From Pseudomonas sp. GM78 (GTDB lineage Bacteria > Pseudomonadota > Gammaproteobacteria > Pseudomonadales > Pseudomonadaceae), in contig NZ_AKJF01000094.1 of assembly GCF_000282475.1 (NCBI RefSeq), forward strand, positions 53,777 to 117,776: a stretch of 64,000 nt of DNA, read 5' to 3'. This document shows, piece after piece, positions 1 through 64,000 of this stretch (its first letter is position 1; every line of letters starts with the position of its first letter). The position numbers and the translations under genes are program-made. Below the pieces are notes generated by a model. The model did not search any database. It saw nothing but the letters and a program-made list of their open reading frames with translations, and had not been told where the DNA came from.

Positions 1-481
1 ACTCCAGGTCCCCCACCGCCATCGAACGTCGACAAATGCCCAGGTCGGCATTGCCCTCAGCCACCCCTCGCACCACATCAGGACTGAAGCGCTCCTCGAT
101 GTCGACCTGGATCCTCGGATGCTCCAGCATGAAATCCGACAGTTCCTCCGGCAGGAACTCCATGATCGATGAGATGTTGGCCAATACCCGAACATGCCCG
201 CGGGCGCCTTCGGCGTACTCGCTGAGTTCGCTGTCCAGCCGCTCCATCGCCCGCGTCAACGACCGCGCGTGCCGCAGCAGTGCGACACCCGCCGGTGTCG
301 GTTCAACCCCGCGTTTGCTGCGCTTGAGCAACGGCGTACCGAAACGCGCCTCGATATCGGAAATCCGCTTGCTGACCGCCGACGGCGCGATAAACGCCCG
401 CTCGCTGGCGCGTGCGATGGTGCCCTCATCGCAGACCAGGATGAACAGGCGCAAGGAAAAGTGATCCAGGTGTTGCATCAT
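1..481 (-). CDS. LysR-family transcriptional regulator, partial (N-terminal 160 residues)
   Basis: The reading frame starts at an ATG at 481 on the minus strand and runs off the left edge, so only about 160 residues are visible. Residues 6-65 form a LysR winged helix-turn-helix with the usual pattern (an FILVCDEGTIARASE-like helix, then APSAVSKRISDIEARFGTPLLKR). The start of the effector-binding domain follows. It lies 140 bp downstream of the Ldh-family dehydrogenase on the same strand, so it could be the last gene of that operon or have its own promoter. Its regulatory target cannot be read from the window. Confidence 0.9.
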   Translation of the reverse strand, partial: MMQHLDHFSLRLFILVCDEGTIARASERAFIAPSAVSKRISDIEARFGTPLLKRSKRGVEPTPAGVALLRHARSLTRAMERLDSELSEYAEGARGHVRVLANISSIMEFLPEELSDFMLEHPRIQVDIEERFSPDVVRGVAEGNADLGICRRSMAVGDLE

Positions 482-621
482 GCCCTGCCCTCAACTCGTC
501 GCCTGGCACGGTCCAGGCGTTGCTCTTTCGATTTGCGTGAGGTTTTCGCAGATGCTCGGGATATGTGCAAGGGTCGCCTTGTGAGACTGATCGGCGCGGC
601 CGGCGGTGGCGAAGGATTTGA

Positions 622-1629
622 CTAATCCACCTGCGCTTTAAACGCGTCGTACGCCGATAACGGCAGGCTGATGCCCTCGCGGACCGCACGGGCATAGGCC
701 TGCTCTTTGGCCTTGCCCGGCAGGTAAACGCCCAAGGCTTCAAGCCGCGTCATCTGCTCGCCCAGCCGTGAGGCAAAGCACTCGTCCAGCAACCTGGGAG
801 CAATGCCGATCACCAGCATGCCAGCCCCTGGGGATTCGCTGCCGGCACGGAAATCTGCTGCATCCAACGACCAATTGGCCCCCGTCAAACCCGCCGCGAG
901 CACCTCGACCATCAACGCGATGTTGGCGCCGCGACCGCCCCCGAATGCCAGCAACGTCCCGTGCAGTGCCTCCCGCGCGCTGCGCGTTTCATTGCCTTGT
1001 GCATCAACCGCCCAGCCTGCCGGTATCGCCTCCCCCGCTTCAGCGGCCCGAAGGAGGTTTACGTAGGCCGTGGCGCTGCTGGCCTGGTCAATCGCCAGTA
1101 AACGACCCGCAGCACTGGCGGCGGCAAATGCGATGGGGTTGGTGGAGTACAGCGGCCGGCTCTGGCCCGCCACGGTGAGCAGCGGTGAGCCATTGGTGAA
1201 CGCCAACGCGACCAGCCCCTCGCGCGCCAGGCGACGGGTGTAATAGCCCAACTCGCCACAGGTGAACGCGTTGAACTGCGCAAACAGGGCGATACCCAGT
1301 TGATGCGCATTGCTGCACAGCACTGGGAAAGCGCGATCGAACCCCAGTTGCGCGATGCCTTGGGCCGCGTCGCACCGGATCATGGCCGGCGCGACCTGGG
1401 TCACGATGGGCTCGGCAGCCGTGGCGATTCGGCCGGTGGCAAAGCCGCTGAGGTAGTCAGGCAAATGGCCGAAACCGACTTCGTGTTGGCCATGGGCCTG
1501 GGCTGATACCGTGGCGTTGGCAAGCGCCGAGGCCACGGCGTCGCTGGTGCCGTGGGCCAGGCAGAGCTGTTGTGCGAAGGTGGTGGCATCGGTCAGGGAC
1601 AAGCGCTTGTCGGGTTTGTCGTCGTCCAT
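622..1629 (-). CDS. Ldh/malate dehydrogenase-family NAD(P)H oxidoreductase
   Basis: 335 residues, the usual size of the Ldh_2 family (malate/L-lactate/ureidoglycolate/sulfolactate dehydrogenases and delta1-piperideine-2-carboxylate reductases). Visible family marks are the N-terminal AHG...LPDYL segment with a candidate catalytic His46, the GYYTRRLAREGL helix, and the TNPIAFA cofactor-binding motif near residue 165. Enzymes of this family interconvert 2-oxo or 2-imino acids with 2-hydroxy or amino acids. As the distal gene of the importer/DddP-like/flavoprotein operon it probably processes a product of that pathway; the substrate is inferred, not seen. An inverted repeat separates it from the gene upstream. 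Confidence 0.85.
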   Translation of the reverse strand: MDDDKPDKRLSLTDATTFAQQLCLAHGTSDAVASALANATVSAQAHGQHEVGFGHLPDYLSGFATGRIATAAEPIVTQVAPAMIRCDAAQGIAQLGFDRAFPVLCSNAHQLGIALFAQFNAFTCGELGYYTRRLAREGLVALAFTNGSPLLTVAGQSRPLYSTNPIAFAAASAAGRLLAIDQASSATAYVNLLRAAEAGEAIPAGWAVDAQGNETRSAREALHGTLLAFGGGRGANIALMVEVLAAGLTGANWSLDAADFRAGSESPGAGMLVIGIAPRLLDECFASRLGEQMTRLEALGVYLPGKAKEQAYARAVREGISLPLSAYDAFKAQVD

Positions 1630-1675
1630 GGTGGCTTCAGTGTTCTCGGATTGTAGGTGTGCCGCAGCTTGAGAA

Positions 1676-1707
1676 CCTGCAGGAGCGGCTTTGGGCGCTC
1701 CTGCAGG
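1676..1707. repeat. Perfect inverted repeat, REP-like or intra-operon hairpin
   Basis: The arms CCTGCAGGAGCG and CGCTCCTGCAGG (12 bp each, perfect) flank an 8-nt loop between two genes of the same strand. There is no clear T-run. It resembles the GGAGCG core of Pseudomonas REP elements and may stabilise the upstream transporter mRNA or reduce readthrough into the dehydrogenase gene. Confidence 0.7.
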
Positions 1708-1732
1708 ATTTGTGTCGTTCAGTTGATTAACT

Positions 1733-2566
1733 TTACTGAATCATCCTCGGCTCACCCACCTGCGCAGCCTCGCGGTCCAGGCCAAACGAGGCGAGGATTT
1801 CAGCGATTTCGCCCGAGGCATGCAAGGCCTGGATGTTCTTGCCCAGCGCCTCGCCCAAGGCTGCGTTGGACTTGGTGTACGGGAAGGCGCTCTGCCCAGG
1901 CTCAAGCGTGGCCTTGACCCGTTGATCGGGCTCGGACACCTTGATGCTCTTGCCGGGGTACGCGCCCTTCTGCTGCGATGAAACCCCCACCGCGAAGCTG
2001 TCCGCGCCGACCTGGATGCGCTTGGACGCCAGGTCCTGGGCCATGGCCACCGGGTTCGGGTAGAGCACCAGATTATCGCCAAAGGCCTTCTTCAAATCGT
2101 CCACCCACAGGTAGCCCTGCACGGTGCCGATGCGCTTACCGTCCAGTTCGGAAATCTTCGTGTAGCCCTCATCCGAAATAATGCCCATCACGTCCAGGTA
2201 CAACGGTGCCGACAACCCCAACGCCTTGCTGCGCTCTGCCGTGCGGTACCAGTCACCGATGCCGACATCGGCGCGCTTTGACACCACCGCCTGCACCACA
2301 GCTGCGGTGTCCACCACCATGGTCTTGACCTTCAGGCATTCGCGCTCGGCGATGCGCTTGATGATCTCGCCATCCACGCCGCTCAACTGGTTGTTCGGCC
2401 CCGGTATCGAGTAAGGCGGGAACACATACGCCGCCACGGTCAGCACACCCGGCGTAATGGTTTCAAACTGGTTCGCCGGGGTGCATTCGGCCAGGGCGTA
2501 CGGCGCGCCGGCCAGGGTCGAGCACAAGAACATCCAACGGGTAAAGTGTTTGAATGAGCGAGTCAT
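1733..2566 (-). CDS. ABC transporter periplasmic substrate-binding protein, amino-acid type
   Basis: 277 residues from an ATG at 2566, preceded by AAAGGTGATTTC (Shine-Dalgarno AAAGGTG). A longer open frame upstream has no signal sequence, so this start is preferred. Residues 1-26 are a signal peptide ending ALA before EC. The mature protein is a family 3 (HisJ/GlnH-like) solute-binding protein: VLTVAAYVFPPYSI, GVDGEIIKRIAE and the RADVGIGDW hinge segment are visible. It lies directly downstream of the two permeases and the ATPase, so it delivers the ligand to that importer. The ligand is likely a small zwitterion (inference from family and operon). Confidence 0.9.
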   Translation of the reverse strand: MTRSFKHFTRWMFLCSTLAGAPYALAECTPANQFETITPGVLTVAAYVFPPYSIPGPNNQLSGVDGEIIKRIAERECLKVKTMVVDTAAVVQAVVSKRADVGIGDWYRTAERSKALGLSAPLYLDVMGIISDEGYTKISELDGKRIGTVQGYLWVDDLKKAFGDNLVLYPNPVAMAQDLASKRIQVGADSFAVGVSSQQKGAYPGKSIKVSEPDQRVKATLEPGQSAFPYTKSNAALGEALGKNIQALHASGEIAEILASFGLDREAAQVGEPRMIQ

Positions 2567-2624
2567 GAAATCACCTTTGCAATAAGAGAGCAGCAGCCGA
2601 AAACGGCGTGAGTGGCATTTGTTG

Positions 2625-3284
2625 TTATGGCTGGCTGGGTGCCAGTCTTTTTTCCAGCGCTGCCACGCCCAGGGTCGCCGGGGCACAGACAGCGGCATAC
2701 ATCAAACCGGCCAGGATCAGCACCGGCATGTACTCAAACGTGGAGGAACCTATGGAGGACGCCCGGCTGACGATTTCTGGTAGGGCGATGGTGAAACACA
2801 GCGACGAGGCCTGGAACATCATGATCGAGAACCCCAGCAGCGACGGCAGCGCTACCCGCAAGGCCTGAGGCAGGATCACAAAACGCAGGGCGTCGAACCG
2901 GTTGAGGCCGATCACCTCAGCGGCCTCGGTTTGCCCTGGGGCCACCGCCTCGATGCCACCGCGAATGATTTCACTGGTGTAGGCCGCCGTGCAGTACGCC
3001 ATGGCCAGCGCGGCAGCCCAGAACGAGGTCAAGGTCAGGTTGACGCTGGGCAGGCCAAAGTAAAAATACTGCAGCAGGATCAACGCCGGCGCACCGCGCC
3101 CAAGCTCCACGATGACCAAAGACGGGTAACGCAACCAGCGGCTCGGGGCCGAGACACCGAGTGCCAGCACCAGCCCCAGTACAATACCCAGGCCCAGGCT
3201 CACCGCCGTGACCTGCATCGACAGCACAAAGCCCTTCCACAACTCCGGCAGCCATTGGGCCCACATCGTCAGCAGTTCGCTCAT
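2625..3284 (-). CDS. Amino-acid-type ABC transporter permease
   Basis: 219 residues from the ATG at 3284, which overlaps the preceding stop as ATGA, with AGAGGA upstream. An alternative start 12 codons earlier lacks a ribosome site. It has several hydrophobic segments and the HisM/GlnP-type cytoplasmic EAA loop (AEVIGLNRFDALRFVILPQA). It pairs with the permease encoded just upstream to form a heterodimeric membrane channel. The four-base overlap indicates translational coupling and equal dosage. Confidence 0.9.
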   Translation of the reverse strand: MSELLTMWAQWLPELWKGFVLSMQVTAVSLGLGIVLGLVLALGVSAPSRWLRYPSLVIVELGRGAPALILLQYFYFGLPSVNLTLTSFWAAALAMAYCTAAYTSEIIRGGIEAVAPGQTEAAEVIGLNRFDALRFVILPQALRVALPSLLGFSIMMFQASSLCFTIALPEIVSRASSIGSSTFEYMPVLILAGLMYAAVCAPATLGVAALEKRLAPSQP

Positions 3285-3922
3285 CGGGCAATCCTCTGTT
3301 TCAACGTGGCCGAGAGCCAACGGGAGAACAAGGCCACCGGCACGCTGAGCACCAGGTAAACCACCGCCGCCGCGCTGTAGACGCTCAGGCCCTGAAAGGT
3401 TTGTTGTGAAACCTGATAGGCCTGGAAGCTGATATCGCCGACGCCAATGGTCGAGGCCACGGCCGAATCCTTGAGCAGGCCAATGGCGTAGGTGGCCGAG
3501 GTGGGAATGGCGATGCGCACCAACTGCGGTAACACCACATCGAAAAACCGTTGCGATGCCGACAGGTTAAGCACATAGGCGGCTTCGAACTGCCCGCTGG
3601 GAATCGCCGCGAAAGCACCGCGGTACACCTCGGACATGTGCGCCGCCGTAATCAGCCCCAGGCCGACCACTGCCGCGGTAAACGGCGACAGGCTGATATA
3701 GCCGCCACCGATGCCAAAGAAGATGAAAAACAGCCAGACAATCGGCGGAATGGAGCGCAGGGTCAGCACCAGCATGGCCGCCAGAAAACGCAGGGGCTTG
3801 ACCCTGGACAGGCGCAGGGCACAGATCGGAAACCCCAGCACCACGCCGACGCAGAAGGCGAGCACGGTGACGGCAATGGTCCACGGCACACCGTTCAACA
3901 GCATCATCAGGATGTCTTGCAT
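3281..3922 (-). CDS. Amino-acid-type ABC transporter permease
   Basis: 213 residues with about five membrane segments and an EAA loop (EAAYVLNLSASQRFFDVVLPQL), typical of the HisMQ family. The start ATG at 3922 overlaps the stop of the ATPase gene (TGATG), with GAGGAATCGCTG upstream. Its 3' end overlaps the second permease by four bases. The ATPase, two permeases and binding protein form a complete polar-amino-acid-type importer inside the catabolic operon. Confidence 0.9.
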   Translation of the reverse strand: MQDILMMLLNGVPWTIAVTVLAFCVGVVLGFPICALRLSRVKPLRFLAAMLVLTLRSIPPIVWLFFIFFGIGGGYISLSPFTAAVVGLGLITAAHMSEVYRGAFAAIPSGQFEAAYVLNLSASQRFFDVVLPQLVRIAIPTSATYAIGLLKDSAVASTIGVGDISFQAYQVSQQTFQGLSVYSAAAVVYLVLSVPVALFSRWLSATLKQRIAR

Positions 3923-4731
3923 CAGCGATTCCTCACGGCCTGGAGGAACTGGATCACCCGTTCATGCCCGGGCTGACGCATCACTTGCTGGCTCGGCCCC
4001 TGCTCGATGATTCGCCCCTCGGCCATCACCACCACGCGGTCGGACACGGTTTCGGCGAAGTGCATTTCGTGGGTCACGACGATCATCGACATGCCTTCGC
4101 AGGCGAGCTCTTTCATCACCGCCAGCACCTCCAGGCCCAGCTCGGGGTCCAGCGCCGAGGTCGGCTCATCGAACAGCATCAATTCAGGGTCCAATGCCAG
4201 GGCGCGGGCGATGGCGATCCGTTGTTGCTGGCCACCGGAGCAGCGCGCCGGATAATGCTGGGCCTTGTCGGCCAACCCCACGCGTTCGAGCAGTTGCATG
4301 GAGCGGGCGTCGGCCTCCTTGGCGCTGCGGCCCAAGGTACGGATTTGCGCCAGGCTGACATTGCGCAGTACCGTCAGGTGCGGAAAAAGATTGAACGACT
4401 GGAACACCATGCCAATGCGCCGGCGCAGCTTGAGCAGCTCTGTACGGGGCAACGTCTTGCCAGCTTCGATGTGCACGCCATCCATACTGACCCGGCCCTG
4501 GGTCGGCGGCTCCAACTGATTGATACAGCGCAGCAAGGTACTTTTGCCCGAACCACTGGGCCCGATAATGGCCACCACCTCGCCCTTGCTCATTTCAAAA
4601 CACACGTCGTGCAGGACGGGATAGGGGCCAAACTGTTTATGAATGCCCTCCAGGCGCAAGAACGGTTCGGCGCTGGCCACTGGGCGCGGCGCCAAGGAGG
4701 GTGCGGTTTCGATCACGGTCATACTGCTCAT
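3922..4731 (-). CDS. ABC transporter ATP-binding protein, amino-acid type
   Basis: 269 residues with a complete ABC ATPase set: Walker A GPSGSGKST, Q-loop MVFQSFNLFPHLTV, signature CSGGQQQRIAIARAL, Walker B LMLFDEPTSALD and the switch region VVTHEM. It belongs to the GlnQ/HisP class. The start at 4731 has TGGAG upstream; a second ATG three codons in is possible. It energises the importer encoded by the next three genes and lies 13 bp downstream of the DddP-like gene. Confidence 0.93.
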   Translation of the reverse strand: MSSMTVIETAPSLAPRPVASAEPFLRLEGIHKQFGPYPVLHDVCFEMSKGEVVAIIGPSGSGKSTLLRCINQLEPPTQGRVSMDGVHIEAGKTLPRTELLKLRRRIGMVFQSFNLFPHLTVLRNVSLAQIRTLGRSAKEADARSMQLLERVGLADKAQHYPARCSGGQQQRIAIARALALDPELMLFDEPTSALDPELGLEVLAVMKELACEGMSMIVVTHEMHFAETVSDRVVVMAEGRIIEQGPSQQVMRQPGHERVIQFLQAVRNR

Positions 4732-4744
4732 GGTTTTGCTCCAG

Positions 4745-6052
4745 CTATCGATCGCCGTCGACTAAGGGCGTGCGCGAAAGTTTTATCGGCCCGTTGGCGC
4801 TGATCAGCACCTGTTCTTCGAGCTTCACCCCTTCCCCACCGCCTTGTTCACCGATGTAACTTTCCACCGACACCACCATGTTTTCCTCGAACAGGCCGTC
4901 GTAACCCCACTCGGCGAAATCCACGGCGTAGGCGACGCTGGGGTACTCGTCCACCAGGCCGACGCCGTGCAGCATCATCATGTAGCGGTTGTGCTCAAAT
5001 CGCTTGGGCACAGGCCAACAGTGTTCGGCAAACTCGCGAAAGGACAGGCCCGGGCGCAGCAGTTCGACGTTGTGGTTGATCTGCTGCGAGGCGATTTCCA
5101 GCAAGTCGCGCTGGGTCGTTGTCGGCGCCTTGCCGGGGCAGACGAAGCTGCGAGAGATGTCCGAAAGGTAACCACCGGGCCCGACCATGTCGGTGTCAAA
5201 ACAGACCATCTCACCGGCCTTGATGACCTTGTCGGTGGCGTCCTGGAACCACGGGTTGGTGCGCGGCCCGGAGCTGAGCAAGCGGCTTTCGGCCCATTCC
5301 CCGCCGTGCGCGACATTAGTCCCGTGCATGATGCTCCACAGCTGATTTTCAGTGACCCCCGGCACCAGGCTTGTGCGCATCCGGGCAATGGCCAGATCGC
5401 ACACGCCCATGGACACCCGGTGGCTGGCAACCTCTTCAGCCGATTTGATCAAGCGTGCCTGCTCCATCAACGGCTGCGCATCGAACAGTTCAATGCCCTT
5501 ATGCGTCAGGCGCTGCGCGCCCCAAGGGTCACAACGGTCCACCGCCAGGCGGCGATTGCCGCCACCGTGGCGGGCCATCAGGTCCGCCACTTCCTGGGCC
5601 CAGCGCTCGGCTTTTTCCTGCACCCGGGGGCCAGCAAGAAAATACAGCCAGGGAATCGCCGGGCGAATTTCATCGATGGTTTCCACGTGCTCGCTGTTGT
5701 GCCGGCTGCTGGTGAACTCGAACAGCACCACCGGGCCGTCGGTGGCCACGAACACATAGCGGCTGGGCGAGTGCATCACCCACAAACCGAGGTTATTGGT
5801 GTCGGTGGCATAGCGAATATTGATCGGATCGGCCAACAGAATGCCGGCGTAGTCCTGGGCGCGCAGTTGCTCGCGAATGCGCTCCAGGCGGTAATGACGC
5901 AGGGCTTTGCGGTCGATGGCGGTATACGCATCGAGTAACGCCGTGTCGACCGGCGCCAGGGCATGTTCAGTGACCTTGGCATCGCTGCGAAAGCGCAGGT
6001 CGCGTTCGGTTAACGCTGTGAGCAGCTCAATGGAATCAGAACCCGTATGCAT
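4745..6052 (-). CDS. M24-family metalloenzyme resembling DMSP lyase DddP
   Basis: 435 residues in an M24 pita-bread fold (creatinase/prolidase superfamily). Metal-ligand candidates are Asp286, Asp288, Asp298, His362, Glu397 and Glu412. As I recall the published DddP residues (D295, D297, D307, H371, E406, E421), all six sit at a constant offset of nine, and Tyr357 and Asp368 match the recalled DddP residues Y366 and D377. The FDTDMVGPGGY segment is also DddP-like. DddP cleaves dimethylsulfoniopropionate to acrylate and dimethyl sulfide. A related betaine or N-methyl substrate is equally possible, because the neighbour is a demethylase-like flavoprotein. The start has GGAGG seven bases upstream. 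Confidence 0.75.
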   Translation of the reverse strand: MHTGSDSIELLTALTERDLRFRSDAKVTEHALAPVDTALLDAYTAIDRKALRHYRLERIREQLRAQDYAGILLADPINIRYATDTNNLGLWVMHSPSRYVFVATDGPVVLFEFTSSRHNSEHVETIDEIRPAIPWLYFLAGPRVQEKAERWAQEVADLMARHGGGNRRLAVDRCDPWGAQRLTHKGIELFDAQPLMEQARLIKSAEEVASHRVSMGVCDLAIARMRTSLVPGVTENQLWSIMHGTNVAHGGEWAESRLLSSGPRTNPWFQDATDKVIKAGEMVCFDTDMVGPGGYLSDISRSFVCPGKAPTTTQRDLLEIASQQINHNVELLRPGLSFREFAEHCWPVPKRFEHNRYMMMLHGVGLVDEYPSVAYAVDFAEWGYDGLFEENMVVSVESYIGEQGGGEGVKLEEQVLISANGPIKLSRTPLVDGDR

Positions 6053-6178
6053 GCAACAACCTCCGCTGGGAAGAGTTTGATGTTCATCAAATCAATCAGA
6101 CCAACTGTCGGGGCAGTAACTAAAGGCTTCTAAATCAGGTGATGGCTGTCTTTTATTGTTGTGGGTGACACACGACAG

Positions 6179-8215
6179 CTAGAGGTCCTTGACCAGCCGC
6201 AGGGCATCGTAGATGGCCGCATGGGTATTGCGCGACGCCACGGCATCACCAATGCGGAACAACTGGAAGCGCCCTTCGGGGTTGCTCGCAACGGTTTGCG
6301 GCTTGCCGACAATCAGGTCCATGTACTCCACGGCGCCTTCGTTGCTGGCCAAGGGCTTGAGTTCGAAATACAGATCGTCCAGCGGCCGGGTGCCGTGGTT
6401 GACCACCACCTGATCCACCAGGCGTGTTTTAGTCAGGTCGCTGTAATCGGTGCCGATCGTAGCCAGCAATTGGTCGCCTTGTTTCTCCACAGCCTTGAGC
6501 CGGTAGGTGACGGTAAAGGTGGTGTCCAGTTGCTGCAACGAGCGCATATAGGGCACCAGGTTCATGCCCATGACTTCCGGCGCGAACGAGCGGTCGGGGG
6601 TCATGATTTCAGTCTTGGCGCCACTGCGGGCGATGAATTCGGCAGCTTGCAGGCCGGCGTGGTCGCCCGCATCGTCGTACACCAGCACATTGCGCCCAGG
6701 CTTCACGTCGCCGGAAATAATGTCCCAGCTTGAAACCAGGAATTGATTGCCGTGTTCCAGCACTTCGGTGTGCGGCATGCCCCCGGTCGCCACGATCACC
6801 ACGTCGGCATTTTCATCGAGAACAATCGCGGTGTCGGCCCAGGTGTTGAAGTGAAACGTCACGCCAAGGCGCTCGCATTGCGCCATGCGCCAATCGATGA
6901 TGCTGATCATTTCCTTGCGCCGCTCGGACTGCGCGGTCAGGCGAATCTGTCCGCCGGGTTTGTCCGCCAGCTCATACACCACCACCTCGTGGCCGCGCTC
7001 TCCCGCCACCCGTGCCGCTTCCAGGCCACCAGGGCCGGCGCCGACAATCACCACTTTGCGCTTGCGCGCAGCCTTGGGTATTTCATGAGGCATGGTGGTT
7101 TCACGCCCGGTCGCGGCGTTGTGGATGCAGTAGGCAGCGCCAGCGTTGTAAATGCGGTCCAGGCAATAGTTGGCGCCCACGCAAGGGCGGATATCGTCTT
7201 CACGGCCTTCGATGATCTTGCGCACGATATGCGGGTCGGTCATGTGCGCGCGGGTCATGCCGACCATGTCCACCAACCCCGAGGCAATGGCATGACGCGC
7301 CGTGGCCACGTCGGGAATTTTCGCTGCATGGAAGGTCGGGAAGCCGGTCAGCGCCTTGATTTCGCCGGCGAAGTCCAGGTGCGGGGCATTGCGCATGCCC
7401 TGGATCGGGATGATGTCGGTCAGCCCGGCATCGGTGGCGATGTTGCCGCGGATCACATTAAGGAAGTCGATCATGCCACTGTCTTTCAACAGTTGGGAGA
7501 TCTGCAAGCCCTCCTCTTTTTGCAGGCCCCCGGCGAGGACTTCGTCCCCGGTGTAGCGAATGCCGACGATAAATTCCGGGCCCACGCGTTTGCGAATGGC
7601 CGTGAGCACATCGAAGGTAAAGCGCAGGCGGTTTTGCAGCGAGCCGCCGTACGGCCCTTCCAGTTCGTTGGTCAGTGGCGACCAGAACTGGTCCATCAAG
7701 TGGCCGTAGGCTTGCAGCTCGATGCCGTCCAGGCCGGCGGCTTTCATGCGTTCGGCGGCATCGGCGTAGTCGCCAATGATGCGGTCGATGTCCCACTGTT
7801 CAAGCTGCTTGGGGAAGGCGCGGTGTGCGGGTTCCTGATTGTGGGAGGGCGACACCACCGGTAGCCAGTCGCCTTTGTCCCAGCGGGTACGCCGGCCCAG
7901 GTGAGTGAGCTGGATCATCACCGCCGCACCATGTTCGTGGCACTCGTCGGTCAGGTCTTTCATCCAGCCGACCACTTCGTCCTTGTAGGCCAGAATGTTG
8001 TTGAACACGGGCGGGCTGTCACGGGAGATCGCGGCGGAGCCAGCGGTCATGGTCATGGCTACACCGGCTTTGGCACGTTCAACGTGGTAGGCCCGGTAGA
8101 GCTTTTTCGGCATCCCGTCTTCCGGGTAAGCCGGTTCGTGGGAGGTGGTTATGATGCGGTTACGCAGGGTCAAATGCTTGAGGCGATAAGGCTGAAGTAG
8201 CGGATCGTTTTTCAT
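6179..8215 (-). CDS. FMN/FAD oxidoreductase of the TMADH/dienoyl-CoA reductase/DgcA family
   Basis: 678 residues in two parts. Residues 1-370 are an old-yellow-enzyme TIM barrel (HLMDQFWSPLTN at 172-183 and GPYGGSLQNRLRF). Residues 386-678 are an FAD/NAD-binding half with VGAGPGGLEAAR at 391-402. Relatives demethylate trimethylamine, dimethylglycine or N-methylproline, or reduce dienoyl-CoA. The iron-sulfur site is unusual: Cys345, Cys351 and Cys363 are present, but residue 348, a cysteine in trimethylamine dehydrogenase, is alanine. It is the first gene of the operon, 48 bp from the palindromic operator. Demethylation of an imported N- or S-methylated compound is inferred. Confidence 0.75.
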   Translation of the reverse strand: MKNDPLLQPYRLKHLTLRNRIITTSHEPAYPEDGMPKKLYRAYHVERAKAGVAMTMTAGSAAISRDSPPVFNNILAYKDEVVGWMKDLTDECHEHGAAVMIQLTHLGRRTRWDKGDWLPVVSPSHNQEPAHRAFPKQLEQWDIDRIIGDYADAAERMKAAGLDGIELQAYGHLMDQFWSPLTNELEGPYGGSLQNRLRFTFDVLTAIRKRVGPEFIVGIRYTGDEVLAGGLQKEEGLQISQLLKDSGMIDFLNVIRGNIATDAGLTDIIPIQGMRNAPHLDFAGEIKALTGFPTFHAAKIPDVATARHAIASGLVDMVGMTRAHMTDPHIVRKIIEGREDDIRPCVGANYCLDRIYNAGAAYCIHNAATGRETTMPHEIPKAARKRKVVIVGAGPGGLEAARVAGERGHEVVVYELADKPGGQIRLTAQSERRKEMISIIDWRMAQCERLGVTFHFNTWADTAIVLDENADVVIVATGGMPHTEVLEHGNQFLVSSWDIISGDVKPGRNVLVYDDAGDHAGLQAAEFIARSGAKTEIMTPDRSFAPEVMGMNLVPYMRSLQQLDTTFTVTYRLKAVEKQGDQLLATIGTDYSDLTKTRLVDQVVVNHGTRPLDDLYFELKPLASNEGAVEYMDLIVGKPQTVASNPEGRFQLFRIGDAVASRNTHAAIYDALRLVKDL

Positions 8216-8262
8216 ATCGGTCTCGCAGACAGGTCATCAGGCACGCCGACAATATGCCCCTG

Positions 8263-8299
8263 TGTACACCAGTGTCAATACTCTTGACACTGGTGTACA
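8263..8299. promoter_or_regulatory. Perfect 37-bp palindromic operator with overlapping promoter
   Basis: The arms TGTACACCAGTGTCA and TGACACTGGTGTACA (15 bp each, perfect) are separated by 7 bp, between the flavoprotein gene and the divergent TetR gene. Each arm supplies a TTGACA-like -35. On the minus strand TTGACA is followed 18 bp later by TATTGT, a plausible -10 for the catabolic operon. A TetR dimer pair bound here would block transcription. The binding protein is inferred from position. Confidence 0.8.
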
Positions 8300-8334
8300 G
8301 TTGACCACGAAAAGCAAATTCAGACAGGGAAGAA

Positions 8335-8988
8335 ATGCCCATGAAAGCAACCACCTCAACGGCGGAACAGGCAGGCCGAGGTTCACTGGAAGGCTGGCTT
8401 AATGCGGCCTACGAGAGTCTGACCGAGTCAGGCGTCGATGCCGTGCGAGTGATGCCGCTGGCGAAAAAACTGAATTTGTCGCGCACCAGCTTCTACTGGT
8501 TTTTCGAAGACCGCGATGCCTTGCTCGCAGCCTTGATCGAGCAATGGAAAAACAAGAACACCTTCAACCTGGTGAGCAAATCCCAGGCCTATGCCGAATC
8601 CATCACCGAGGCGATTCTCAACGTCTTCGACTGCTGGCTGAACAGCGAATTGTTCGACTCGCAGTTCGAGTTCGCCATGCGCAGTTGGGCGCTGCAATCA
8701 CCGGAAGTGGCGCAGGAAATCGGCGAGGCTGACGCGCAGCGCGTCGAGGCATTGCGGCAGATGTTCGACCGTTTCGGCTTTGAACACGATGCTGCGATTA
8801 CCCGCGCCCGTACGATCTACCTCACGCAAATCGGCTACATCAGCATGAAAACCCGGGAACCCCTGGCCCAGCGCATGCGCTACATCCCCGAGTACCTGAA
8901 GATTTTCACCGGCAGGGAGCCGGAAGCCCGTGAGCTGGAGCGCTTTTATCAGCGCAACGGTTTTAGCGGTGCCGATTTGAACGTCTAA
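8335..8988 (+). CDS. TetR/AcrR-family transcriptional regulator
   Basis: 217 residues. The N-terminal TetR helix-turn-helix spans about residues 18-63 and ends in the family pattern LSRTSFYWFFEDRDALLAALIEQW. The C-terminal helical half would bind the ligand. It is transcribed divergently from the catabolic operon, and the perfect palindrome at 8263-8299 lies in the shared promoter region, so autoregulation plus control of the operon is the simple reading. AGGGAAGAA precedes the ATG at 8335; an in-frame ATG two codons later is possible. Confidence 0.9.
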   Translation: MPMKATTSTAEQAGRGSLEGWLNAAYESLTESGVDAVRVMPLAKKLNLSRTSFYWFFEDRDALLAALIEQWKNKNTFNLVSKSQAYAESITEAILNVFDCWLNSELFDSQFEFAMRSWALQSPEVAQEIGEADAQRVEALRQMFDRFGFEHDAAITRARTIYLTQIGYISMKTREPLAQRMRYIPEYLKIFTGREPEARELERFYQRNGFSGADLNV

Positions 8989-9136
8989 AAGCATCGACTC
9001 ACAAGCCGGTTTCTATGAACTTGCGCGCGGCCCACCTTGTTTTCGAGCCTGTCTCGGCCTTCCCAATACCTGACTGAATTGGCTGCATGAGGCAGTCCTG
9101 GAAGGACGCCAGGGCGATTCGCTCATTTGCAGCGTG

Positions 9137-9193
9137 CTCTTTTGGCCGATTTCTGTTTGTCGTCACCGTCAGCTTTGGGTCTTTTTCTGCCGG
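9137..9193. repeat. Dispersed intergenic repeat, copy A, in a 415-bp gene-free stretch
   Basis: The interval 8989-9403 holds no convincing gene; short frames at 8999-9199 and 9213-9407 are not supported. It contains a two-module repeat. Module 1, at 9166-9193, matches 23 of 28 bases of 33167-33194. Module 2, at 9137-9164, is similar to the reverse complement of 33196-33223. The module order is swapped between the copies. It looks like a non-coding Pseudomonas intergenic element. Confidence 0.6.
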
Positions 9194-9403
9194 CCACAAG
9201 CCTTAGATCGGCTTGAAAGCGGCTGTAGGTATGCGCTGTGGAAATGAAAGATTGAATCGAAATAACAATTTTCACATCGATTTCAAATACGTCACTGGAG
9301 GATTGGCATTCATACCTACGCTAGTTTCGGGGGGTTCCGTATTTCGGGAAGGCAGTTGGAGGGAATTTCTCGAAATACTCTCGAAAATGCAAAGGAGTTC
9401 GAA

Positions 9404-11020
9404 ATGAACCACAACATTTTCTCTGCGGTGTTCGCAGCCACAGCGCTGCTGTCGGCGATCGCACTGCCTGGATTATCCCTGGCGGACGATAAAACGGTGC
9501 CAAACATACTGGTTATCATGGGCGACGATATCGGCTGGTCGAACATCGGTGTCTACAACCAGGGCATGATGGCCGGCAGAACACCCAATCTGGACACCCT
9601 TGCCTCCGAAGGCATGCGCTTCACCGACTACTATGCCGAAGCCAGTTGCACGGCAGGCCGTGCCAACTTCATTACCGGCGAACTACCGATCCGTACCGGC
9701 ATGACTACGGTGGGCCAGGCCGGCTCACCCATCGGTATTCCCTCCCAGGCGGTGACGATTGCCACCGTGCTCAAGTCCATGGGTTATTCCACCGGTCAGT
9801 TCGGCAAGAACCACTTAGGCGACCTGAACGAGTTCCTGCCCACCGTGCATGGTTTCGACGAGTTTTTCGGCTACCTGTATCACCTCGACGCCATGGAGGA
9901 TCCGGCCCACCCCAACTACCCGCAAGCGCTGCTGCCCAAGGTTGGCCCGCGCAACATGGTCCACAGTTGGGCGAGCACCACTGATGATGCAACCGTAATG
10001 CCGCGCTGGGGCAAAGTGGGCAAACAGAAGATCGAAGACGCGGGCACCCTCTACCCTGACCGAATGAAAACTGTCGACGACGAAATCCGTGACAAGGCAT
10101 TCAATTTCATCGACAAGGCCAAGCAGGACAACAAACCCTTCTTTGTCTGGCTCAATCCGACACGCATGCACATCGTCACCCACCTCTCCGACAAGTACCA
10201 GGCCATGCGCAATGCAGAAAATGGCTGGTCCGAACAGGAAGCCGGCATGGCGCAGCTCGATGACATCGTCGGCGATGTCATGGCCAAGTTGAAGAAAGAC
10301 GGCCTGGATCAAAATACGATCGTGGTCTTCACCACGGACAACGGCGCGGAAAACTTCACTTGGCCCGATGGCGGCCAGACGCCGTTTGCCATGGGCAAGG
10401 GGACTGTCATGGAAGGTGGCTTCCGCGCTCCGGCGATCATCCGCTGGCCGAACAAGGTACCCGCGGGGCAGATCGCTAACGGCATCATGTCGGGTATGGA
10501 CTGGTTTCCGACCTTCATCGCCGCGGCAGGCAACCCGAATATCACGAGCGAACTTCTAAAAGGCAAGCAACTGGGTGACACGACGTACAAGGTTCACCTG
10601 GACGGCTACGACCAAACCCCGATGATCACCGGCAAAGGTCCGTCCAATCGTCATGAAATTTTCTATTTCGGCGAAAGCAATTTGGGCGCGGTGCGTATCG
10701 ACGATTACAAGTATCGTTTCATCGATCAGCCTGACGGCTGGCTCGGTGCAAAGACCAGTATCGACGTGCCTGTTCTGACCAACTTGCGTCTGGATCCGTT
10801 CGAGCGCGCCGGATGGCCGCAAAACCAGGCGGCCAATGGCTCCATGCAGTACTTCGATTGGTTTAAATTCCAGTTCTGGCGCTTCGTGTTCGTTCAGCAG
10901 GAGGTTGCAAAACTGGCTGAAACGGCCATCGAGTTCCCACCGATGCAAAAAGGTGCGAGTTTCAACCTCGACTCGGTGAAAGCCAAGATCGAGGCCGCGA
11001 GAGCAGCGATGGCCAAGTAA
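9404..11020 (+). CDS. Exported sulfatase (arylsulfatase family)
   Basis: 538 residues from the ATG at 9404, which has AAAGGAG six bases upstream. The longer frame upstream lacks a ribosome site and would bury the signal peptide (residues 1-24, ending LSLA before DDKTV). The sulfatase fold is clear: MGDDIGWSN metal site near the N-terminus, and SCTAGRANFITGELP, whose CTAGR is a Cys-type CxAxR variant of the CxPxR motif converted to formylglycine. KNHLGD and FTTDNGAEN follow. It should hydrolyse sulfate esters in the periplasm to scavenge sulfur. No formylglycine-generating enzyme is nearby, so maturation must be supplied elsewhere. Confidence 0.9.
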   Translation: MNHNIFSAVFAATALLSAIALPGLSLADDKTVPNILVIMGDDIGWSNIGVYNQGMMAGRTPNLDTLASEGMRFTDYYAEASCTAGRANFITGELPIRTGMTTVGQAGSPIGIPSQAVTIATVLKSMGYSTGQFGKNHLGDLNEFLPTVHGFDEFFGYLYHLDAMEDPAHPNYPQALLPKVGPRNMVHSWASTTDDATVMPRWGKVGKQKIEDAGTLYPDRMKTVDDEIRDKAFNFIDKAKQDNKPFFVWLNPTRMHIVTHLSDKYQAMRNAENGWSEQEAGMAQLDDIVGDVMAKLKKDGLDQNTIVVFTTDNGAENFTWPDGGQTPFAMGKGTVMEGGFRAPAIIRWPNKVPAGQIANGIMSGMDWFPTFIAAAGNPNITSELLKGKQLGDTTYKVHLDGYDQTPMITGKGPSNRHEIFYFGESNLGAVRIDDYKYRFIDQPDGWLGAKTSIDVPVLTNLRLDPFERAGWPQNQAANGSMQYFDWFKFQFWRFVFVQQEVAKLAETAIEFPPMQKGASFNLDSVKAKIEAARAAMAK

Positions 11021-11049
11021 TCAAAGGCCAGAACGTTAATGGATCACAT

Positions 11050-11079
11050 GGGTGGTGGTCAGAACCTGCCACCCTTTTT
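11050..11079 (+). terminator. Rho-independent terminator after the sulfatase gene
   Basis: The arms GGGTGG and CCACCC with a short loop are followed by TTTTT, 30 bp downstream of the sulfatase stop. Inner GG/CC pairs may lengthen the stem. Confidence 0.65.
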
Positions 11080-11280
11080 CGTATGGAATAGATTCCGCGC
11101 AGCTGTAACGACAACCACGCATGCCACCGCATCCACCGGCAGCAATTGGCCGATTTCTGCCCTTGGCGACAGGCCGCTATCGGCCAGATGCAATCATTTA
11201 CAATCCCGAAAAAGTGAGACTCAGCCGGTTATGAGATATCTTCCTGACCTCGAAACCGACTTGTATTCATGGAGGAAAAA

Positions 11281-11823
11281 TTGCGGATTTACATTACAGG
11301 TGCTTCGTGTGCGGGCGTGACCACTTTGGGTCAAAGCCTCGCGACTCTGCTCGGTGTACGGCATGTCGATGTCGATGATTTTTTCTGGATGCCCACCAAC
11401 CCTCCTTTTACGACCAAGCGACCTGCCAGTGAGCGCGTGTCATTGATCCAGCAAAAACTCGGTGACGACGATTGGGTGCTGACCGGTTCTTGTATGGGTT
11501 GGGGGGATGCGCTGATTAACCATGTCGATCTGATTGTATTCGTTCTGACAGCAACGCCCGTTCGCCTTGAACGGCTGGCCGCACGTGAAAAGGAGCGTTT
11601 TGGAAACCGGATAGCACCAGGGGGTGACATGCACGGGATACATGTCGCCTTTCGGCAATGGGCCTCACAGTATGACGATCCAGGCTTTTCAGGACGCAAC
11701 CGAGCGTGGCACGAGGCGTGGATATCTGAGCAAACGGCGCAGGTCTTACGGATTGACGGGATGAACAGTGCTGAAAAGATGGCTGCAGATGTCATTCATG
11801 CGTTGTCGCAAGTATCGCAATAG
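11281..11823 (+). CDS. P-loop NTPase, adenylate/shikimate kinase-like, with atypical Walker A
   Basis: 180 residues from a TTG at 11281. A perfect GGAGG (11271-11275) sits five bases ahead of this TTG, and the ATG at 11269 lies over that ribosome site, so TTG is the better start. The P-loop reads GASCAGVTT at residues 7-15, with Val13 where lysine normally binds phosphate. A VDVDDFFW segment follows, and an ARDKERF-like lid region (AAREKERFGNR) is near the middle. The fold suggests a small-molecule kinase, but catalysis is uncertain without the lysine; related proteins with GTTT-type loops exist. Substrate unknown. Confidence 0.75.
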   Translation: MRIYITGASCAGVTTLGQSLATLLGVRHVDVDDFFWMPTNPPFTTKRPASERVSLIQQKLGDDDWVLTGSCMGWGDALINHVDLIVFVLTATPVRLERLAAREKERFGNRIAPGGDMHGIHVAFRQWASQYDDPGFSGRNRAWHEAWISEQTAQVLRIDGMNSAEKMAADVIHALSQVSQ

Positions 11824-11853
11824 CTCGAAACCAGGACGGCCAAGACACGACTC

Positions 11854-12153
11854 TCAACGCGCTTTATACGCAACGGATTGGAAGACACCTACCTCCACGA
11901 GCATCTCCACTAACGCCTCTGGCCATACCGTTTCTCCAGTAGATCTCAGCTCGTGAGCGTGCACCGAATCGGTGGTGGTCTGGTAATGGCTGGCCAGCAG
12001 CTCGCACGCCTTGTCGATGTCCTTGGCCAAGGCGGAATCCATCAGCTGTCGATGCTCATGGGGCACATCACGCTCGGTGCTCGTGGCGTAGTGCATCGAG
12101 AGGAAACGATAGCGTGCCGTCTGGTCACGCAGAGACGCACACAAGCGCAGCAG
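11854..12153 (-). pseudogene. GntR-family regulator remnant (C-terminal FCD domain only)
   Basis: The open frame reads LLRLCASLRDQTARYRF, then DVPHEHRQLMDSALAKDIDK and ACELLASHYQTTTDSV. This is the end of a GntR FCD ligand-binding domain (CsiR/FadR type). The whole DNA-binding domain and most of FCD are missing. The recognisable coding sequence stops exactly where a REP element begins (12153). It is a decayed gene whose original target is unknown. It could still be transcribed from the LysR side but has no start with a ribosome site. Confidence 0.75.
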
Positions 12154-12196
12154 CGTTATCGTTCACGACCATCGCGAGCAAGCTTTGCTCCTGCAG
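12153..12196 (-). repeat. REP element at the breakpoint of the GntR remnant
   Basis: On the minus strand the sequence reads CTGCAGGAGCAAAGCTTGCT, then CGCGATGGTCGTGAACGATAACG, which is the classic Pseudomonas REP layout (GGAGC..GCTCGCGA head followed by an ACGATAACGC tail). It lies between the LysR gene and the GntR remnant, and its tail adjoins the first surviving codon of the remnant. Confidence 0.75.
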
Positions 12197-12222
12197 GGGA
12201 ATGCATTCAAATGTACGAGCCT

Positions 12223-13101
12223 TCATGCCAACTGCATCAGCGCATCCTCCACCGCAGCCACCAACCGGTTGCTCCTGGCCCCTGGCAGCTTCCAGGAAGC
12301 GATGACCATGCCCAGTGGAACCGGATGATCTAACGGTGCAACCAGTTCCCCGCTGTCCAGATAGCGCTGGATGAGACTGCGCCGACCAATGAGCACACCC
12401 GCGGCCAGCAGGGCTTGCTGCACGGCGATGGAGTACAGGGAAAAACCGGGACCGCGGGCAACGAATTTCTGGGTCGGCATCACCGAGCGGGTCCATACCT
12501 CCCAGTCGCTCCATACCACATCCGCGATACAGCGCACGTTGGCCAGATCGCCAGGATGCCTGATTTGGCCAGCCAGGGCAGGCACACAAACCGGCAATAG
12601 CTCTTCGACGGCAAGCATGCGCTGCCCGCGCTCGAGCTGCTCGGTGTAGAACAGGCACAGGTCGAACGGGCTGCGTTTGAGGTTGGGCGGCTCGTCGACG
12701 GCGGTGACCGAAATTTCGATGGGTGCCAGCATTTCCGTAAGGCGTGGCAGCCGTGGTCCGATCCACAATTGCGCCAGCGCAGGGGACGTGACGATATGTA
12801 CCCGCTGGGGTGCAGACAGTTGCCGAAGGGTGCGGGCGGCGTCTTCGACCGCATCGAATGCCTCTATGAATTGTGCCTTTATGCTCTCGCCCAGTGCCGT
12901 CAGCCTGACCCCCTTCGCGTGTCGCTCGAACAAGGCGGCGCCATATTCATTTTCCAGCGCCTTGACCTGGGCTGCGATTGCGCCTGGGGTTACCTTCAAC
13001 TCGCTTGCCGCCCGGGCGAAACCGCCAAGGCGAGCGGAGGCCTCGAAGGCGCGCAGTGCATTGAGTTGCAGGGTGTGCCTGATGGGTGAGTCGAGAAACA
13101 T
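12223..13101 (-). CDS. LysR-family regulator (GcvA-like), probable regulator of azlCD
   Basis: 292 residues. The winged helix-turn-helix spans residues 10-70 (LQLNALRAFEASARLGGFAR, then VTPGAIAAQVKALENEYGAALFERHAKG). A type 2 periplasmic-binding-like effector domain follows. The N-terminal LNALRAFEA pattern is characteristic of the GcvA subgroup. It is divergent from azlC with 145 bp between the starts, the usual arrangement for a LysR protein controlling its neighbour and itself. The effector is not evident. Confidence 0.88.
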   Translation of the reverse strand: MFLDSPIRHTLQLNALRAFEASARLGGFARAASELKVTPGAIAAQVKALENEYGAALFERHAKGVRLTALGESIKAQFIEAFDAVEDAARTLRQLSAPQRVHIVTSPALAQLWIGPRLPRLTEMLAPIEISVTAVDEPPNLKRSPFDLCLFYTEQLERGQRMLAVEELLPVCVPALAGQIRHPGDLANVRCIADVVWSDWEVWTRSVMPTQKFVARGPGFSLYSIAVQQALLAAGVLIGRRSLIQRYLDSGELVAPLDHPVPLGMVIASWKLPGARSNRLVAAVEDALMQLA

Positions 13102-13246
13102 ATCGTGAGCCTCATTTTTTCTAGGCCTAATATTTCAGAAATCTGCCGTTGTTCCCAGATGGCACGCGCATTATTTTGATTAGGCAACCGCTCTGATACG
13201 GCTCTCTGCGCGCAACGATCAGGTTGATCACTTTCAAGGAACTCAA

Positions 13247-13984
13247 ATGAACTATCGAAGTGGGACGCAGGCCTTCCTGCACGGTGCTCAGACCGCCTCC
13301 CCGCTCACCACCGGGGTCATTCCCTTTGGCTTGATCGCTGGCGTCAGCGCCGCCGGGATGGGCATGTCACTTACCACCACCATGGGCATGACGCTGCTTT
13401 TCTATTCCGGGTCGGCGCAGATTGCCGTACTGCAGCTCCTGCAAAATGGCGCCCTGCCAGTGACCATGGTGGTCACCGCACTGGTGATCAATCTTCGCTT
13501 CCTGATGTACAGCGCATCGTTGGCGCCGCACCTGCACCACTTGCCCCGGCGCAAGACCTGGCCCATGTCCTACCTGCTCGCCGACCAGGTGTTCGCATTG
13601 TTCAGCCTGAGATCGGCCTGTGGCGACCTGGGACGATACGCTTTTCACTACTACACCGGGGCGGCGCTCACGATGTGGCTCGGCTGGACGCTTGCGGTGC
13701 TGACGGGGGTCATCCTGGGCGCGCGCATCCCCGAAGCGTGGTCGTTGGGCTTTGCGATTCCGCTGTCATTCCTGGTGCTGCTGATCCCCAGTATCCGCAA
13801 TGCTGCCGCGCTCTGTGCCGCCGTGGCAGGAGGTGCGTTGGCGGTGCTGGCAGTCGATTTACCCTACAACCTGGGCATGCTGACGGCCTCCCTTGGCGGC
13901 GTCATCGTCGGCCTGACCGTCGAGCACCTGCGAAAAGACCAGGACACCGCACAAGGCAATGACGCCGAACAGGAGGCATCATGA
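13247..13984 (+). CDS. azlC: AzlC-family branched-chain amino acid exporter large subunit
   Basis: 245 residues with about six to seven membrane segments. The N-terminus carries the AzlC signature (TTGVIPFGLIAGVSAAGMGM, then GSAQIAVLQLL) and NLRFLMYSASLAPHL, matching AzlC/YgaZ proteins. With AzlD it exports branched-chain amino acids or related compounds across the inner membrane. AAGGAACTCAA precedes the ATG. The 3' end overlaps azlD by four bases (ATGA), indicating coupled translation. A LysR gene is divergent upstream. Confidence 0.92.
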   Translation: MNYRSGTQAFLHGAQTASPLTTGVIPFGLIAGVSAAGMGMSLTTTMGMTLLFYSGSAQIAVLQLLQNGALPVTMVVTALVINLRFLMYSASLAPHLHHLPRRKTWPMSYLLADQVFALFSLRSACGDLGRYAFHYYTGAALTMWLGWTLAVLTGVILGARIPEAWSLGFAIPLSFLVLLIPSIRNAAALCAAVAGGALAVLAVDLPYNLGMLTASLGGVIVGLTVEHLRKDQDTAQGNDAEQEAS

Positions 13985-14307
13985 GTGAACTATCCCAGTG
14001 GGGCCTGTTCCTGCTGATCGGCGCCGGCACCTTCGCGATTCGTCTGTCGTTCATCGAGTTTTATGGAAGCTTGCGCATTCCACCGCTACTGCGCCGTGCC
14101 TTGCTGTACGTGCCCGCGAGCGTGTTGGCTGCGCTGGTAGTGCCGGCGGTGGTGTACCCGGATCGACACGCAGCGTTCGACTGGAGCAATCCGCAAATTC
14201 CCGCGGCAATACTCGCAGGCCTGGTGGCCTGGCGAACAAAAAGCACCTTGCTGACGCTGGCGGTCGGCATGGGCGCATTGTGGGCACTGAAATACTGGGG
14301 CGTTTAA
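13981..14307 (+). CDS. azlD: AzlD-family small membrane subunit of amino acid exporter
   Basis: 108 residues, nearly all hydrophobic, with about four membrane segments and the AzlD pattern GAGTFAIRLSFIEFYG near residue 15 and LLRRALLYVPASVLAAL next. This is the normal size for AzlD/YgaH. It starts inside the last codons of azlC and is its obligate partner. Confidence 0.92.
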   Translation: MSELSQWGLFLLIGAGTFAIRLSFIEFYGSLRIPPLLRRALLYVPASVLAALVVPAVVYPDRHAAFDWSNPQIPAAILAGLVAWRTKSTLLTLAVGMGALWALKYWGV

Positions 14308-14409
14308 AAAACAGCGGTCAATGGATCCAATTTCCGCCCCATCACTGGCGATTTCCCCGTGCATTGCTAACCTCAGTCCTACAAGACATCCCTCACAAGG
14401 AGTGGGGCC

Positions 14410-14937
14410 GTGGATGGACGTGTGGTATTGGCAGTCTTGGGCGTAGGGCTCAGTGCAACGTTGTCGGCCGCCGAACTCCAGGTGCAGGTTCGGGTCGATG
14501 TGCAACGTGGCTGCCAACTGGTCGGACAACAACGCAGTTCGGGTGTCGAGCAATTGGGCGTGCTCGACTTCGGCAGCAGCGCGCGCCTGGACAATCCCGC
14601 CGGGCCCCTCGGGGCGGCCCTGATGAACGAGCGCCTGCCAAGGCTCGAATGCAATCCCGATACCCCTTATCAATTACGTGTCGATGGCGGCCTGCACGGT
14701 GGCGTCGGCGACGTTCGCTACATGGCCGGTAGCGCCGAACACAGCAAACCCATCCCCTATCGACTCTATCAGGACCCGGCGCGGCGAATTCCGCTGGCGG
14801 TGGATGTGCCGGTGAGCGGTCGCGTGCCGGATACCGGCTCGGTGGATCTGCCGTTGTACGCCCGCATCGAACCCATGGCACAGATACCCAGGGCCAGCCG
14901 CTATTCGGATCTGGTGAAGGTGACGCTCACCTGGTAA
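14410..14937 (+). CDS. Spore coat U (SCPU) domain pilin subunit, Csu type
   Basis: 175 residues starting at a GTG at 14410 with AAGGAG seven bases upstream. The signal peptide covers about residues 1-20 (VLGVGLSATLSAAEL). The SCPU fold shows as an early cysteine (RGCQLVG), a central L-x-C (RLECNPDTPY), an IDGG-like turn (VDGGLHGG), the YRLYQDPA strand, and a final SDLVKVTLTW donor-strand-like end. It is the first gene of the Csu pilus operon and probably a minor or major shaft subunit. It is more diverged than the next three subunits. Confidence 0.85.
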   Translation: MDGRVVLAVLGVGLSATLSAAELQVQVRVDVQRGCQLVGQQRSSGVEQLGVLDFGSSARLDNPAGPLGAALMNERLPRLECNPDTPYQLRVDGGLHGGVGDVRYMAGSAEHSKPIPYRLYQDPARRIPLAVDVPVSGRVPDTGSVDLPLYARIEPMAQIPRASRYSDLVKVTLTW

Positions 14938-14990
14938 TCGCATGAGCAGTCAACAACCCAGGCGAAGTCCGGGTTACGCAGGGACGGAGG

Positions 14991-15016
14991 CGTTCGCCAA
15001 CGAACGACCGTGTTTT
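14991..15016 (+). terminator. Possible weak attenuator between Csu subunits 1 and 2
   Basis: CGTTCG, loop CCAA and CGAACG form a 6-bp hairpin followed after ACCG by GTTTTT. The hairpin is short and offset from the T-run, so it may only reduce readthrough from the first subunit gene to the second. Confidence 0.35.
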
Positions 15017-15044
15017 TAATCCAGAGGGAATTGGGATTGGTGTC

Positions 15045-15575
15045 ATGACCAGGTTCTGGAAGATATTCGCCGTGGGCGCGCTGGTGCTGTTGGCCGGTGT
15101 CGCTCAAGCGGCCGTCAGCGGGCAGATCCAGGCGCGGCTGACCCTTATTGCCGGCTGCGAAGTGACTAACGGCGGCAATCCCGATAGCCCGGCCGGCGAC
15201 TTGGGCACCCTGGATTTCGGCCAGCAAGGTCCAACGTGGAGCACCCCGATCAAGGCCAGCATCAGTGATGAAGCCAGCGGCAAGTTGAACGTGGCCTGCA
15301 ACCCTTCGGTCACCGGCTTCACCGTCACCATCGATGGCGGCACCCATGGCGACGGCACCACCCGGCGCCTGAGCAACGGCCGCCAGACCATCGCTTATCA
15401 ATTGTTCCTCGACGCTTCCGGCAACCGCAGCTACAGCATCGGCCAACAACACAATTTCGCTGTCACCAGCGGGGCGCAGATACCGATTCCGGTATTCGGC
15501 TCGGTGGTGGCCAATACCCGCGCGTTACCCGCCGGTGTCTATTCCGACACCCTGACGGTAACGCTCGACTGGTAA
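15045..15575 (+). CDS. SCPU domain pilin subunit, Csu type
   Basis: 176 residues with a signal peptide ending GVAQA before AVSGQIQ. SCPU marks: AGCEVTNGG cysteine, LNVACNPSVTGF, the TIDGGTHGDG turn, IAYQLFLDASGN and the terminal YSDTLTVTLDW. Chaperone-usher subunits of this family assemble through donor-strand exchange into thin archaic (Csu) pili used for surface attachment. AGAGGGAATTGG lies upstream of the ATG. The gene is followed by two further paralogues at short spacing. Confidence 0.88.
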   Translation: MTRFWKIFAVGALVLLAGVAQAAVSGQIQARLTLIAGCEVTNGGNPDSPAGDLGTLDFGQQGPTWSTPIKASISDEASGKLNVACNPSVTGFTVTIDGGTHGDGTTRRLSNGRQTIAYQLFLDASGNRSYSIGQQHNFAVTSGAQIPIPVFGSVVANTRALPAGVYSDTLTVTLDW

Positions 15576-15596
15576 CCCCGTAGAGGACGGACAACC

Positions 15597-16133
15597 ATGC
15601 GTACGCTTGCATCAAGGATAGGTTTGTCATTGCTTGGCCTGACGCTGGCGTCCGGCGCCCAGGCTGCCACCACGGTCACTGGCCAGATCACCTCCAGCCT
15701 GATCCTGACCAGCAGTTGCCAGGTCAACGGTTCCGGCGGTTCTACCGGGCTCAATTTCGGCGCCCTGAACTTCGGCACCGCCAACAGCCTGTTCACCACG
15801 GCCACGGGGCAAGTGCTGGGTGGAGGCGGCGGCGCGCTGTCGATTCTTTGCTCGGCTGGCACCACGCCAACGGTCAAGGTGCGCGCCGGGGCCCACGATG
15901 GACTATCGCCGGGCGGGACCCGGGCGTTGTACGACGGTGTCGCCAACTATGTGCCGTACGACCTGTACACCGATGCCGGGCACTCGCAGCTCCTGGCGAT
16001 CGACGGGGAGATCAACCTCGCCGCCAGCACCGGCGTGGCGCAGACCGTGAACATCTACGGCCAGGCGGTGGGCAAGGCCGGTTTGCCGGCGGGCACTTAC
16101 ACCGACACGATTTCCGTCGAACTGACGTTCTAG
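15597..16133 (+). CDS. SCPU domain pilin subunit, Csu type
   Basis: 178 residues with a signal peptide ending GAQAA before TTVTGQI. The SCPU pattern is LTSSCQVNGSGG, then LNFGALNFGT, ILCSAGTTPTVKVRAGAHDG, VPYDLYTDAGH and YTDTISVELTF. GAGGACGGACAACC precedes the ATG. It is one of four consecutive small subunits. Only 21 bp separate it from the previous gene and 4 bp from the next, so the subunits are co-translated. Confidence 0.88.
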   Translation: MRTLASRIGLSLLGLTLASGAQAATTVTGQITSSLILTSSCQVNGSGGSTGLNFGALNFGTANSLFTTATGQVLGGGGGALSILCSAGTTPTVKVRAGAHDGLSPGGTRALYDGVANYVPYDLYTDAGHSQLLAIDGEINLAASTGVAQTVNIYGQAVGKAGLPAGTYTDTISVELTF

Positions 16134-16137
16134 CGCC

Positions 16138-16638
16138 ATGCGTCGGCATGGCTGCGCGGCGCTGCTCCTGCTCGGTGCGGGTTTACTGCCGTTGCCGCTC
16201 ACGGCGGCGACCAGCCAGAGCTTCCAGGTCAGCGCCACGGTGACGGCCGGCTGCCTGGTGGTCGGTGGGGTTTCCAATTACGGCAGCCTGAATTTCGGCA
16301 GCCGCTCGGCGCTGGCCAGCGGCACGGTGCAAGTCGCACTGACCGGGGGCGTGCAGCTGCAATGCACGCCGGGCGTGACCCTGAATATGAGCATCGATGG
16401 CGGACAGTACAACAGCGGTGGGCGACACATGCAGCTGTCCACCGGCAGCAACCGGGTGGCGTATCAACTGTTTCGCGACGCGGCCTACAGCCAGACCCTG
16501 GGGATCGGGCAAAGCGTGGCGGTGGCGTATGGCGATGCGAACAACATCAGCCTGCCGATTTACGGCCAGGTGCAGTTACCGGGCAATCAACCCGGGGGGA
16601 CGTACAGCGATGTGCTGCAAGTGCAGCTGTCGTGGTGA
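16138..16638 (+). CDS. SCPU domain pilin subunit, Csu type
   Basis: 166 residues with a signal peptide ending PLTA before ATSQSFQ. SCPU marks: TAGCLVVGG, LNFGSRSALASG, LQCTPGVTLNM, SIDGGQYNSGG, VAYQLFRDAAYS and YSDVLQVQLSW. It is the last of the four small subunits and is followed by the chaperone gene after 44 bp. Which of the four is the shaft subunit cannot be decided by eye. Confidence 0.88.
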   Translation: MRRHGCAALLLLGAGLLPLPLTAATSQSFQVSATVTAGCLVVGGVSNYGSLNFGSRSALASGTVQVALTGGVQLQCTPGVTLNMSIDGGQYNSGGRHMQLSTGSNRVAYQLFRDAAYSQTLGIGQSVAVAYGDANNISLPIYGQVQLPGNQPGGTYSDVLQVQLSW

Positions 16639-16682
16639 CGGGGCGAACCGATAAGGCCGGACGGACTAAAAGGAGCAGGCAC

Positions 16683-17471
16683 ATGTATTCACCTTCAGGG
16701 CGATGGTTGGTCGTCGGTCATACGCTGTTGGCACTGCTGTGGTTGGGGGCAACCAGGGCGCAGGCGGCCAGTTCGGTGCTGATCTGGCCGATCGATCCGG
16801 TTCTCGAGGCAGATCAACAGGCCAGTGCCTTGTGGCTGGAAAATCGCGGCAGCGAGACCGCCAATTTGCAGATACGCGTGTTTGCCTGGAGCCAGAGCGG
16901 CTTCAGCGATCAATACCAGAACCAGCGCGACGTGATCGGCAGCCCTCCGGTGGCGAAGATCGAACCGGGCCAGAAGCAACTGGTGCGCCTGACCCGCACA
17001 CGGGAAGTCCCGCCGGGCCAGGAGCTGGCCTACCGCATCATCATCGATGAAATTCCCTCGGCGAAACCACCGGAGGCGGACGACGGCAAGACCGCGGCGG
17101 CGATTCGTTTCCAGATGCGTTATTCGGTGCCGTTGTTCGCCTATGGCGCGGGCCTGTGGAGCAAGGAAGACACCACCCGCCAGCGCGACCCGAAAGGCAT
17201 CGGCCTGCCGGATTTGAGCTGGCGCACGGTGGCCGTGGACGGTCGTCCGTATGTCGAGGTGCGCAACCAGGGTGCGGTGCATGCGCGCCTGACCGATGTG
17301 GCGCTCAAGCACGGCAGCCAGACTCGGCCGCTGGTGGACGGCTTGCTGGGGTATGTGTTGCCCGGCGCGATCATGCGCTGGCCTGCGCCCGGCCCGGTGG
17401 CTGGCGACCCGGCGTTGCAGGTGCGAGTCAATGGCGCGCCGCAGGTGCAGAGTATTGCGCCGGCACGGTGA
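16683..17471 (+). CDS. csuC: Csu-type periplasmic pilus chaperone
   Basis: 262 residues from the ATG at 16683 with AAGGAG eight bases upstream. A longer open frame exists but would bury the signal peptide (residues 1-25, ending AQA before ASSVLIWP). The PapD-like N-terminal domain has VLEADQQASALWLENRGSE, then KQLVRLTR, and AYRIIIDEIP; a second immunoglobulin-like domain follows. It caps subunits in the periplasm and delivers them to the usher encoded next. Family membership is clear; the csuC name follows gene order. Confidence 0.9.
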   Translation: MYSPSGRWLVVGHTLLALLWLGATRAQAASSVLIWPIDPVLEADQQASALWLENRGSETANLQIRVFAWSQSGFSDQYQNQRDVIGSPPVAKIEPGQKQLVRLTRTREVPPGQELAYRIIIDEIPSAKPPEADDGKTAAAIRFQMRYSVPLFAYGAGLWSKEDTTRQRDPKGIGLPDLSWRTVAVDGRPYVEVRNQGAVHARLTDVALKHGSQTRPLVDGLLGYVLPGAIMRWPAPGPVAGDPALQVRVNGAPQVQSIAPAR

Positions 17472-17565
17472 CCGGCTTTTGATGCTGTTGTGGGAGCCTT
17501 TTGCCTGCTGTTGAATTGCAGGTGGAGTAAAGGAGATAAAGTCCATTGACGGACGGAAAGCGGTA

Positions 17566-19923
17566 ATGAGCCAGGGTTGGGCTCGCAGTTTGCGGCGTCC
17601 GTTGTGGGCCATGGGCTGTGCGTGTTGCCTGGTGGTTTTTCATCACGCAGAGGCCGGTGACCTGCCGCCTCCGCCCAGCGGCATGGAGGCAGTTGCCAAT
17701 GCGCAGTTGTTCCTGGAACTGGTGGTCAACCAGATGAACACCGGACGAGTGGTGGCGGTCGAGCAGCGCAACGGGCAATTTTTCCTGCCCGCCAGTGCGC
17801 TGCATGAAACCGGCATGAAACTGCCGCAAGACATCGGCGCCGAAGTCGGCCTCGACAGCTTGCCGGGCCTGCACAGCGAGTACGACAGCAACGCCCAGCG
17901 CCTGTTGCTGGAGGTACCGCCCGACTGGCTGCCGGAGCAGTTTATCGGCCGTCGCCAGAACTATCCGCGTACCGAGGCAATGAGCAGCTTCGGCGCCCTG
18001 CTCAACTACGACCTGTACCTCAACGACACCGATGATGCCGGCACTTACCTGGCCGCGTGGAACGAAGTGCGGCTGTTCGATGACTGGGGCACGCTGTCCA
18101 ACACCGGGCAATATCGGCGCACCTTGTCCGGGGACGCGGTTGACACGCGCAGCAATGGTTACCTGCGCTATGACACCACCTGGCGCTATTCCGATGACGA
18201 TCGGCTGCTGACCTACGAGGCAGGCGACCTGGTCAGCGGTGCCCTGCCCTGGAGCAGTTCGGTGCGCCTGGGTGGCGTGCAACTGTCGCGGGATTTCGGC
18301 GTGCGCCCGGACCTGGTGACCTACCCCTTGCCGCAGTTCGCCGGCGAGGCCGCGGTGCCGTCGTCGGTAGACCTGTTCATCAACGGCTACAAGTCCAGCA
18401 GCGCCGATCTGCAACCTGGCCCTTACACACTGACCAACATTCCGTTCATCAACGGTGCCGGCGAAGCCGTGGTGGTCACCACCGACGCCCTGGGACGCCA
18501 GGTCTCGACCACGGTGCCGTTCTACGTCACCAGCAGCCTGTTGCAAAAAGGCCTGTCGGATTTTTCCGTGGCGGCCGGCACCTTGCGCCAGGACTACGGC
18601 CTGCAGGATTTCAGTTATGGCCCCGGCGTGTCGTCCGGCAGTTTGCGCTACGGCCTGAGTGACAACTTCACCCTGGAAAGCCACGCTGAAGCTTCGGACA
18701 CTCTGGCGCTCGGCGGCGTTGGCGGCAATGTGCGGCTGGGCAATTTCGGCGTGCTCAACAGCGCCGTCAGCCAAAGCCGGTTCGAAGGGGAAACCGGCCA
18801 GCAACTGAGCCTCGGTTATCAATACAACAGCCAGCGCTACAGCTTTTCCTGGCAGCGTCTGCAACGGCGTGATCAGTATGCCGACCTGACCGTGGTCGAC
18901 AGCCCCTACACCACCCTCAGCAAACGCAGTGAACAGGCGACCCTGAGCGTTAATCTCAACACCTGGGGCAGCCTGGGCGCCGGGTATTTCGACGTGCGCG
19001 CGGCGGACGACTCGCGCACCCGCCTGCTCAACCTGACCTGGAGCAAACCCTTGTGGCGCAACACCAGCTTTTACCTGTCGGCCAACCGCGAGATCGGCGA
19101 CAGCAACTGGGCAGTGCAGGCGCAACTGGTGATTCCGTTCGACCTGCGGGGCAGCCTGGCCATCAGCAGTGAACGCAGCAAGAGCGGCCAATCGCAGCAG
19201 CGGGTCAACTACAGCCGCGCCGTGCCGACCGAGGGCGGGGTTGGCTTCAATCTCGGCTACGCCAAGGGCGACGGCCCCGATTACCGGCAGGCCGACCTGA
19301 CCTGGCGTTTGCAGTCGGTGCAGTTGCAGGCCGGGGTCTATGGCACCAGCGATGCCGAAACCCGTTGGGCCGATGCCAGCGGTTCGCTGGTGTGGATGGA
19401 CCGCCAGGTGTTCGCCGCGAACCGCATCGACGACGCGTTCGTAGTGGTCAGCACCGATGGCTACGCCGATATTCCGGTGCGCTACGAAAACCAGCAGGTG
19501 GGCCAGACCGATCGCAACGGCCACTTGCTGGTACCGTGGAGCAGCGCCTACTACCGCGGCAAATACGAGATCGATCCGCTTAACCTGCCGGCCAACGTGC
19601 GCAGCCCGAACGTCGAGCAACGCATCGCGGTGCGGCGTGGCAGCGGCTATCTGCTGGAGTTTCCGCTAAGCCGGGTGATCGCGGCGAGCATCGTGCTGGT
19701 GGACGCGCAGCAGCAGGAGTTGCCCTTGGGCAGCGGTGTGGTGCATGAGCAGAGCGGCACACAAACCGTGGTCGGCTGGGACGGCCTGGTGTACCTGGAA
19801 AACCTGCGGGCGCAGAATGATCTGCGGGTGACGCTGGGCGATGGCAAGACCTGCCACGTGCAGTTTGCCGCCGACCTGACGCAGAATCAGATCCCGCTGA
19901 TCGGGCCGTTGGTGTGCCGATGA
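17566..19923 (+). CDS. csuD: Csu-type outer membrane usher
   Basis: 785 residues, the size of archaic (Csu) ushers. A signal peptide ends near residue 30 (HHAEAGDLPPPP). An N-terminal chaperone-binding domain is followed by a long beta-barrel with alternating hydrophobic strands (SNGYLRYDTTWRYSDDDRLL, then VRLGGVQLSRDFGVRPDL). The plug region VDLFINGYKSSSADLQPGPY and FINGAGEAVVVTTDALGR is typical of ushers. C-terminal domains end QIPLIGPLVCR. It forms the secretion pore and assembly platform for the pilus. The stop overlaps the tip gene start (ATGA). Confidence 0.93.
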   Translation: MSQGWARSLRRPLWAMGCACCLVVFHHAEAGDLPPPPSGMEAVANAQLFLELVVNQMNTGRVVAVEQRNGQFFLPASALHETGMKLPQDIGAEVGLDSLPGLHSEYDSNAQRLLLEVPPDWLPEQFIGRRQNYPRTEAMSSFGALLNYDLYLNDTDDAGTYLAAWNEVRLFDDWGTLSNTGQYRRTLSGDAVDTRSNGYLRYDTTWRYSDDDRLLTYEAGDLVSGALPWSSSVRLGGVQLSRDFGVRPDLVTYPLPQFAGEAAVPSSVDLFINGYKSSSADLQPGPYTLTNIPFINGAGEAVVVTTDALGRQVSTTVPFYVTSSLLQKGLSDFSVAAGTLRQDYGLQDFSYGPGVSSGSLRYGLSDNFTLESHAEASDTLALGGVGGNVRLGNFGVLNSAVSQSRFEGETGQQLSLGYQYNSQRYSFSWQRLQRRDQYADLTVVDSPYTTLSKRSEQATLSVNLNTWGSLGAGYFDVRAADDSRTRLLNLTWSKPLWRNTSFYLSANREIGDSNWAVQAQLVIPFDLRGSLAISSERSKSGQSQQRVNYSRAVPTEGGVGFNLGYAKGDGPDYRQADLTWRLQSVQLQAGVYGTSDAETRWADASGSLVWMDRQVFAANRIDDAFVVVSTDGYADIPVRYENQQVGQTDRNGHLLVPWSSAYYRGKYEIDPLNLPANVRSPNVEQRIAVRRGSGYLLEFPLSRVIAASIVLVDAQQQELPLGSGVVHEQSGTQTVVGWDGLVYLENLRAQNDLRVTLGDGKTCHVQFAADLTQNQIPLIGPLVCR

Positions 19924-20882
19924 AGTGGCTGATGCTGCTGGCGCTCTGGCTGCCCGTCCCCGCCTTGGCCTTGTGTTCGGTCGTCAGCACTACGCCAGTG
20001 GGATTCGGCTCATTGAGTTCGATTGCGGTGCGGACCACATCGCAACCCGGTTCCACGCTCAACGGCGGCTTGAGTTGCACCGGCTCGCTGTTGACGTTGC
20101 TGACCAACGACGATCACTTCTGGGCCACTGTCACGTCGACCCAGAGCGGTTTGCGCGGTCCCACCGGCGACATCATCGGCTACACGATCTACGCCAACAA
20201 CAGCACCAGCTTCCCGCTGACCCGCGGCACCGCCTACGACTTCGCACGCAACGGCATCATCGATGCGCTTGGCCTGCTCGGTGGCACGGTGCCGAAAACC
20301 GTGCCGCTCTACCTCGGCACGACGATTGGCAGCAACGTGGCTGCCGGGGTCTACACAGAAACCCTGAGCATTTTCTGGAACTGGAACTACTGCTCGGGTA
20401 TCGGCATCGGCAGCGTTTGCCTGGGGCGTGATATCAGTAGCGGCACTACGACGCTGACGGTGAACCTGACCGTGGCCAACGACTGCACCATCACCGCCCC
20501 GAACATCGCCTTCGGCAGCGCGCCGGTGGTCAGCGCCTTTACCGCGGTGACCGGGCAGACCATCAATCTGGCTTGTACCAAAGGCAGCGCCTACACCGTG
20601 GGGCTGAGCGATGGGCAGAATGCGGTCAGTGTCGGCGGGCGGCGACGGATGATCTCGAGCGGCAATTATCTGGCCTATGACATTTTCAAAAGTGCCGGCA
20701 CGACCCGCTGGGGAAACGTGGGCAGTGCGCGTCGGGCGAGTTCCGATGCCGAGGTCAATCCGGGAAATGGACTGGGCACGGGGAGCCAGATCTTCAATTA
20801 CAACGCGAAGATCTATACCGATCAGGCGACTCCGCCAGCGGGGACTTATCTGGACAGTGTGGTGTTGGATGTGGGGTTTTGA
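19920..20882 (+). CDS. csuE: Two-domain SCPU tip adhesin of the Csu pilus
   Basis: 320 residues from the ATG at 19920, overlapping the usher stop; a GTG two codons earlier is less likely. The signal peptide ends LPVPALA before LCSVV. There are two SCPU domains, residues about 20-180 and 185-320. The second has NDCTITAPNIAFGSAP, then LACTKGSAYTVGLSDG and a final YLDSVVLDVGF. Two-domain subunits of this length cap Csu pili and bind surfaces through hydrophobic finger loops. Its last place in the operon fits the tip role. Confidence 0.88.
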   Translation: MKWLMLLALWLPVPALALCSVVSTTPVGFGSLSSIAVRTTSQPGSTLNGGLSCTGSLLTLLTNDDHFWATVTSTQSGLRGPTGDIIGYTIYANNSTSFPLTRGTAYDFARNGIIDALGLLGGTVPKTVPLYLGTTIGSNVAAGVYTETLSIFWNWNYCSGIGIGSVCLGRDISSGTTTLTVNLTVANDCTITAPNIAFGSAPVVSAFTAVTGQTINLACTKGSAYTVGLSDGQNAVSVGGRRRMISSGNYLAYDIFKSAGTTRWGNVGSARRASSDAEVNPGNGLGTGSQIFNYNAKIYTDQATPPAGTYLDSVVLDVGF

Positions 20883-20931
20883 TGTTTGCTAGCTGACCCG
20901 GAGTTTGTGGATGTCCCCTGCTCGCTCCTGA

Positions 20932-22056
20932 CTAAGCCAAAGGTTGGTGACTGGTCACACAGTGGATGCCGCCACCACCTGCGGCGATTGCGTCGATGTT
21001 GAGCTGCACCACCTCACGGTCCGGGTAGAGTTCAGACAACAGGTCAAAGGCTTTCGTATCGGCTGCCTTATCACCGAACTGGGGCGCAATGACCGCACCA
21101 TTGATCACGAAGTAATTGATGTAGCCGGCGGCGAAGTCTGGATTCCTTTTGCTGAATTCGTTCTGTCGTGGATTCATCGGTGGAGAGACTGTATGCACTT
21201 GCAGCCTGCGGCCTTGCGCATCAGTGGCATTCTTGAGAATGTCCAAATGGGCAAGCGTCACCTTGTGGTCGTATGACTCAGGGTCGTTGTCCAGGTTGGC
21301 GATCACCACCCCGGGCTTGACGAAGCGGGCGTAGAAGTCGACATGGGCATCGGTGATGTCCTTGCCTTTGATTCCAGGCAGCCAGATGATTTTGCGCAAA
21401 CCCAGCCTCGCTTTAAGTTCTTCCTCTACCTCTGCCTTGCTCCAGTCGGGGTTGCGGTTGGTATTGATCCAGCTGCTTTCGGTCATGATCCCCGTGCCGT
21501 GGCCATCCACTTCGATACCGCCCCCCTCGCCCACCACCTCGCTGCGGATGTAGCTGGCATCCGCTTTCCTGGCAACCAGAGCGGCCAGTTGTGCATCATC
21601 GCCATGCTGCTGTTTGTTGCCCCAGCCGTTGAAGTTGAAATCCACGGCACCGAGCCCGCCTTCGTCATCAATCACAAAGTTGGCCCCGATATCGCGCATC
21701 CAGATATCGTCCAGTTCCGTGGTAACAAAGGTGATGTTGCCCGTACCGCATTTTTCTTCGGCCAAATCCCGCTCGCTCTCGCGACAGAACACCGTGACCG
21801 GCTCATATTCGGCGATGGTGCGAGCGATCAGGCCCAGGGCATCTTGCACGCTGGGTGTGAAGTCTTCCCAGATGGCTTCCTGTGCACCAAAAGCGACGAA
21901 GGCCCGCTCGTGTTTGTCGCCCTCATCCGGCATATGCCAGCTCCCCTTGACGGCTGCTTGCACTCGGGAGGCACTCAGGCCCAGTCCCATGGACGCGGCT
22001 GCGCCCAGACCGGCAACTACCGATACCTGTTTTATGAACTCGCGACGTGTCGACAT
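20932..22056 (-). CDS. aguA: Tat-exported agmatine deiminase / peptidylarginine-deiminase family protein
   Basis: 374 residues from the ATG at 22056. A longer frame upstream is rejected because a twin-arginine signal (TRREFIKQ, then an Ala-rich stretch ending VQA) starts here. Agmatine deiminase marks: WMRDIGANFV at 119-128, GEGGGIEVDG at 177-186, His238 and Asp240 in AHVDFYARF, and the nucleophile Cys366 in GGGIHCVTSHQP. The enzyme converts agmatine to N-carbamoylputrescine and ammonia. Export to the periplasm would make it a scavenger. It is divergent from a GlxA-type regulator at 22417. Confidence 0.88.
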   Translation of the reverse strand: MSTRREFIKQVSVVAGLGAAASMGLGLSASRVQAAVKGSWHMPDEGDKHERAFVAFGAQEAIWEDFTPSVQDALGLIARTIAEYEPVTVFCRESERDLAEEKCGTGNITFVTTELDDIWMRDIGANFVIDDEGGLGAVDFNFNGWGNKQQHGDDAQLAALVARKADASYIRSEVVGEGGGIEVDGHGTGIMTESSWINTNRNPDWSKAEVEEELKARLGLRKIIWLPGIKGKDITDAHVDFYARFVKPGVVIANLDNDPESYDHKVTLAHLDILKNATDAQGRRLQVHTVSPPMNPRQNEFSKRNPDFAAGYINYFVINGAVIAPQFGDKAADTKAFDLLSELYPDREVVQLNIDAIAAGGGGIHCVTSHQPLA

Positions 22057-22416
22057 GTACGTATCTCTCAATTCACCCGGGATCAATCGTTCGCAGGTGA
22101 CATCACCAGGAAGAATTACCCATGCAGTCCTGGCAGGCATGCTACGGCTGCAAAAACAGGTCAACAAACGATGTTTTTTGCAGAGAACTGATTAGAGGTA
22201 CTTATCAAAGCCAAGCACTGCACGCCCCCCTCCAGCGAATCCAGACTCATGGCATCTTGCATGCATATTCCTTTCGTCACGGTCTATTGACCGGACACTC
22301 GATGTAAAATCCTGAAGCCTGTAAACAGGGCTTACAATCACAAAAACGAGATGACGCCACCCGTATTGGCAGCTTGCCGCGGAGCACGTCACTGATGCAG
22401 TCGAGGAGCGGTAATA
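22057..22416. other. Divergent promoter region without a gene
   Basis: 360 bp between the agmatine deiminase gene (minus) and the GlxA-type regulator (plus). No supported reading frame. An imperfect hairpin, AAGCCTG-TAAA-CAGGGCTT, lies at 22314-22333, and TGTAA/TTACA halves flank it (22303-22337). This is about 80 bp from the regulator start and could be an operator. Confidence 0.4.
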
Positions 22417-23433
22417 ATGGCGAAACTCCAGGTGGCGAAACCCGCCGCAGGACGCTCGGCGAATGAACAACAGCCCGTGAAAACCGTGGGTTTCCTGGTC
22501 ATCCCCAACTTCACCACCATCGGCTTCGCCTCCGCCGTGGAAACCCTGCGCATGGCCAACCTGGCCGCGCGCAAACCGATGTTCCGCACCGTTATCATCG
22601 CCGCCAGCCTGGACCCGGTGACGGCCAGCAACGGCATGCGCATCCTGCCCGACCACAGCATCACCGATGCACCAAAGCTGGACATGCTGTTCGTTGTCGG
22701 ATCAAACCCGATCGTCTCCAACCACAGCAGCCGACCACTGCTCAATTGGCTACGCAAGCTGGCGCATGATCAGGTGCCACTGGGCGGGATTTGCACCGGC
22801 AGCCACTTGTTGGCGCGCGCCGATCTGCTCAAGGGCTATCGTTGCACGATTCACTGGGAAGACATCGAAGCACTGAAGGAGCGTTTCCCGGGAATCATCA
22901 TTTCCAACCAGCTGTTCGAGCTGGACCGTGATCGCTACACCTGCTCCGGTGGCGTGGCTTCCATGGACATGACCCTGCAGTTGATCGCCCGCGAACCCGG
23001 TGGTCGGGACATCGCTGCCCACACCGCCGAGTTGCTGTTGTGTGACCGGATCCGGGGGGCGCAGGAGCAACAGCGTGTGCCATTGCGGCAGAAGCTGGGC
23101 ACCTCGCAGCCCAAGCTCAGCCAGATGGTGGCGATCATGGAAGCCAATCTCGAGGAGCCGGTGGGCCTTGAGGAACTCGCGCGATTGAACGAGGTGTCGG
23201 TGCGCCAGCTGGAGCGTCTGTTTCACAAGCACCTGCAACGCACGCCGAGCCAGTACTACCTGGAGTTGCGCCTTGCACGGGCGCGACAGCTATTGCTGCG
23301 CAGCGAATCGCAGGTACGTGACATCGCCCTCGCCTGCGGCTTCGTTTCGCCGGCGCATTTCTCCAAATGCTACAGCCGGTTCTTTGGTGTATCGCCCATT
23401 GGTGAGCGCAAGCAGGTGGCAGCCGTACATTGA
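22417..23433 (+). CDS. GlxA-family (DJ-1/PfpI plus AraC) transcriptional regulator
   Basis: 338 residues. Residues 22-200 are a DJ-1/PfpI-like domain with Cys126 in GGICTGSHLLA and His146 in RCTIHW. Residues 235-335 are an AraC/XylS DNA-binding domain with two helix-turn-helix units (VGLEELARLNEVSVRQLERL and VRDIALACGFVSPAHFSKCY). The architecture matches Pseudomonas regulators of nitrogenous osmolyte catabolism (GbdR, CdhR, ArgR). It is divergent from agmatine deiminase and convergent with the creatine-type transporter, so it could control either. The effector is unknown. Confidence 0.88.
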   Translation: MAKLQVAKPAAGRSANEQQPVKTVGFLVIPNFTTIGFASAVETLRMANLAARKPMFRTVIIAASLDPVTASNGMRILPDHSITDAPKLDMLFVVGSNPIVSNHSSRPLLNWLRKLAHDQVPLGGICTGSHLLARADLLKGYRCTIHWEDIEALKERFPGIIISNQLFELDRDRYTCSGGVASMDMTLQLIAREPGGRDIAAHTAELLLCDRIRGAQEQQRVPLRQKLGTSQPKLSQMVAIMEANLEEPVGLEELARLNEVSVRQLERLFHKHLQRTPSQYYLELRLARARQLLLRSESQVRDIALACGFVSPAHFSKCYSRFFGVSPIGERKQVAAVH

Positions 23434-23451
23434 TACTGGCCGCACTGGCCT

Positions 23452-23534
23452 CATCGCGAGCAGGCTCACTCCTACATTGAACCGCGTCCGTCAGGACAAC
23501 TCGGTCAACTGTAGGAGTGAGCCTGCTCGCGATG
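23452..23534. repeat. REP doublet (BIME-like) between convergent genes
   Basis: The arms at 23452-23476 and 23510-23534 are perfect 25-bp inverted copies (core TGTAGGAGTGAGCCTGCTCG, then CGATG) separated by 33 bp. They lie between the convergent regulator and MFS transporter genes, where they can act as a bidirectional terminator. Confidence 0.85.
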
Positions 23535-23560
23535 GCGTCCCTGAGATCACCGTATGAAGG

Positions 23561-24901
23561 TCAGTCCTGCAAGGCTTTATGCGCCGTCTCCCGACTCGCC
23601 AGCATGGCAATCAACGCCACCGCCGCAGCCGCCAACAAGTACCAGGCCGGGGCCATTTTGTTGCCGGTCAGCTGGATCAGCCAGGTCGCGATAAACGGCG
23701 CGGTGCCGCCGAACACCGCGTTGGCGATGTTGAAGCTGAAGGCAAAACCACTGAAGCGTACGCGGGTGGGGAATATCTCGGCGAGGAAGCACGGCAAGGT
23801 GCCGTCGTTCATCGCCAGGATCGCGCCAAACGCAATCTGGATCATCAGAATCACGATCAAAGGCTGATTTTCCAACATCCCGAACAGCGGAAATGTCAGC
23901 GCCAGGAACAATACCGAAGCGGTCACCAGCATGGTCTTGCGTCCGAACCGGTCCGACAGCTTGCCCATCAGGAAAATCAGCCCGATATAGGTCGCCAGCG
24001 ACACCGTCGACGCCAGGAACGAATCACTTTCGCTCATGCCCATTTCGGTGGACAGGTAGGTCGGCATGTAGCTGAGCAACAGGTAGAACGCCACGGCATT
24101 CAGGCAGGTCGCGCCGATCCCGATCATCACGCTGCGTCGGTGCACGGTCAGCAATTCGCGAACCGGAGCGTGGGTCGCGCACTCCTTCGCTTCAAGGCGT
24201 TTTTCCATCTCCAGGAACTTCGGCGTGTCTTGCAGACTCATGCGGATATAACGCCCCACCAGCCCGAATGGCGCCGCCAGCAGAAAGGGTAGACGCCAGC
24301 CCCAGCTGTGCAGGTCCTCGACACTCATCCACGCATGCAGGCCGGCGACAAACACCGCACCAAACAGCAAGCCCGCCGCCGTGCTCGCCGGGACAATGCT
24401 GGTGTACAAACCGCGCTTGCCCTCGGGCGCATACTCGGCGAGAAAGGCCGAAGCCCCGGCGTACTCACCTGAAGCGGAAAAGCCCTGGAACAAGCGAATC
24501 AGCAACAACAGGGCCGGCGCCCACAGGCCGATATGGTTGTAGGTTGGCAGGATGCCGATGCAAAAGGTCGAGATAGACATGATCAGGATCGACCAGGACA
24601 GCGCACTGCGCCGCCCGTATTTGTCACCGAAATGCCCCCAGACCAGTCCCCCCAGCGGGCGGACGATGAACGACAGCGCGAACACTGCAAACGTCGCCAG
24701 TAGCGCGGTCGCCTTGTCGGTTTGCGGAAAAAACGTCAGGGCGATGACGGTAGCCAGGTAGCCGTAGGCCGCATAGTCGAACCACTCGACGAAGTTGCCC
24801 ATGAAGCTGGCACTGGCTGCGCGCCGCAGGGCCTTGCGTTCGGCCGTTTGTTCAAGTTTGTCTGCCATGGTTGGCGTCAGGTTTGCGGTTTGGGTGCTCA
24901 T
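23561..24901 (-). CDS. MHS-family MFS transporter, probable creatine/betaine-type importer
   Basis: 446 residues with about twelve membrane segments. Metabolite:H+ symporter marks: SFMGNFVEWFDYAAYGYLAT near residue 33, RPLGGLVWGHFGDKYGRR in the first cytoplasmic loop, RLFQGFSASGEYAGA, and LSDRFGRKTML. GGAGGTGCACA stands before the ATG. It lies directly downstream of creatinase on the same strand, separated by a terminator hairpin. Uptake of creatine is the natural inference; ProP-like betaine transport is an alternative. Confidence 0.85.
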   Translation of the reverse strand: MSTQTANLTPTMADKLEQTAERKALRRAASASFMGNFVEWFDYAAYGYLATVIALTFFPQTDKATALLATFAVFALSFIVRPLGGLVWGHFGDKYGRRSALSWSILIMSISTFCIGILPTYNHIGLWAPALLLLIRLFQGFSASGEYAGASAFLAEYAPEGKRGLYTSIVPASTAAGLLFGAVFVAGLHAWMSVEDLHSWGWRLPFLLAAPFGLVGRYIRMSLQDTPKFLEMEKRLEAKECATHAPVRELLTVHRRSVMIGIGATCLNAVAFYLLLSYMPTYLSTEMGMSESDSFLASTVSLATYIGLIFLMGKLSDRFGRKTMLVTASVLFLALTFPLFGMLENQPLIVILMIQIAFGAILAMNDGTLPCFLAEIFPTRVRFSGFAFSFNIANAVFGGTAPFIATWLIQLTGNKMAPAWYLLAAAAVALIAMLASRETAHKALQD

Positions 24902-25086
24902 TGTGCACCTCCGGTGGTAGAGGTGCGGTTATCGAAATGAAAGCTCGGGACGTAGGACATGACAAAACCCTCTATTGTTTTACTTGGCAGGGTTAAGGCT
25001 CGGAAGATGCTGCGCGTTCTTGGGCGCGCATGCGTCGTTTTTTTCCGGTTTATCTCAGCCACCGGGAAGATTTTTCGCCAATCGTC

Positions 25087-25120
25087 AAAGCAAAACGCCG
25101 CACAGGTTCACTGTGCGGCG
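25087..25120 (-). terminator. Rho-independent terminator after creatinase
   Basis: A perfect 10-bp stem (CGCCGCACAG, loop, CTGTGCGGCG) at 25096-25120 is followed on the minus strand by GTTTTGCTTT. It begins 8 bp past the creatinase stop and separates it from the transporter gene. Confidence 0.8.
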
Positions 25121-25127
25121 CAGGGAC

Positions 25128-26339
25128 TTACTTCCTGATGATGTTGTGTTCCGGGCCATACGGGAACTTGGTGATGTTTTCCCCACCCTGCTCGTTGACG
25201 ATCAGGATGTCGTGTTCACGATACCCGCCGGCACCAGGAAGGCCTTCGGGCAACATGATCATCGGCTCGATGGAGACCACCATCCCCGGTTCCAGCACTG
25301 TGTCGATGTCTTCGCGCAGTTCCAGTCCGGCTTCGCGGCCGTAGTAATGGCTCAGCGTACCGAAGGAATGACCGTAGCCGAAGGTGCGGTATTGCAGCAG
25401 ATCGTGCTCCATGAAGATCTCGTTCAATTGCAGCGCGATATCGCAGCAGCGCATGCCCGGCTTGATCAGCTTGAGGCCGGCCTCGTGCACTTTGACGTTA
25501 ACTTCCCACAAGCGCAGATGCTCGTCGGAGCAATGGTCCAGGAACAACGTACGTTCCAGCGCGGTGTAGTAACCGGCGATCATCGGGAAGCAATTGAGGC
25601 TGAGAATGTCGCCTTTGTTGACCTTGCGCGACGTCACCGGGTTATGCGCGCCGTCGGTGTTGATGCCGGACTGGAACCAGGTCCAGGTGTCCATCAGCTC
25701 GGAATCCGGGAAGGTGCGGGCAATTTCCCGCACCATGGCCTGGGTGGCGTGCAGGGCCACTTCGTATTCCGGAACCTGATCACGCAAGGCTTCGACGATG
25801 GCCGTACCGCCGATGTCCGCGATCCGTGCGCCATGACGGATGATCGCATGCTCTTCGGCGGACTTGATCATGCGCATGCGCATGCACGGTGCGGCGATAT
25901 CCACCAGTTCAGCCTGCGGATAGCGGCTGGCGAGCTTGTCGCGATTGAGCAGGTTCAGGTGGTCGAACTCGATACCGATGCGCCCGGCCTTGGGCAAGGC
26001 CTGCTGGATCGCGACGAAGTAGTTGTCGCGCTGCCAGTCGGTGTAGACGATGTTTTCAGTGCCGACGGTACGGCGCCATGGCTGACCGCCATCGATGTTG
26101 GCGCTGATGGTCACGGCGCTGTCCTGGGTCACCACCAGCGCGTACTGACGCCCGAAGGAGCAGTACAGGAAATCGCTGTAGTAGTTGATGTTGTGATAGG
26201 AGGTGAAGACGGCCGCGTCGATATTGTTCTGCGCCAGATAAGCCCGCAACTTGGCCTGGCGGTTGGCATATTCTTGAGCCGAGAACGTCGGGCTTACCTT
26301 TTCGCCGTTCTTGATCTGGATGGTTTTCGGCATTTGCAT
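25128..26339 (-). CDS. Creatinase (creatine amidinohydrolase)
   Basis: 403 residues from the ATG at 26339 (MQMPKT), preceded by AAGGAT; this is the same length and start as the P. putida enzyme. Creatinase hydrolyses creatine to sarcosine and urea as a cytosolic dimer. The M24 fold lacks the metal ligands and uses His232. Recalled P. putida active-site positions all match: Phe62, Arg64, His232 (in INTDGAHNP), Glu262, Arg335 and Glu358. The upstream neighbour is a GlxA-type regulator on the same strand; the downstream gene is an MHS transporter. Sarcosine oxidase and urease genes are not in the window. Confidence 0.96.
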   Translation of the reverse strand: MQMPKTIQIKNGEKVSPTFSAQEYANRQAKLRAYLAQNNIDAAVFTSYHNINYYSDFLYCSFGRQYALVVTQDSAVTISANIDGGQPWRRTVGTENIVYTDWQRDNYFVAIQQALPKAGRIGIEFDHLNLLNRDKLASRYPQAELVDIAAPCMRMRMIKSAEEHAIIRHGARIADIGGTAIVEALRDQVPEYEVALHATQAMVREIARTFPDSELMDTWTWFQSGINTDGAHNPVTSRKVNKGDILSLNCFPMIAGYYTALERTLFLDHCSDEHLRLWEVNVKVHEAGLKLIKPGMRCCDIALQLNEIFMEHDLLQYRTFGYGHSFGTLSHYYGREAGLELREDIDTVLEPGMVVSIEPMIMLPEGLPGAGGYREHDILIVNEQGGENITKFPYGPEHNIIRK

Positions 26340-26507
26340 GTCATTTATCCTTGTCATTGGTTGATCTACAGATGGCGCCAATCTGGCGGGCCGCTGAAGA
26401 TCATTCGAACAGATGCAAAGCGAGGTTTTTTGCGCGAATCCGACCTGTAGTTGGCCATATCCGCTGTTTGCGCAACGGCCTCCTCAGGCCCCTGCGCCAG
26501 AAACAAG

Positions 26508-26551
26508 AATGCCCCCGGCAAGCGCGGTGAAGGCCGCTTGGCGGGGGCATT
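26508..26551 (-). terminator. Hairpin after the GlxA-type regulator
   Basis: Sixteen-base arms (AATGCCCCCGGCAAGC and GCTTGGCGGGGGCATT) pair with one mismatch, 15 bp past the regulator stop. The minus strand continues CTTGTTTC, a weak T-run. It separates the regulator gene from creatinase. Confidence 0.6.
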
Positions 26552-26566
26552 GGCCAATGGGTAAGG

Positions 26567-27646
26567 TCAGTGCGGGAGCGACGGTGCGAGGATCCGACCC
26601 GCTCTCGATGAAACCGGTGCATTCAACGTTGAACCCCGCTGACTGTTCGCTTTCGCCCCCATGTGTTCACGAGGGTGCGCGCCGAAGTACTGGCGATAGC
26701 AGCGAAAGAAATGCTGCAGCGAGACGAACCCGCACTCAGTAGCGACATCCGACAGCGACAGCTCAGCGGCCCGCAACATCTGGCGCGCCTGTTGCAGCCG
26801 CAAGTCCAGGTAGTGCCTGGACGGCGTGCAACCCAGGCTGCGCTTGAATAGCCGCTCCAGATGCCGCCGGGAAATACCCATGGTCTCGGCGAGTTCGTCG
26901 ATGCCCAGCATTGGACTCAAATGCTCGTTCATCAACGTCAGGGTTGCCTGAAGTTGTTTCGGGACGTCCCGCACGGGCAGTAACGGCCGGGCCTGGCGTG
27001 CTGCATGTTTTTCCATCCGCAGTATCAAGCCACGACCGTGGAACCTTGCCAGAAGCTCGTGCATCAACCCTTGAACAGCCTGCGGGCCGACACAAGTCAG
27101 GCGTTGGCGGTCGACGCAGAACGGCGCAGCCACCGGTGTCAACTTGCTGAAAGCGGCAAACTCCAGTGCTGCACCGGGCTCCGGCAAGCTGCAACGGACG
27201 CCCTCCAGGGCGCCAACCTGCGCCAGCAACCAGCCTGCCTCGCCCAAGGCCCCGAGGCTGATCGGTTGCGCCGCCCAGTGGCTCAGCTGCTGGCGCAGGT
27301 CTGGATCAAGCTGCAGGTTATCGCCACCACAGAGGATCAACACATCGAACGTTTGTGCCTGATCCAGCCGCGTGGTGGCGGTTGCGATGCCGTTGCTGGC
27401 GTTCAGTTGCTGCCCTTCCAGGCTCAGCATTTGCCACTGGCAAACATCGTACCCTGCCAACTGGTTGGCCAGGCGCAGTGGCTCCAGTGCATTGGCCAGG
27501 GTGTACATATCGAAGGCTTCCCTCAACCAGAAGCCAATACGCAGCATCGGCGGTTGTGGCCGCTCGGATTCAGTCAGTTGCTCGCCTTGGCGGGAGCTGG
27601 AGGGGCCGACTCCAATCTTGAACACGTCAAAAACACTGATAGCCAT
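26567..27646 (-). CDS. GlxA-family regulator fused to an L-serine dehydratase N-terminus
   Basis: 359 residues as read from the ATG at 27646, with ACGGAG upstream. Residues 1-18 (MAISVFDVFKIGVGPSSS) are the start of an L-serine dehydratase, not of an AraC protein. The regulator proper begins near Met34 (position 27547, MLRIGFWLREAF). Its DJ-1-like domain has lost the usual nucleophile (LGALGEAGWLL in place of GGxCTGxHLL). The AraC domain at residues 240-335 is intact (MLGIDELAETMGISRRHLER and LSDVATECGFVSLQHFFRCY). Placed upstream of creatinase, it is the likely creatine regulator. Either start could be used. Confidence 0.85.
   Translation of the reverse strand: MAISVFDVFKIGVGPSSSRQGEQLTESERPQPPMLRIGFWLREAFDMYTLANALEPLRLANQLAGYDVCQWQMLSLEGQQLNASNGIATATTRLDQAQTFDVLILCGGDNLQLDPDLRQQLSHWAAQPISLGALGEAGWLLAQVGALEGVRCSLPEPGAALEFAAFSKLTPVAAPFCVDRQRLTCVGPQAVQGLMHELLARFHGRGLILRMEKHAARQARPLLPVRDVPKQLQATLTLMNEHLSPMLGIDELAETMGISRRHLERLFKRSLGCTPSRHYLDLRLQQARQMLRAAELSLSDVATECGFVSLQHFFRCYRQYFGAHPREHMGAKANSQRGSTLNAPVSSRAGRILAPSLPH
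27593..27646 (-). pseudogene. 5' end of an L-serine dehydratase gene (18 codons)
   Basis: The first 18 codons of the regulator frame encode the invariant opening of L-serine dehydratase (E. coli SdaA begins MISLFDMFKVGIGPSSSHTV). The match stops after SSS, where the dehydratase would continue HTVGPM. In P. aeruginosa, by recall, sdaB lies beside gbdR, a related AraC gene. A deletion or duplication joining those two genes would explain this remnant. Confidence 0.75.
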
Positions 27647-27861
27647 CGTCGATCTCCGTGCCGCTTCAGAGGTGTCAGGAATTCACCCGATTGTCGGCAT
27701 CAGGAACCATCAGAATGTGTCAGATTTCGACCCCTAAGTGCTCGTCACTACCAAAGACGAGCTGGATGTGTTGCTCGCACCAAGCCCCGAACCTTTCAAA
27801 GCCAATGCAGATGCACTACAACAATAGATAGAACCCTGAGGTCCTGACAGGAAGCACGCGA

Positions 27862-28794
27862 ATGTGGATGAAACACAAACTTTGCGTCGTCAGGCTGGCC
27901 CGGTTCGCATCCACTTCGCTCATCATCGTAGCCCCCAGTGCGGTCGCGGAGGATCTCGAGCCCAGGTCCTACGCCAATACGCCGGTCGGTATCAATTTCC
28001 TGCTGATGGGCTACAGCGATCTCCAGGGTAACGTGACCGCCAACCCCTCCGTCCCACTCCAGAATGCCAAGCTCAACATCAAGACGGTCGTGTTTGCCTA
28101 TGCCAGGTCCCTGGACGTCTGGGGCCGCTCCGGGAAGTTCGATATCGTCGTGCCTGAAGCCAGGTTGACGGGCTCGGCCCTGTTCGCCGGTGAGCCCAGG
28201 GAGCGCAATGTTACCGGGTTGATAGATCCAAGATTGCGCTTCTCGGTCAACTTGTATGGCGCCCCGGCGATGTCCCTGGCTGAGTTCCCCAGCTATCAAC
28301 AGGATGTGATTATCGGCGCCAGCCTGGCAATTACGGCGCCAGTTGGCCAATACGACTCCAGCAAGCTGGTAAATCTCGGCAACAACCGCTGGTCATTCAA
28401 GCCCGAACTTGGGGTTTCCAAGCGCCTGGGACCGGTGACCCTGGAATTATCCGCTGCGGGAACCTTTTACACCGACAATCACCAGTACCTGGGTGACCGC
28501 ACTTTTTCCCAGAACCCCACTTACCAGGCACAGGTGCATCTTATCTATGCCTTTACCAACGGTGTCTGGGCCTCGCTGGATGGGACCTACTTCGCTGGCG
28601 GGAGTACCTCGGTCGATGGGATCGGTAACCATGACTTTCAGGAAAATACACGCTACGGGGGCACCCTCTCGCTGCCGTTGAACCGAAATCACTCGCTGAA
28701 GCTGTTTGCGAGTGAGGGTGCGCATACCCGTACCGGGAGCGAATACGATGCCATTGGCATCGTCTGGCAATATCGCTTCGGCGCAGGGCTTTGA
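27862..28794 (+). CDS. Outer membrane transporter-like protein (phenol MetA-type family)
   Basis: 310 residues with a signal peptide ending near residue 29 (SAVAEDLEP). The rest alternates polar and hydrophobic residues in beta-strand fashion. It has PVGINFLLMGYSDLQGNV, GRSGKFDIVVPEARLTG and a closing aromatic strand (VWQYRFGAGL), as in the Phenol_MetA_deg outer membrane family. These proteins are proposed channels for hydrophobic or aromatic compounds. It is divergent from the creatine-region regulator (216 bp between starts), but no functional tie is visible. Confidence 0.7.
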   Translation: MWMKHKLCVVRLARFASTSLIIVAPSAVAEDLEPRSYANTPVGINFLLMGYSDLQGNVTANPSVPLQNAKLNIKTVVFAYARSLDVWGRSGKFDIVVPEARLTGSALFAGEPRERNVTGLIDPRLRFSVNLYGAPAMSLAEFPSYQQDVIIGASLAITAPVGQYDSSKLVNLGNNRWSFKPELGVSKRLGPVTLELSAAGTFYTDNHQYLGDRTFSQNPTYQAQVHLIYAFTNGVWASLDGTYFAGGSTSVDGIGNHDFQENTRYGGTLSLPLNRNHSLKLFASEGAHTRTGSEYDAIGIVWQYRFGAGL

Positions 28795-28854
28795 AGTTCG
28801 CGAGACATGATCCATGTCACAGCGAAGCCCTTGCCATAGCTGGGATTGGCCGGC

Positions 28855-29082
28855 CTACTTCTGCTGCCGACTGCCTTTGATGTTGCCAGCAACCCCACCG
28901 GCGACGGCACCGATCGCAGCGCCCGTCCATCCACTGCCACCGGAGATCGCGGCAATGCCAGCGCCGGCCGCAGCACCGATGGCCGCACCGCTCACCGTCC
29001 CCTGCTGCTGGGCAGTCATCGAGGTGCAACCGATCACGCTCGCTGCGCTGAGGGCTGCGGCAAATAATAGAAACCTCTTCAT
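28855..29082 (-). CDS. Small glycine-zipper lipoprotein
   Basis: 75 residues from the ATG at 29082, with GGAGG five bases upstream; an ATG two codons earlier overlaps this site. A lipoprotein signal ends SVIGC at about residue 19. The mature part is a glycine zipper (SGAAIGAAAGAGIAAISGG and GAAIGAVAGGVAGNIKG), as in SlyB/YMGG-like outer membrane proteins that insert in or stabilise the envelope. It precedes the next small exported protein by only a few bases on the same strand. Confidence 0.85.
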   Translation of the reverse strand: MKRFLLFAAALSAASVIGCTSMTAQQQGTVSGAAIGAAAGAGIAAISGGSGWTGAAIGAVAGGVAGNIKGSRQQK

Positions 29083-29093
29083 GTGCACCTCCG

Positions 29094-29471
29094 CTATTTA
29101 TTCTGCTTCAGACCGGGCACGACCATCTCGAACCAGAGGGTCTCGAGGACGGGGCGTTTCACTCGGTCGGGATTGGCGGCATACCACTGGTTGAGCCTTT
29201 CGCGTACGGTATCGAGCGTTTGGCCCTTCAAGCCCCTGCCGAAACGTGGAATCAGGCTCTGCTCATCAGATGGCGGCTTCGCTCCGTAGTAGGCTGCCTC
29301 CACCTCGTAGGCATTGGCGATGCCGATGAGATAAACCTTCTTGAGCTGCTCCGACGACTGCACCCATTGCTCGCCGGTGATCATGGCAACCTGTTCGGCG
29401 CGGGCAATACCCGACGTCACCAGGGTCACCCATGCCAACCCTATCAACATGCCCCATCGCACGACTCTCAT
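29094..29471 (-). CDS. Exported small protein of unknown function
   Basis: 125 residues from the ATG at 29471 with GGAGGGAAGGCG upstream; the longer frame is rejected because a signal peptide begins here (ending GIARA before EQVAM). The mature domain (about 100 residues) is helical: SSEQLKKVYLIGIANAYEVE, then RFGRGLKGQTLDTVRERLNQ, and ETLWFEMVVPGLK. It resembles small periplasmic proteins of the Rap1a/Tai type only loosely. It lies just upstream of the glycine-zipper lipoprotein gene and is likely in the same transcript. Confidence 0.75.
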   Translation of the reverse strand: MRVVRWGMLIGLAWVTLVTSGIARAEQVAMITGEQWVQSSEQLKKVYLIGIANAYEVEAAYYGAKPPSDEQSLIPRFGRGLKGQTLDTVRERLNQWYAANPDRVKRPVLETLWFEMVVPGLKQNK

Positions 29472-29846
29472 CGCCTTCCCTCCTCGCCAGGTTGGACCTC
29501 GACGCCTACCGCTCGTTTCTTCGCCTCGCGCATCCATAACAGCCGGTAACCCCGGGCCTACGGACAAGTTTAGATGCGTTGTTTGCGGCCCGTCGAGAAA
29601 GGCAGCAATCGGTGGACGGAGCGATAACGAATGAGTAGCTATGCTTGGTCTATTGCTGGAACTGATTGAGCAGATTGGGATTTGCGTCCATGGTGTATAA
29701 ACCCCTTCAGCGGTCACCAGACTGTCACAATGCCCGGCCTGGTCAGGGATAGACGACAGATTAAGGAATGTCATCCACCATGCCCGTGAAGGTGTTATCA
29801 CCCCACTTAAGGTCTATTTAGAGTCAGGCCCAAAGAGAGGTCCGCC
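29472..29846. other. Gene-free divergent intergenic region
   Basis: 375 bp between a minus-strand exported protein and a plus-strand membrane protein. Short frames here lack ribosome sites and protein-like composition. No clear operator, repeat or terminator was found. Confidence 0.5.
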
Positions 29847-30251
29847 ATGACCGTAGTCGATCGCCTCAGGTATTTGCGCGTCGTTCTGGTTTTGGCTGGC
29901 CTCGCGTGCCTTGCTCTCTACCCACTGATGTTTCTCTGGCCGTCCGGCTGGGCCTGGCACGTCGGTCACTCGGACTACCCGATGATGATCGTTGGCATCT
30001 ACGCCACACTTGGCGTGTTCTTGATCCTGGCCGCACGTGATCCATTAGCCAATTTGAGCCTGATCTGGTTCACCGTATGGTCCAGCGCCGTACACGGAGC
30101 AATCATGACCGTCCAGGCGGTCACCCAGCCGGGGCAAATGGGGCACTTGGCAGGTGACGTGCCGGCGCTCTTCATCGTGGCGGTTGCCTTGGCCATCTTG
30201 ACGCCTCGCTCGCAATTGGCCGACAGGCCCCGGACACACAATGGGGCCTGA
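29847..30251 (+). CDS. Small integral membrane protein (DUF6632-like)
   Basis: 134 residues with four hydrophobic segments (residues about 11-32, 45-63, 70-92, 105-120). AGAGAGGTCCGCC precedes the ATG. The pattern (YPLMFLWPSGWAW, MIVGIYATLGVFLILAARDP, WSSAVHGAIM) matches a family of uncharacterised bacterial membrane proteins that I recall as DUF6632. It is followed by the AT-richer block on the opposite strand. Function unknown. Confidence 0.75.
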   Translation: MTVVDRLRYLRVVLVLAGLACLALYPLMFLWPSGWAWHVGHSDYPMMIVGIYATLGVFLILAARDPLANLSLIWFTVWSSAVHGAIMTVQAVTQPGQMGHLAGDVPALFIVAVALAILTPRSQLADRPRTHNGA

Positions 30252-30455
30252 GAGCAGGTTTGACTGACCGTGCCCCCCTACTGTGCGAGACCGGGCGAGT
30301 ATCTCTTCTGGGACGGTACTCACCCGATTGTCGCTGGTCATAGCATCGTTGCGAAATGTGCAGCGGTCGCGCTCGGCATCAAGTGACCGCGTTCGTTTGC
30401 AAGACAGGTCGGGGCCGCCGATTGAAGTCAACCGGTGGTCAGGTGCAGCGACTGC

Positions 30456-30827
30456 CTATCGGACAATAGCCGGCAGTAGCTTTCTGGTCTTGATGTACGT
30501 GTCACTATCGCACCAAGTGAAAAGCACTTGTCCATTTTCATTATGTTTATCGTAGGCGATTTTTGAGTCATCCGGGCCGTCGACCTGCACCATGGTGGCA
30601 CCTGGAAATGCTTGTGCAATTCCCAATGATTTTTGCAACTCTTCAGCGTCGAATTTCCGATCAAACTCGCCATCAGTGTTCCCGTGAAAACCGTAATATA
30701 CCGTTATCGCCCCGGCATTTTTGATGAGTTCCTTGACTTTCTCCAGCTTTGGCGTGAATCCATCAACGTCAGTTTGGCCATCGTTGGTGAAAACGTTTTT
30801 CTCGTATCGAACAATTTCATCTGTCAT
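30456..30827 (-). CDS. Unrecognised 123-residue protein with His-Gly and Cys motifs
   Basis: No family was recognised. The protein is acidic and soluble, without signal or membrane segments. A beta-strand followed by His48-Gly49 (ITVYYGFHGNTDG) and a later strand with Cys106 (VLFTWCDSD) resemble, in order and spacing, the catalytic His and Cys sites of caspase-fold peptidases. The resemblance is by eye only, and the protein is short for that fold. GGAGTTTGTC precedes the ATG at 30827. Base composition is visibly AT-richer than the surroundings, as in the next gene upstream, which is on the same strand 98 bp away. Confidence 0.7.
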   Translation of the reverse strand: MTDEIVRYEKNVFTNDGQTDVDGFTPKLEKVKELIKNAGAITVYYGFHGNTDGEFDRKFDAEELQKSLGIAQAFPGATMVQVDGPDDSKIAYDKHNENGQVLFTWCDSDTYIKTRKLLPAIVR

Positions 30828-30925
30828 GACAAACTCCTTGACTTGACGCTTCTATAAAATCAATTGACCAGTGGACTCTTTCGTCCTGAGTCAACTTGCA
30901 GGGCGGCTCATTCACTCAAGCACCT

Positions 30926-31867
30926 CTACAACATGACCAATTCCTTACGTTTTGCCAGCACGAGTGCGGCATTATTTTCCGCCTTCAACAACTTCTTCTG
31001 GTTGATCAGCTCGGCAGTCTCGGAAATTTTCGTGTTGATTTCCTTAATCATTTCTTCGAGGGCAATGAAGTCGGATTTGTAGTCTGCGATAGCAGCCTTC
31101 AGATCCCCCTTGTTCTTTGTCTTGTAGTCGGCAATCGCCATGCCATGAACTTGCTGGCTCAGATCTCCGACCGCCCCTTCAAGGTCATTTTGCTGGGAAA
31201 TAAGGCCATTGATTCTGTCGAAGTTGGCAAGTGCACGTGCTCGATCGACCGACATCCGAACATCGTAGATGTAGAAGTTTTGAACAATGATTTCACTATT
31301 GAAGAAATCTTTGCTACTGAACTTGTTCTCCATCACGCAAACGAACATGCTCATCCCTGGAATGATGTCCTTTTGCACAATCTGCTTGGACAAGTCGGTT
31401 TCCGTCCCGGTCTTGATGGCGGAAAGAATCCCTGTGATGGCCTGAAAGGCTGCATTGGCGATGATTGCTTCGGTTCCGGCCATCATTGTCAGAAGATTTT
31501 GCGTCGTCGGCGAGATGGTGCTTCCCTTGGCAGCGGTAGCTGTAGGAACCTTGTCGTCCTTTTCGCCTTGCGTCGGCGGCATGTCTAAGGCTTTCCCTCC
31601 AAAGACAGCCGTGCGAACGTTTTCGATCATATCGACCACGTTGCTGAGCGACCACGTCGAAGCGGTTGCCAGGTGTTGGTATGACCCGCTTGCCAAAGGT
31701 TGGGCATCGTCCCATTTTCCGTCTGCGTAGAACTTCTTGATCTGCGCATCCAAAACTTTTTGGGCTTCTGCCGCAGTTTTGTCCAGTTCTGTGTTTCTTT
31801 CATCGATGTATTTTTGAAATGCGGTGTTTTCCTGGCCTATTGCTTTGATGTCTGTTGAATGTCCCAT
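30926..31867 (-). CDS. Unrecognised 313-residue mainly helical protein
   Basis: The start at 31867 (MGHSTDIKA) has AGAGG upstream; a longer frame at the 5' end is AT-rich junk. There is no signal peptide. Layout: residues 10-60 amphipathic helix; 125-155 a hydrophobic helical stretch (LLTMMAGTEAIIANAAFQAI, then TGILSAI); 165-200 a beta-like patch (MFVCVMENKF); and 215-313 a long coiled coil. This resembles the general plan of alpha-helical pore-forming toxins, but no family was recognised. It lies between the tandem-HTH regulator and the 123-residue protein, all on one strand. The low GC suggests acquisition. Confidence 0.7.
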   Translation of the reverse strand: MGHSTDIKAIGQENTAFQKYIDERNTELDKTAAEAQKVLDAQIKKFYADGKWDDAQPLASGSYQHLATASTWSLSNVVDMIENVRTAVFGGKALDMPPTQGEKDDKVPTATAAKGSTISPTTQNLLTMMAGTEAIIANAAFQAITGILSAIKTGTETDLSKQIVQKDIIPGMSMFVCVMENKFSSKDFFNSEIIVQNFYIYDVRMSVDRARALANFDRINGLISQQNDLEGAVGDLSQQVHGMAIADYKTKNKGDLKAAIADYKSDFIALEEMIKEINTKISETAELINQKKLLKAENNAALVLAKRKELVML

Positions 31868-32009
31868 TTGAATCAAACCTCTCTGCAGATCGTTGATAAG
31901 TAAATGGTGAATCCCCTCTTTGCGTCGCGGAACCCAACGGGTCCCGCAACGCACTTTCAATCTATAAGACGATAGCGAGACTTCAAATACCTCCGATGTC
32001 GTAGGTCGC

Positions 32010-32417
32010 CTACTCGTAAAGTGCAACAAGCTGCCCGATGCTGCGAAGGTTTAGCTTGCGCAACAGATTCTCGCGGTGCTTGCGGACAGTGAGATCGGCG
32101 ATTTCAAGCAGTCTCGAGATGTGCTTGCTTGTGTGTCCCTGGATTACCAGTTTCATCACCTGGAGTTCCCTGGCCGACAGGACATCGTACAATGGGCGCT
32201 CAATTAACTTCGGCAAGTAGTTCTGCTGCCTGGCGTTTTCAATCAATTGCCTGGCATTCCGGAATCCCGCTTTGCGGAGCATGTTGCGACGGTGCGTCTT
32301 GACTGTAAACTTACTGATGGCAAGCTCGGATGCGATTTCCCGGCAAGATAAGCCCCTTGCCATCAAATGAAGAATTTCTATCTCGCGCCGTGTCAGCGGT
32401 GGCCGCTGGTCATTCAT
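32010..32417 (-). CDS. Regulator made of two tandem LuxR-type HTH domains
   Basis: 135 residues from the ATG at 32417; longer starts up to 32474 are possible but have poor ribosome sites. Two complete LuxR-type helix-turn-helix domains lie back to back: residues 8-62 (LTRREIEILHLMARGLSCRE, then FTVKTHRRNMLRKAGF) and 79-133 (LSARELQVMKLVIQGHTSKH, then LTVRKHRENLLRKLNL). There is no receiver, autoinducer or other sensory domain. A protein of this shape might bind DNA as an intramolecular pseudo-dimer. It is immediately upstream of the two unrecognised genes and probably controls them. Confidence 0.85.
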   Translation of the reverse strand: MNDQRPPLTRREIEILHLMARGLSCREIASELAISKFTVKTHRRNMLRKAGFRNARQLIENARQQNYLPKLIERPLYDVLSARELQVMKLVIQGHTSKHISRLLEIADLTVRKHRENLLRKLNLRSIGQLVALYE

Positions 32418-32616
32418 CGCACGGATCCGCCAGTAGCCGAAATGCCGCTGCATCACCCTGCTGAATAGATTCAAATAGGCTTATTGCCGCGACGAAGCGC
32501 AGTGCCAGCACTGGCTGAGGCGTTACGCAAGCACGCCACTGCGCCTCGGCGAAGGCGAGAAGAGCTGATCCTCCCTTACGATTCAGAAGGGGTTCGAGAA
32601 AGGCTTTTCCATGCAC
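32410..32616 (-). CDS. Possible small ORF overlapping the tandem-HTH start
   Basis: A 68-codon frame whose stop overlaps the regulator ATG (GCGATGAATGA), as translationally coupled genes do. The C-terminal half (LALRFVAAISLFESIQQGDA) reads like protein. No convincing ribosome site precedes its ATG and no family is recognised. It may be a leader peptide or the decayed N-terminal part of a longer LuxR gene. Confidence 0.3.
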   Translation of the reverse strand: MHGKAFLEPLLNRKGGSALLAFAEAQWRACVTPQPVLALRFVAAISLFESIQQGDAAAFRLLADPCDE

Positions 32617-32718
32617 TTGAAGAAGCTCCCTACCCCCAGATCGTCTTTATCGCATCGGAGCCATACGCGCAGACCTGCCCGCCCGCAAAAACGAGCTTTT
32701 TGAAATGGAAGTCATCTC

Positions 32719-33150
32719 ATGTTCGAACGTAACAAACTGGTTCCAGAGTTAATGGTCACCAACCTGGGTAGTAGCCTGGCTTTTTGGGTTTCTCGCCTGG
32801 GGTTCAAAGTAGCTTATCAACGCCCGGAAGATGGATTTGCATACCTTGATTTGAATGGTGCTCAGGTCATGCTTGAGCAGGTTGATTCGGGTGCGGGTCA
32901 ATGGCTGACTGCCCCGTTGACCAAGCCGTTTGGAAGAGGCATCAACTTGCAGATTGATGTTGAGGCTGTTGCACCCATCATCGAAAAACTTGATCAGGGT
33001 GGATATCCACTCTATCGAGAATGTAAAGACACCTGGTATCGAGCTGACAATGTAGAAGTAGGTCAGCGCGAATTCATCGTCCAGGATCCCGACGGTTATC
33101 TCATAAGGTTGGTAGAGCGGTTGGGTGAACGAGCGGCTTGCTCAATATGA
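32719..33150 (+). CDS. VOC-family (bleomycin-resistance-like) protein
   Basis: 143 residues. The vicinal-oxygen-chelate fold is visible as two beta-alpha-beta-beta-beta modules: VPELMVTNLGSSLAFWVSRL, GFAYLDLNGAQVMLEQ, then INLQIDVEAVAPIIEKLDQG and REFIVQDPDGYLIRLVERL. Proteins of this size bind bleomycin-type drugs or act as small metalloenzymes; the ending DPDGYLIRL is shared by bleomycin-resistance proteins. TGGAAG precedes the ATG. It is AT-richer than average, like the block to its left. The ligand is unknown. Confidence 0.85.
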   Translation: MFERNKLVPELMVTNLGSSLAFWVSRLGFKVAYQRPEDGFAYLDLNGAQVMLEQVDSGAGQWLTAPLTKPFGRGINLQIDVEAVAPIIEKLDQGGYPLYRECKDTWYRADNVEVGQREFIVQDPDGYLIRLVERLGERAACSI

Positions 33151-33166
33151 ATCTGAGCCAAGCCGA

Positions 33167-33223
33167 CCGTCAGCTATGGGTCGGCTTCTACCGGTCACGA
33201 TAGGCAGAAACCGGGCAAAAGCG
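33167..33223. repeat. Dispersed intergenic repeat, copy B
   Basis: Module 1 (33167-33194, CCGTCAGCTATGGGTCGGCT, then TCTACCGG) shares 23 of 28 bases with 9166-9193. Module 2 (33196-33223, ending GGCAGAAACCGGGCAAAAGC) resembles the reverse complement of 9137-9164. It sits between the convergent VOC and GlxA-type regulator genes. Confidence 0.6.
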
Positions 33224-33238
33224 GCCCCTGACGCAACA

Positions 33239-34195
33239 TCAAACCGCTGAAAACCGCTTTCGATAATCACTTGGCCCCACGCCGAGTCGCCGCATGAACG
33301 CCCTTCTGAACCCGTCCGTATTGGCATAGCCGACGGTATCGGCCAAGCGCTTGAGTGATACGTCCGAGTCTTCGATCAGTCGTCTGGCCGCATCGATACG
33401 TGCCAGTTCGACGAATTGCGCCGGGGTCGAGCCGGCTTCGGCCTTGAAGGTTCGGGCGAAGTTGCGCTCGCTCATACCGGCGTGGGCGGCCAGGGCGGGG
33501 ACGCTCAAGTCGGCTTTCAAGTGCTGCACAACATAATCCTGTACATCCCTGATCACGCTGCGTTCGGCAGTTTGCGCCGCCAGTTGGGCGCTGAACTGCG
33601 ATTGCCCACCAGGACGCTTAAAGAACATCACCATTTCACGGGCAACGCTGAGCGCCAGTTCCCTGCCGTGGTCCTCTTCAACCAGCGCCAGCGCAAGGTC
33701 CATGCCGGCGGTCACACCTGCCGAGGTGTAGACGTTGCCATCCTTGATAAAGATGCTGTCCGGATCGACGTGGGTTTGCGGGTTTTCCTTGGCGAGTTTT
33801 GCACTGGAATTCCAGTGGGTGGTGACACGACGTCCGTCGAGCAGGCCTGCGGCGGCAAGCAGGAATGCACCGCTACAGACTGAGCCAATACGGCGCACGG
33901 ATGCCGCCTGCCGGCGCAGCCAATCCTGCAGTAAAGGGTTCTGGGCGATTTCATCGATGTGCGGGCTGCCTGCAACCAGCAAGGTGTCGATCTTGCCTTT
34001 ATAGGTTTCGAAGGTCTCGTCGACGCCTATCTTCAAACCGCTTGAGCCTTTGATCATGCCCTTTTCGGTACCAATGACCTCGACCCGATAGGCGCGTGGA
34101 TTACCGAGTTGCCTGGCCGCTTCGGCAAAGACGTCGGCGGGCCCTACGACGTCCAGCAGTTGCACGCGAGGGAATGCAAGGAGCGTGATGCGCAT
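33239..34195 (-). CDS. GlxA-family (DJ-1/PfpI plus AraC) transcriptional regulator
   Basis: 318 residues. The DJ-1/PfpI domain covers residues 1-190 with the nucleophile elbow IGSVCSGAFLLAAAGLLDGR followed by RVTTHW. The AraC domain covers 215-315 with LSVPALAAHAGMSERNFART and LKRLADTVGYANTDGFRRAF. It is divergent from the TDT-type channel gene at 34311 and probably regulates it. The 116-bp gap contains CAGCCAACTTCTGTTTGGCTG (34250-34270), two inverted CAGCCAA halves that could be its operator. Confidence 0.88.
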   Translation of the reverse strand: MRITLLAFPRVQLLDVVGPADVFAEAARQLGNPRAYRVEVIGTEKGMIKGSSGLKIGVDETFETYKGKIDTLLVAGSPHIDEIAQNPLLQDWLRRQAASVRRIGSVCSGAFLLAAAGLLDGRRVTTHWNSSAKLAKENPQTHVDPDSIFIKDGNVYTSAGVTAGMDLALALVEEDHGRELALSVAREMVMFFKRPGGQSQFSAQLAAQTAERSVIRDVQDYVVQHLKADLSVPALAAHAGMSERNFARTFKAEAGSTPAQFVELARIDAARRLIEDSDVSLKRLADTVGYANTDGFRRAFMRRLGVGPSDYRKRFSAV

Positions 34196-34249
34196 GATGT
34201 CTGTCCTCGTCGAATCATTGGCTGAATACGTCGCTTAAAGACTATTTCA

Positions 34250-34270
34250 GCCAACTTCTGTTTGGCTGAA
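34250..34270. promoter_or_regulatory. Possible operator between GlxA-type regulator and channel gene
   Basis: CAGCCAA and TTGGCTG, perfect 7-bp inverted halves seven bases apart, sit in the divergent promoter region, 41 bp before the channel gene start. The bound protein is inferred to be the divergent AraC-type regulator. Confidence 0.45.
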
Positions 34271-34310
34271 AATAGCCCCAACAGCAAATTCAGTCAAACG
34301 GGAGACTGCC

Positions 34311-35312
34311 ATGAACACTGCATACACCCCCACCGTCGCTGCGGCTCAACCAGTAACCGGCAGCACGACATCGATCAAGAACCTGCCCATCAATCTGTTC
34401 GGTTCAGTCATGGGCCTGGCCGGCCTGGGACTGGCCTGGCGCTTGAGTGGTCAGTATTACGGCGTCGGCGGCCTGTTGGGTGAAGCGATTGGTGCACTGG
34501 CCGCCCTGGTATTCGTGCTGCTGACCTTGGGTTACCTGGGCAAATGGATAAAACATCCAGCAGCGGTAAAGGCCGAGTTCAACCACCCGATCGCCAGCAA
34601 CTTTTTTGGCACCGTCACCATTGCACTGTTGCTGCTGTCGGCAGTCGCCGCCCCCCACAGTCAATTGCTCGCAGAGGCTCTGTGGATACTGGGCAGCGCA
34701 CTGACGGTGTTGCTCGCAGGCCTGGTGGTTTCCCGTCTGTTGTCGGGCAATCAGGATTCGTTGAATGCCGTACCTGCCTGGCTGATTCCAGGTGTTGCCA
34801 CCCTCGATATCGCGGTAACCGGTGCGCATATGCCCATGGCCTGGGCTGCCGAGTTCAACCTGTTTGCCCTCGCCGTGGGTGCGGTGCTGGCGCTGGTGTT
34901 CTTCACCCGGATTTTCTCGCGGCTGGTGCATGAGGCCGCGCTTGCCAAAGGCATGGTGCCTTCGCTGATGGTCCTGATTGCACCCTTTGAAGTCGGCTTT
35001 CTGGCGTACACCAACGTGTTCGGCGAGATCGACCGATTTGCCAGCGTGTTGTTCTATTTCGGCCTGTTCCTGTTCGTGGTGCTCGGTTTCAAAGTGTTCC
35101 GTCGCGATGTGCCCTTTGCCCCTTCGTGGTGGGCCATCAGCTTTCCCATCGCGGCCCTGAGCAATGCGGCGCTGAAATATGCACATGCCCAGGACAACAC
35201 CGTGCTGATGGTCATCGCTGCTGCGATTCTGCTGTTCCTCACCGTGGCACTGACCGTACTGATGGTCAAAACCCTGGGCAGCCTGTTCAGCGGCAAACTG
35301 TTGGCCAACTGA
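34311..35312 (+). CDS. TDT/SLAC1-family membrane channel or exporter (TehA-like)
   Basis: 333 residues with ten hydrophobic segments. The family pattern is NLPINLFGSVMGLAGLGLAW near residue 24, HPIASNFFGTVTIALLLLSA, then IPGVATLDIAVTGAHMP and KGMVPSLMVLIAPFEVGFLA. These match tellurite-resistance/dicarboxylate transporters (TehA, Mae1, SLAC1), which pass anions or organic acids. GGGAGACTGCC precedes the ATG. It is followed by a strong terminator and divergent from a GlxA-type regulator. Substrate not evident. Confidence 0.85.
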   Translation: MNTAYTPTVAAAQPVTGSTTSIKNLPINLFGSVMGLAGLGLAWRLSGQYYGVGGLLGEAIGALAALVFVLLTLGYLGKWIKHPAAVKAEFNHPIASNFFGTVTIALLLLSAVAAPHSQLLAEALWILGSALTVLLAGLVVSRLLSGNQDSLNAVPAWLIPGVATLDIAVTGAHMPMAWAAEFNLFALAVGAVLALVFFTRIFSRLVHEAALAKGMVPSLMVLIAPFEVGFLAYTNVFGEIDRFASVLFYFGLFLFVVLGFKVFRRDVPFAPSWWAISFPIAALSNAALKYAHAQDNTVLMVIAAAILLFLTVALTVLMVKTLGSLFSGKLLAN

Positions 35313-35329
35313 CCTTTTACCTCCCTTTG

Positions 35330-35356
35330 GCGAGCCTTCATCGGCTCGCTTTTTTT
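35330..35356 (+). terminator. Rho-independent terminator after the TDT-family gene
   Basis: GCGAGCC, loop TTCATC and GGCTCGC form a 7-bp stem followed by TTTTTTT, 18 bp past the stop codon. Confidence 0.88.
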
Positions 35357-35376
35357 CGCCCATGCAGGTTCATCGA

Positions 35377-35703
35377 ATGACTTACAACACCTCCTGGTTA
35401 CTGCTGATCGTTGCCGGATTCCTGGAGATTTTCTTTGCGGTCGGGTTGAAATCCGCGAGCGGCCTTGAACGGCCCTGGCTGCTGGTCGGCACTGTCGTAG
35501 TAATGGCCGCCAGCTTGTGCTTGTTGACGATGGCGCTGCGAGTGCTGCCCGTAGGCACCGCCTACGCGGTCTGGACCGGCATCGGCGCTGCCGGCACCGC
35601 CATCGTTGGAATGTATTGGCTGGGCGACACGGTATCGTTCTGGAAGCTGGTGTGGATCGGATTGATCCTGTTGAGCGTCGCCGGACTACGCTGGGCAACC
35701 TGA
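35377..35703 (+). CDS. sugE: Small multidrug resistance (SMR) efflux protein, SugE/Gdx-like
   Basis: 108 residues from the ATG at 35377 (MTYNTSWLLL); a start five codons earlier lies on the terminator and is less likely. Four membrane helices; the first carries the conserved Glu in VAGFLEIFFAVGLK. GTAYAVWTGIGAAGTAIVGM in the third segment is typical of the SugE/Gdx branch. These proton-coupled dimers export guanidinium or quaternary ammonium compounds. No guanidine riboswitch was seen upstream, so the substrate stays open. Confidence 0.88.
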   Translation: MTYNTSWLLLIVAGFLEIFFAVGLKSASGLERPWLLVGTVVVMAASLCLLTMALRVLPVGTAYAVWTGIGAAGTAIVGMYWLGDTVSFWKLVWIGLILLSVAGLRWAT

Positions 35704-35896
35704 TCCCACTGCACTGACCGGACATCACCAACTACCGACACACACAATGAAGCTGTCAAAACCGTAATCTTCAACTCAGCCTCATGAAAGCTTGTGCCCA
35801 TTAACATCCTCCTCGAGCTGACTGGCTTTGCCCGTCTGACTTCACATCAGCGCCTCCTGTTTTCACTGTCATCCGACTGATCGGGAACCAAGCAGC

Positions 35897-37633
35897 ATGC
35901 AACCTGAAACTTCAAGACGGACTTTTGTAAAGGGACTCGCCGCCAGCGCAATGCTCGGAAGCCTGGGGCTGTGGCGCTCGCCTGTGTGGGCGGTCACCAG
36001 CCCCGGTGAGGCGAATGTGTTGGCCGGTACCGACTTCCAGCTGTTCATCGGCGAAACGCCAGTGAACATCACCGGCAACCCGCGCACGGCCATGACCGTC
36101 AACGGCGGTATTCCCGGCCCTTTGCTGCGCTGGCGTGAAGGCGACACGGTCACGCTGCGGGTGAGGAACAAACTCAATACCGACACCTCCATTCACTGGC
36201 ACGGCATCCTGCTGCCGGCCAACATGGACGGTGTGCCCGGCCTGAGTTTTCAAGGCATCGAACCGGGTGGCCTGTACGTCTACCAGTTCAAGGTTCGACA
36301 GAACGGTACTTACTGGTATCACAGCCATTCGGGGTTCCAGGAACAATCGGGCGTCTACGGCCCGTTGGTGATCGATGCGAAGGAACCGGAGCCGTTCCAG
36401 TACGACCGCGATTATGTGGTGATGCTGAGCGACTGGAGCGACGAAGACGCGATCGGTTTGATGAAGACGTTGAAAAAACAGTCGGATTACTACAACTACC
36501 ATAAACGCACGGTGGGTGATTTCATCCACGACGTCAGCGAGAACGGCTGGGGGGCCACGGTCGCCGATCGAACGATGTGGGCCGAAATGAACATGAATCC
36601 CACGGACCTGGCCGACGTCAGCGGCGCGACTTACACCTACCTGTTGAACGGCCAGGCACCGGACATGAACTGGACCGGTGTTTTCCACCCAGGGGAGAAA
36701 CTGCGGCTGCGCTTTATCAACGGCTCCGCCATGACCTACTTCGACGTGCGTATCCCCGGTGTGAAAATGACGGTGGTCGCGGCAGACGGCCTGCACGTCA
36801 AGCCGGTAAGCGTCGACGAGTTTCGGATCGCGGTGGCAGAGACGTTCGATGTGATCGTCGAGCCGACCCGGGAGGTCCATATCCTGTTCGCTCAGTCGAT
36901 GGATCGCACAGGCTATGCCCGCGGCACCCTGGCGGTGAAGGCAGGTTTATCCGCGCCGATACCCCCCCTGGACCCGAGGCCGCTGCTGACCATGGATGAC
37001 ATGGGTATGGGCGGCATGGACCACGGCAGTATGGGCGCCGACATGAAGGGAATGGATCACGGCTCGATGCAAGGCATGGATCACAGTGGCATGGCTGGCA
37101 TGGGCGAAATGCAGTCCCATCCCGCAACGGAGAACAACAACCCGCTGTTGGACATGCAGGCCATGACCCCCTCGCCCCGGCTCGATGACCCTGGCCTCGG
37201 CCTGCGCGACAACGGTCGTCGCGTCCTGACCTATTCCGACCTGCGCAGCACCTTCGAAGACCCGGACGGCCGCGACCCCGGCCGCACCCTGGAACTGCAC
37301 CTCACCGGCCACATGGAGAAGTTCGCCTGGTCCTTCAACGGCGTGAAATTCTCCGATGCCGAACCCCTGCGCCTCAAGTATGGCGAGCGGGTTCGGGTGG
37401 TGCTGGTCAACGACACGATGATGACTCATCCCATACACCTGCATGGCCTGTGGAGCGACCTCGAAGACGAGAACGGTGAGTTCATGGTGCGCAAACACAC
37501 CATCGACATGCCGCCTGGCACCCGGCGCAGCTATCGGGTCACTGCCGATGCCCTCGGTCGCTGGGCTTATCACTGCCATCTCCTTTATCACATGGAAATG
37601 GGCATGTTCCGTGAAGTTCGAGTGGAAGAATGA
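35897..37633 (+). CDS. copA: Copper resistance multicopper oxidase CopA
   Basis: 578 residues with a twin-arginine signal ([15 protein letters not shown]). There are three cupredoxin domains and four copper-binding motifs: [30 protein letters not shown] and the C-terminal [14 protein letters not shown] Met/His-rich stretch at residues 370-410 ([19 protein letters not shown] repeats) is the CopA copper-binding linker. It oxidises Cu(I) and sequesters copper in the periplasm. It is followed 10 bp later by copB. The regulator pair copRS is not in the window. Confidence 0.95.
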
Positions 37634-37643
37634 GGCGCTACCC

Positions 37644-38507
37644 ATGACCAGACTCACACTTGGCGCGTTGGCACTCGTGACCGCGAACCTGACACTCTCA
37701 TCGGCAATGGCCGCCACCGACAACATGCAGCACATGGATCACAGCCGGATGCCGGGCATGGATCACAGCCGGATGCAGCCTGCTGCGCCAGCCGAAAGCC
37801 GCACGCCGATCCCGGCGTTGACCGATGCCGACCGGGCCGCCGTGTTCGTCAGTCCCAATGGCCATAGCGTCCATGACTCCGGGCTAAACTATTACTTGCT
37901 TGCCGACAAACTCGAATGGCAGGACGCCGATAACGGCAGTGCCCTCGCCTGGGATATCTCAGGCTGGATCGGAGGAGACATCGACCGCCTGTGGCTGCGT
38001 TCCGAGGGTGAACGCAGCGACAGCAAGACCGAAGAGGCACAAATCCAGGCCCTCTGGGGCCACGCCATCTCCCCATGGTGGGACGTGGTGACCGGCATTC
38101 GCCAGGACTTCAAACCCGGCGCCCCGCAAACCTGGGCGGCGTTCGGCGTGCAAGGCATGGCCTTGTACAACTTCGAAACCGAGGCAACGGCCTTCATCGG
38201 TGAAGGCGGCCAAACCGCCGCGCGACTGAAAGGCGAGTACGACATCCTGCTGACCAACCGGCTCATCCTGCAGCCAACTGCCGAACTTGATTTCCACAGC
38301 AAGGACGACCCGCGACGAGGCATCGGCTCCGGCCTGTCCAGCAGCGAAGCGGGCCTGCGCCTGCGCTATGAAATCCGCCGGGAATTTGCGCCTTACATCG
38401 GCGTGACCTGGAACCGCACCTATGGCAAAACCGCCGACTATGCCAGCGACGATGGCGAGGATCGCAGCGAAACACGCCTGGTCCTCGGCGTTCGGCTGTG
38501 GTTCTAA
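37644..38507 (+). CDS. copB: Copper resistance protein B (outer membrane)
   Basis: 287 residues from the ATG at 37644; a longer overlapping frame belongs to copA's shadow. Signal peptide ends AMAATD. A short Met/His copper motif ([17 protein letters not shown]) is followed by the conserved CopB beta-barrel ([39 protein letters not shown] and closing [10 protein letters not shown]). It acts with CopA to hold copper at the outer membrane. Confidence 0.94.
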
Positions 38508-38620
38508 AACGCGTCAACTGACCTGCAAAAAATTGCCGTTTGAAGCAATGCGAGCCTGCCCTGCGCTTGCGCCAGGCATCGTTTTCACCAAGTGTTTAAT
38601 TATCAATCACATCTGCGTAT

Positions 38621-38639
38621 GATATTGATTCTCAAATAA
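38621..38639 (+). promoter_or_regulatory. Probable Fur box upstream of the TonB receptor
   Basis: GATATTGATTCTCAAATAA matches 13 of 19 positions of GATAATGATTCTCATTATC and lies 22 bp before the receptor ATG. TTATCAATC just upstream (38599-38607) may extend the operator. It indicates iron repression of the receptor. Confidence 0.65.
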
Positions 38640-38660
38640 CACCGCCAAATGTGAGTCCGC

Positions 38661-40916
38661 ATGTCCGCCCCAATCCTCCCGTGTCCACCCAACTCCGTTA
38701 TGCCGCGCGCGCCTCTGGCACTGCGCCCCCTGGCTCTGGCAGTGCACATGCTGGCCGCCGGTATCGCCTTTGTTGCCCCCGGGCTGCAAGCGGCGCAGCA
38801 GACTGAACCGGCAGAGACGGGAAGCTCTGTCACCCTGGCGCCTATCGCTATCACGGAGATTGCGACCGGCGAACGCAGCGCCGTCACCGAAGATACCCAC
38901 TCCTACACCACTGACGCGGCACGCACGGCCACGCCGTTGAGCATGTCGCTGCGCGAGACGCCGCAATCGGTCAGCGTCATCACCCAGCAACGCATTCAGG
39001 ACCAGGACCTGGGTACGATTCTCGACGTGGTCAACAATGCCACCGGTGTGTCGGTCAACCGCTACGAGACCAGCCGGGCACAGTTCAACGCCCGGGGCTT
39101 CGAGCTCAACTCGCTGATGATCGATGGCGTACCCACCATCTTCGAGCAGCCATGGAGTTCGGGCGAAGTTTTCAGCAGTCTGGCCATGTATGACCGCGTT
39201 GAAATAGTGCGTGGTGCCAACGGTTTGATGACCGGTGCGGGCGACCCTTCGGCGACCATCAACATGGTGCGCAAGCGCGCCAGCAGCACGGATTTGAAGG
39301 GCTCGCTGGAGCTGAGCGCCGGCACCTGGGACACCTATGGCGTGGAGGCCGATGTCTCCAGCGCACTGAACTCCGAAGGCACTGTGCGTGGGCGCCTGGT
39401 CGCTGAGACCAACGAAGGCGACACCTGGATCGACATGAACTCCACCAAGCGCCAGACGCTGTACGGCACCATGGACATCGACCTGACGCCCGACACCACG
39501 CTCTGGTTCGGCTTGAGCCGACAGGAAAGCAATGCCGACTCGCCGATGTGGGGTGGCCTGCCCGTCTGGTACGCCGACGGCAGTCGCACTCACTGGAGCC
39601 GCTCCAAGACAACCTCCGCCAAGTGGAGCAAGTGGGACACCACCTTCGAGACCTACTTCGTCAATCTCGACCACAGGTTCGCCAACGATTGGCAAATGAA
39701 CCTCAGCTACAACCGTGGCGAGCGCAACGGCGACTCTTCCCTGCTCTACCTGTCCGGCAATCCGGGCCAGAATGGCAGCGTCGGCATGTCTTCGTTCCCG
39801 GCGACCTACAAGACCGAGACCACCCAGGACGACTACGGCATCCGCTTCAGTGGCCCGTTCTCGCTGCTGGGTCGTGAGCACGAACTGGCCTTTGGTTATG
39901 TGGACAGCAAGCAGAAGTTCGACGCCGATTCAAAAGACGCGCAAACCGGGTTCGGCGGTGTTGCCGATTTCGATGCCTACAACGGCGATTTCCCCGAGCC
40001 GATCTGGGGCCCGAGGACCGACTACGGCTACAGCGAGACCCGCCAGAAGGGACTGTACGCAGCAACCCGCCTGAACGTGACCGACGATTTGAAAGTGATC
40101 CTGGGCGCCCGTGAGAGCTGGTACGAAAAGACCAGCGACGACATCTATTCTGAAGTGAGCAAGGTCGATGTCGATCATGAGCTGACGCCCTATGCCGGTG
40201 TCGTCTACGACCTCACCGACAACCTCTCGGCCTATGCCAGCTACACGGAAATCTTCCTGCCGCAGTCGGTGCGCGACAGCAGTGGCCAGACCCTGGAACC
40301 TATGGTTGGCGAAAGCACTGAACTGGGCCTCAAGGGTGAGTACTTCGATGGCCGCCTGAACGCCTCTGCGGCGATTTTCCAGATCAAGCAGGATAACCTC
40401 GGCCAGAGCACCGGCGTGCTGATCGATCCTTCGAACCCTGTCGGCGGTTATGCCTACGAGGCCAGCGAAGGCGCGACCAGCAAGGGCTTCGAGCTGGAAG
40501 TCTCCGGCGAACTCGCGACCGACTGGAACGCCTCGGTGGGCTACACCCAGTTCACCGCCGAAGACGCCAACGGCGACGACGTGAACACGCTGTACCCGAC
40601 CAAGTTGCTGCGTACGTTCACCACCTATCGTCTGCCCGGTGTGTTCAACAAGCTGACCATCGGTGGCGGCGTCAACTGGCAGGATTCGATCTACACCTAC
40701 GCCACCAACCCGGCCGGCAATTCCGAGAAGATCCAGCAGGATGCCTACGCGCTGGTCAACCTGATGGCGCGCTACGAGATCACCGATAACCTCTCGGCGC
40801 AGGTCAATGCCAACAACGTCACCGACGAGAAGTACTTCGACATCTTCGATGCCTACGGCGCCCTGACGTACGGCGCACCGCGCAGCATTACCGCCTCGGC
40901 GAAATATCGATTCTAA
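38661..40916 (+). CDS. TonB-dependent siderophore receptor
   Basis: 751 residues. An extended signal region ends near residue 46 (GLQAAQQ). The plug domain begins TPLSMSLRETPQSVSVITQQ and contains FNARGFELNSLMIDGVP and VEIVRGANGLMTGAGDPSAT. The barrel ends PRSITASAKYRF with the terminal aromatic residue. The plug pattern is that of FpvA/FhuE/FoxA-type ferric hydroxamate receptors. There is no N-terminal signalling domain. The Fur box points to a ferric siderophore, although the next operon carries a cobalamin riboswitch. Confidence 0.92.
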   Translation: MSAPILPCPPNSVMPRAPLALRPLALAVHMLAAGIAFVAPGLQAAQQTEPAETGSSVTLAPIAITEIATGERSAVTEDTHSYTTDAARTATPLSMSLRETPQSVSVITQQRIQDQDLGTILDVVNNATGVSVNRYETSRAQFNARGFELNSLMIDGVPTIFEQPWSSGEVFSSLAMYDRVEIVRGANGLMTGAGDPSATINMVRKRASSTDLKGSLELSAGTWDTYGVEADVSSALNSEGTVRGRLVAETNEGDTWIDMNSTKRQTLYGTMDIDLTPDTTLWFGLSRQESNADSPMWGGLPVWYADGSRTHWSRSKTTSAKWSKWDTTFETYFVNLDHRFANDWQMNLSYNRGERNGDSSLLYLSGNPGQNGSVGMSSFPATYKTETTQDDYGIRFSGPFSLLGREHELAFGYVDSKQKFDADSKDAQTGFGGVADFDAYNGDFPEPIWGPRTDYGYSETRQKGLYAATRLNVTDDLKVILGARESWYEKTSDDIYSEVSKVDVDHELTPYAGVVYDLTDNLSAYASYTEIFLPQSVRDSSGQTLEPMVGESTELGLKGEYFDGRLNASAAIFQIKQDNLGQSTGVLIDPSNPVGGYAYEASEGATSKGFELEVSGELATDWNASVGYTQFTAEDANGDDVNTLYPTKLLRTFTTYRLPGVFNKLTIGGGVNWQDSIYTYATNPAGNSEKIQQDAYALVNLMARYEITDNLSAQVNANNVTDEKYFDIFDAYGALTYGAPRSITASAKYRF

Positions 40917-40960
40917 GGCAAGGGACCGGGAGACGGATTCGCCTCGGGCGGCATGATCGA

Positions 40961-41140
40961 CTACCATGCCGCCGCCGGTCCCCCAACGGGATTAATAGGG
41001 AATCCGTGATGCTGCCAACGCATCAAACGGAACTGCCCCCGCAACTGTAGGTGCCGAGCCTGCTCCTGAACTGCCACTGGGATCGATCCCGGGAAGGCTG
41101 GAGCATGCCATGACGCATCAGTCAGGAGACCTGCCGGCCA
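40961..41140 (+). ncRNA. Cobalamin (AdoCbl) riboswitch
   Basis: The conserved elements occur in order: GGTCCCCCAACGGGATTAAT, AGGGAATCCGTG, AACTGCCCCCGCAACTGTAG, GCCACTGGG (41073-41081), GGAAGGCTG and the B12 box GTCAGGAGACCTGCCGG (41121-41137). Boundaries are approximate. It sits about 160 bp before a cobalamin-type binding protein gene and should repress the operon when B12 is plentiful. A hairpin GTCACTTCGGTGA-type stem near 41195-41210 may belong to the expression platform. Confidence 0.93.
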
Positions 41141-41298
41141 AGCAACAATCACTAACCGGCGGGGTGTCCGGGAAGGACATCCTTGCGCGCGCGTCACTTC
41201 GGTGATCGCCCCTGCACTGCTTTTTCGGCAGCGCTCGATGATGTGTTTTCCAGACCTTGCACCCTGGCTGTGTGTACGGTTCAAATGGAGATTGCATC

Positions 41299-42312
41299 AT
41301 GCTGTTGCCGCGCCTTTTCGCCCTCGTCACAGGCCTGGGTCTTTCCGCCCTCGCCTGCGCCTCCCCGACCCATTACCCGCTGACGATCGAGAACTGCGGC
41401 AGCCCGCTGACCTTCGCCCACGCCCCTGCCCGCGCCGTGACGATCGGCCAGGCCGGCACTGAAATGCTCTTTGCCCTGGGACTCGGTGACAAACTGGTCG
41501 GCACTTCGCTGTGGTTCAATGATGTGCTGGCCAAGTACAAGGGGCAAAACGACAGGATCGAACGCCTGGCCGATAACGAGCCGAGTTTCGAGTCGGTGAT
41601 CGGCAAACGCCCGGAGCTGGTTGCCGTCGAACTTGAGTGGATGGTCGGCCCGCAAGGCGCCGTCGCTACCCGCGAGCAGTTTCACGAACTGCAGATTCCG
41701 ACCTATCTCATGCCCTCGGACTGCGAGTCCAAGGACAACCTGGTCGGTGCCGACGGCACCCGCCTGCAGCCGTTTCGCATAGACAGCCTCTACAAAAGCA
41801 TCACCCAGCTGGCCGAGATCTTTGATGTGCAGGCGCGTGGGCAGCAACTGAACGCGCAACTGCAGGCCAGCCTGGCCAAGTCCATTGCCGCGGTGCAAGA
41901 CAAAGACCTCACGCACACCAGCGCGCTGGTCTGGTTTTCCAGTGCCAGCCTGGATATCGACCCCTATGTCGCCGGGCACAAGGGCATTCCCGACTTTATG
42001 CTCAATACCTTGGGCGTGCGCAATGTGGTGCAGTCCGACGAAGAGTGGCCAACCGTTGGTTGGGAGACCATCGCCAAGGCCAACCCGACGTTTCTGGTCA
42101 TCGCCCGCATGGATCGCCGTCGCTTCCCGGCTGACGACTATGAAAAGAAGCTGCAATTCCTGCGCAGCGATCCCGTGACCCGCAACATGGACGCGGTGAA
42201 AAACAACCGCATCATCATTCTTGACGCCATGGCCATGCAGGCCAGCGTGAGAATCTTCGACGGTCTCGAATCCCTGGCAACGGCCATCAATAGCTACGAC
42301 CTGCCAAAATGA
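41299..42312 (+). CDS. Cobalamin-type ABC transporter substrate-binding protein (BtuF-like)
   Basis: 337 residues from the ATG at 41299 with GGAG eight bases upstream; a start 14 codons earlier has no ribosome site. Signal peptide ends near residue 23 (LACASP). It is a periplasmic-binding protein of the FecB/BtuF class: RAVTIGQAGTEMLFALGLGD, RPELVAVELEWM, and a C-terminal lobe with DEEWPTVGWETIAKANPTFL. The cobalamin riboswitch upstream makes B12 or cobinamide the likely ligand. It is translationally coupled to the permease. Confidence 0.88.
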   Translation: MLLPRLFALVTGLGLSALACASPTHYPLTIENCGSPLTFAHAPARAVTIGQAGTEMLFALGLGDKLVGTSLWFNDVLAKYKGQNDRIERLADNEPSFESVIGKRPELVAVELEWMVGPQGAVATREQFHELQIPTYLMPSDCESKDNLVGADGTRLQPFRIDSLYKSITQLAEIFDVQARGQQLNAQLQASLAKSIAAVQDKDLTHTSALVWFSSASLDIDPYVAGHKGIPDFMLNTLGVRNVVQSDEEWPTVGWETIAKANPTFLVIARMDRRRFPADDYEKKLQFLRSDPVTRNMDAVKNNRIIILDAMAMQASVRIFDGLESLATAINSYDLPK

Positions 42313-43325
42313 CCGCGACGCTGATTCGTACTCTGCTGGCCCTGGTGATCCTGCTGGTGGCCGTGATTGCCGGTGTGGCCATCGGTGAAACGCCCATCGA
42401 ACCCGGTGTGGTGTTCCAGGTGCTGGCCAACAAACTGTGGGCGGCCGGGTATGCCCTCGATCCCATCGACGAGGGCATCGTCTGGAACTACCGCCTGACT
42501 CGCGCGCTGGTGGCGGCGGCTTGCGGGGCGGGCCTGGCGACCTGCGGGGTGATCCTGCAATCGTTGCTACGTAATCCGTTGGCCGATCCCTACCTGCTCG
42601 GTATTTCCGCAGGGGCCTCGACGGGCGCCGTGCTGGTGGCGTTGCTGGGCTTGGGTGCCGGCGCGATTTCGATGTCGGCCGGGGCCTTTGCCGGCGCCGT
42701 CGCCGCCTTCGCCGTCGTGGTGTTGCTGGGGCGTGCCAGCGGTTCGCCTGGCAGCACCGGCCAGATCATCCTGGCGGGGATCGCCGGTTCGCAACTGTTC
42801 AATGCACTCACCGCGTTCCTGATCACCAAGTCGGCCAGTTCCGAACAGGCGCGCGGCATCATGTTCTGGTTGCTCGGTAATCTCAGTGGCGTGCGCTGGC
42901 CATCGGTGTGGCTGGCCGTACCGGTTGCGATCGCCGGTCTCGCGGTGTGCCTGTGGCACCGTCGTGCGCTGGATGCCTTCACCTTTGGCGCCGACTCCGC
43001 GGCTTCGCTCGGCATTGCCGTACGGCCGGTGCAATTTCTGTTGATCATCTGTGCCGCCCTGGTGACGGCGGTGATGGTGTCGATTGTCGGCTCCATCGGT
43101 TTTGTCGGACTGGTCATTCCCCACGCCGCCAGGTTGTTGCTGGGCACTCGGCATACGCGCCTGCTGCCGGCCAGTGCGCTGGGCGGTGCGGTGTTCCTGG
43201 TGGCCGCCGATGTGCTCTCGCGCACGATGATCAAGGGCCAGGTGATTCCGGTCGGCGTGATTACCGCATTGGTCGGCGCGCCTGTGTTCGCCCTGATCCT
43301 GGTCGGCCGGAGGAATGCCCGATGA
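42309..43325 (+). CDS. FecCD/BtuC-family permease
   Basis: 338 residues with about ten membrane segments. BtuC/FecCD marks: RLTRALVAAACGAGLATCGV, NPLADPYLLGISAGASTGAV, GSPGSTGQIILAGIAGSQLF and VGFVGLVIPHAARLL. The ATG overlaps the binding-protein stop, and the stop overlaps the ATPase start, both as ATGA. It forms the membrane channel of the B12-type importer under riboswitch control. Confidence 0.93.
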   Translation: MTATLIRTLLALVILLVAVIAGVAIGETPIEPGVVFQVLANKLWAAGYALDPIDEGIVWNYRLTRALVAAACGAGLATCGVILQSLLRNPLADPYLLGISAGASTGAVLVALLGLGAGAISMSAGAFAGAVAAFAVVVLLGRASGSPGSTGQIILAGIAGSQLFNALTAFLITKSASSEQARGIMFWLLGNLSGVRWPSVWLAVPVAIAGLAVCLWHRRALDAFTFGADSAASLGIAVRPVQFLLIICAALVTAVMVSIVGSIGFVGLVIPHAARLLLGTRHTRLLPASALGGAVFLVAADVLSRTMIKGQVIPVGVITALVGAPVFALILVGRRNAR

Positions 43326-44113
43326 ATGCTGTTGCCCCTGTTATCGACGAAGCCGTGCTGAGTTGTTCCAGCCTCGGGTTCCGTATCCGCGACATTGAAT
43401 TACTGCACGACATCCACCTGGACATTCGCCGTGGCGAAACCCTGGGCCTTGTCGGGCCCAATGGCTCAGGAAAATCCACGCTGCTCAAGCTGCTGGCCGG
43501 CGTGCGCCAACCCAGCCGGGGAGCCATCCAGCTCAACGGCCAAGACCTCAAGGCACTGTCACGGCGCACCATCGCCCAAACCCTGGCGGTAGTTGAGCAG
43601 CAGGCCGACACCCTGGACGCGATCAGTGTGTTCGATGCCGTGGCCCTGGGCCGAACGCCGTGGCTGTCGGCCTTGAGCCCATGGTCGAAGGCGGACGAAG
43701 AGATCGTCCATAAAGCCTTGCGCGACGTCGATGCGACGCATCTTTGCCGGCGCACCTGGCGTAGCCTCTCTGGCGGCGAGCGCCAACGCGTGCACATCGC
43801 CCGCGCCCTGGCCCAGCGACCCCGGATCCTGTTGCTGGACGAACCGACCAATCACCTGGATATCCAGCACCAGCTGGCGATTCTGCAGGTGGTTCACGCC
43901 TTGCCGGTGACCACCGTGATTGCCCTGCACGACCTTAACCAGGCACTCACCTGCGATCGTCTGGCGGTGCTGGAAAAAGGCCGCCTGGTGGCCCTTGGCA
44001 AGCCGCTCGAGGTGTTGAACCCACAACGCCTGCTGGACACCTTCGGCGTGCACGCGCACTACCTCATTGACCCCTTCGACGGTGCGCACATCCTGCGCTT
44101 GCGTTCATCCTGA
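43322..44113 (+). CDS. FecE/BtuD-type ABC transporter ATPase
   Basis: 263 residues from the ATG at 43322; a longer frame upstream is a shadow of the permease. Walker A GPNGSGKST, signature LSGGERQRVHIARALAQRP, Walker B ILLLDEPTNHLD and switch VIALHDLNQAL are all intact. It powers the importer and closes the riboswitch operon. It is convergent with the LuxR gene 7 bp away. Confidence 0.93.
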   Translation: MNAVAPVIDEAVLSCSSLGFRIRDIELLHDIHLDIRRGETLGLVGPNGSGKSTLLKLLAGVRQPSRGAIQLNGQDLKALSRRTIAQTLAVVEQQADTLDAISVFDAVALGRTPWLSALSPWSKADEEIVHKALRDVDATHLCRRTWRSLSGGERQRVHIARALAQRPRILLLDEPTNHLDIQHQLAILQVVHALPVTTVIALHDLNQALTCDRLAVLEKGRLVALGKPLEVLNPQRLLDTFGVHAHYLIDPFDGAHILRLRSS

Positions 44114-44120
44114 CAGGCGT

Positions 44121-44924
44121 TCACAGGGGCCCGGTCAGATAGCCGATGAACAGGCGGAACAGCTCGGCATTGGTGGAGATATCGAGGCGCTGGTAAATGT
44201 TGTGCTTGTGAACTTTGACCGTACCTTCCGATATCTTCAGTGCCGCCGCGATCGACGTACTGCTGTGGCCCTGCAGGATCAGTTTGGCGATGTAGCGCTG
44301 GGTTTCCGTCAGTTGCCCCTTGAGGATGTGCACGAACGCATCCTCTGATCTCGCATCCGTATTCTCAACGCCTGCGTAAAAATCGCTGTGCCTGAGCCGG
44401 CAATGCAATTGCAGCAGGGAATCGATGACCGGTGCCAGGGTTTCCAGCGCCTTCATTTCCCCGCTCAGAAAGGCGCCATTCTTCAAGTTGCGCATCAGCG
44501 AATAGACAATCGCGACGCGGGGCTGGACGGGAATGATGAAACCTATTTCTTCAATCAGCGTACCGTACTCGGAAGACACACAGGGATGCAGGTCCTTGGA
44601 GATGGAAAAGCCCGATGAAAAGAAACTGTCGGGTGCGAGGTCGCTCATCCGCCATAAACCGGCCGGGTGATTGTTGATACAGGCCACATAGAACGGGTCG
44701 AGCAGGTAGCCACCGCGAATATAGGCATTGAGCGTCTTTTCGGGGACCGACTTGTTGTAGCCGTTGTGGATCAAGATCGGCGCGTGATTGAAGCGGAAGA
44801 GATAACCGCAACTCATATCGAAACCCAATGTATTTCGCAGGGCCAGATCGATGGCTGCTCCCAGTCGATCCGTACCCACGGCGTTTATCAGGGTCGATAG
44901 CATTCTTGCGTCACAGGCTTTCAT
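44121..44924 (-). CDS. LuxR-family transcriptional regulator
   Basis: 267 residues from the ATG at 44924; a GTG at 44957 would overlap an inverted repeat. The N-terminal 190 residues form a sensor-like domain without recognised ligand motifs (GFDMSCGYLFRFNHAPILIH). Residues 205-262 are a LuxR helix-turn-helix (LTETQRYIAKLILQGHSSTS, then GTVKVHKHNIYQRLDI). It lies downstream of the EutH-like transporter and SDR genes on the same strand and may regulate them. The effector is unknown. Confidence 0.82.
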   Translation of the reverse strand: MKACDARMLSTLINAVGTDRLGAAIDLALRNTLGFDMSCGYLFRFNHAPILIHNGYNKSVPEKTLNAYIRGGYLLDPFYVACINNHPAGLWRMSDLAPDSFFSSGFSISKDLHPCVSSEYGTLIEEIGFIIPVQPRVAIVYSLMRNLKNGAFLSGEMKALETLAPVIDSLLQLHCRLRHSDFYAGVENTDARSEDAFVHILKGQLTETQRYIAKLILQGHSSTSIAAALKISEGTVKVHKHNIYQRLDISTNAELFRLFIGYLTGPL

Positions 44925-44949
44925 GTTCGCTCGCTTGCGCTCCGGAAAT

Positions 44950-44969
44950 CGAGCCACCCCGGTGGCTCG
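44950..44969. promoter_or_regulatory. Perfect inverted repeat upstream of the LuxR gene
   Basis: CGAGCCACC and GGTGGCTCG, 9-bp perfect arms with a CC spacer, lie 26 bp before the LuxR start and 80 bp after the EutH-like gene. No T-run follows on the minus strand, so an operator is at least as likely as a terminator. Confidence 0.5.
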
Positions 44970-45049
44970 AATGCATGCGCACGATAGCTGACAAGACCTT
45001 CGCGCGATACGTTCGAACTCAACCAGGGAGCGTTCGGATGCCGCAGGTA

Positions 45050-46282
45050 TCAGGTCGGTTCAGGGGCGGCACTGAGCCCACGCGCCGGAGTGTCCTTCTC
45101 GCCAAGTTCCAGCGCCTTGGGTACCGCAAGCCAGTAAGCGAGCAGCATGCCGATCAGGCCGCCGCTGAGTTTGCCGATGATCAGTGGCAGAATGAGCGAA
45201 GGCTGGAAGTTGGCGGAATAGGCCAGATGGTCACCAAAGGTGAACGCGGCACACACCGAAAAGGCGATCACCAACACTTTGTCCTTGGGCGGCATGTCCG
45301 CGACCAATCGGAACATCGCCAGGATATTCGCGGATGCCGCCAGCAGACCGGCTGCGCCCACCGGAGAAAGCCCTAGCAGGGAAGCCACCTTTTCGATGGG
45401 CCGGGAAAGAAACCGCTTGATCAGATAGACCATCGGGAAGGCACCGCAAAGCATGATGCCGACATAACCTGCGATTTCCAGCGCCCGGAATTGATCCTCC
45501 TTGTCGGCAATGATCGGGGCGAAACCCCAGGTACCGAATACCGAGCTGAAAAACGAGGTGAAGTATTCGACGATCGAGGCCACCAATACCAATGTCACCA
45601 GCCCGTACACCACCTGCCCCAAGCGGAGAAACAGCTGCACCATCAAGTTGGGCAGGTAGCGCAAGGCGGCGGCCAGCGCGACACAGAACAGAATCAGGGG
45701 CATCAGGTTGCGCACCAGCATCCCCAGGTTGAAGTTCAGCGCCTGGGTGGCGTCACCCGCTGTGGCAATGTCGGGGCGCACGCCCAGCCCGAGAAACTGC
45801 ATGCTCATCGCGATAATGATGATGCTGAGCGGAATGCTCAACAAACCCGCCATGATGCCCAACGCCATGTACTTGTGGTCGGCCTTGTTGAGCATCGCCA
45901 ATCCGACAGGTATCACGAAGATCACGGTAGAGCCGGACTGGAAACCGGTAATGAGGCCCAGGATCCAGCCTTCGGGGCTTGAAGACAGGGCATGGGCCAA
46001 CTGATACCCGCCAAGGTCCGCGGCAATGAAAATCGGCCCGGCAATGCCGGCATCCGCGCCCATCGCCAGGAAAATCGGCGCCAGGACCTGGCTTATGAAG
46101 CTGGAAATAAACGGAATGGCCGCCATGATGCCCGCGACGGGCAGGAAGATCGGGCCGATGCTGTTGATGCCTGCGTTGAATTCCTTCGCCAGTTCGGATT
46201 CGGTACTGAAGATCGATGCCAAGCCGCCAATAACGGCGCACACCATGATGATGTAAATGACATAGGTGCCTATATGTTCCAT
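45050..46282 (-). CDS. eutH: EutH-family membrane transporter
   Basis: 410 residues with about eleven membrane segments, from the ATG at 46282 with AGAGGC upstream. EutH marks: VAGIMAAIPFISSFISQVLA, then IAADLGGYQLAHAL, a GSTVIFVIPVGLAMLNKADH segment, KYMALGIMAGLLSIPL and CAAFTFGDHLAYSANFQPSL near the C-terminus. EutH transports ethanolamine. Here no ammonia-lyase or microcompartment gene is present; the neighbours are an SDR dehydrogenase and a LuxR regulator. A different amino alcohol or polyol substrate is possible. Confidence 0.85.
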   Translation of the reverse strand: MEHIGTYVIYIIMVCAVIGGLASIFSTESELAKEFNAGINSIGPIFLPVAGIMAAIPFISSFISQVLAPIFLAMGADAGIAGPIFIAADLGGYQLAHALSSSPEGWILGLITGFQSGSTVIFVIPVGLAMLNKADHKYMALGIMAGLLSIPLSIIIIAMSMQFLGLGVRPDIATAGDATQALNFNLGMLVRNLMPLILFCVALAAALRYLPNLMVQLFLRLGQVVYGLVTLVLVASIVEYFTSFFSSVFGTWGFAPIIADKEDQFRALEIAGYVGIMLCGAFPMVYLIKRFLSRPIEKVASLLGLSPVGAAGLLAASANILAMFRLVADMPPKDKVLVIAFSVCAAFTFGDHLAYSANFQPSLILPLIIGKLSGGLIGMLLAYWLAVPKALELGEKDTPARGLSAAPEPT

Positions 46283-46363
46283 TGCTGCCTCTGCTATTAA
46301 GAGTTTATTGTTTGGCAGAATTGAGTTGCACAAGGTTTTATTATTGGCAGTCAGTCATCTGAC

Positions 46364-47128
46364 TTAGAGTGCGGTGTATCCGTTGTCGACGAATAGATGC
46401 GTGCCATTGACGAAGCTGGAATCATCGCTGGCCAGGAACAATGCGGCAGATGCCACTTCGGAAGGCTCACACAGGCGTCCCTGCATTGCGCCGATGGCGT
46501 CGTCGGAAGCGTCCACGCCAAAATTGCGCAGCAGGTCCAGTTCACGCTTGCCATGGGCAGTGCTGATAAACCCCGGGCAGATGGCGTTGCTGCGAATGTT
46601 TCGATCGCGGAACTCCACCGAAATGGCCCGTGCGAACATATGGCACGCCCCTTTGGTGGTGCAGTACAAGACTTCCATCGGCGTGCCGACCACCCCGGAA
46701 ATGGAAGATGTACAGATCACACTGCCGCCGCCCGCCTCGATCATTCCCGGCAGGACAGCCTTGGTGACGAGGAACATGCTTTTCACGTTGATGCTCATCA
46801 GGCGGTCCCAGTCCGCCTCGTCGGTCTCCAGGAAAGGCCCTGCGGCAATCGTACCCGCATGATTCATCAGCACGGTGATCGCGCCAAAACGCTCTTCGGC
46901 CTGCCTGACCGCGCGATGCACCTGATCGGCAACGGAGACATCCGTCGCCAGGAAACAGGCACTGCCGCCGGCAGCGTTGATTTGCGCAGCCACCTCTTCG
47001 CCCTGGCTGGTGGGAAGGTCGAGGATCGCCACCTTCGCGCCTTCTTTGGCAAACAATAACGAAACAGCCAGGCCGCAGCCCCCTGCCCCTCCGGTGATCA
47101 ATGCTACTTTTCCTGCCAGTCGCCCCAT
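46364..47128 (-). CDS. SDR-family NAD(P)-dependent dehydrogenase
   Basis: 254 residues with the classical short-chain dehydrogenase layout: TGGAGGCGLAV cofactor loop, Asp in AILDLPTS (which suggests NAD), NHAG, catalytic Ser in TSSISGV, and Tyr-x3-Lys in YCTTKGAC. GAGGAAAACAAAA precedes the ATG. It is the first gene of the SDR, EutH-like and LuxR set on the minus strand. It may oxidise the compound imported by the EutH-like protein (inference). Confidence 0.88.
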   Translation of the reverse strand: MGRLAGKVALITGGAGGCGLAVSLLFAKEGAKVAILDLPTSQGEEVAAQINAAGGSACFLATDVSVADQVHRAVRQAEERFGAITVLMNHAGTIAAGPFLETDEADWDRLMSINVKSMFLVTKAVLPGMIEAGGGSVICTSSISGVVGTPMEVLYCTTKGACHMFARAISVEFRDRNIRSNAICPGFISTAHGKRELDLLRNFGVDASDDAIGAMQGRLCEPSEVASAALFLASDDSSFVNGTHLFVDNGYTAL

Positions 47129-47200
47129 TTTTGTTTTCCTCAGTGATAATCCAGGTGCAGGTTTGCGATTTCAAGCTAAACGCCAGCGACCGGATGCGTC

Positions 47201-47221
47201 CATATATCAACCGATATATAT
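47201..47221. promoter_or_regulatory. AT-rich palindrome in a divergent promoter region
   Basis: ATATATC and GATATAT inverted halves (47202-47208 and 47213-47219, 4-bp spacer) lie between the SDR and TRIC-type genes. A related TTGATATGG half occurs just downstream near 47234. The position suggests an operator of the SDR/EutH operon. Confidence 0.45.
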
Positions 47222-47286
47222 GATCGCAACCAACTGTTTGATATGGTTTTTTTAGATTAACGGCTTGCGCGAGAAAGGAATTCAGA

Positions 47287-47895
47287 ATGCTTTATTTCCA
47301 GCAAATGTTGGGCATTGCGGTGTTTTCCATCACCGGCGTGTTGGCCATCAAGAAAGCCGATGTGGACCTGTTCGGTGCCGTGGTGCTTGGCATCATCACC
47401 GCTATCGGTGGAGGCACGATCAGGGATCTGCTGCTGGATCTGCCGATCTTCTGGATTGCCGACTTCAATTACATCTGGGCCGCCTTGTTCGCTGCGCTGC
47501 TGGCGTTTTTTTTGACCCAGAGACTGCAGCGACGCTACCGACTGCTGCTGTATCTCGATGGTTTGGCGGCTGCGCTGTTCGCATTGGCGGCGACCGAAAA
47601 AGTCCTGGCATTGCAGCTTGCCGCGCCCCTGGCAGTGATGATGGGCGTGCTGACCAGCATCGGCGGTGGTATCGCACGGGATGTCCTGGCTGGCAGGGTT
47701 TCACTGCTGATGTCGCGAGAGATTTACGCCACGCCCCTGTTGTTGGGATGTACGCTCTACGTGCTGTTGCGAGACGTGTTCCCGTCGATCTGGGTTGGCG
47801 GCTGGATTGCCTTGTTTTTCACCGTCGGCTTGCGGTTTTTGGCCATCTACAAGCATCTTCAGATGCCAGCGATTTTTTCTACCCGGCAGGGATGA
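47287..47895 (+). CDS. TRIC-like cation channel / UPF0126 membrane protein (YadS/YicG type)
   Basis: 202 residues, two tandem UPF0126 repeats with six to seven membrane helices. Repeat 1 has GVLAIKKADVDLFGAVVLGI then TAIGGGTIRDLLL; repeat 2 has GVLTSIGGGIARDVLAGRVS. The glycine-rich GGGxxRD turns are the hallmark. Prokaryotic relatives act as trimeric K+ channels, and some are suggested to transport glycine. AGAAAGGAATTCAG is upstream. Confidence 0.88.
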   Translation: MLYFQQMLGIAVFSITGVLAIKKADVDLFGAVVLGIITAIGGGTIRDLLLDLPIFWIADFNYIWAALFAALLAFFLTQRLQRRYRLLLYLDGLAAALFALAATEKVLALQLAAPLAVMMGVLTSIGGGIARDVLAGRVSLLMSREIYATPLLLGCTLYVLLRDVFPSIWVGGWIALFFTVGLRFLAIYKHLQMPAIFSTRQG

Positions 47896-47962
47896 TTCGT
47901 CCCATCAGCCATGCGGCGAGCGCTGGAATGGACCCTCTCGACTATAAGGATTTAACGTTTAT

Positions 47963-47995
47963 TGATCGTTCCCACGCTCTGCGTGGGAACGATCA
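47963..47995. repeat. Perfect inverted repeat, REP-like
   Basis: TGATCGTTCCCACGC and GCGTGGGAACGATCA, 15-bp perfect arms around TCT. The GTTCCCACGCTCTGCGTGGGAA core is a common Pseudomonas intergenic palindrome. It follows the TRIC-type gene; the rest of 47896-48191 holds no supported gene. Confidence 0.8.
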
Positions 47996-48191
47996 GATCC
48001 CGGGTGGTTATCACTTTTCTTCCAGAGTGCCTGCTCTTTCAAGACCTGCAGTGAGTCAAGACGATCTGCACTGAATGCAATACGTTCTGACGCCACGGGT
48101 GTGGCATCAAAGGCAACACTGTCTGCACTCCCAACGCACACCGCGCCGGGTTGCTGATTAGTGTTCCTCACCACTCCTGGAAGCCTTGATC

Positions 48192-48701
48192 ATGAAAACC
48201 TTAAGCATCGAGAACAGCAGCACCAACAATGTACAGATCCCTTCCACGCTCGGGATCAAAACCATGGCGCTTGGCACTTACGGTGTCTACTTTGCACTCG
48301 CCGTCATTTACTTCTGGTTCGGCGGGATGAAGTTCACCCACTACGAAGCCGTCGGGCTGGTGCCCCTGGTGAGTAACAGCCCTTTCCTGGGGTGGGTGTA
48401 TGAGATTTTCAGCGTCGATACCTTCTCCAGCCTGCTCGGCATCCTGGAGGTGTCGATCGGGGTCCTGATTGCAGGTCGCTTGCTGTCACCCAAGCTTTCG
48501 TTGATCGGTGGTGCGCTGTCGGCCGGACTGTTCTTCACCACCTTGAGCTTCATGTTCTCGACCCCCGGCGTGATTGAACCCGGCCTCGGTTTTCCAGGCA
48601 TTTCGGTGGCGCCGGGGCAGTTTCTGCTCAAAGACATCGGCTTGCTGGCCGCCTCGATCTTTGTCGCCGGCCATTCCCTGACTGCGTTGCAAAGCCGCTG
48701 A
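48192..48701 (+). CDS. DUF417-family membrane protein (YkgB/RclC-like)
   Basis: 169 residues from the ATG at 48192, with GGAAG upstream; a TTG two codons earlier is possible. Four membrane segments with family marks YGVYFALAVIYFWFGGMKFT and HYEAVGLVPLVSNSPFLGWV, and GLGFPGISVAPGQFLLKDIG. E. coli RclC, of this family, belongs to the reactive-chlorine response. The convergent AraC gene at 48746 is RclR-like in layout, which supports that tie. Confidence 0.85.
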   Translation: MKTLSIENSSTNNVQIPSTLGIKTMALGTYGVYFALAVIYFWFGGMKFTHYEAVGLVPLVSNSPFLGWVYEIFSVDTFSSLLGILEVSIGVLIAGRLLSPKLSLIGGALSAGLFFTTLSFMFSTPGVIEPGLGFPGISVAPGQFLLKDIGLLAASIFVAGHSLTALQSR

Positions 48702-48745
48702 ACCGATGATCGACCCGCGCAATGGCCTGGAGCAGTTCGATGCTT

Positions 48746-49591
48746 TCAGGCCATTGCCCCATCATCGTCTCCCGCCAGATCTTTCATCCAGTCCCGCGGG
48801 CTGTAGCCCGTCTTGCGTCGAAACGCGCGTGCCAGTGCCGAAGGGCTTTCATAGCCGACCTCGGCGGCGATCAGCGTAATCGAGCGCCCTTGACGCAGGC
48901 GCTTCTGCGCCAGGCTGATCCGCCAACTCAACAGATACTCTGCAGGCGTCTGCCCGACAACGTCCCGGAAATGCACGGCGTAGGCCGCGCGCGACATATT
49001 CGATTCGCTCGCCAGCTGCGCAATCGACCAGGCACGCTCAGGTGCGTTGTGAATCTGCACCAGGGACCGCGCCAACCGCGGATCGGCCAGGCCAGCCATC
49101 ATTCCGCTACGCAACTGTTGATGGTCAAGCAGATGCCGGAACAACAGGATGATCAACAGTTCGAACAAGCGCTCCAGCGCTGCCTCCCTGCCACAATGCG
49201 CACCCGCCGCCTCACCGAACATCCATTTCAGGGTATCGGCGAGCATGGGCAGTTCATCCAGGGAGAGCACCAGGCAATCGGGTAACGACGCCGCCAACGG
49301 GTTATCGACCCCGCCCTCGAACTCCATCGAGGCACACAACAGTTGAGCGCCCTCGGATTCACCGGCGAACAACTGATGCCGGCTGGGGCGTGGCATGAAA
49401 ATCAGGCTGGGCCGGGTCAGCAGCACGTCTTTGCGATCGGCGCCCAACAAGGTGACGCTACCGCCCTGCAGCAGATGGATATAACCACGCCGCTCAGCGC
49501 CATCGTAGGACGCCAGGCCGCACAACCTGCCGTTGTAAAACAGGTTTGCACGCACGCCGAACTGCGAAAACAAGGTAGACAGGCGATCCAT
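48746..49591 (-). CDS. AraC-family regulator with N-terminal cupin (RclR-like layout)
   Basis: 281 residues. Residues 1-175 form a cupin_6-type sensor domain (RRGYIHLLQGGSVTLLGADR, SLIFMPRPSRHQLFAGESEG with a His). Residues 180-275 hold the AraC double helix-turn-helix (WSIAQLASESNMSRAAYAVH and ITLIAAEVGYESPSALARAF). RclR of E. coli has the same domain order and senses hypochlorous acid through cysteines; Cys24 and Cys86 here may be relevant. It is convergent with the DUF417 gene. Confidence 0.85.
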   Translation of the reverse strand: MDRLSTLFSQFGVRANLFYNGRLCGLASYDGAERRGYIHLLQGGSVTLLGADRKDVLLTRPSLIFMPRPSRHQLFAGESEGAQLLCASMEFEGGVDNPLAASLPDCLVLSLDELPMLADTLKWMFGEAAGAHCGREAALERLFELLIILLFRHLLDHQQLRSGMMAGLADPRLARSLVQIHNAPERAWSIAQLASESNMSRAAYAVHFRDVVGQTPAEYLLSWRISLAQKRLRQGRSITLIAAEVGYESPSALARAFRRKTGYSPRDWMKDLAGDDDGAMA

Positions 49592-49672
49592 GGGCGATCT
49601 CTTGGCCAGACATAGACGCTCAGATCATAGCACTGGCGGTTTGTGCTCCAACGCAGCGGCTATACCCGGAAA

Positions 49673-52366
49673 CTACGAGGCTCTCACTTCGCGCCTGCTG
49701 CGGGCGACGACGATCGCGTCATAGCGGCTCGATACGCCGAATTTGAAAAAGATGTTCTTCAGGTTCCACTTCACGGTTTGCAAACTGAGATTCAACGCCA
49801 AGGCAATGCGTTTGTTGGACATCGATTGTTCCAGCAGGTCAATGATGTCCTGCTCGCGTCGGGTCAGTGCCACCTGTTCGCGCATGGCTTCCTTGGCCAC
49901 CGTCGACGTTTCACGACTGTCGCCGGTTGACGGCTTCGACGCTGGCAGGCCGAGTTTTTCGTGATAGACACGGAAATCCGCATCGCCCTTGAGTTCAAGC
50001 CTTGGCAACAAGTCATGGAATGCCTGGCCCTCGTCCAGGAAGGTACGCACCAGGCCCAACCGGTAGCCGCTGGCAACCGCCGAGCGCAATGACTCCAGGG
50101 CCTCGTCGCTGCGCTCCAGTTCATCCAGCGCAAAGGCGCGGAGTAATTCGACTTTTACCCGCCATTGCACCCTTGCCAACTCACTGGCAAAACGATCGAC
50201 AATGTCCAGCGCCTGCAAGGCCGCCTCGGGTTGGCGTCGCGCCAGCGCCAGGCGCGCCTTCGACAAGGCCGCCAGGGTCATGACCTCGGCATCGCAGGAG
50301 GACGCTCCCCGATGGTTGCGCGCAAGATCGTCAAGCAGCACCTGAAGTGTCTCTGCATGGCGCCAGTCGCCGCACTTCAAGGTGATGCGCAGCTGTTCAT
50401 CGATCATCCTCGCCGTACCACGATCAAGGCCCAGGGCACGAAAATGCTGTTCCTTGTGGACCAGGTACTCCAGCGCGCTGCGGGGTGAGTCCTGCAGGTC
50501 AAGCAGGCGTGCATGGCACAATGCAGCGCCGATCATGTAGCCCGGCGCGGAGAACCGCAGGATATCCAGACGATTGGCCAGCACCTCGCGCGCCTCGTCA
50601 AGACGGTCGAGCTCATAGAAAATCTCGGCCATGATCGCGGCGCTGCCACAGGCGCTGACCGAGCGGCGCCCGTGCAGGGACTGCGCCTGGGCCAACACCT
50701 TTGACCCCATGCGTTCAGCCTCCAGCACCTTGCCCTCCAACAGCGCCGCCGAGGTCATCGCGGCCATTCCCATCAATGCCATTTCGTCATTGCTGTTGCG
50801 CAGACAGCGCCCGGCGGTGCCGTTGAACAGGCTGCGCACCTCGTTGTGGTGGCCGGCCAGCCCCAGACACGTGATCATCATGCCCACGCGCACCTGCTCC
50901 ATGAACGGATGGCTGGCAAACTGATCGGCAAGCGAGCCCAACAAGGCCAGGCAGGTCGTTTCATCATCGCCATGCATGGCCAGGGACGCTTTCAGCAACT
51001 GCAACTGATCCGTCCATTGGGGCGCTTGCGGCACGCTCTCGAATGCGCTTATCCAGGCCCGGGCCTTGCTGGTCAGCACCGTGAGGACCGCGCCCCAGAT
51101 CCCCAACAACATCAGCGACGGGTGCCTGGTCAACTCAGCCAAGGGCACCTGCTCGAGCCAGCGCATGAACTGGCTCAGATGACTGACGCTGCGATAGGAC
51201 GGTTGCACGCGCTCCAACAACTGCACCACCACCGTGAAATCGTTGCAGTGCAGGCCATGGCGAAGTGCTTCCGGCACCAGCCCGGCCTGTTCGAACCAGA
51301 TCGCCGCGCGTTGGTGTAACTGCGCGATATCCGCGCCGCTGGCTTGCAGGCGCTGGGTGAGAAACTCGACGAACAACGGATGCAGGCGATACCACTGGCG
51401 ATTGCCCGGCAGATCGACTGGCTGGATGAACAGATTGCGTTCTTCCACCGCCGCGATCAACTGCGCCGCCTGCGCAGAGCCGGTGACATGCGCGGCGACA
51501 TCGACATTAAAGCGCCGGAGGATGGAAATTTTCTGCAGGAAATCGAACAGTTCCGTGGGCAAATCCGCCACCACATCTTCGGACAAATAGGCTTTGAGGG
51601 CCGCGCTGTCGGGCAGCAATGCCGTGCGCTTGACGGCTTTTTTCGGGTTGGCCTTCAAGGCGATGGACATCAACTGCAGGCCGATCGGCCAGCCATCGGT
51701 GAGGTCATGGATGGCATGCGCAGCGTCCAGGTCCACGCTTTGGTCCAGATGCGCCTTGAGGAAGGCCAGGGACTCCGCGAAGTTGAACGACAACCCCGCA
51801 CAATCCACTTCGCACAGCTCGCCCATGGCCCGCAGGCGGCCCAACAACAAGGGCGGCGTACTGCGCGAAGCCAGCACCACGTGCAGGTGATGCGGCGCAT
51901 CGTCGATCAGTGCCTGCATCAACTGGGCGATACGCACATCCGCTGCCTGCTGGAAATCATCGAGCATCAGATACAGCTCACCGCTCATCCTGGCCAGCGC
52001 ATTGATCAACAACGACGCCATCGCCTGCGTGCTGATGGCTTCCGGCCCGGCCAACAGCAGCAGGTCGCCATCCAGGGGCAGTCCCGCCTGGCGCAAGGCA
52101 CCGAGCAAACTGCCGCAAAAAGCCTCCAACCTGCAGTCGTCCGGCGACACCGAAAGCCAGGCCACTTGGGCGCCGTTTTTTATCAGCTGCTGGCGCCACT
52201 GGGCCATGAGCGTGGTTTTGCCAAAGCCGGCGCTACCGGTGACCAGCTGCAGGCGACTTTGACGATCTCGCTGCAACCTGGCCAGCAACTGTTCACGGGA
52301 TACGGCCTGGCTGCCGATTCGCGGCGGAGCGAATCGGGTGGTGGTCTGCACTAAGTGGGTGTTCAT
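49673..52366 (-). CDS. MalT/LAL-family LuxR transcriptional activator
   Basis: 897 residues from the ATG at 52366 (MNTHLVQTTTRFAPPRIGSQ); a start 31 codons earlier is less likely. The N-terminal STAND ATPase has Walker A GSAGFGKTT and Walker B LYLMLDDFQQA. A WHxxAAxW-like helical arm region and tetratricopeptide-like helices fill residues 330-790. The C-terminal LuxR helix-turn-helix is LTRREQDIIDLLEQSMSNKR then LSLQTVKWNLKNIFFKFGV. Such proteins are ATP- and inducer-dependent activators. It lies just downstream of the acyl-CoA operon on the same strand and probably controls it. Confidence 0.92.
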   Translation of the reverse strand: MNTHLVQTTTRFAPPRIGSQAVSREQLLARLQRDRQSRLQLVTGSAGFGKTTLMAQWRQQLIKNGAQVAWLSVSPDDCRLEAFCGSLLGALRQAGLPLDGDLLLLAGPEAISTQAMASLLINALARMSGELYLMLDDFQQAADVRIAQLMQALIDDAPHHLHVVLASRSTPPLLLGRLRAMGELCEVDCAGLSFNFAESLAFLKAHLDQSVDLDAAHAIHDLTDGWPIGLQLMSIALKANPKKAVKRTALLPDSAALKAYLSEDVVADLPTELFDFLQKISILRRFNVDVAAHVTGSAQAAQLIAAVEERNLFIQPVDLPGNRQWYRLHPLFVEFLTQRLQASGADIAQLHQRAAIWFEQAGLVPEALRHGLHCNDFTVVVQLLERVQPSYRSVSHLSQFMRWLEQVPLAELTRHPSLMLLGIWGAVLTVLTSKARAWISAFESVPQAPQWTDQLQLLKASLAMHGDDETTCLALLGSLADQFASHPFMEQVRVGMMITCLGLAGHHNEVRSLFNGTAGRCLRNSNDEMALMGMAAMTSAALLEGKVLEAERMGSKVLAQAQSLHGRRSVSACGSAAIMAEIFYELDRLDEAREVLANRLDILRFSAPGYMIGAALCHARLLDLQDSPRSALEYLVHKEQHFRALGLDRGTARMIDEQLRITLKCGDWRHAETLQVLLDDLARNHRGASSCDAEVMTLAALSKARLALARRQPEAALQALDIVDRFASELARVQWRVKVELLRAFALDELERSDEALESLRSAVASGYRLGLVRTFLDEGQAFHDLLPRLELKGDADFRVYHEKLGLPASKPSTGDSRETSTVAKEAMREQVALTRREQDIIDLLEQSMSNKRIALALNLSLQTVKWNLKNIFFKFGVSSRYDAIVVARSRREVRAS

Positions 52367-52533
52367 GGGCGCGTGCTCGGTCCGGCGGTACTGAGCACGC
52401 AATGGGCCCAGGACAGTGATTGCAATGAGCGTTGCCACCGATGGCAGGCAACGCGTCAAAGCCTAGCCACAATGAGGTCCCTCACCCATCGCTCAAACGA
52501 ATGAGTTTGGCTGACGCGGGCTTCAAAGGGCGT

Positions 52534-54102
52534 TCAGGCGATGTTGCGACCGTGGTTCGCCCAATAGGGTTGGCGCAGTTCGTTCTTGAGGATTTTGCCG
52601 ACGGTGGACAACGGCATGGCTTGGCGGAATTCGACGCTGCGCGGGCATTTGTACCCGGCGATGCGCGCGCGGCAATGGGCAACGATTTCCTCCTCGGTGA
52701 CCACGGCTTGCGGCTTGAGCACGATCACCGCATGCACCGTCTCGCCCCACTTTTCGCAGGGAATGCCGATGACCGCGCTCTGCGCCACGGCCGGATGGCT
52801 GGCAAGGGCGTTTTCCACCTCGGCAGAGTAAATGTTCTCACCGCCGCTGACGATCATGTCCTTGAGACGATCGACGATGTACACGAAACCTTCCTCATCC
52901 ATGTAGGCACCGTCACCGGTGTGCATCCATCCATCCTTGAGCACTTGCGCCGTGGCATCGGGATTGTTCCAGTAGCCGAGCATCACGTTCGGGCCGCGCA
53001 CCACGATCTCGCCGACGGTACCGCGAGGCACTTCCCGGTCCTCGTCGTCGACGATTCGCAACTCGACGCAACTGATCGCCCGGCCGGCCGAATACATCTT
53101 GCCGCTGGCCTGGTGTTCGGCGCTGTGATATTGCGCATCGAGCATCGTGCCGCCGGTGGTCAGCTCGGTCATGCCATAACCCTGGAAAAACCGGGCGGTG
53201 GTAAACGCCTCGCAGGCTCGGTTGAGCAACACGGGGGAAATCGGCGAAGCGCCATAGATGATGTTCTTGATCGCGCTCAGATCCAGCGCGTTCAAGGCCG
53301 GCTTGGCGTCGCGCGCATCCAGCATCATCTGGATCATGGTCGGCGCGAGCATGGCATCGGTCACACCTTCCTGGCTGATCAGTTCGAGTGCGGCTTCACC
53401 GCTGAAGGCCGGTAGCACCACATGGGTGCCGCCGCAGATGAGCATGGCGGACATGCCGCCAAAATCAGCCAGATGGAACATGGGCATCGCATGCAGAAAT
53501 TTCGACTCGCTGCCGTAAAAACCTTTGCTCAGACTGGCCAGCGCGGCGAATGCCAGATTGTCCTGGCTGATCATGACGCCCTTGGGGAAACCGGTGGTGC
53601 CGCCCGTGTAGAAAATGCCCAGCAGCGCATCGCCGCTGCGACGCACATCTTCGACGGCCTCGGCCTCAGCCAGCAAGGCTTCGTAGGACAGCATGCCCTC
53701 GGGTGTTTCCTGATCGCCGGCATAGATCACGTGGCGAATGGTCTTGGCCTGCCGGGCGATCATGGCGCCCATGTTGCTGAAGGCATCGTCGACGATCAGG
53801 ATGGTCGAATTCGAGTCGTCCAGGGAGTAGACGATTTCCACCACGCTCCAGCGGGTGTTGACCGGGTTCAGCACGCCGTCGGCCCAAGGTACGCCGAGGC
53901 TGTACTCGATGTAGCGCTGGGAGTTGCGCGACAGCATGGCGACGCAATCACCGCTCGCCAGACCGAGTTTCTTCAACGCACCGGCCAGGCGGGCGACCCG
54001 CTCGCCCAGCGCGGCAAATGACAGGCTGCGGCCCTGGTAGCGGATGGCGGTTGCATCCGGGCGCTGCTGCATGTGTCGGTGCAATCCTTGGGTGATGTAC
54101 AT
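52534..54102 (-). CDS. AMP-dependent acyl-CoA synthetase
   Basis: 522 residues. ANL-family marks: FYTGGTTGFPKGVM (P-loop), the YGMTELTTGGT motif, TGDGAYMDEEGFVYIVDRLK with the ribose-binding Asp, and DMIVSGGENIYSAEVE. The catalytic Lys sits in the C-terminal LSTVGKILKNELRQPYW. It activates a carboxylic acid to its CoA ester. GGAGG lies five bases before the ATG. It belongs to a seven-gene minus-strand set that would then oxidise the acyl-CoA. Chain type is not evident. Confidence 0.92.
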   Translation of the reverse strand: MYITQGLHRHMQQRPDATAIRYQGRSLSFAALGERVARLAGALKKLGLASGDCVAMLSRNSQRYIEYSLGVPWADGVLNPVNTRWSVVEIVYSLDDSNSTILIVDDAFSNMGAMIARQAKTIRHVIYAGDQETPEGMLSYEALLAEAEAVEDVRRSGDALLGIFYTGGTTGFPKGVMISQDNLAFAALASLSKGFYGSESKFLHAMPMFHLADFGGMSAMLICGGTHVVLPAFSGEAALELISQEGVTDAMLAPTMIQMMLDARDAKPALNALDLSAIKNIIYGASPISPVLLNRACEAFTTARFFQGYGMTELTTGGTMLDAQYHSAEHQASGKMYSAGRAISCVELRIVDDEDREVPRGTVGEIVVRGPNVMLGYWNNPDATAQVLKDGWMHTGDGAYMDEEGFVYIVDRLKDMIVSGGENIYSAEVENALASHPAVAQSAVIGIPCEKWGETVHAVIVLKPQAVVTEEEIVAHCRARIAGYKCPRSVEFRQAMPLSTVGKILKNELRQPYWANHGRNIA

Positions 54103-54148
54103 CTGAGCCTCCAGAATCTTGTTGTTATAAGTAAAGCAGTTGCGTCTC

Positions 54149-54240
54149 CTGTGGGAGCGAGCCTGCTCGCGAAGGCGGTGGATCAGGCTGCATAAGTGTC
54201 GACTGACATGGCCCCATCGCGAGCAGGCTCGCTCCCACAG
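54149..54240. repeat. REP doublet inside the acyl-CoA gene set
   Basis: The arms CTGTGGGAGCGAGCCTGCTC-GCGA (54149-54172) and its perfect inverse (54217-54240) are separated by 44 bp. This is a standard Pseudomonas REP pair between the acyl-CoA dehydrogenase and ligase genes. It probably separates expression of the two. Confidence 0.88.
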
Positions 54241-54264
54241 TTACAGTTAAAGCACCCCGCAGCG

Positions 54265-55416
54265 TTAGAGCGAACGCCCCACCAGCTCACGCTGGATTTC
54301 GTTGGCACCGCCGTAGATACGCGCCACGCGGGCGTCGGCGAACATCCTGGCGATCGGGTATTCGTTCATGTAGCCGAAGCCGCCGAAGAACTGCAGGCAG
54401 CGGTCCATGACTTCGCCCTGGCGGTCGGTCAGCCAGAACTTGCCCATCGACGCCGTGGTGGTATCGAGGCTGCCATCAACCCAGCGCTGGATGATCAGGT
54501 CGCCGAAGGTCCGCGCGGCGGTGACCGTGGCCTTGACGTCCGCAAGGGTGAAACGGGTGTTCTGGAAGTCCAGGATCGCCTTGCCGAACGCCTTGCGCTC
54601 CTTGGTGTACTCAACCGTCAGCGCGAGGGCGCGTTCCATGGCGGCAACGGCCTGGATGGAGATTTCCGCACGCTCGTAAGGCAATTGCTGCATCAACTGA
54701 TAGAAACCCTGCCCCTCGACGCCACCCAGCAGGCAATCGGCTGGCACTTCGCATTCGTCGAAGAACATCTCCGAGGTGTCTTGCCCCGGCAGGCCGATCT
54801 TGTCCAGGCACTGGCCACGGACGAAGCCCGGGGTATTGGTGTCGACGATAAACAGCGATATGCCCTTGGAACCCTTGGCTTCCAGGTCGGTCTTGGCGAT
54901 GACCACCACCATGTCACTGTTCTGGCCGTTGCTGATGAAGGTCTTCGAGCCGCTGATGACGTACTTGTCGCCCTTCTTCACCGCGCGGGTGCGCACCCCT
55001 TGCAGGTCCGAACCGGTACCCGGCTCAGTCATGGCGATGGAGGTGATGCACTCGCCGGAGGCGATTTTCGGCAGCCACTGCTGCTTCTGCGCTTCGGTGC
55101 CGCTGGCCAGGATGTAGTGACCGACAATGTGGTTGATGCTCAGGGCGATGCTCATCACACCGGCATAGGTCAGCTCTTCCATGGCCACGGCATAGTGCGC
55201 CGGGGTGCCATCGGCGCCACCGTACTCCGAAGGCATGTCCGGCAGGATCATGCCCATCTCGCCACAAGCCAGCCAGGCAGTACGATCGGAGCGGTGTTGC
55301 TCACGCCACTTGTCTTCGTGGGGGAGCAGCTGTTCGCGCACAAAACGGCGAATGCTGTCACGGAAGGCGCCAAGATCCTCATCCATCCATGGGGATGTGT
55401 AGTTTTCCAATTGCAT
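54265..55416 (-). CDS. Acyl-CoA dehydrogenase
   Basis: 383 residues from the ATG at 55416 with GAGGAG upstream; a longer frame is a shadow of the SDR gene. FAD-binding marks: AMTEPGTGSDLQGVRT, KTFISNGQNSDMVVV, and FGGFGYMNEYPIARMFADAR, ending RIYGGANEIQRELVGRSL. The usual catalytic Glu of the YEGT motif is Gly here. The Glu in LPYERAEISIQ aligns with the base of long-chain and isovaleryl-type enzymes, so that class is inferred. It would introduce the alpha-beta double bond in this pathway. Confidence 0.92.
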   Translation of the reverse strand: MQLENYTSPWMDEDLGAFRDSIRRFVREQLLPHEDKWREQHRSDRTAWLACGEMGMILPDMPSEYGGADGTPAHYAVAMEELTYAGVMSIALSINHIVGHYILASGTEAQKQQWLPKIASGECITSIAMTEPGTGSDLQGVRTRAVKKGDKYVISGSKTFISNGQNSDMVVVIAKTDLEAKGSKGISLFIVDTNTPGFVRGQCLDKIGLPGQDTSEMFFDECEVPADCLLGGVEGQGFYQLMQQLPYERAEISIQAVAAMERALALTVEYTKERKAFGKAILDFQNTRFTLADVKATVTAARTFGDLIIQRWVDGSLDTTTASMGKFWLTDRQGEVMDRCLQFFGGFGYMNEYPIARMFADARVARIYGGANEIQRELVGRSL

Positions 55417-55435
55417 GACAAATCTCCTCGATGGA

Positions 55436-56266
55436 TCAGACAGTGCCGAGGCCGCCGCCGCAGACCAGGACCTGGCCGGACACGTAGTCCGACTCCGGGA
55501 TGCAGAACAGATACACGGCGCCGGCCGCTTCATCCGGGGTGCCCGGACGCCCCAGCGGGCACATCAGCTTGCCCGCTTCGATCGCCGCGGCCTGGATGCC
55601 GACCTTGATCTCGCGACCTTCGATGTTCACGGTCTTGCTCGCGTCGCCGGCCAGGGCCTGGGTCATGCGGGTCTCGATGTGACCGTAGGCCACGGCATTG
55701 ACGTTGACCTTGTGGCGCCCCCACTCCTTGGACATGGTCTTGGTCATGCCCAGGATCCCGGCCTTGGCCGTCGAGTAGTTGGCCTGGCCTGCGTTGCCGG
55801 CAGCGGCGATCGAGGAAATGTTCACCACCTTGCGCTGCACCACGCGGCCTTCGGCGGCCTCGGCCTTGGCGGCGGCGCTGATCACCGGGTAGGCCGCGCG
55901 CAGGATGCGGAACGGCGCAGTCAGGTGGCAATCGATGATCGCGTACCACTGCTCGTCCGACATTTTCTGGATGACGTTGTCCCAGGTGTAGCCGGCGTTG
56001 TTGACGATGATGTCGATGCCACCGTAGTTGTCGACGGCGGTCTTGATGAAGCGATCGGCGAAATCGACGGCGGTCACGCTACCGATACAAGCTACCGCCT
56101 CACCGCCCGCTTCACGAATCTGCGCCACCACTTCCTCGGCCGGGCCGGCGTCGAGGTCGTTGACCACGACGCGGGCGCCATCGGCGGCGAGTTTCAGGGC
56201 GACGCTGCGTCCGATGCCACGGCCGGAGCCGGTGACCAGGGCTACTTTGCCTTCAAGCTTTTTCAT
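55436..56266 (-). CDS. SDR-family 3-hydroxyacyl-CoA dehydrogenase/reductase (FabG-like)
   Basis: 276 residues. Cofactor loop TGSGRGIGRSVALKLAADGA, Asp in VVNDLDAGP (NAD preference likely), NNAGYTWDNVIQKM, catalytic Ser in VNISSIAAAGNAG and YSTAKAGILGMTK. The placement between an acyl-CoA dehydrogenase and two MaoC-type hydratases suggests it oxidises the 3-hydroxyacyl-CoA to the ketoacyl-CoA before the thiolase acts. Confidence 0.9.
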   Translation of the reverse strand: MKKLEGKVALVTGSGRGIGRSVALKLAADGARVVVNDLDAGPAEEVVAQIREAGGEAVACIGSVTAVDFADRFIKTAVDNYGGIDIIVNNAGYTWDNVIQKMSDEQWYAIIDCHLTAPFRILRAAYPVISAAAKAEAAEGRVVQRKVVNISSIAAAGNAGQANYSTAKAGILGMTKTMSKEWGRHKVNVNAVAYGHIETRMTQALAGDASKTVNIEGREIKVGIQAAAIEAGKLMCPLGRPGTPDEAAGAVYLFCIPESDYVSGQVLVCGGGLGTV

Positions 56267-56328
56267 TGTTCGATACCTGCATTTCTTGTTTTGTGTTTGT
56301 GAGTAGAAAGCCTTGGTTCAAGCGGTTT

Positions 56329-56763
56329 TCAGTTCAAGGCCACCACGGCTTCGCCCACCAGCTTGTCTTCGCCGTACTGGTTGCTGCACTTGATTTCCAG
56401 ACGCACGAAGCGCTCGCCGCCGGCTTCGAATTTCTGCGCCACCCGCCCTGTCAGGTGCGGGATGTGACCGATCTGGGTGATGCCGGTGAAGCGCACCGCC
56501 AGCTTGCGGATCTGCGGTTGCGGCACCCAATGGGTCAGCAGCCGACCGAGGTAGGCGGCCGAGAGCATGCCGTGGGCGAACACATCGGGTACGCGCGCCT
56601 TGCGGGCGAAATCGATGTCGATGTGGATTTCGTTGTGATCGCCCGACGCACCGGCGTAGAGCGCCAGCATCGTGCGGTTGATCGGGCGCAGCTTCATCAG
56701 CGGCACTACGTCGCCTTCCTGGACATCGCTGAATTGCGGCGCGACTTTTGCGAGTTGGGACAT
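56329..56763 (-). CDS. MaoC-type enoyl-CoA hydratase
   Basis: 144 residues, a single hot-dog domain with the hydratase 2 motif YAGASGDHNEIHIDIDFARK (Asp and His catalytic) and DVFAHGMLSAAYLGRLLTHW. GAGGAATAACCC precedes the ATG. It is encoded ten bases after the N-terminal-type MaoC partner and probably pairs with it as a heteromeric hydratase, as in steroid and actinobacterial systems. Confidence 0.9.
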   Translation of the reverse strand: MSQLAKVAPQFSDVQEGDVVPLMKLRPINRTMLALYAGASGDHNEIHIDIDFARKARVPDVFAHGMLSAAYLGRLLTHWVPQPQIRKLAVRFTGITQIGHIPHLTGRVAQKFEAGGERFVRLEIKCSNQYGEDKLVGEAVVALN

Positions 56764-56773
56764 GGGTTATTCC

Positions 56774-57214
56774 TCAGCGCTGCACGAGTGAAGAACGAAG
56801 ATCGGCGATGTGTTCGCCGTCCTGGTTGGTCACGCGGGTTTCCTGCACCACGAATTGCAGCGCCCCGCCCTTCTTCTCGTACACGTCGGCAATGCGTGTT
56901 TCGAACGTCAGCACGTCACCGGCAAAGGCCATGCGGTGATAGTTGAATTCCTGCTCGGCGTGGAGGATGCGGCCCAGGTCAAAGCCCATGATGTCTTCGA
57001 CGATGGCCTGGGGGTTGCGCCCTTCGCTTTCCAGGCACAGCAGGAACGTCGGCGGCACCGGCAGCGCTTTATAGCCGGCGGCTTTTGCGGCTGCATCTTC
57101 GGTGTAGACCGGGTCGGTTTCGCCAATGGCCTTGGCGAAAAACCGCAGGCGACCTTTTTCCACTTCACTGGTGGTGACGCCAAGGGAACGGCCGATCAGA
57201 CTCTTGTCTGCCAT
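56774..57214 (-). CDS. MaoC-like hot-dog protein lacking the hydratase motif (partner subunit)
   Basis: 146 residues. It matches the FAS1/MaoC_dehydrat_N type: YTEDAAAKAAGYKALPVPPT, ILHAEQEFNYHRMAFAGDVL, and VYEKKGGALQFVVQETRVTN. The catalytic GDxNPxH motif is absent, so it is most likely the structural, acyl-binding half of a heterodimer with the next gene. GAGGAATCAATTGAA precedes the ATG. Confidence 0.88.
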   Translation of the reverse strand: MADKSLIGRSLGVTTSEVEKGRLRFFAKAIGETDPVYTEDAAAKAAGYKALPVPPTFLLCLESEGRNPQAIVEDIMGFDLGRILHAEQEFNYHRMAFAGDVLTFETRIADVYEKKGGALQFVVQETRVTNQDGEHIADLRSSLVQR

Positions 57215-57280
57215 TTCAATTGATTCCTCTGCGTAATCAGGTCATCGCGCCCCCATCGAGGTGCGCGAGCCAAGGTTGGG

Positions 57281-58468
57281 TCAGCCGCGGCCGAAGAGCG
57301 TTACAACACCTGCGCCACCCAGGCCGAGGTTGTGCTGCAGCGCATGCTGCAAACCTTCGACCTGGCGTGCGCCGGCCGTCCCGCGCAATTGATGGGTCAG
57401 TTCAAAGCACTGCGCCAGGCCCGTGGCGCCCAGCGGGTGGCCTTTGGAAAGCAGGCCGCCTGACGGGTTGATCACCACCTGGCCGCCGTAGGTGTTGTCG
57501 CCGTCCATGACGAACTGTTCGCCACCGCCCACCGGGCAGAAGCCCAGGCCTTCGTAGGTCAACAGTTCGTTGTGGGCGAAGCAGTCGTGCAGCTCGCAGA
57601 CACGGATATCTTCCGGGCCGACACCGGCTTTTTCGTAGACTTCGTTGGCGGCCTGGCGGGTCATGCCCACGCCGACCACGCTGATCATCGACGGTGGCTC
57701 GAAGGCGTCCGGTTTGTCGGTGGCCAGCGCCTGGGCGAGGATGGTCACGTCGGTGCGCAGGCCGTGCTTCCTGGCAAAGCGTTCGGAAACGATGATCGCC
57801 GCCGCGCCACCGCAGGTGGGTGGGCACGCCATCAGGCGGGTCATCACCCCTTCCCAGACCACCTGGTCGGCCATCACTTCTTCAGTGGTGACCACCTTGC
57901 GAAACACCGCCAACGGGTTATTGGCGGCATGACGGCTGGCCTTGGCGCGGATCGCGGCGAAGGTTTGCATCTTCGTGCCGTACTTTTCCATGTGCTCCTT
58001 GCCCGCACCGCCGAAGAACATCAGCGCGCCGGGCATGCCGACGCCTTCCGGGAAAGCCGCGGCGGAGGCATCGAAGCCCTTGCCCATGGTCAGGGGACGG
58101 TCGGTCCAGAAGTTTTTCAGGGCGCCTGGCTGCATTTGTTCGAAGCCGAAGGCCAGCGCGCAATCGACAGCACCGCTCTCCACGGCCTGACGCGCCAGGT
58201 ACAACGCGGTCGAACCACTGGCGCAGTTGTTGTTGACGTTGATCACCGGAATTCCCGTCATGCCGACTTCGTACAGGGCCGACTGACCGCAGGTGGAATC
58301 GCCATAGACATAACCTGCATAAGCCTGCTGCACCAGCTCATAACCGATCCCGGCATCCTGCAGGGCCTGGCGTACCGCCTGCGCACCCATCTCGATGTAG
58401 GAGCCACTGGCGCCTGGCTTGGCAAACTGGATCATGCCGACGCCGGCGATGTAGGTTTTCTGTGACAT
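57281..58468 (-). CDS. Thiolase (SCP2/steroid-type acetyl-CoA acyltransferase)
   Basis: 395 residues from the ATG at 58468 with GGGGAGAACGTG upstream. The nucleophilic Cys lies in NNNCASGSTALYLARQ; the second active-site parts are ELHDCFAHNELLTYEGLGF and GGLLSKGHPLGATGLAQCFE. This arrangement (NNNCASGS, HDCFA) belongs to the SCP-x-like thiolases, which cleave branched or cyclic 3-ketoacyl-CoA rather than simple straight chains. It fits with the CoA-transferase/racemase-type gene next to it. Confidence 0.9.
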   Translation of the reverse strand: MSQKTYIAGVGMIQFAKPGASGSYIEMGAQAVRQALQDAGIGYELVQQAYAGYVYGDSTCGQSALYEVGMTGIPVINVNNNCASGSTALYLARQAVESGAVDCALAFGFEQMQPGALKNFWTDRPLTMGKGFDASAAAFPEGVGMPGALMFFGGAGKEHMEKYGTKMQTFAAIRAKASRHAANNPLAVFRKVVTTEEVMADQVVWEGVMTRLMACPPTCGGAAAIIVSERFARKHGLRTDVTILAQALATDKPDAFEPPSMISVVGVGMTRQAANEVYEKAGVGPEDIRVCELHDCFAHNELLTYEGLGFCPVGGGEQFVMDGDNTYGGQVVINPSGGLLSKGHPLGATGLAQCFELTHQLRGTAGARQVEGLQHALQHNLGLGGAGVVTLFGRG

Positions 58469-58617
58469 CACGTTCTCCCCGAATTGATTGACGGAGCCTG
58501 TGGTCGTCTCGCGACCCTGCGGCTCCATGGCGTCATGGTTGCGTACCCACCCCCGGGCTGTATCCCGCTCGCATGGAGTGGAAAGGGGTGGGTTTCGGGG
58601 TTCCTGCGCTGTCGTTA

Positions 58618-59745
58618 TCAGGCAATCGCTCCGGCCGCGCGCAGCGCGCCGATACGGGCATCGTCCAACCCCAATTCGCGAAGAATGTCGAGGGTGTGTT
58701 CGCCGTTTTTCACCACGCTTCCCGCGGTTGCCGGTGTACGGCTCAGCCGTGGAGCCGGTGCGGGATGCGTCACGCCGTCGGTCTGTATGAAGGTCTTTCG
58801 GGCCTGATGGTGCGGATGCTCTAGAGCCTCATTGAAATCCAGCACCGGGGCGAAACAGACGTCGGTGCCGTCCAGCAGTTCGCACCATTGATCGCGGGTG
58901 CGGGTGAGGAACATCGCCTCCAGTTTGCTGCGCAGCGCCGGCCATTGCCGGCGGTCCCACTGGCTCTGGAACGCCGGGTCTTCGATCTGGCACAGCTGCA
59001 TCAGCAGGCGGTAGAACTGCGGTTCGATGGAACCAATCGAGACAAAGCCACCCCCGGCGCAGGCGTAGCAGCCATAAAAAGGCGCGCCGCCGTCGAAGAT
59101 GTTTTCCCCTCGCCCGCGCCACTCCCCGCTTTGCTTGAACTCGTAATACATCGTGCTGAGCAGCGCGGCGCCGTCGCTGATTGCCGCGTCCACCACCTGC
59201 CCCTTGCCGGACTTTTGCGCCTCCAGCAGCGCGCTGACGATGCCGAAGGCGAGGAACATCGCGCCACCGCCCATGTCGCCCGCCAGATGCAGCGGCGGTG
59301 TCGGCTCGCGATCGGCATGGCCCATGGCATGCAGCGCGCCGGTGATGGCGAGGTAGTTGAGATCGTGGCCGGCAACGCTGGCGAGGGGGCCGGTCTGGCC
59401 CCAACCGGTCATGCGCCCATACACCAGGCGCGGGTTGCGTTGCAGGCACGGTTCCGGCCCCAGGCCCAGACGCTCCATGACACCCGGCCGAAAGCCTTCG
59501 ATCAGCACGTCCGCGCCTTCGATCAGCTGCAACAGGACGTCGATCGAACCCGGCTTGCGCGGATCAATCGCCAGGCTGCGCCGGCCCCGGCTGATCACAC
59601 TGCCGTCGCCGTTGAGGAAGCCTGACACCAACCGGTCGACACGGATCACTTCGGCCCCCATGTCGGCCAGCAACATGGTGGCGAAAGGCGCGGGCCCGAT
59701 CGCGTTCATTTCGACTACTTTCACACCTGCCAGTGGTCCTGCCAT
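58618..59745 (-). CDS. CaiB/BaiF-family CoA transferase (Amacr-like)
   Basis: 375 residues. Class III marks: LAGVKVVEMNAIGPAPFATM, LLADMGAEVIRVDRL, and ADVLIEGFRPGVMERLGLGP. The sequence GHDLNYLAITGALHAMGHAD contains the catalytic Asp region shared with alpha-methylacyl-CoA racemase. Racemases of this group convert (R)- to (S)-2-methylacyl-CoA so that acyl-CoA dehydrogenases can act. It is the most upstream gene of the acyl-CoA set, divergent from a LAL regulator. Confidence 0.88.
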   Translation of the reverse strand: MAGPLAGVKVVEMNAIGPAPFATMLLADMGAEVIRVDRLVSGFLNGDGSVISRGRRSLAIDPRKPGSIDVLLQLIEGADVLIEGFRPGVMERLGLGPEPCLQRNPRLVYGRMTGWGQTGPLASVAGHDLNYLAITGALHAMGHADREPTPPLHLAGDMGGGAMFLAFGIVSALLEAQKSGKGQVVDAAISDGAALLSTMYYEFKQSGEWRGRGENIFDGGAPFYGCYACAGGGFVSIGSIEPQFYRLLMQLCQIEDPAFQSQWDRRQWPALRSKLEAMFLTRTRDQWCELLDGTDVCFAPVLDFNEALEHPHHQARKTFIQTDGVTHPAPAPRLSRTPATAGSVVKNGEHTLDILRELGLDDARIGALRAAGAIA

Positions 59746-59992
59746 CGCTTATCTCTCTCATTGTTGGATGCATGGCTGCATGCGCAGTCCAGCCCGACAG
59801 GCTAGCCACCCCGACGGGTGGAACAATCGCTCGAACGAGTGAAGTTCCCCTCGCGCCCGCCGACCGAATACGCAACGCGGTCTTGCCAGTGGATACGGGC
59901 ATGGCACTATGCGACAGATAAAAACTGCGAAAAGAGCGGGCTTAAGCAGCGCTTTGTTCACGCATCATGTGATTGGCCCGCTGGAGAACCCC

Positions 59993-62725
59993 ATGCCTGA
60001 CCGCCCGAATCTTCTGGCACGCCTCACGCTCGTCCCGACCTTCGACGACTCGGCGGATGAGCGACTTGCTGCGGGCGGCACCGCTGATACGATCCTCCAC
60101 GCATCGCCCATTCACCCGGAAAAATTTCGCATTCCGGGTTCGGCGGCCAGCCACCTGCAACGTGCTCATCTGCTGGATCGCCTGGATAACCCGGACCCTG
60201 CCCGGCTTATCCTGATCGAGGCCGCGGCGGGCTTCGGCAAAACCACGTTGCTGCGCCAGTACCGGGAGCGCTGCCTGGCCCAGGGTCGCCAGGTGCTGTG
60301 GTTGACACTGGACGGCTCCGACAATGACCTGCGACGCCTGGCGGCGCACTTGCACGTCGCCTTGCAGGCGCTCGACAGTGACGAGAAATCGAGTGACCTC
60401 AGCCCTCAGGCGTTGCTCGACAAACTGGCCGTACGGGCCCCGCCCTTCGCGATTTTTCTCGACGATTTCGAAACGCTGGAATCTGCCCAGGCACTGGATT
60501 TCGTGCGACGCTTGCTGAAGACCCTGCCCAATGGCGGGTTGCTGGTCATCGCCTCGAGAACCACACCGGATATCGCCCTGGGCCGTTTGCGCGCCCATGG
60601 GCAGATGCTCGACATCGACACCGACGACCTGCGCATGAGCCTGGGCGAGACCACGACCTTCATCCGCGAAAAGTGCGGCCTGGACCTTGAAGATGCCGAG
60701 ATCGCCGCGCTGCAGCAACGCACCGAAGGCTGGATCACCGCGCTGTACCTGAGCACCCTGTCGCTGCGAGGGCGAAAGGCGCCAAGGGATTTCGTCGACT
60801 CGCTGTTCGGCGCGAACCTGGAGCTGACCGATTACCTGGCCGAAGACATTCTCGCGCGGCAAACCGGGGAATGTCGGCAGTTCCTGCTGTGCAGCAGCGT
60901 CCTCGAGCGTTTCAGTGCAACGCTCTGCGATGCGGTGTTTGCCCGTAATGACAGCCAGACGATGATCGACTTCCTGCAACGCGCCAACCTGTTCATCCAG
61001 GCCACGGATGAACACTTGAAGTGGTTCCGTTACCACCCCTTGTTCGCCGAATTCCTGCGACGCGCGCTTGAGCGCCAGCATCCCGGTCAGGCTGAAAAAC
61101 TGCACGCTGCGGCTGCCCGTTGGTACCTGGATAACCATCAGCCGGTGGCTGCGATCGAACACTGCCTGCTGGCGGGTGACACGCAGGGTGCAAGCCAACA
61201 GATCGACCGCCATCTGGACCCGTTGATCGATGCCGGCCGCCTGCGTCTATTGCTGCGCTGGTTCGAACAGATTCCTGCCCGGCAGCTGGATGCCTATCCC
61301 CGCCTGGTCCTTGCCCATGCCTGGACACTGGTGCTCGATCGCCGTTACCAGGACGCCATGCAGCGCATCGAGCACCATCGCGCCAGCCCGCAGACCGATA
61401 CGATTCGCTGCCTCTTGCAGGTATTCACCGATCAGATCGATGCGGCGTATACCACGGGCCTGGCGCAGATCGAACGCATATCACCGCAAGATATCCTGCA
61501 GTACGGCATGCTCGCCACGACGCTGGCCTACTGCATGGTCGCGACCGGTCGCCATGAGCAGGCCAGGGGTTTGTTGACGCAGATGGTCAGCCAGGGGGCG
61601 CAGAACCGTTCGGTCATCGTCGATACCATTGTCGTTTGTGTGTCGTCCATCCTCGACCTGATCCAGGGACGCCTGCAAAGCGCCGTCGCCCGGCTGCACG
61701 CAGCCAGCGTGGATCAGGCACAAGCGCCCGAAGGCAAATGGTCCGGTGGCAGGCCCTCGCTGGATATCCTGCGGGCACTGACCCACTATGAAAAAGACGA
61801 GCTGCCCCAGGCCCGGCAGCTGCTGGTGGATATCCCCGCGCACGCCCTGGACAGCGGTGGCCCGGACCCGATGATCGTGCGCCATGTACTGCTCGCCAGA
61901 ATCGCCTGGCAGCAAGGTCAACGTGACGCCTGGGTGCAACAACTGGCGGAGCTTGAGCAATTGGGTCGGCGCAGCGGGTCGTTGCGCATGCACTGTGCGG
62001 CCTGGCTGGAGCGCGCCCGTGTCGCAACGCTGGAAAACCGTCTGGATATCGCGGCACAGGCGCTGCATAACGCCGATCTGGCGGGGCATTGGGATCGACC
62101 CGACCTGTTGCTGTACAGCTGCGATAGCGACACCCCGTTCATCGCCCGGCAACGCCTGCGCATCTTCAAGGCTGAGTACGATAGCGCCGCGGCGGCGCTG
62201 CAACCGGCGCTTACCCAGGCACTGGAGCGCCAGCAGCACCGGCGGGCGTTGAAGTTGCGCTTGCTGCATGCGCTGGCACTGGAAGGCCTGGGCAGGCACA
62301 AAGAGGCGCTGGACACCTTGACCAAGGCGTTGCTTCTGGCGAGTGACGAAGGGTTCATCCGCACCTTTATCGATGAAGGCCCGGCCTTGGCAAAACTGCT
62401 GCAGCGATGGGCCGTGTCCTTTCAGGCGCAATGCAAGAACCTCGGTATCGACCCGGATTTCCTCAGCGACCTGCTACAACGCGCCAGCACCTGGAGCGCA
62501 TTGCCTGAGGCTGTGGTCGACGATCTCGAATCCCGACTGACGACTCGCGAGTTCCACGTCATCCGGCTGTTGGCTGCCGGCAATCGCAACCGCGCCATTG
62601 CCGAGCAGATGCATTTATCCGAACACACGGTGAAGACCCACCTGCGCAACGTCAGCGCGAAACTGGGGGCCCGCAGTCGCACAGAGGTCGTCGCCATCGC
62701 GCGCGCCAAGGGTCTGCTCGATTGA
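59993..62725 (+). CDS. MalT/LAL-family LuxR transcriptional activator
   Basis: 910 residues from the ATG at 59993, with GGAG six bases upstream; a frame 28 codons longer is possible. STAND ATPase marks are EAAAGFGKTTLLRQYR and FAIFLDDFE. The helical repeat region spans residues 350-820. The C-terminal LuxR helix-turn-helix reads LTTREFHVIRLLAAGNRNRA then LSEHTVKTHLRNVSAKLGA. It is divergent from the acyl-CoA set, 248 bp away, so it is a second candidate activator of that pathway. It is a paralogue of the regulator at 49673. Confidence 0.92.
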   Translation: MPDRPNLLARLTLVPTFDDSADERLAAGGTADTILHASPIHPEKFRIPGSAASHLQRAHLLDRLDNPDPARLILIEAAAGFGKTTLLRQYRERCLAQGRQVLWLTLDGSDNDLRRLAAHLHVALQALDSDEKSSDLSPQALLDKLAVRAPPFAIFLDDFETLESAQALDFVRRLLKTLPNGGLLVIASRTTPDIALGRLRAHGQMLDIDTDDLRMSLGETTTFIREKCGLDLEDAEIAALQQRTEGWITALYLSTLSLRGRKAPRDFVDSLFGANLELTDYLAEDILARQTGECRQFLLCSSVLERFSATLCDAVFARNDSQTMIDFLQRANLFIQATDEHLKWFRYHPLFAEFLRRALERQHPGQAEKLHAAAARWYLDNHQPVAAIEHCLLAGDTQGASQQIDRHLDPLIDAGRLRLLLRWFEQIPARQLDAYPRLVLAHAWTLVLDRRYQDAMQRIEHHRASPQTDTIRCLLQVFTDQIDAAYTTGLAQIERISPQDILQYGMLATTLAYCMVATGRHEQARGLLTQMVSQGAQNRSVIVDTIVVCVSSILDLIQGRLQSAVARLHAASVDQAQAPEGKWSGGRPSLDILRALTHYEKDELPQARQLLVDIPAHALDSGGPDPMIVRHVLLARIAWQQGQRDAWVQQLAELEQLGRRSGSLRMHCAAWLERARVATLENRLDIAAQALHNADLAGHWDRPDLLLYSCDSDTPFIARQRLRIFKAEYDSAAAALQPALTQALERQQHRRALKLRLLHALALEGLGRHKEALDTLTKALLLASDEGFIRTFIDEGPALAKLLQRWAVSFQAQCKNLGIDPDFLSDLLQRASTWSALPEAVVDDLESRLTTREFHVIRLLAAGNRNRAIAEQMHLSEHTVKTHLRNVSAKLGARSRTEVVAIARAKGLLD

Positions 62726-62731
62726 TGACTG

Positions 62732-64000
<1,269 letters not shown>

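Follow-up and report, generated by a model that had tools for sequence, protein, structure and literature searches.

The window analysed here is a 64,000-nucleotide stretch of the Pseudomonas sp. GM78 contig NZ_AKJF01000094.1 (source genome, 7.29 Mb), and on its minus strand a regulator gene is followed by the gene of a 313-aa helical protein and then by that of a 123-aa acidic protein. The regulator (32010..32474, minus strand) was read as a 154-aa protein from a TTG start, an ATG at residue 20 being a possible alternative. It matched Pfam GerE in two stretches (E=1e-35), which makes it a LuxR/GerE protein with two helix-turn-helix (HTH) domains, and its Pfam listing held no sensor domain; an earlier note on this DNA had likewise described a double-HTH regulator lacking a sensor. 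The 313-aa protein, the first component of the pair (30926..31867, minus strand), opens at an ATG with a conserved Met-Gly start, and the 123-aa second component (30456..30827, minus strand) was taken from its open reading frame (ORF). Shine-Dalgarno-like sequences were picked out by eye before both genes, AGAGAGG (31878..31884, minus strand) before the former and AAGGAG (30834..30839, minus strand) before the latter. All three proteins were 98-99% identical between the window and a second genome of the same species (G702), with dN below dS.

Neither the helical nor the acidic protein could be assigned to a known family, as the earlier note had supposed. In Pfam, the best E values were 0.012 for the 313-aa protein and 0.12 for the 123-aa protein, both falling under the curated cutoffs; in PHROGs, the former reached a sub-threshold E of 0.011 and the latter had no match. 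NCBIfam and PADLOC returned nothing for either, and the best PDB matches (E 0.49 and 0.26, respectively) were not significant. The 123-aa protein is indeed acidic, with 21 D/E residues against 15 K/R.

Composition and edges of the block

The segment 30456-32616 had a GC content of 49.7%, while 619 overlapping sliding windows averaged 60.1% (sd 3.0) and none of them was as low; this is the GC minimum of the whole window, and the DNA is clearly AT-richer than its flanks, as had been noticed before. The gene just beyond the block (32719-33150) is AT-rich too (49.1% GC). From the GC minimum and the ends of similarity to other genomes, an AT-rich block with variable edges was placed at 30267..32654, without assignment to a strand. 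On the left, similarity of the neighbouring gene ended at 30266 in three of the five other copies compared, two of them in other genomes of the genus and the third a further copy within the own genome; in the two most diverged copies, it ended earlier, at 30209 and 30116. On the right, the same-species genome aligned over 29784-32654 at 98.5% and diverged beyond 32654. The earlier note was right about three ORFs in order, and its right end at 32616 turned out to belong to another reading frame.

A search for integration repeats at the edges gave only short imperfect matches, and a promoter and terminator scan gave no signal exceeding that of shuffled sequences. Since the GC content is low and similarity to other genomes breaks off at the edges, the block sits at a variable site and was probably acquired, in line with the acquisition proposed earlier. 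Such a site also brings up a plain explanation, in which the genes are chance neighbours, each an independent cargo of a recombination hotspot or a variable insertion site. It is favoured by what follows the left neighbour, where different genes came next in the four other copies examined; the partner genes described below bear on it in both directions.

The helical protein and its family

The 313-aa protein contains one moderately hydrophobic segment at residues 125-151 (31415..31495, minus strand), located from hydropathy, with a Kyte-Doolittle value of 1.45 over 19 residues. The hydrophobic helix announced in the earlier note is thus present as a segment, but its hydrophobicity is moderate and weaker than that of a classical transmembrane helix. 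In all nine family members examined, the 19-residue hydropathy maximum fell in the equivalent region, with values of 0.77-1.46 in eight members and 2.17 in one; with a 25-residue span, the maximum lay elsewhere in one member. The segment is followed by a conserved stretch at residues 167-206 ('DIIPGMSMFVCVMENKFSSKDFF...'; 31250..31369, minus strand), defined from the family alignment, which judged by eye is probably beta-rich, although a poor AlphaFold2 model shows no beta structure there. Long C-terminal helices come after this stretch in the nine-sequence alignment. The model itself, built from two sequences, consisted mostly of long helices at a mean pLDDT of 37.9.

Judged by eye, the protein is apparently leaderless and without a signal peptide. 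All nine aligned sequences begin with Met1-Gly2, several start codons having been picked for their fit to the family, and G1221 does too if an internal ATG is the start. The PROSITE N-myristoylation pattern excludes histidine, lysine and arginine as the third residue, and N-myristoylation of the MG start was rejected because most members fail that rule. Between the window and Variovorax, the helical gene had a dN of 0.144 and a dS of 1.57, which marks it as a genuine gene that evolves under purifying selection.

This family is rare and patchy, being found in ten lineages that comprise Pseudomonas-like genomes, Variovorax with its family, and Rhizobium plasmids. When 84,980 species genomes were scanned with short patterns, Variovorax sp. 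YR216 (77% identity) was the sole relative. Profile searches, carried out on overlapping genome sets each of which is a sample, found members in five of 398 genomes of the own genus (the own genome, G702 of the same species, G563, G597 and G600), in three of 299 genomes of Variovorax's family (G532, which is YR216, G960 and G1075) and in two of 101 genomes of Variovorax's genus (YR216 and G1221). Coil-only matches aside, the already known member alone was recovered from 398 genomes of the phylum and 340 of the class, and again from 144 relatives, 120 relatives of G960, 115 relatives of G600 and 42 genomes of G1075's genus. Ten records of Rhizobium plasmids held helical relatives, one of which covered 47% of the query. 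Matches in G372, G320, G401, G1172, G1174, G1320 and G1554 were left uncounted as coil-only, the C-terminal part alone being covered, and so was a further Rhizobium match, in W01, to which an interrupted copy contributes a short C-terminal piece. A few literature searches with narrow terms retrieved nothing that names the family. A helical family absent from the libraries searched is a firm new fact.

Partner genes of the helical family

We then tallied the partners of 11 tree members, in which the window and G702, both with the 123-aa protein, count as one lineage (hence ten lineages). In YR216, the helical gene is followed by a protein with an HExxH motif (HEGRH) in place of the 123-aa protein. 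In G1221, the partner is again an HExxH protein, lying on the opposite strand so that the pair is divergent; a 184-aa gene is also present, whose product is helix-rich by eye. The motif is the identical HEGRH in both proteins of the Variovorax genus. Against peptidase families, the YR216 protein gave at best the putative metallopeptidase DUF6782 at E=0.15, below cutoff, and the G1221 protein gave no profile match. The partners in G600 and G597 are proteins of 151/153 aa with VAHG...SSC or STC, and Rhizobium TA1 carries a 141-aa protein with VGHG...AC upstream of a helical gene that is cut short by an insertion sequence. An HG...C pattern, as the His-Gly/Cys of caspase-like proteins, is therefore present in the partners of three members from two independent lineages. 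The Rhizobium protein matched Peptidase_C80 weakly (E=0.18, below the curated cutoff) and the two Pseudomonas-like ones did not match it; across lineages these proteins were weakly similar (Rhizobium against the two Pseudomonas-like proteins, p=0.029 and 0.21 in a shuffle test). From their motifs, both the HExxH and the HG...C proteins are suggested to be enzymes.

Among the partners, a firm family can be given only to that of G960, where the helical gene is followed first by one LuxR HTH gene and next by a RING finger of 88 aa (zf-RING_2, PF13639; E=1.4e-7, 32.1 bits against a cutoff of 27.3); in the PDB, this protein came closest to Arkadia and CBL (E 1.6e-4). The RING gene lies two genes away from the helical gene, with the LuxR gene in between, and could be an unrelated neighbour. 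The G563 partner is 196 aa long and has no family assignment; genes for an amidase and a GH19 enzyme come after it. Rhizobium Tp73 has no recognised partner, and G1075 has none downstream; it carries a 253-aa gene upstream, whose product looks secreted by eye, and beyond it a double LuxR HTH in two frames. Altogether, two of the 11 members had no recognisable partner and one had a partner of no family.

Five of the ten lineages have an HTH regulator adjacent to the helical gene or close by. The regulator is LuxR-type in the window, G960 and G1075; in G600 and G597, it is a Cro/C1-type HTH_3 protein encoded upstream (above cutoff, with E 2.3e-6 and 6.5e-7).

That partner order and spacing differ, and that the pair is divergent in one Variovorax, suits chance neighbours well. 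Against this, two distant members of the helical family adjoin the HExxH protein and three adjoin an HG...C protein, and the window pair is preserved in the same-species genome; we therefore regard chance association as improbable.

The 123-aa protein

A full-length 59% homologue of the 123-aa protein was found in a single 22-kb viral contig. There it stands behind a protein of no known family (268 aa when counted from the first ATG, 290 aa in the form searched), which profile comparison did not link to the helical family and which, by our own reading, adjoins a putative flagellin fragment. Two residues were kept in this one distant homologue and are putatively catalytic: His48 of a conserved YYGFHG motif (30684..30686, minus strand) and Cys106 of a conserved FTWCDSDTYI motif (30510..30512, minus strand). 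The combination YYGFHG...FTWCDSD is suggestive of a caspase-like pattern. A comparison with the three HG...C proteins gave p values of 0.32-0.50 in shuffle tests and nothing in hhalign, and no caspase-like or C80 profile in Pfam matched the protein, which is not recognisably a protease. Its single-sequence AlphaFold2 model was poor (mean pLDDT 49.0), and a fold search with it, run to an E of 10, returned 807 matches, the best at 0.057 and thus none at E up to 0.001.

The phage collection held no match to the 123-aa protein or to the G600 helical relative, and the viral contigs held none to the helical queries, the HExxH proteins or the HG...C proteins. A phage origin was rejected on these grounds; one viral contig contains the 123-aa homologue.

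Proposed exchange of partners between carriers

Between the window and YR216, the helical proteins are 77% identical and the DNA similarity is confined to the helical gene (30938-31828). Their second genes are unrelated, and the YR216 helical gene also lacks the window's regulator beside it. Between YR216 and G1221 the situation is reversed, the HExxH proteins being 81% identical and the helical proteins 27%. The HExxH label takes two changes on the tree, and none of 200 bootstrap trees permits one; all partner labels together need six changes in a multistate count, which is the minimum for seven states. G1221 and G1075 form long branches whose placement is unsure. An ancestral HExxH partner that was replaced or lost elsewhere would be compatible with parsimony, which alone is insufficient here, and it is the mismatch between 81% and 27% that argues for transfer of the HExxH protein between carriers.

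The helical family is thus paired with different second genes, which is a firm and new observation. The earlier note had treated the three genes as a unit expected to travel together, and outside the species this did not hold up: other partners are found, and the regulator is absent beside the YR216 copy. Within the species, G702 keeps the 313-aa and 123-aa pair. Because the helical and the 123-aa proteins each have other partners elsewhere, the locus is better described as a modular cassette than as a fixed trio.

This behaviour also bears on the idea of a toxin and its antidote, in which one of the two proteins would be toxic and the other an immunity protein or antitoxin. The helical protein with its hydrophobic segment has a small gene right after its own, as Ssp4 has its immunity gene (PMC12669606), and to that extent the two genes resemble such a pair. 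However, a helical protein 77% identical to that of the window has an unrelated second gene, the 123-aa homologue in the viral contig stands behind an unrelated first gene, and enzyme-like and RING partners would be unusual antidotes. As the second gene fails to follow the first, we disfavour this pair and give it the lowest probability of the explanations weighed here.

Discussion

We tentatively favour a mix-and-match two-component toxin, made up of a membrane-active helical part and an exchangeable, probably enzymatic part, as a possible reading rather than a probable one. The 313-aa protein would be the membrane-active part, whose hydrophobic segment could insert into a membrane and perhaps form a pore. 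The small downstream protein would be the exchangeable second part, probably an enzyme, working with or through the helical protein, and the upstream LuxR-type regulator may gate expression of both. After release, the likely target would be a eukaryotic neighbour such as a plant, a fungus or a protist. A RING E3 ligase ordinarily depends on a ubiquitin system, and it is because the G960 relative has a RING finger nearby that a eukaryotic target is proposed. The regulated two-component effector of the earlier note survives here as a plausible two-part effector, stripped of its fixed set of three genes.

The main rival, which we consider somewhat unlikely, is a gasdermin-like suicide pair, where the helical protein would be a dormant cytoplasmic killer that is cut and activated by the adjacent caspase-like or HExxH protease upon phage attack or stress. 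Protease-like motifs are the commonest recognisable partners (adjoining five of the 11 members, HG...C in three and HExxH in two), and the lack of an apparent signal peptide in the helical protein, as judged by eye, would suit a cytoplasmic role. On the other hand, the 123-aa protein does not look like a protease, a RING finger would be a poor activator, and the 313-aa and 123-aa proteins had no PADLOC match or significant Pfam match. Nor was a complete defence system detected in the neighbourhoods when PADLOC was run on 81 neighbouring ORFs (79 of 123 proposed ORFs plus two short ones, at least one in a wrong frame, with helical members, transposases and likely spurious frames omitted). Eight families were matched at E up to 1e-10; seven of these were ABC-transporter ATPases, sigma-54 activators and the HTH regulator of the window, and the eighth, mad2 (one ORF), was unmapped. 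A defence island was rejected, nothing among these families being convincing.

A more detailed form of the two-component toxin can be drawn, which we hold to be unlikely as a whole. Helical translocators with the MG start would deliver interchangeable enzymes (among them a caspase-like peptidase, a zinc peptidase and a RING ubiquitin ligase of eukaryotic type) into plant, fungal or protist cells, and recombination would reshuffle carriers and cargos across Pseudomonas-like bacteria, Variovorax with its family, and Rhizobium.

If the favoured toxin reading is true, these loci amount to a limited group of two-gene cassettes, open to testing, in which distant bacteria have exchanged a putative membrane protein and the enzymes that partner it, and a family outside the databases searched would be added either to the binary toxins or to suicide systems of the gasdermin kind. 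Such natural pairings offer material to ask whether the carrier sets delivery and the partner sets the effect.

Comparison with known systems

Alpha-pore-forming toxins (alpha-PFTs) of the ClyA superfamily are about 300 aa in size. When a profile of nine helical-family members was searched against all PDB chains, 43 matches were obtained at E up to 10, mainly coiled coils and other unrelated proteins, with none named as an alpha-PFT; assignment to the alpha-PFTs by sequence was rejected, this search having returned no pore former. According to PMC6162564, ClyA-like toxins have a five-helix bundle with a variable inserting region, and some are multi-component. Members of the superfamily (ClyA, XaxAB/YaxAB, Nhe/Hbl, MakABE and AhlABC) resemble the helical protein in a length of ~300 aa, a mostly helical make-up, long C-terminal helices and a central hydrophobic element. 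The likeness is an analogy drawn from size and predicted helices, and it does not extend to the partners, since those of the helical protein are small and unrelated instead of being further alpha-PFT subunits, the 184-aa product of G1221 that looks rich in helices being set apart.

Ssp4 (PMC12669606) is a pore-forming helical effector of the type VI secretion system (T6SS) with a small downstream immunity gene. Effectors of this type were first found without known relatives (PMC12669606), and they share with the helical family a helical nature, a small downstream gene and an occurrence in Pseudomonas. The downstream gene of the helical family is, unlike theirs, not conserved with the first gene. 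A further comparison is with Peptidase C80 and the caspase-like proteins of clan CD, whose HG...C order recurs in three partner proteins, one with the C80 match at E=0.18 mentioned above; the 123-aa protein of the window differs in having no significant similarity to these HG...C proteins.

Among the matches of the window proteins in Pfam, NCBIfam and PADLOC (limit E=1), libraries in which the presence of gasdermin models was unconfirmed, there was no gasdermin. The loci described here differ from gasdermin operons in their RING and 123-aa partners, in their LuxR or XRE-type regulators, and in a neighbourhood where no complete defence system was recognised. Bacterial gasdermins are often encoded beside caspase-like and other proteases, as stated in PMC9612521, and what the two have in common is one putative pore former accompanied by varied, here putative, neighbouring proteases.

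Flanks of the AT-rich block

To the left of the block, a gene of 134 aa (window 29847-30266) looks like an insertion hotspot, since the other copies of it that we examined are followed by differing genes. A second copy was observed on another contig of the same genome (C199), where residues 34-134 are represented with one in-frame stop. On the right-hand side, a VOC-like gene, a GlxA-type regulator and a permease region were located (window 32655-35324), and this segment was unmatched in the stretch compared from G702, a genome of the same species.

Homologue of the 123-aa protein on a viral contig

A homologue of the acidic 123-aa protein was found on the viral contig IMGVR_UViG_3300048928_000422 (locus pieces L050/L051), in a two-gene cassette together with an orphan protein of about 268 aa, for which no match was obtained in Pfam or PDB. 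Judged by eye, the gene on one side of the cassette is flagellin-like and truncated, and that on the other side is phosphatase-like.

Genes near relatives of the 313-aa helical protein

Members of the rare family of the 313-aa protein are also encoded in other genomes. Upstream of the relative in G1075, from Variovorax's family, neighbouring reading frames encode two LuxR HTH domains similar to the pair in the window regulator (L023, about 7580-8290); these frames represent either two overlapping genes or one split double-HTH gene. In the 3.3-Mb genome G960 of the same family, the second gene past the relative, directly after a single-HTH LuxR gene, encodes a genuine RING finger (L022:9878-10144; zf-RING_2, E=1.4e-7). 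The relative in G1221, from the genus Variovorax, is followed by a 184-aa gene (L032:9437-9991), judged helix-rich by eye, and then by a 270-aa frame (L032, about 10001-10813) whose end appeared LuxR-type HTH-like, again by eye. Downstream of the relative in G563, a genome of the window's genus, an orphan protein of 196 aa is encoded, followed by an N-acetylmuramoyl-L-alanine amidase and then a GH19 enzyme (L019:5963-8025), a set that resembles a cassette for lysis or release.
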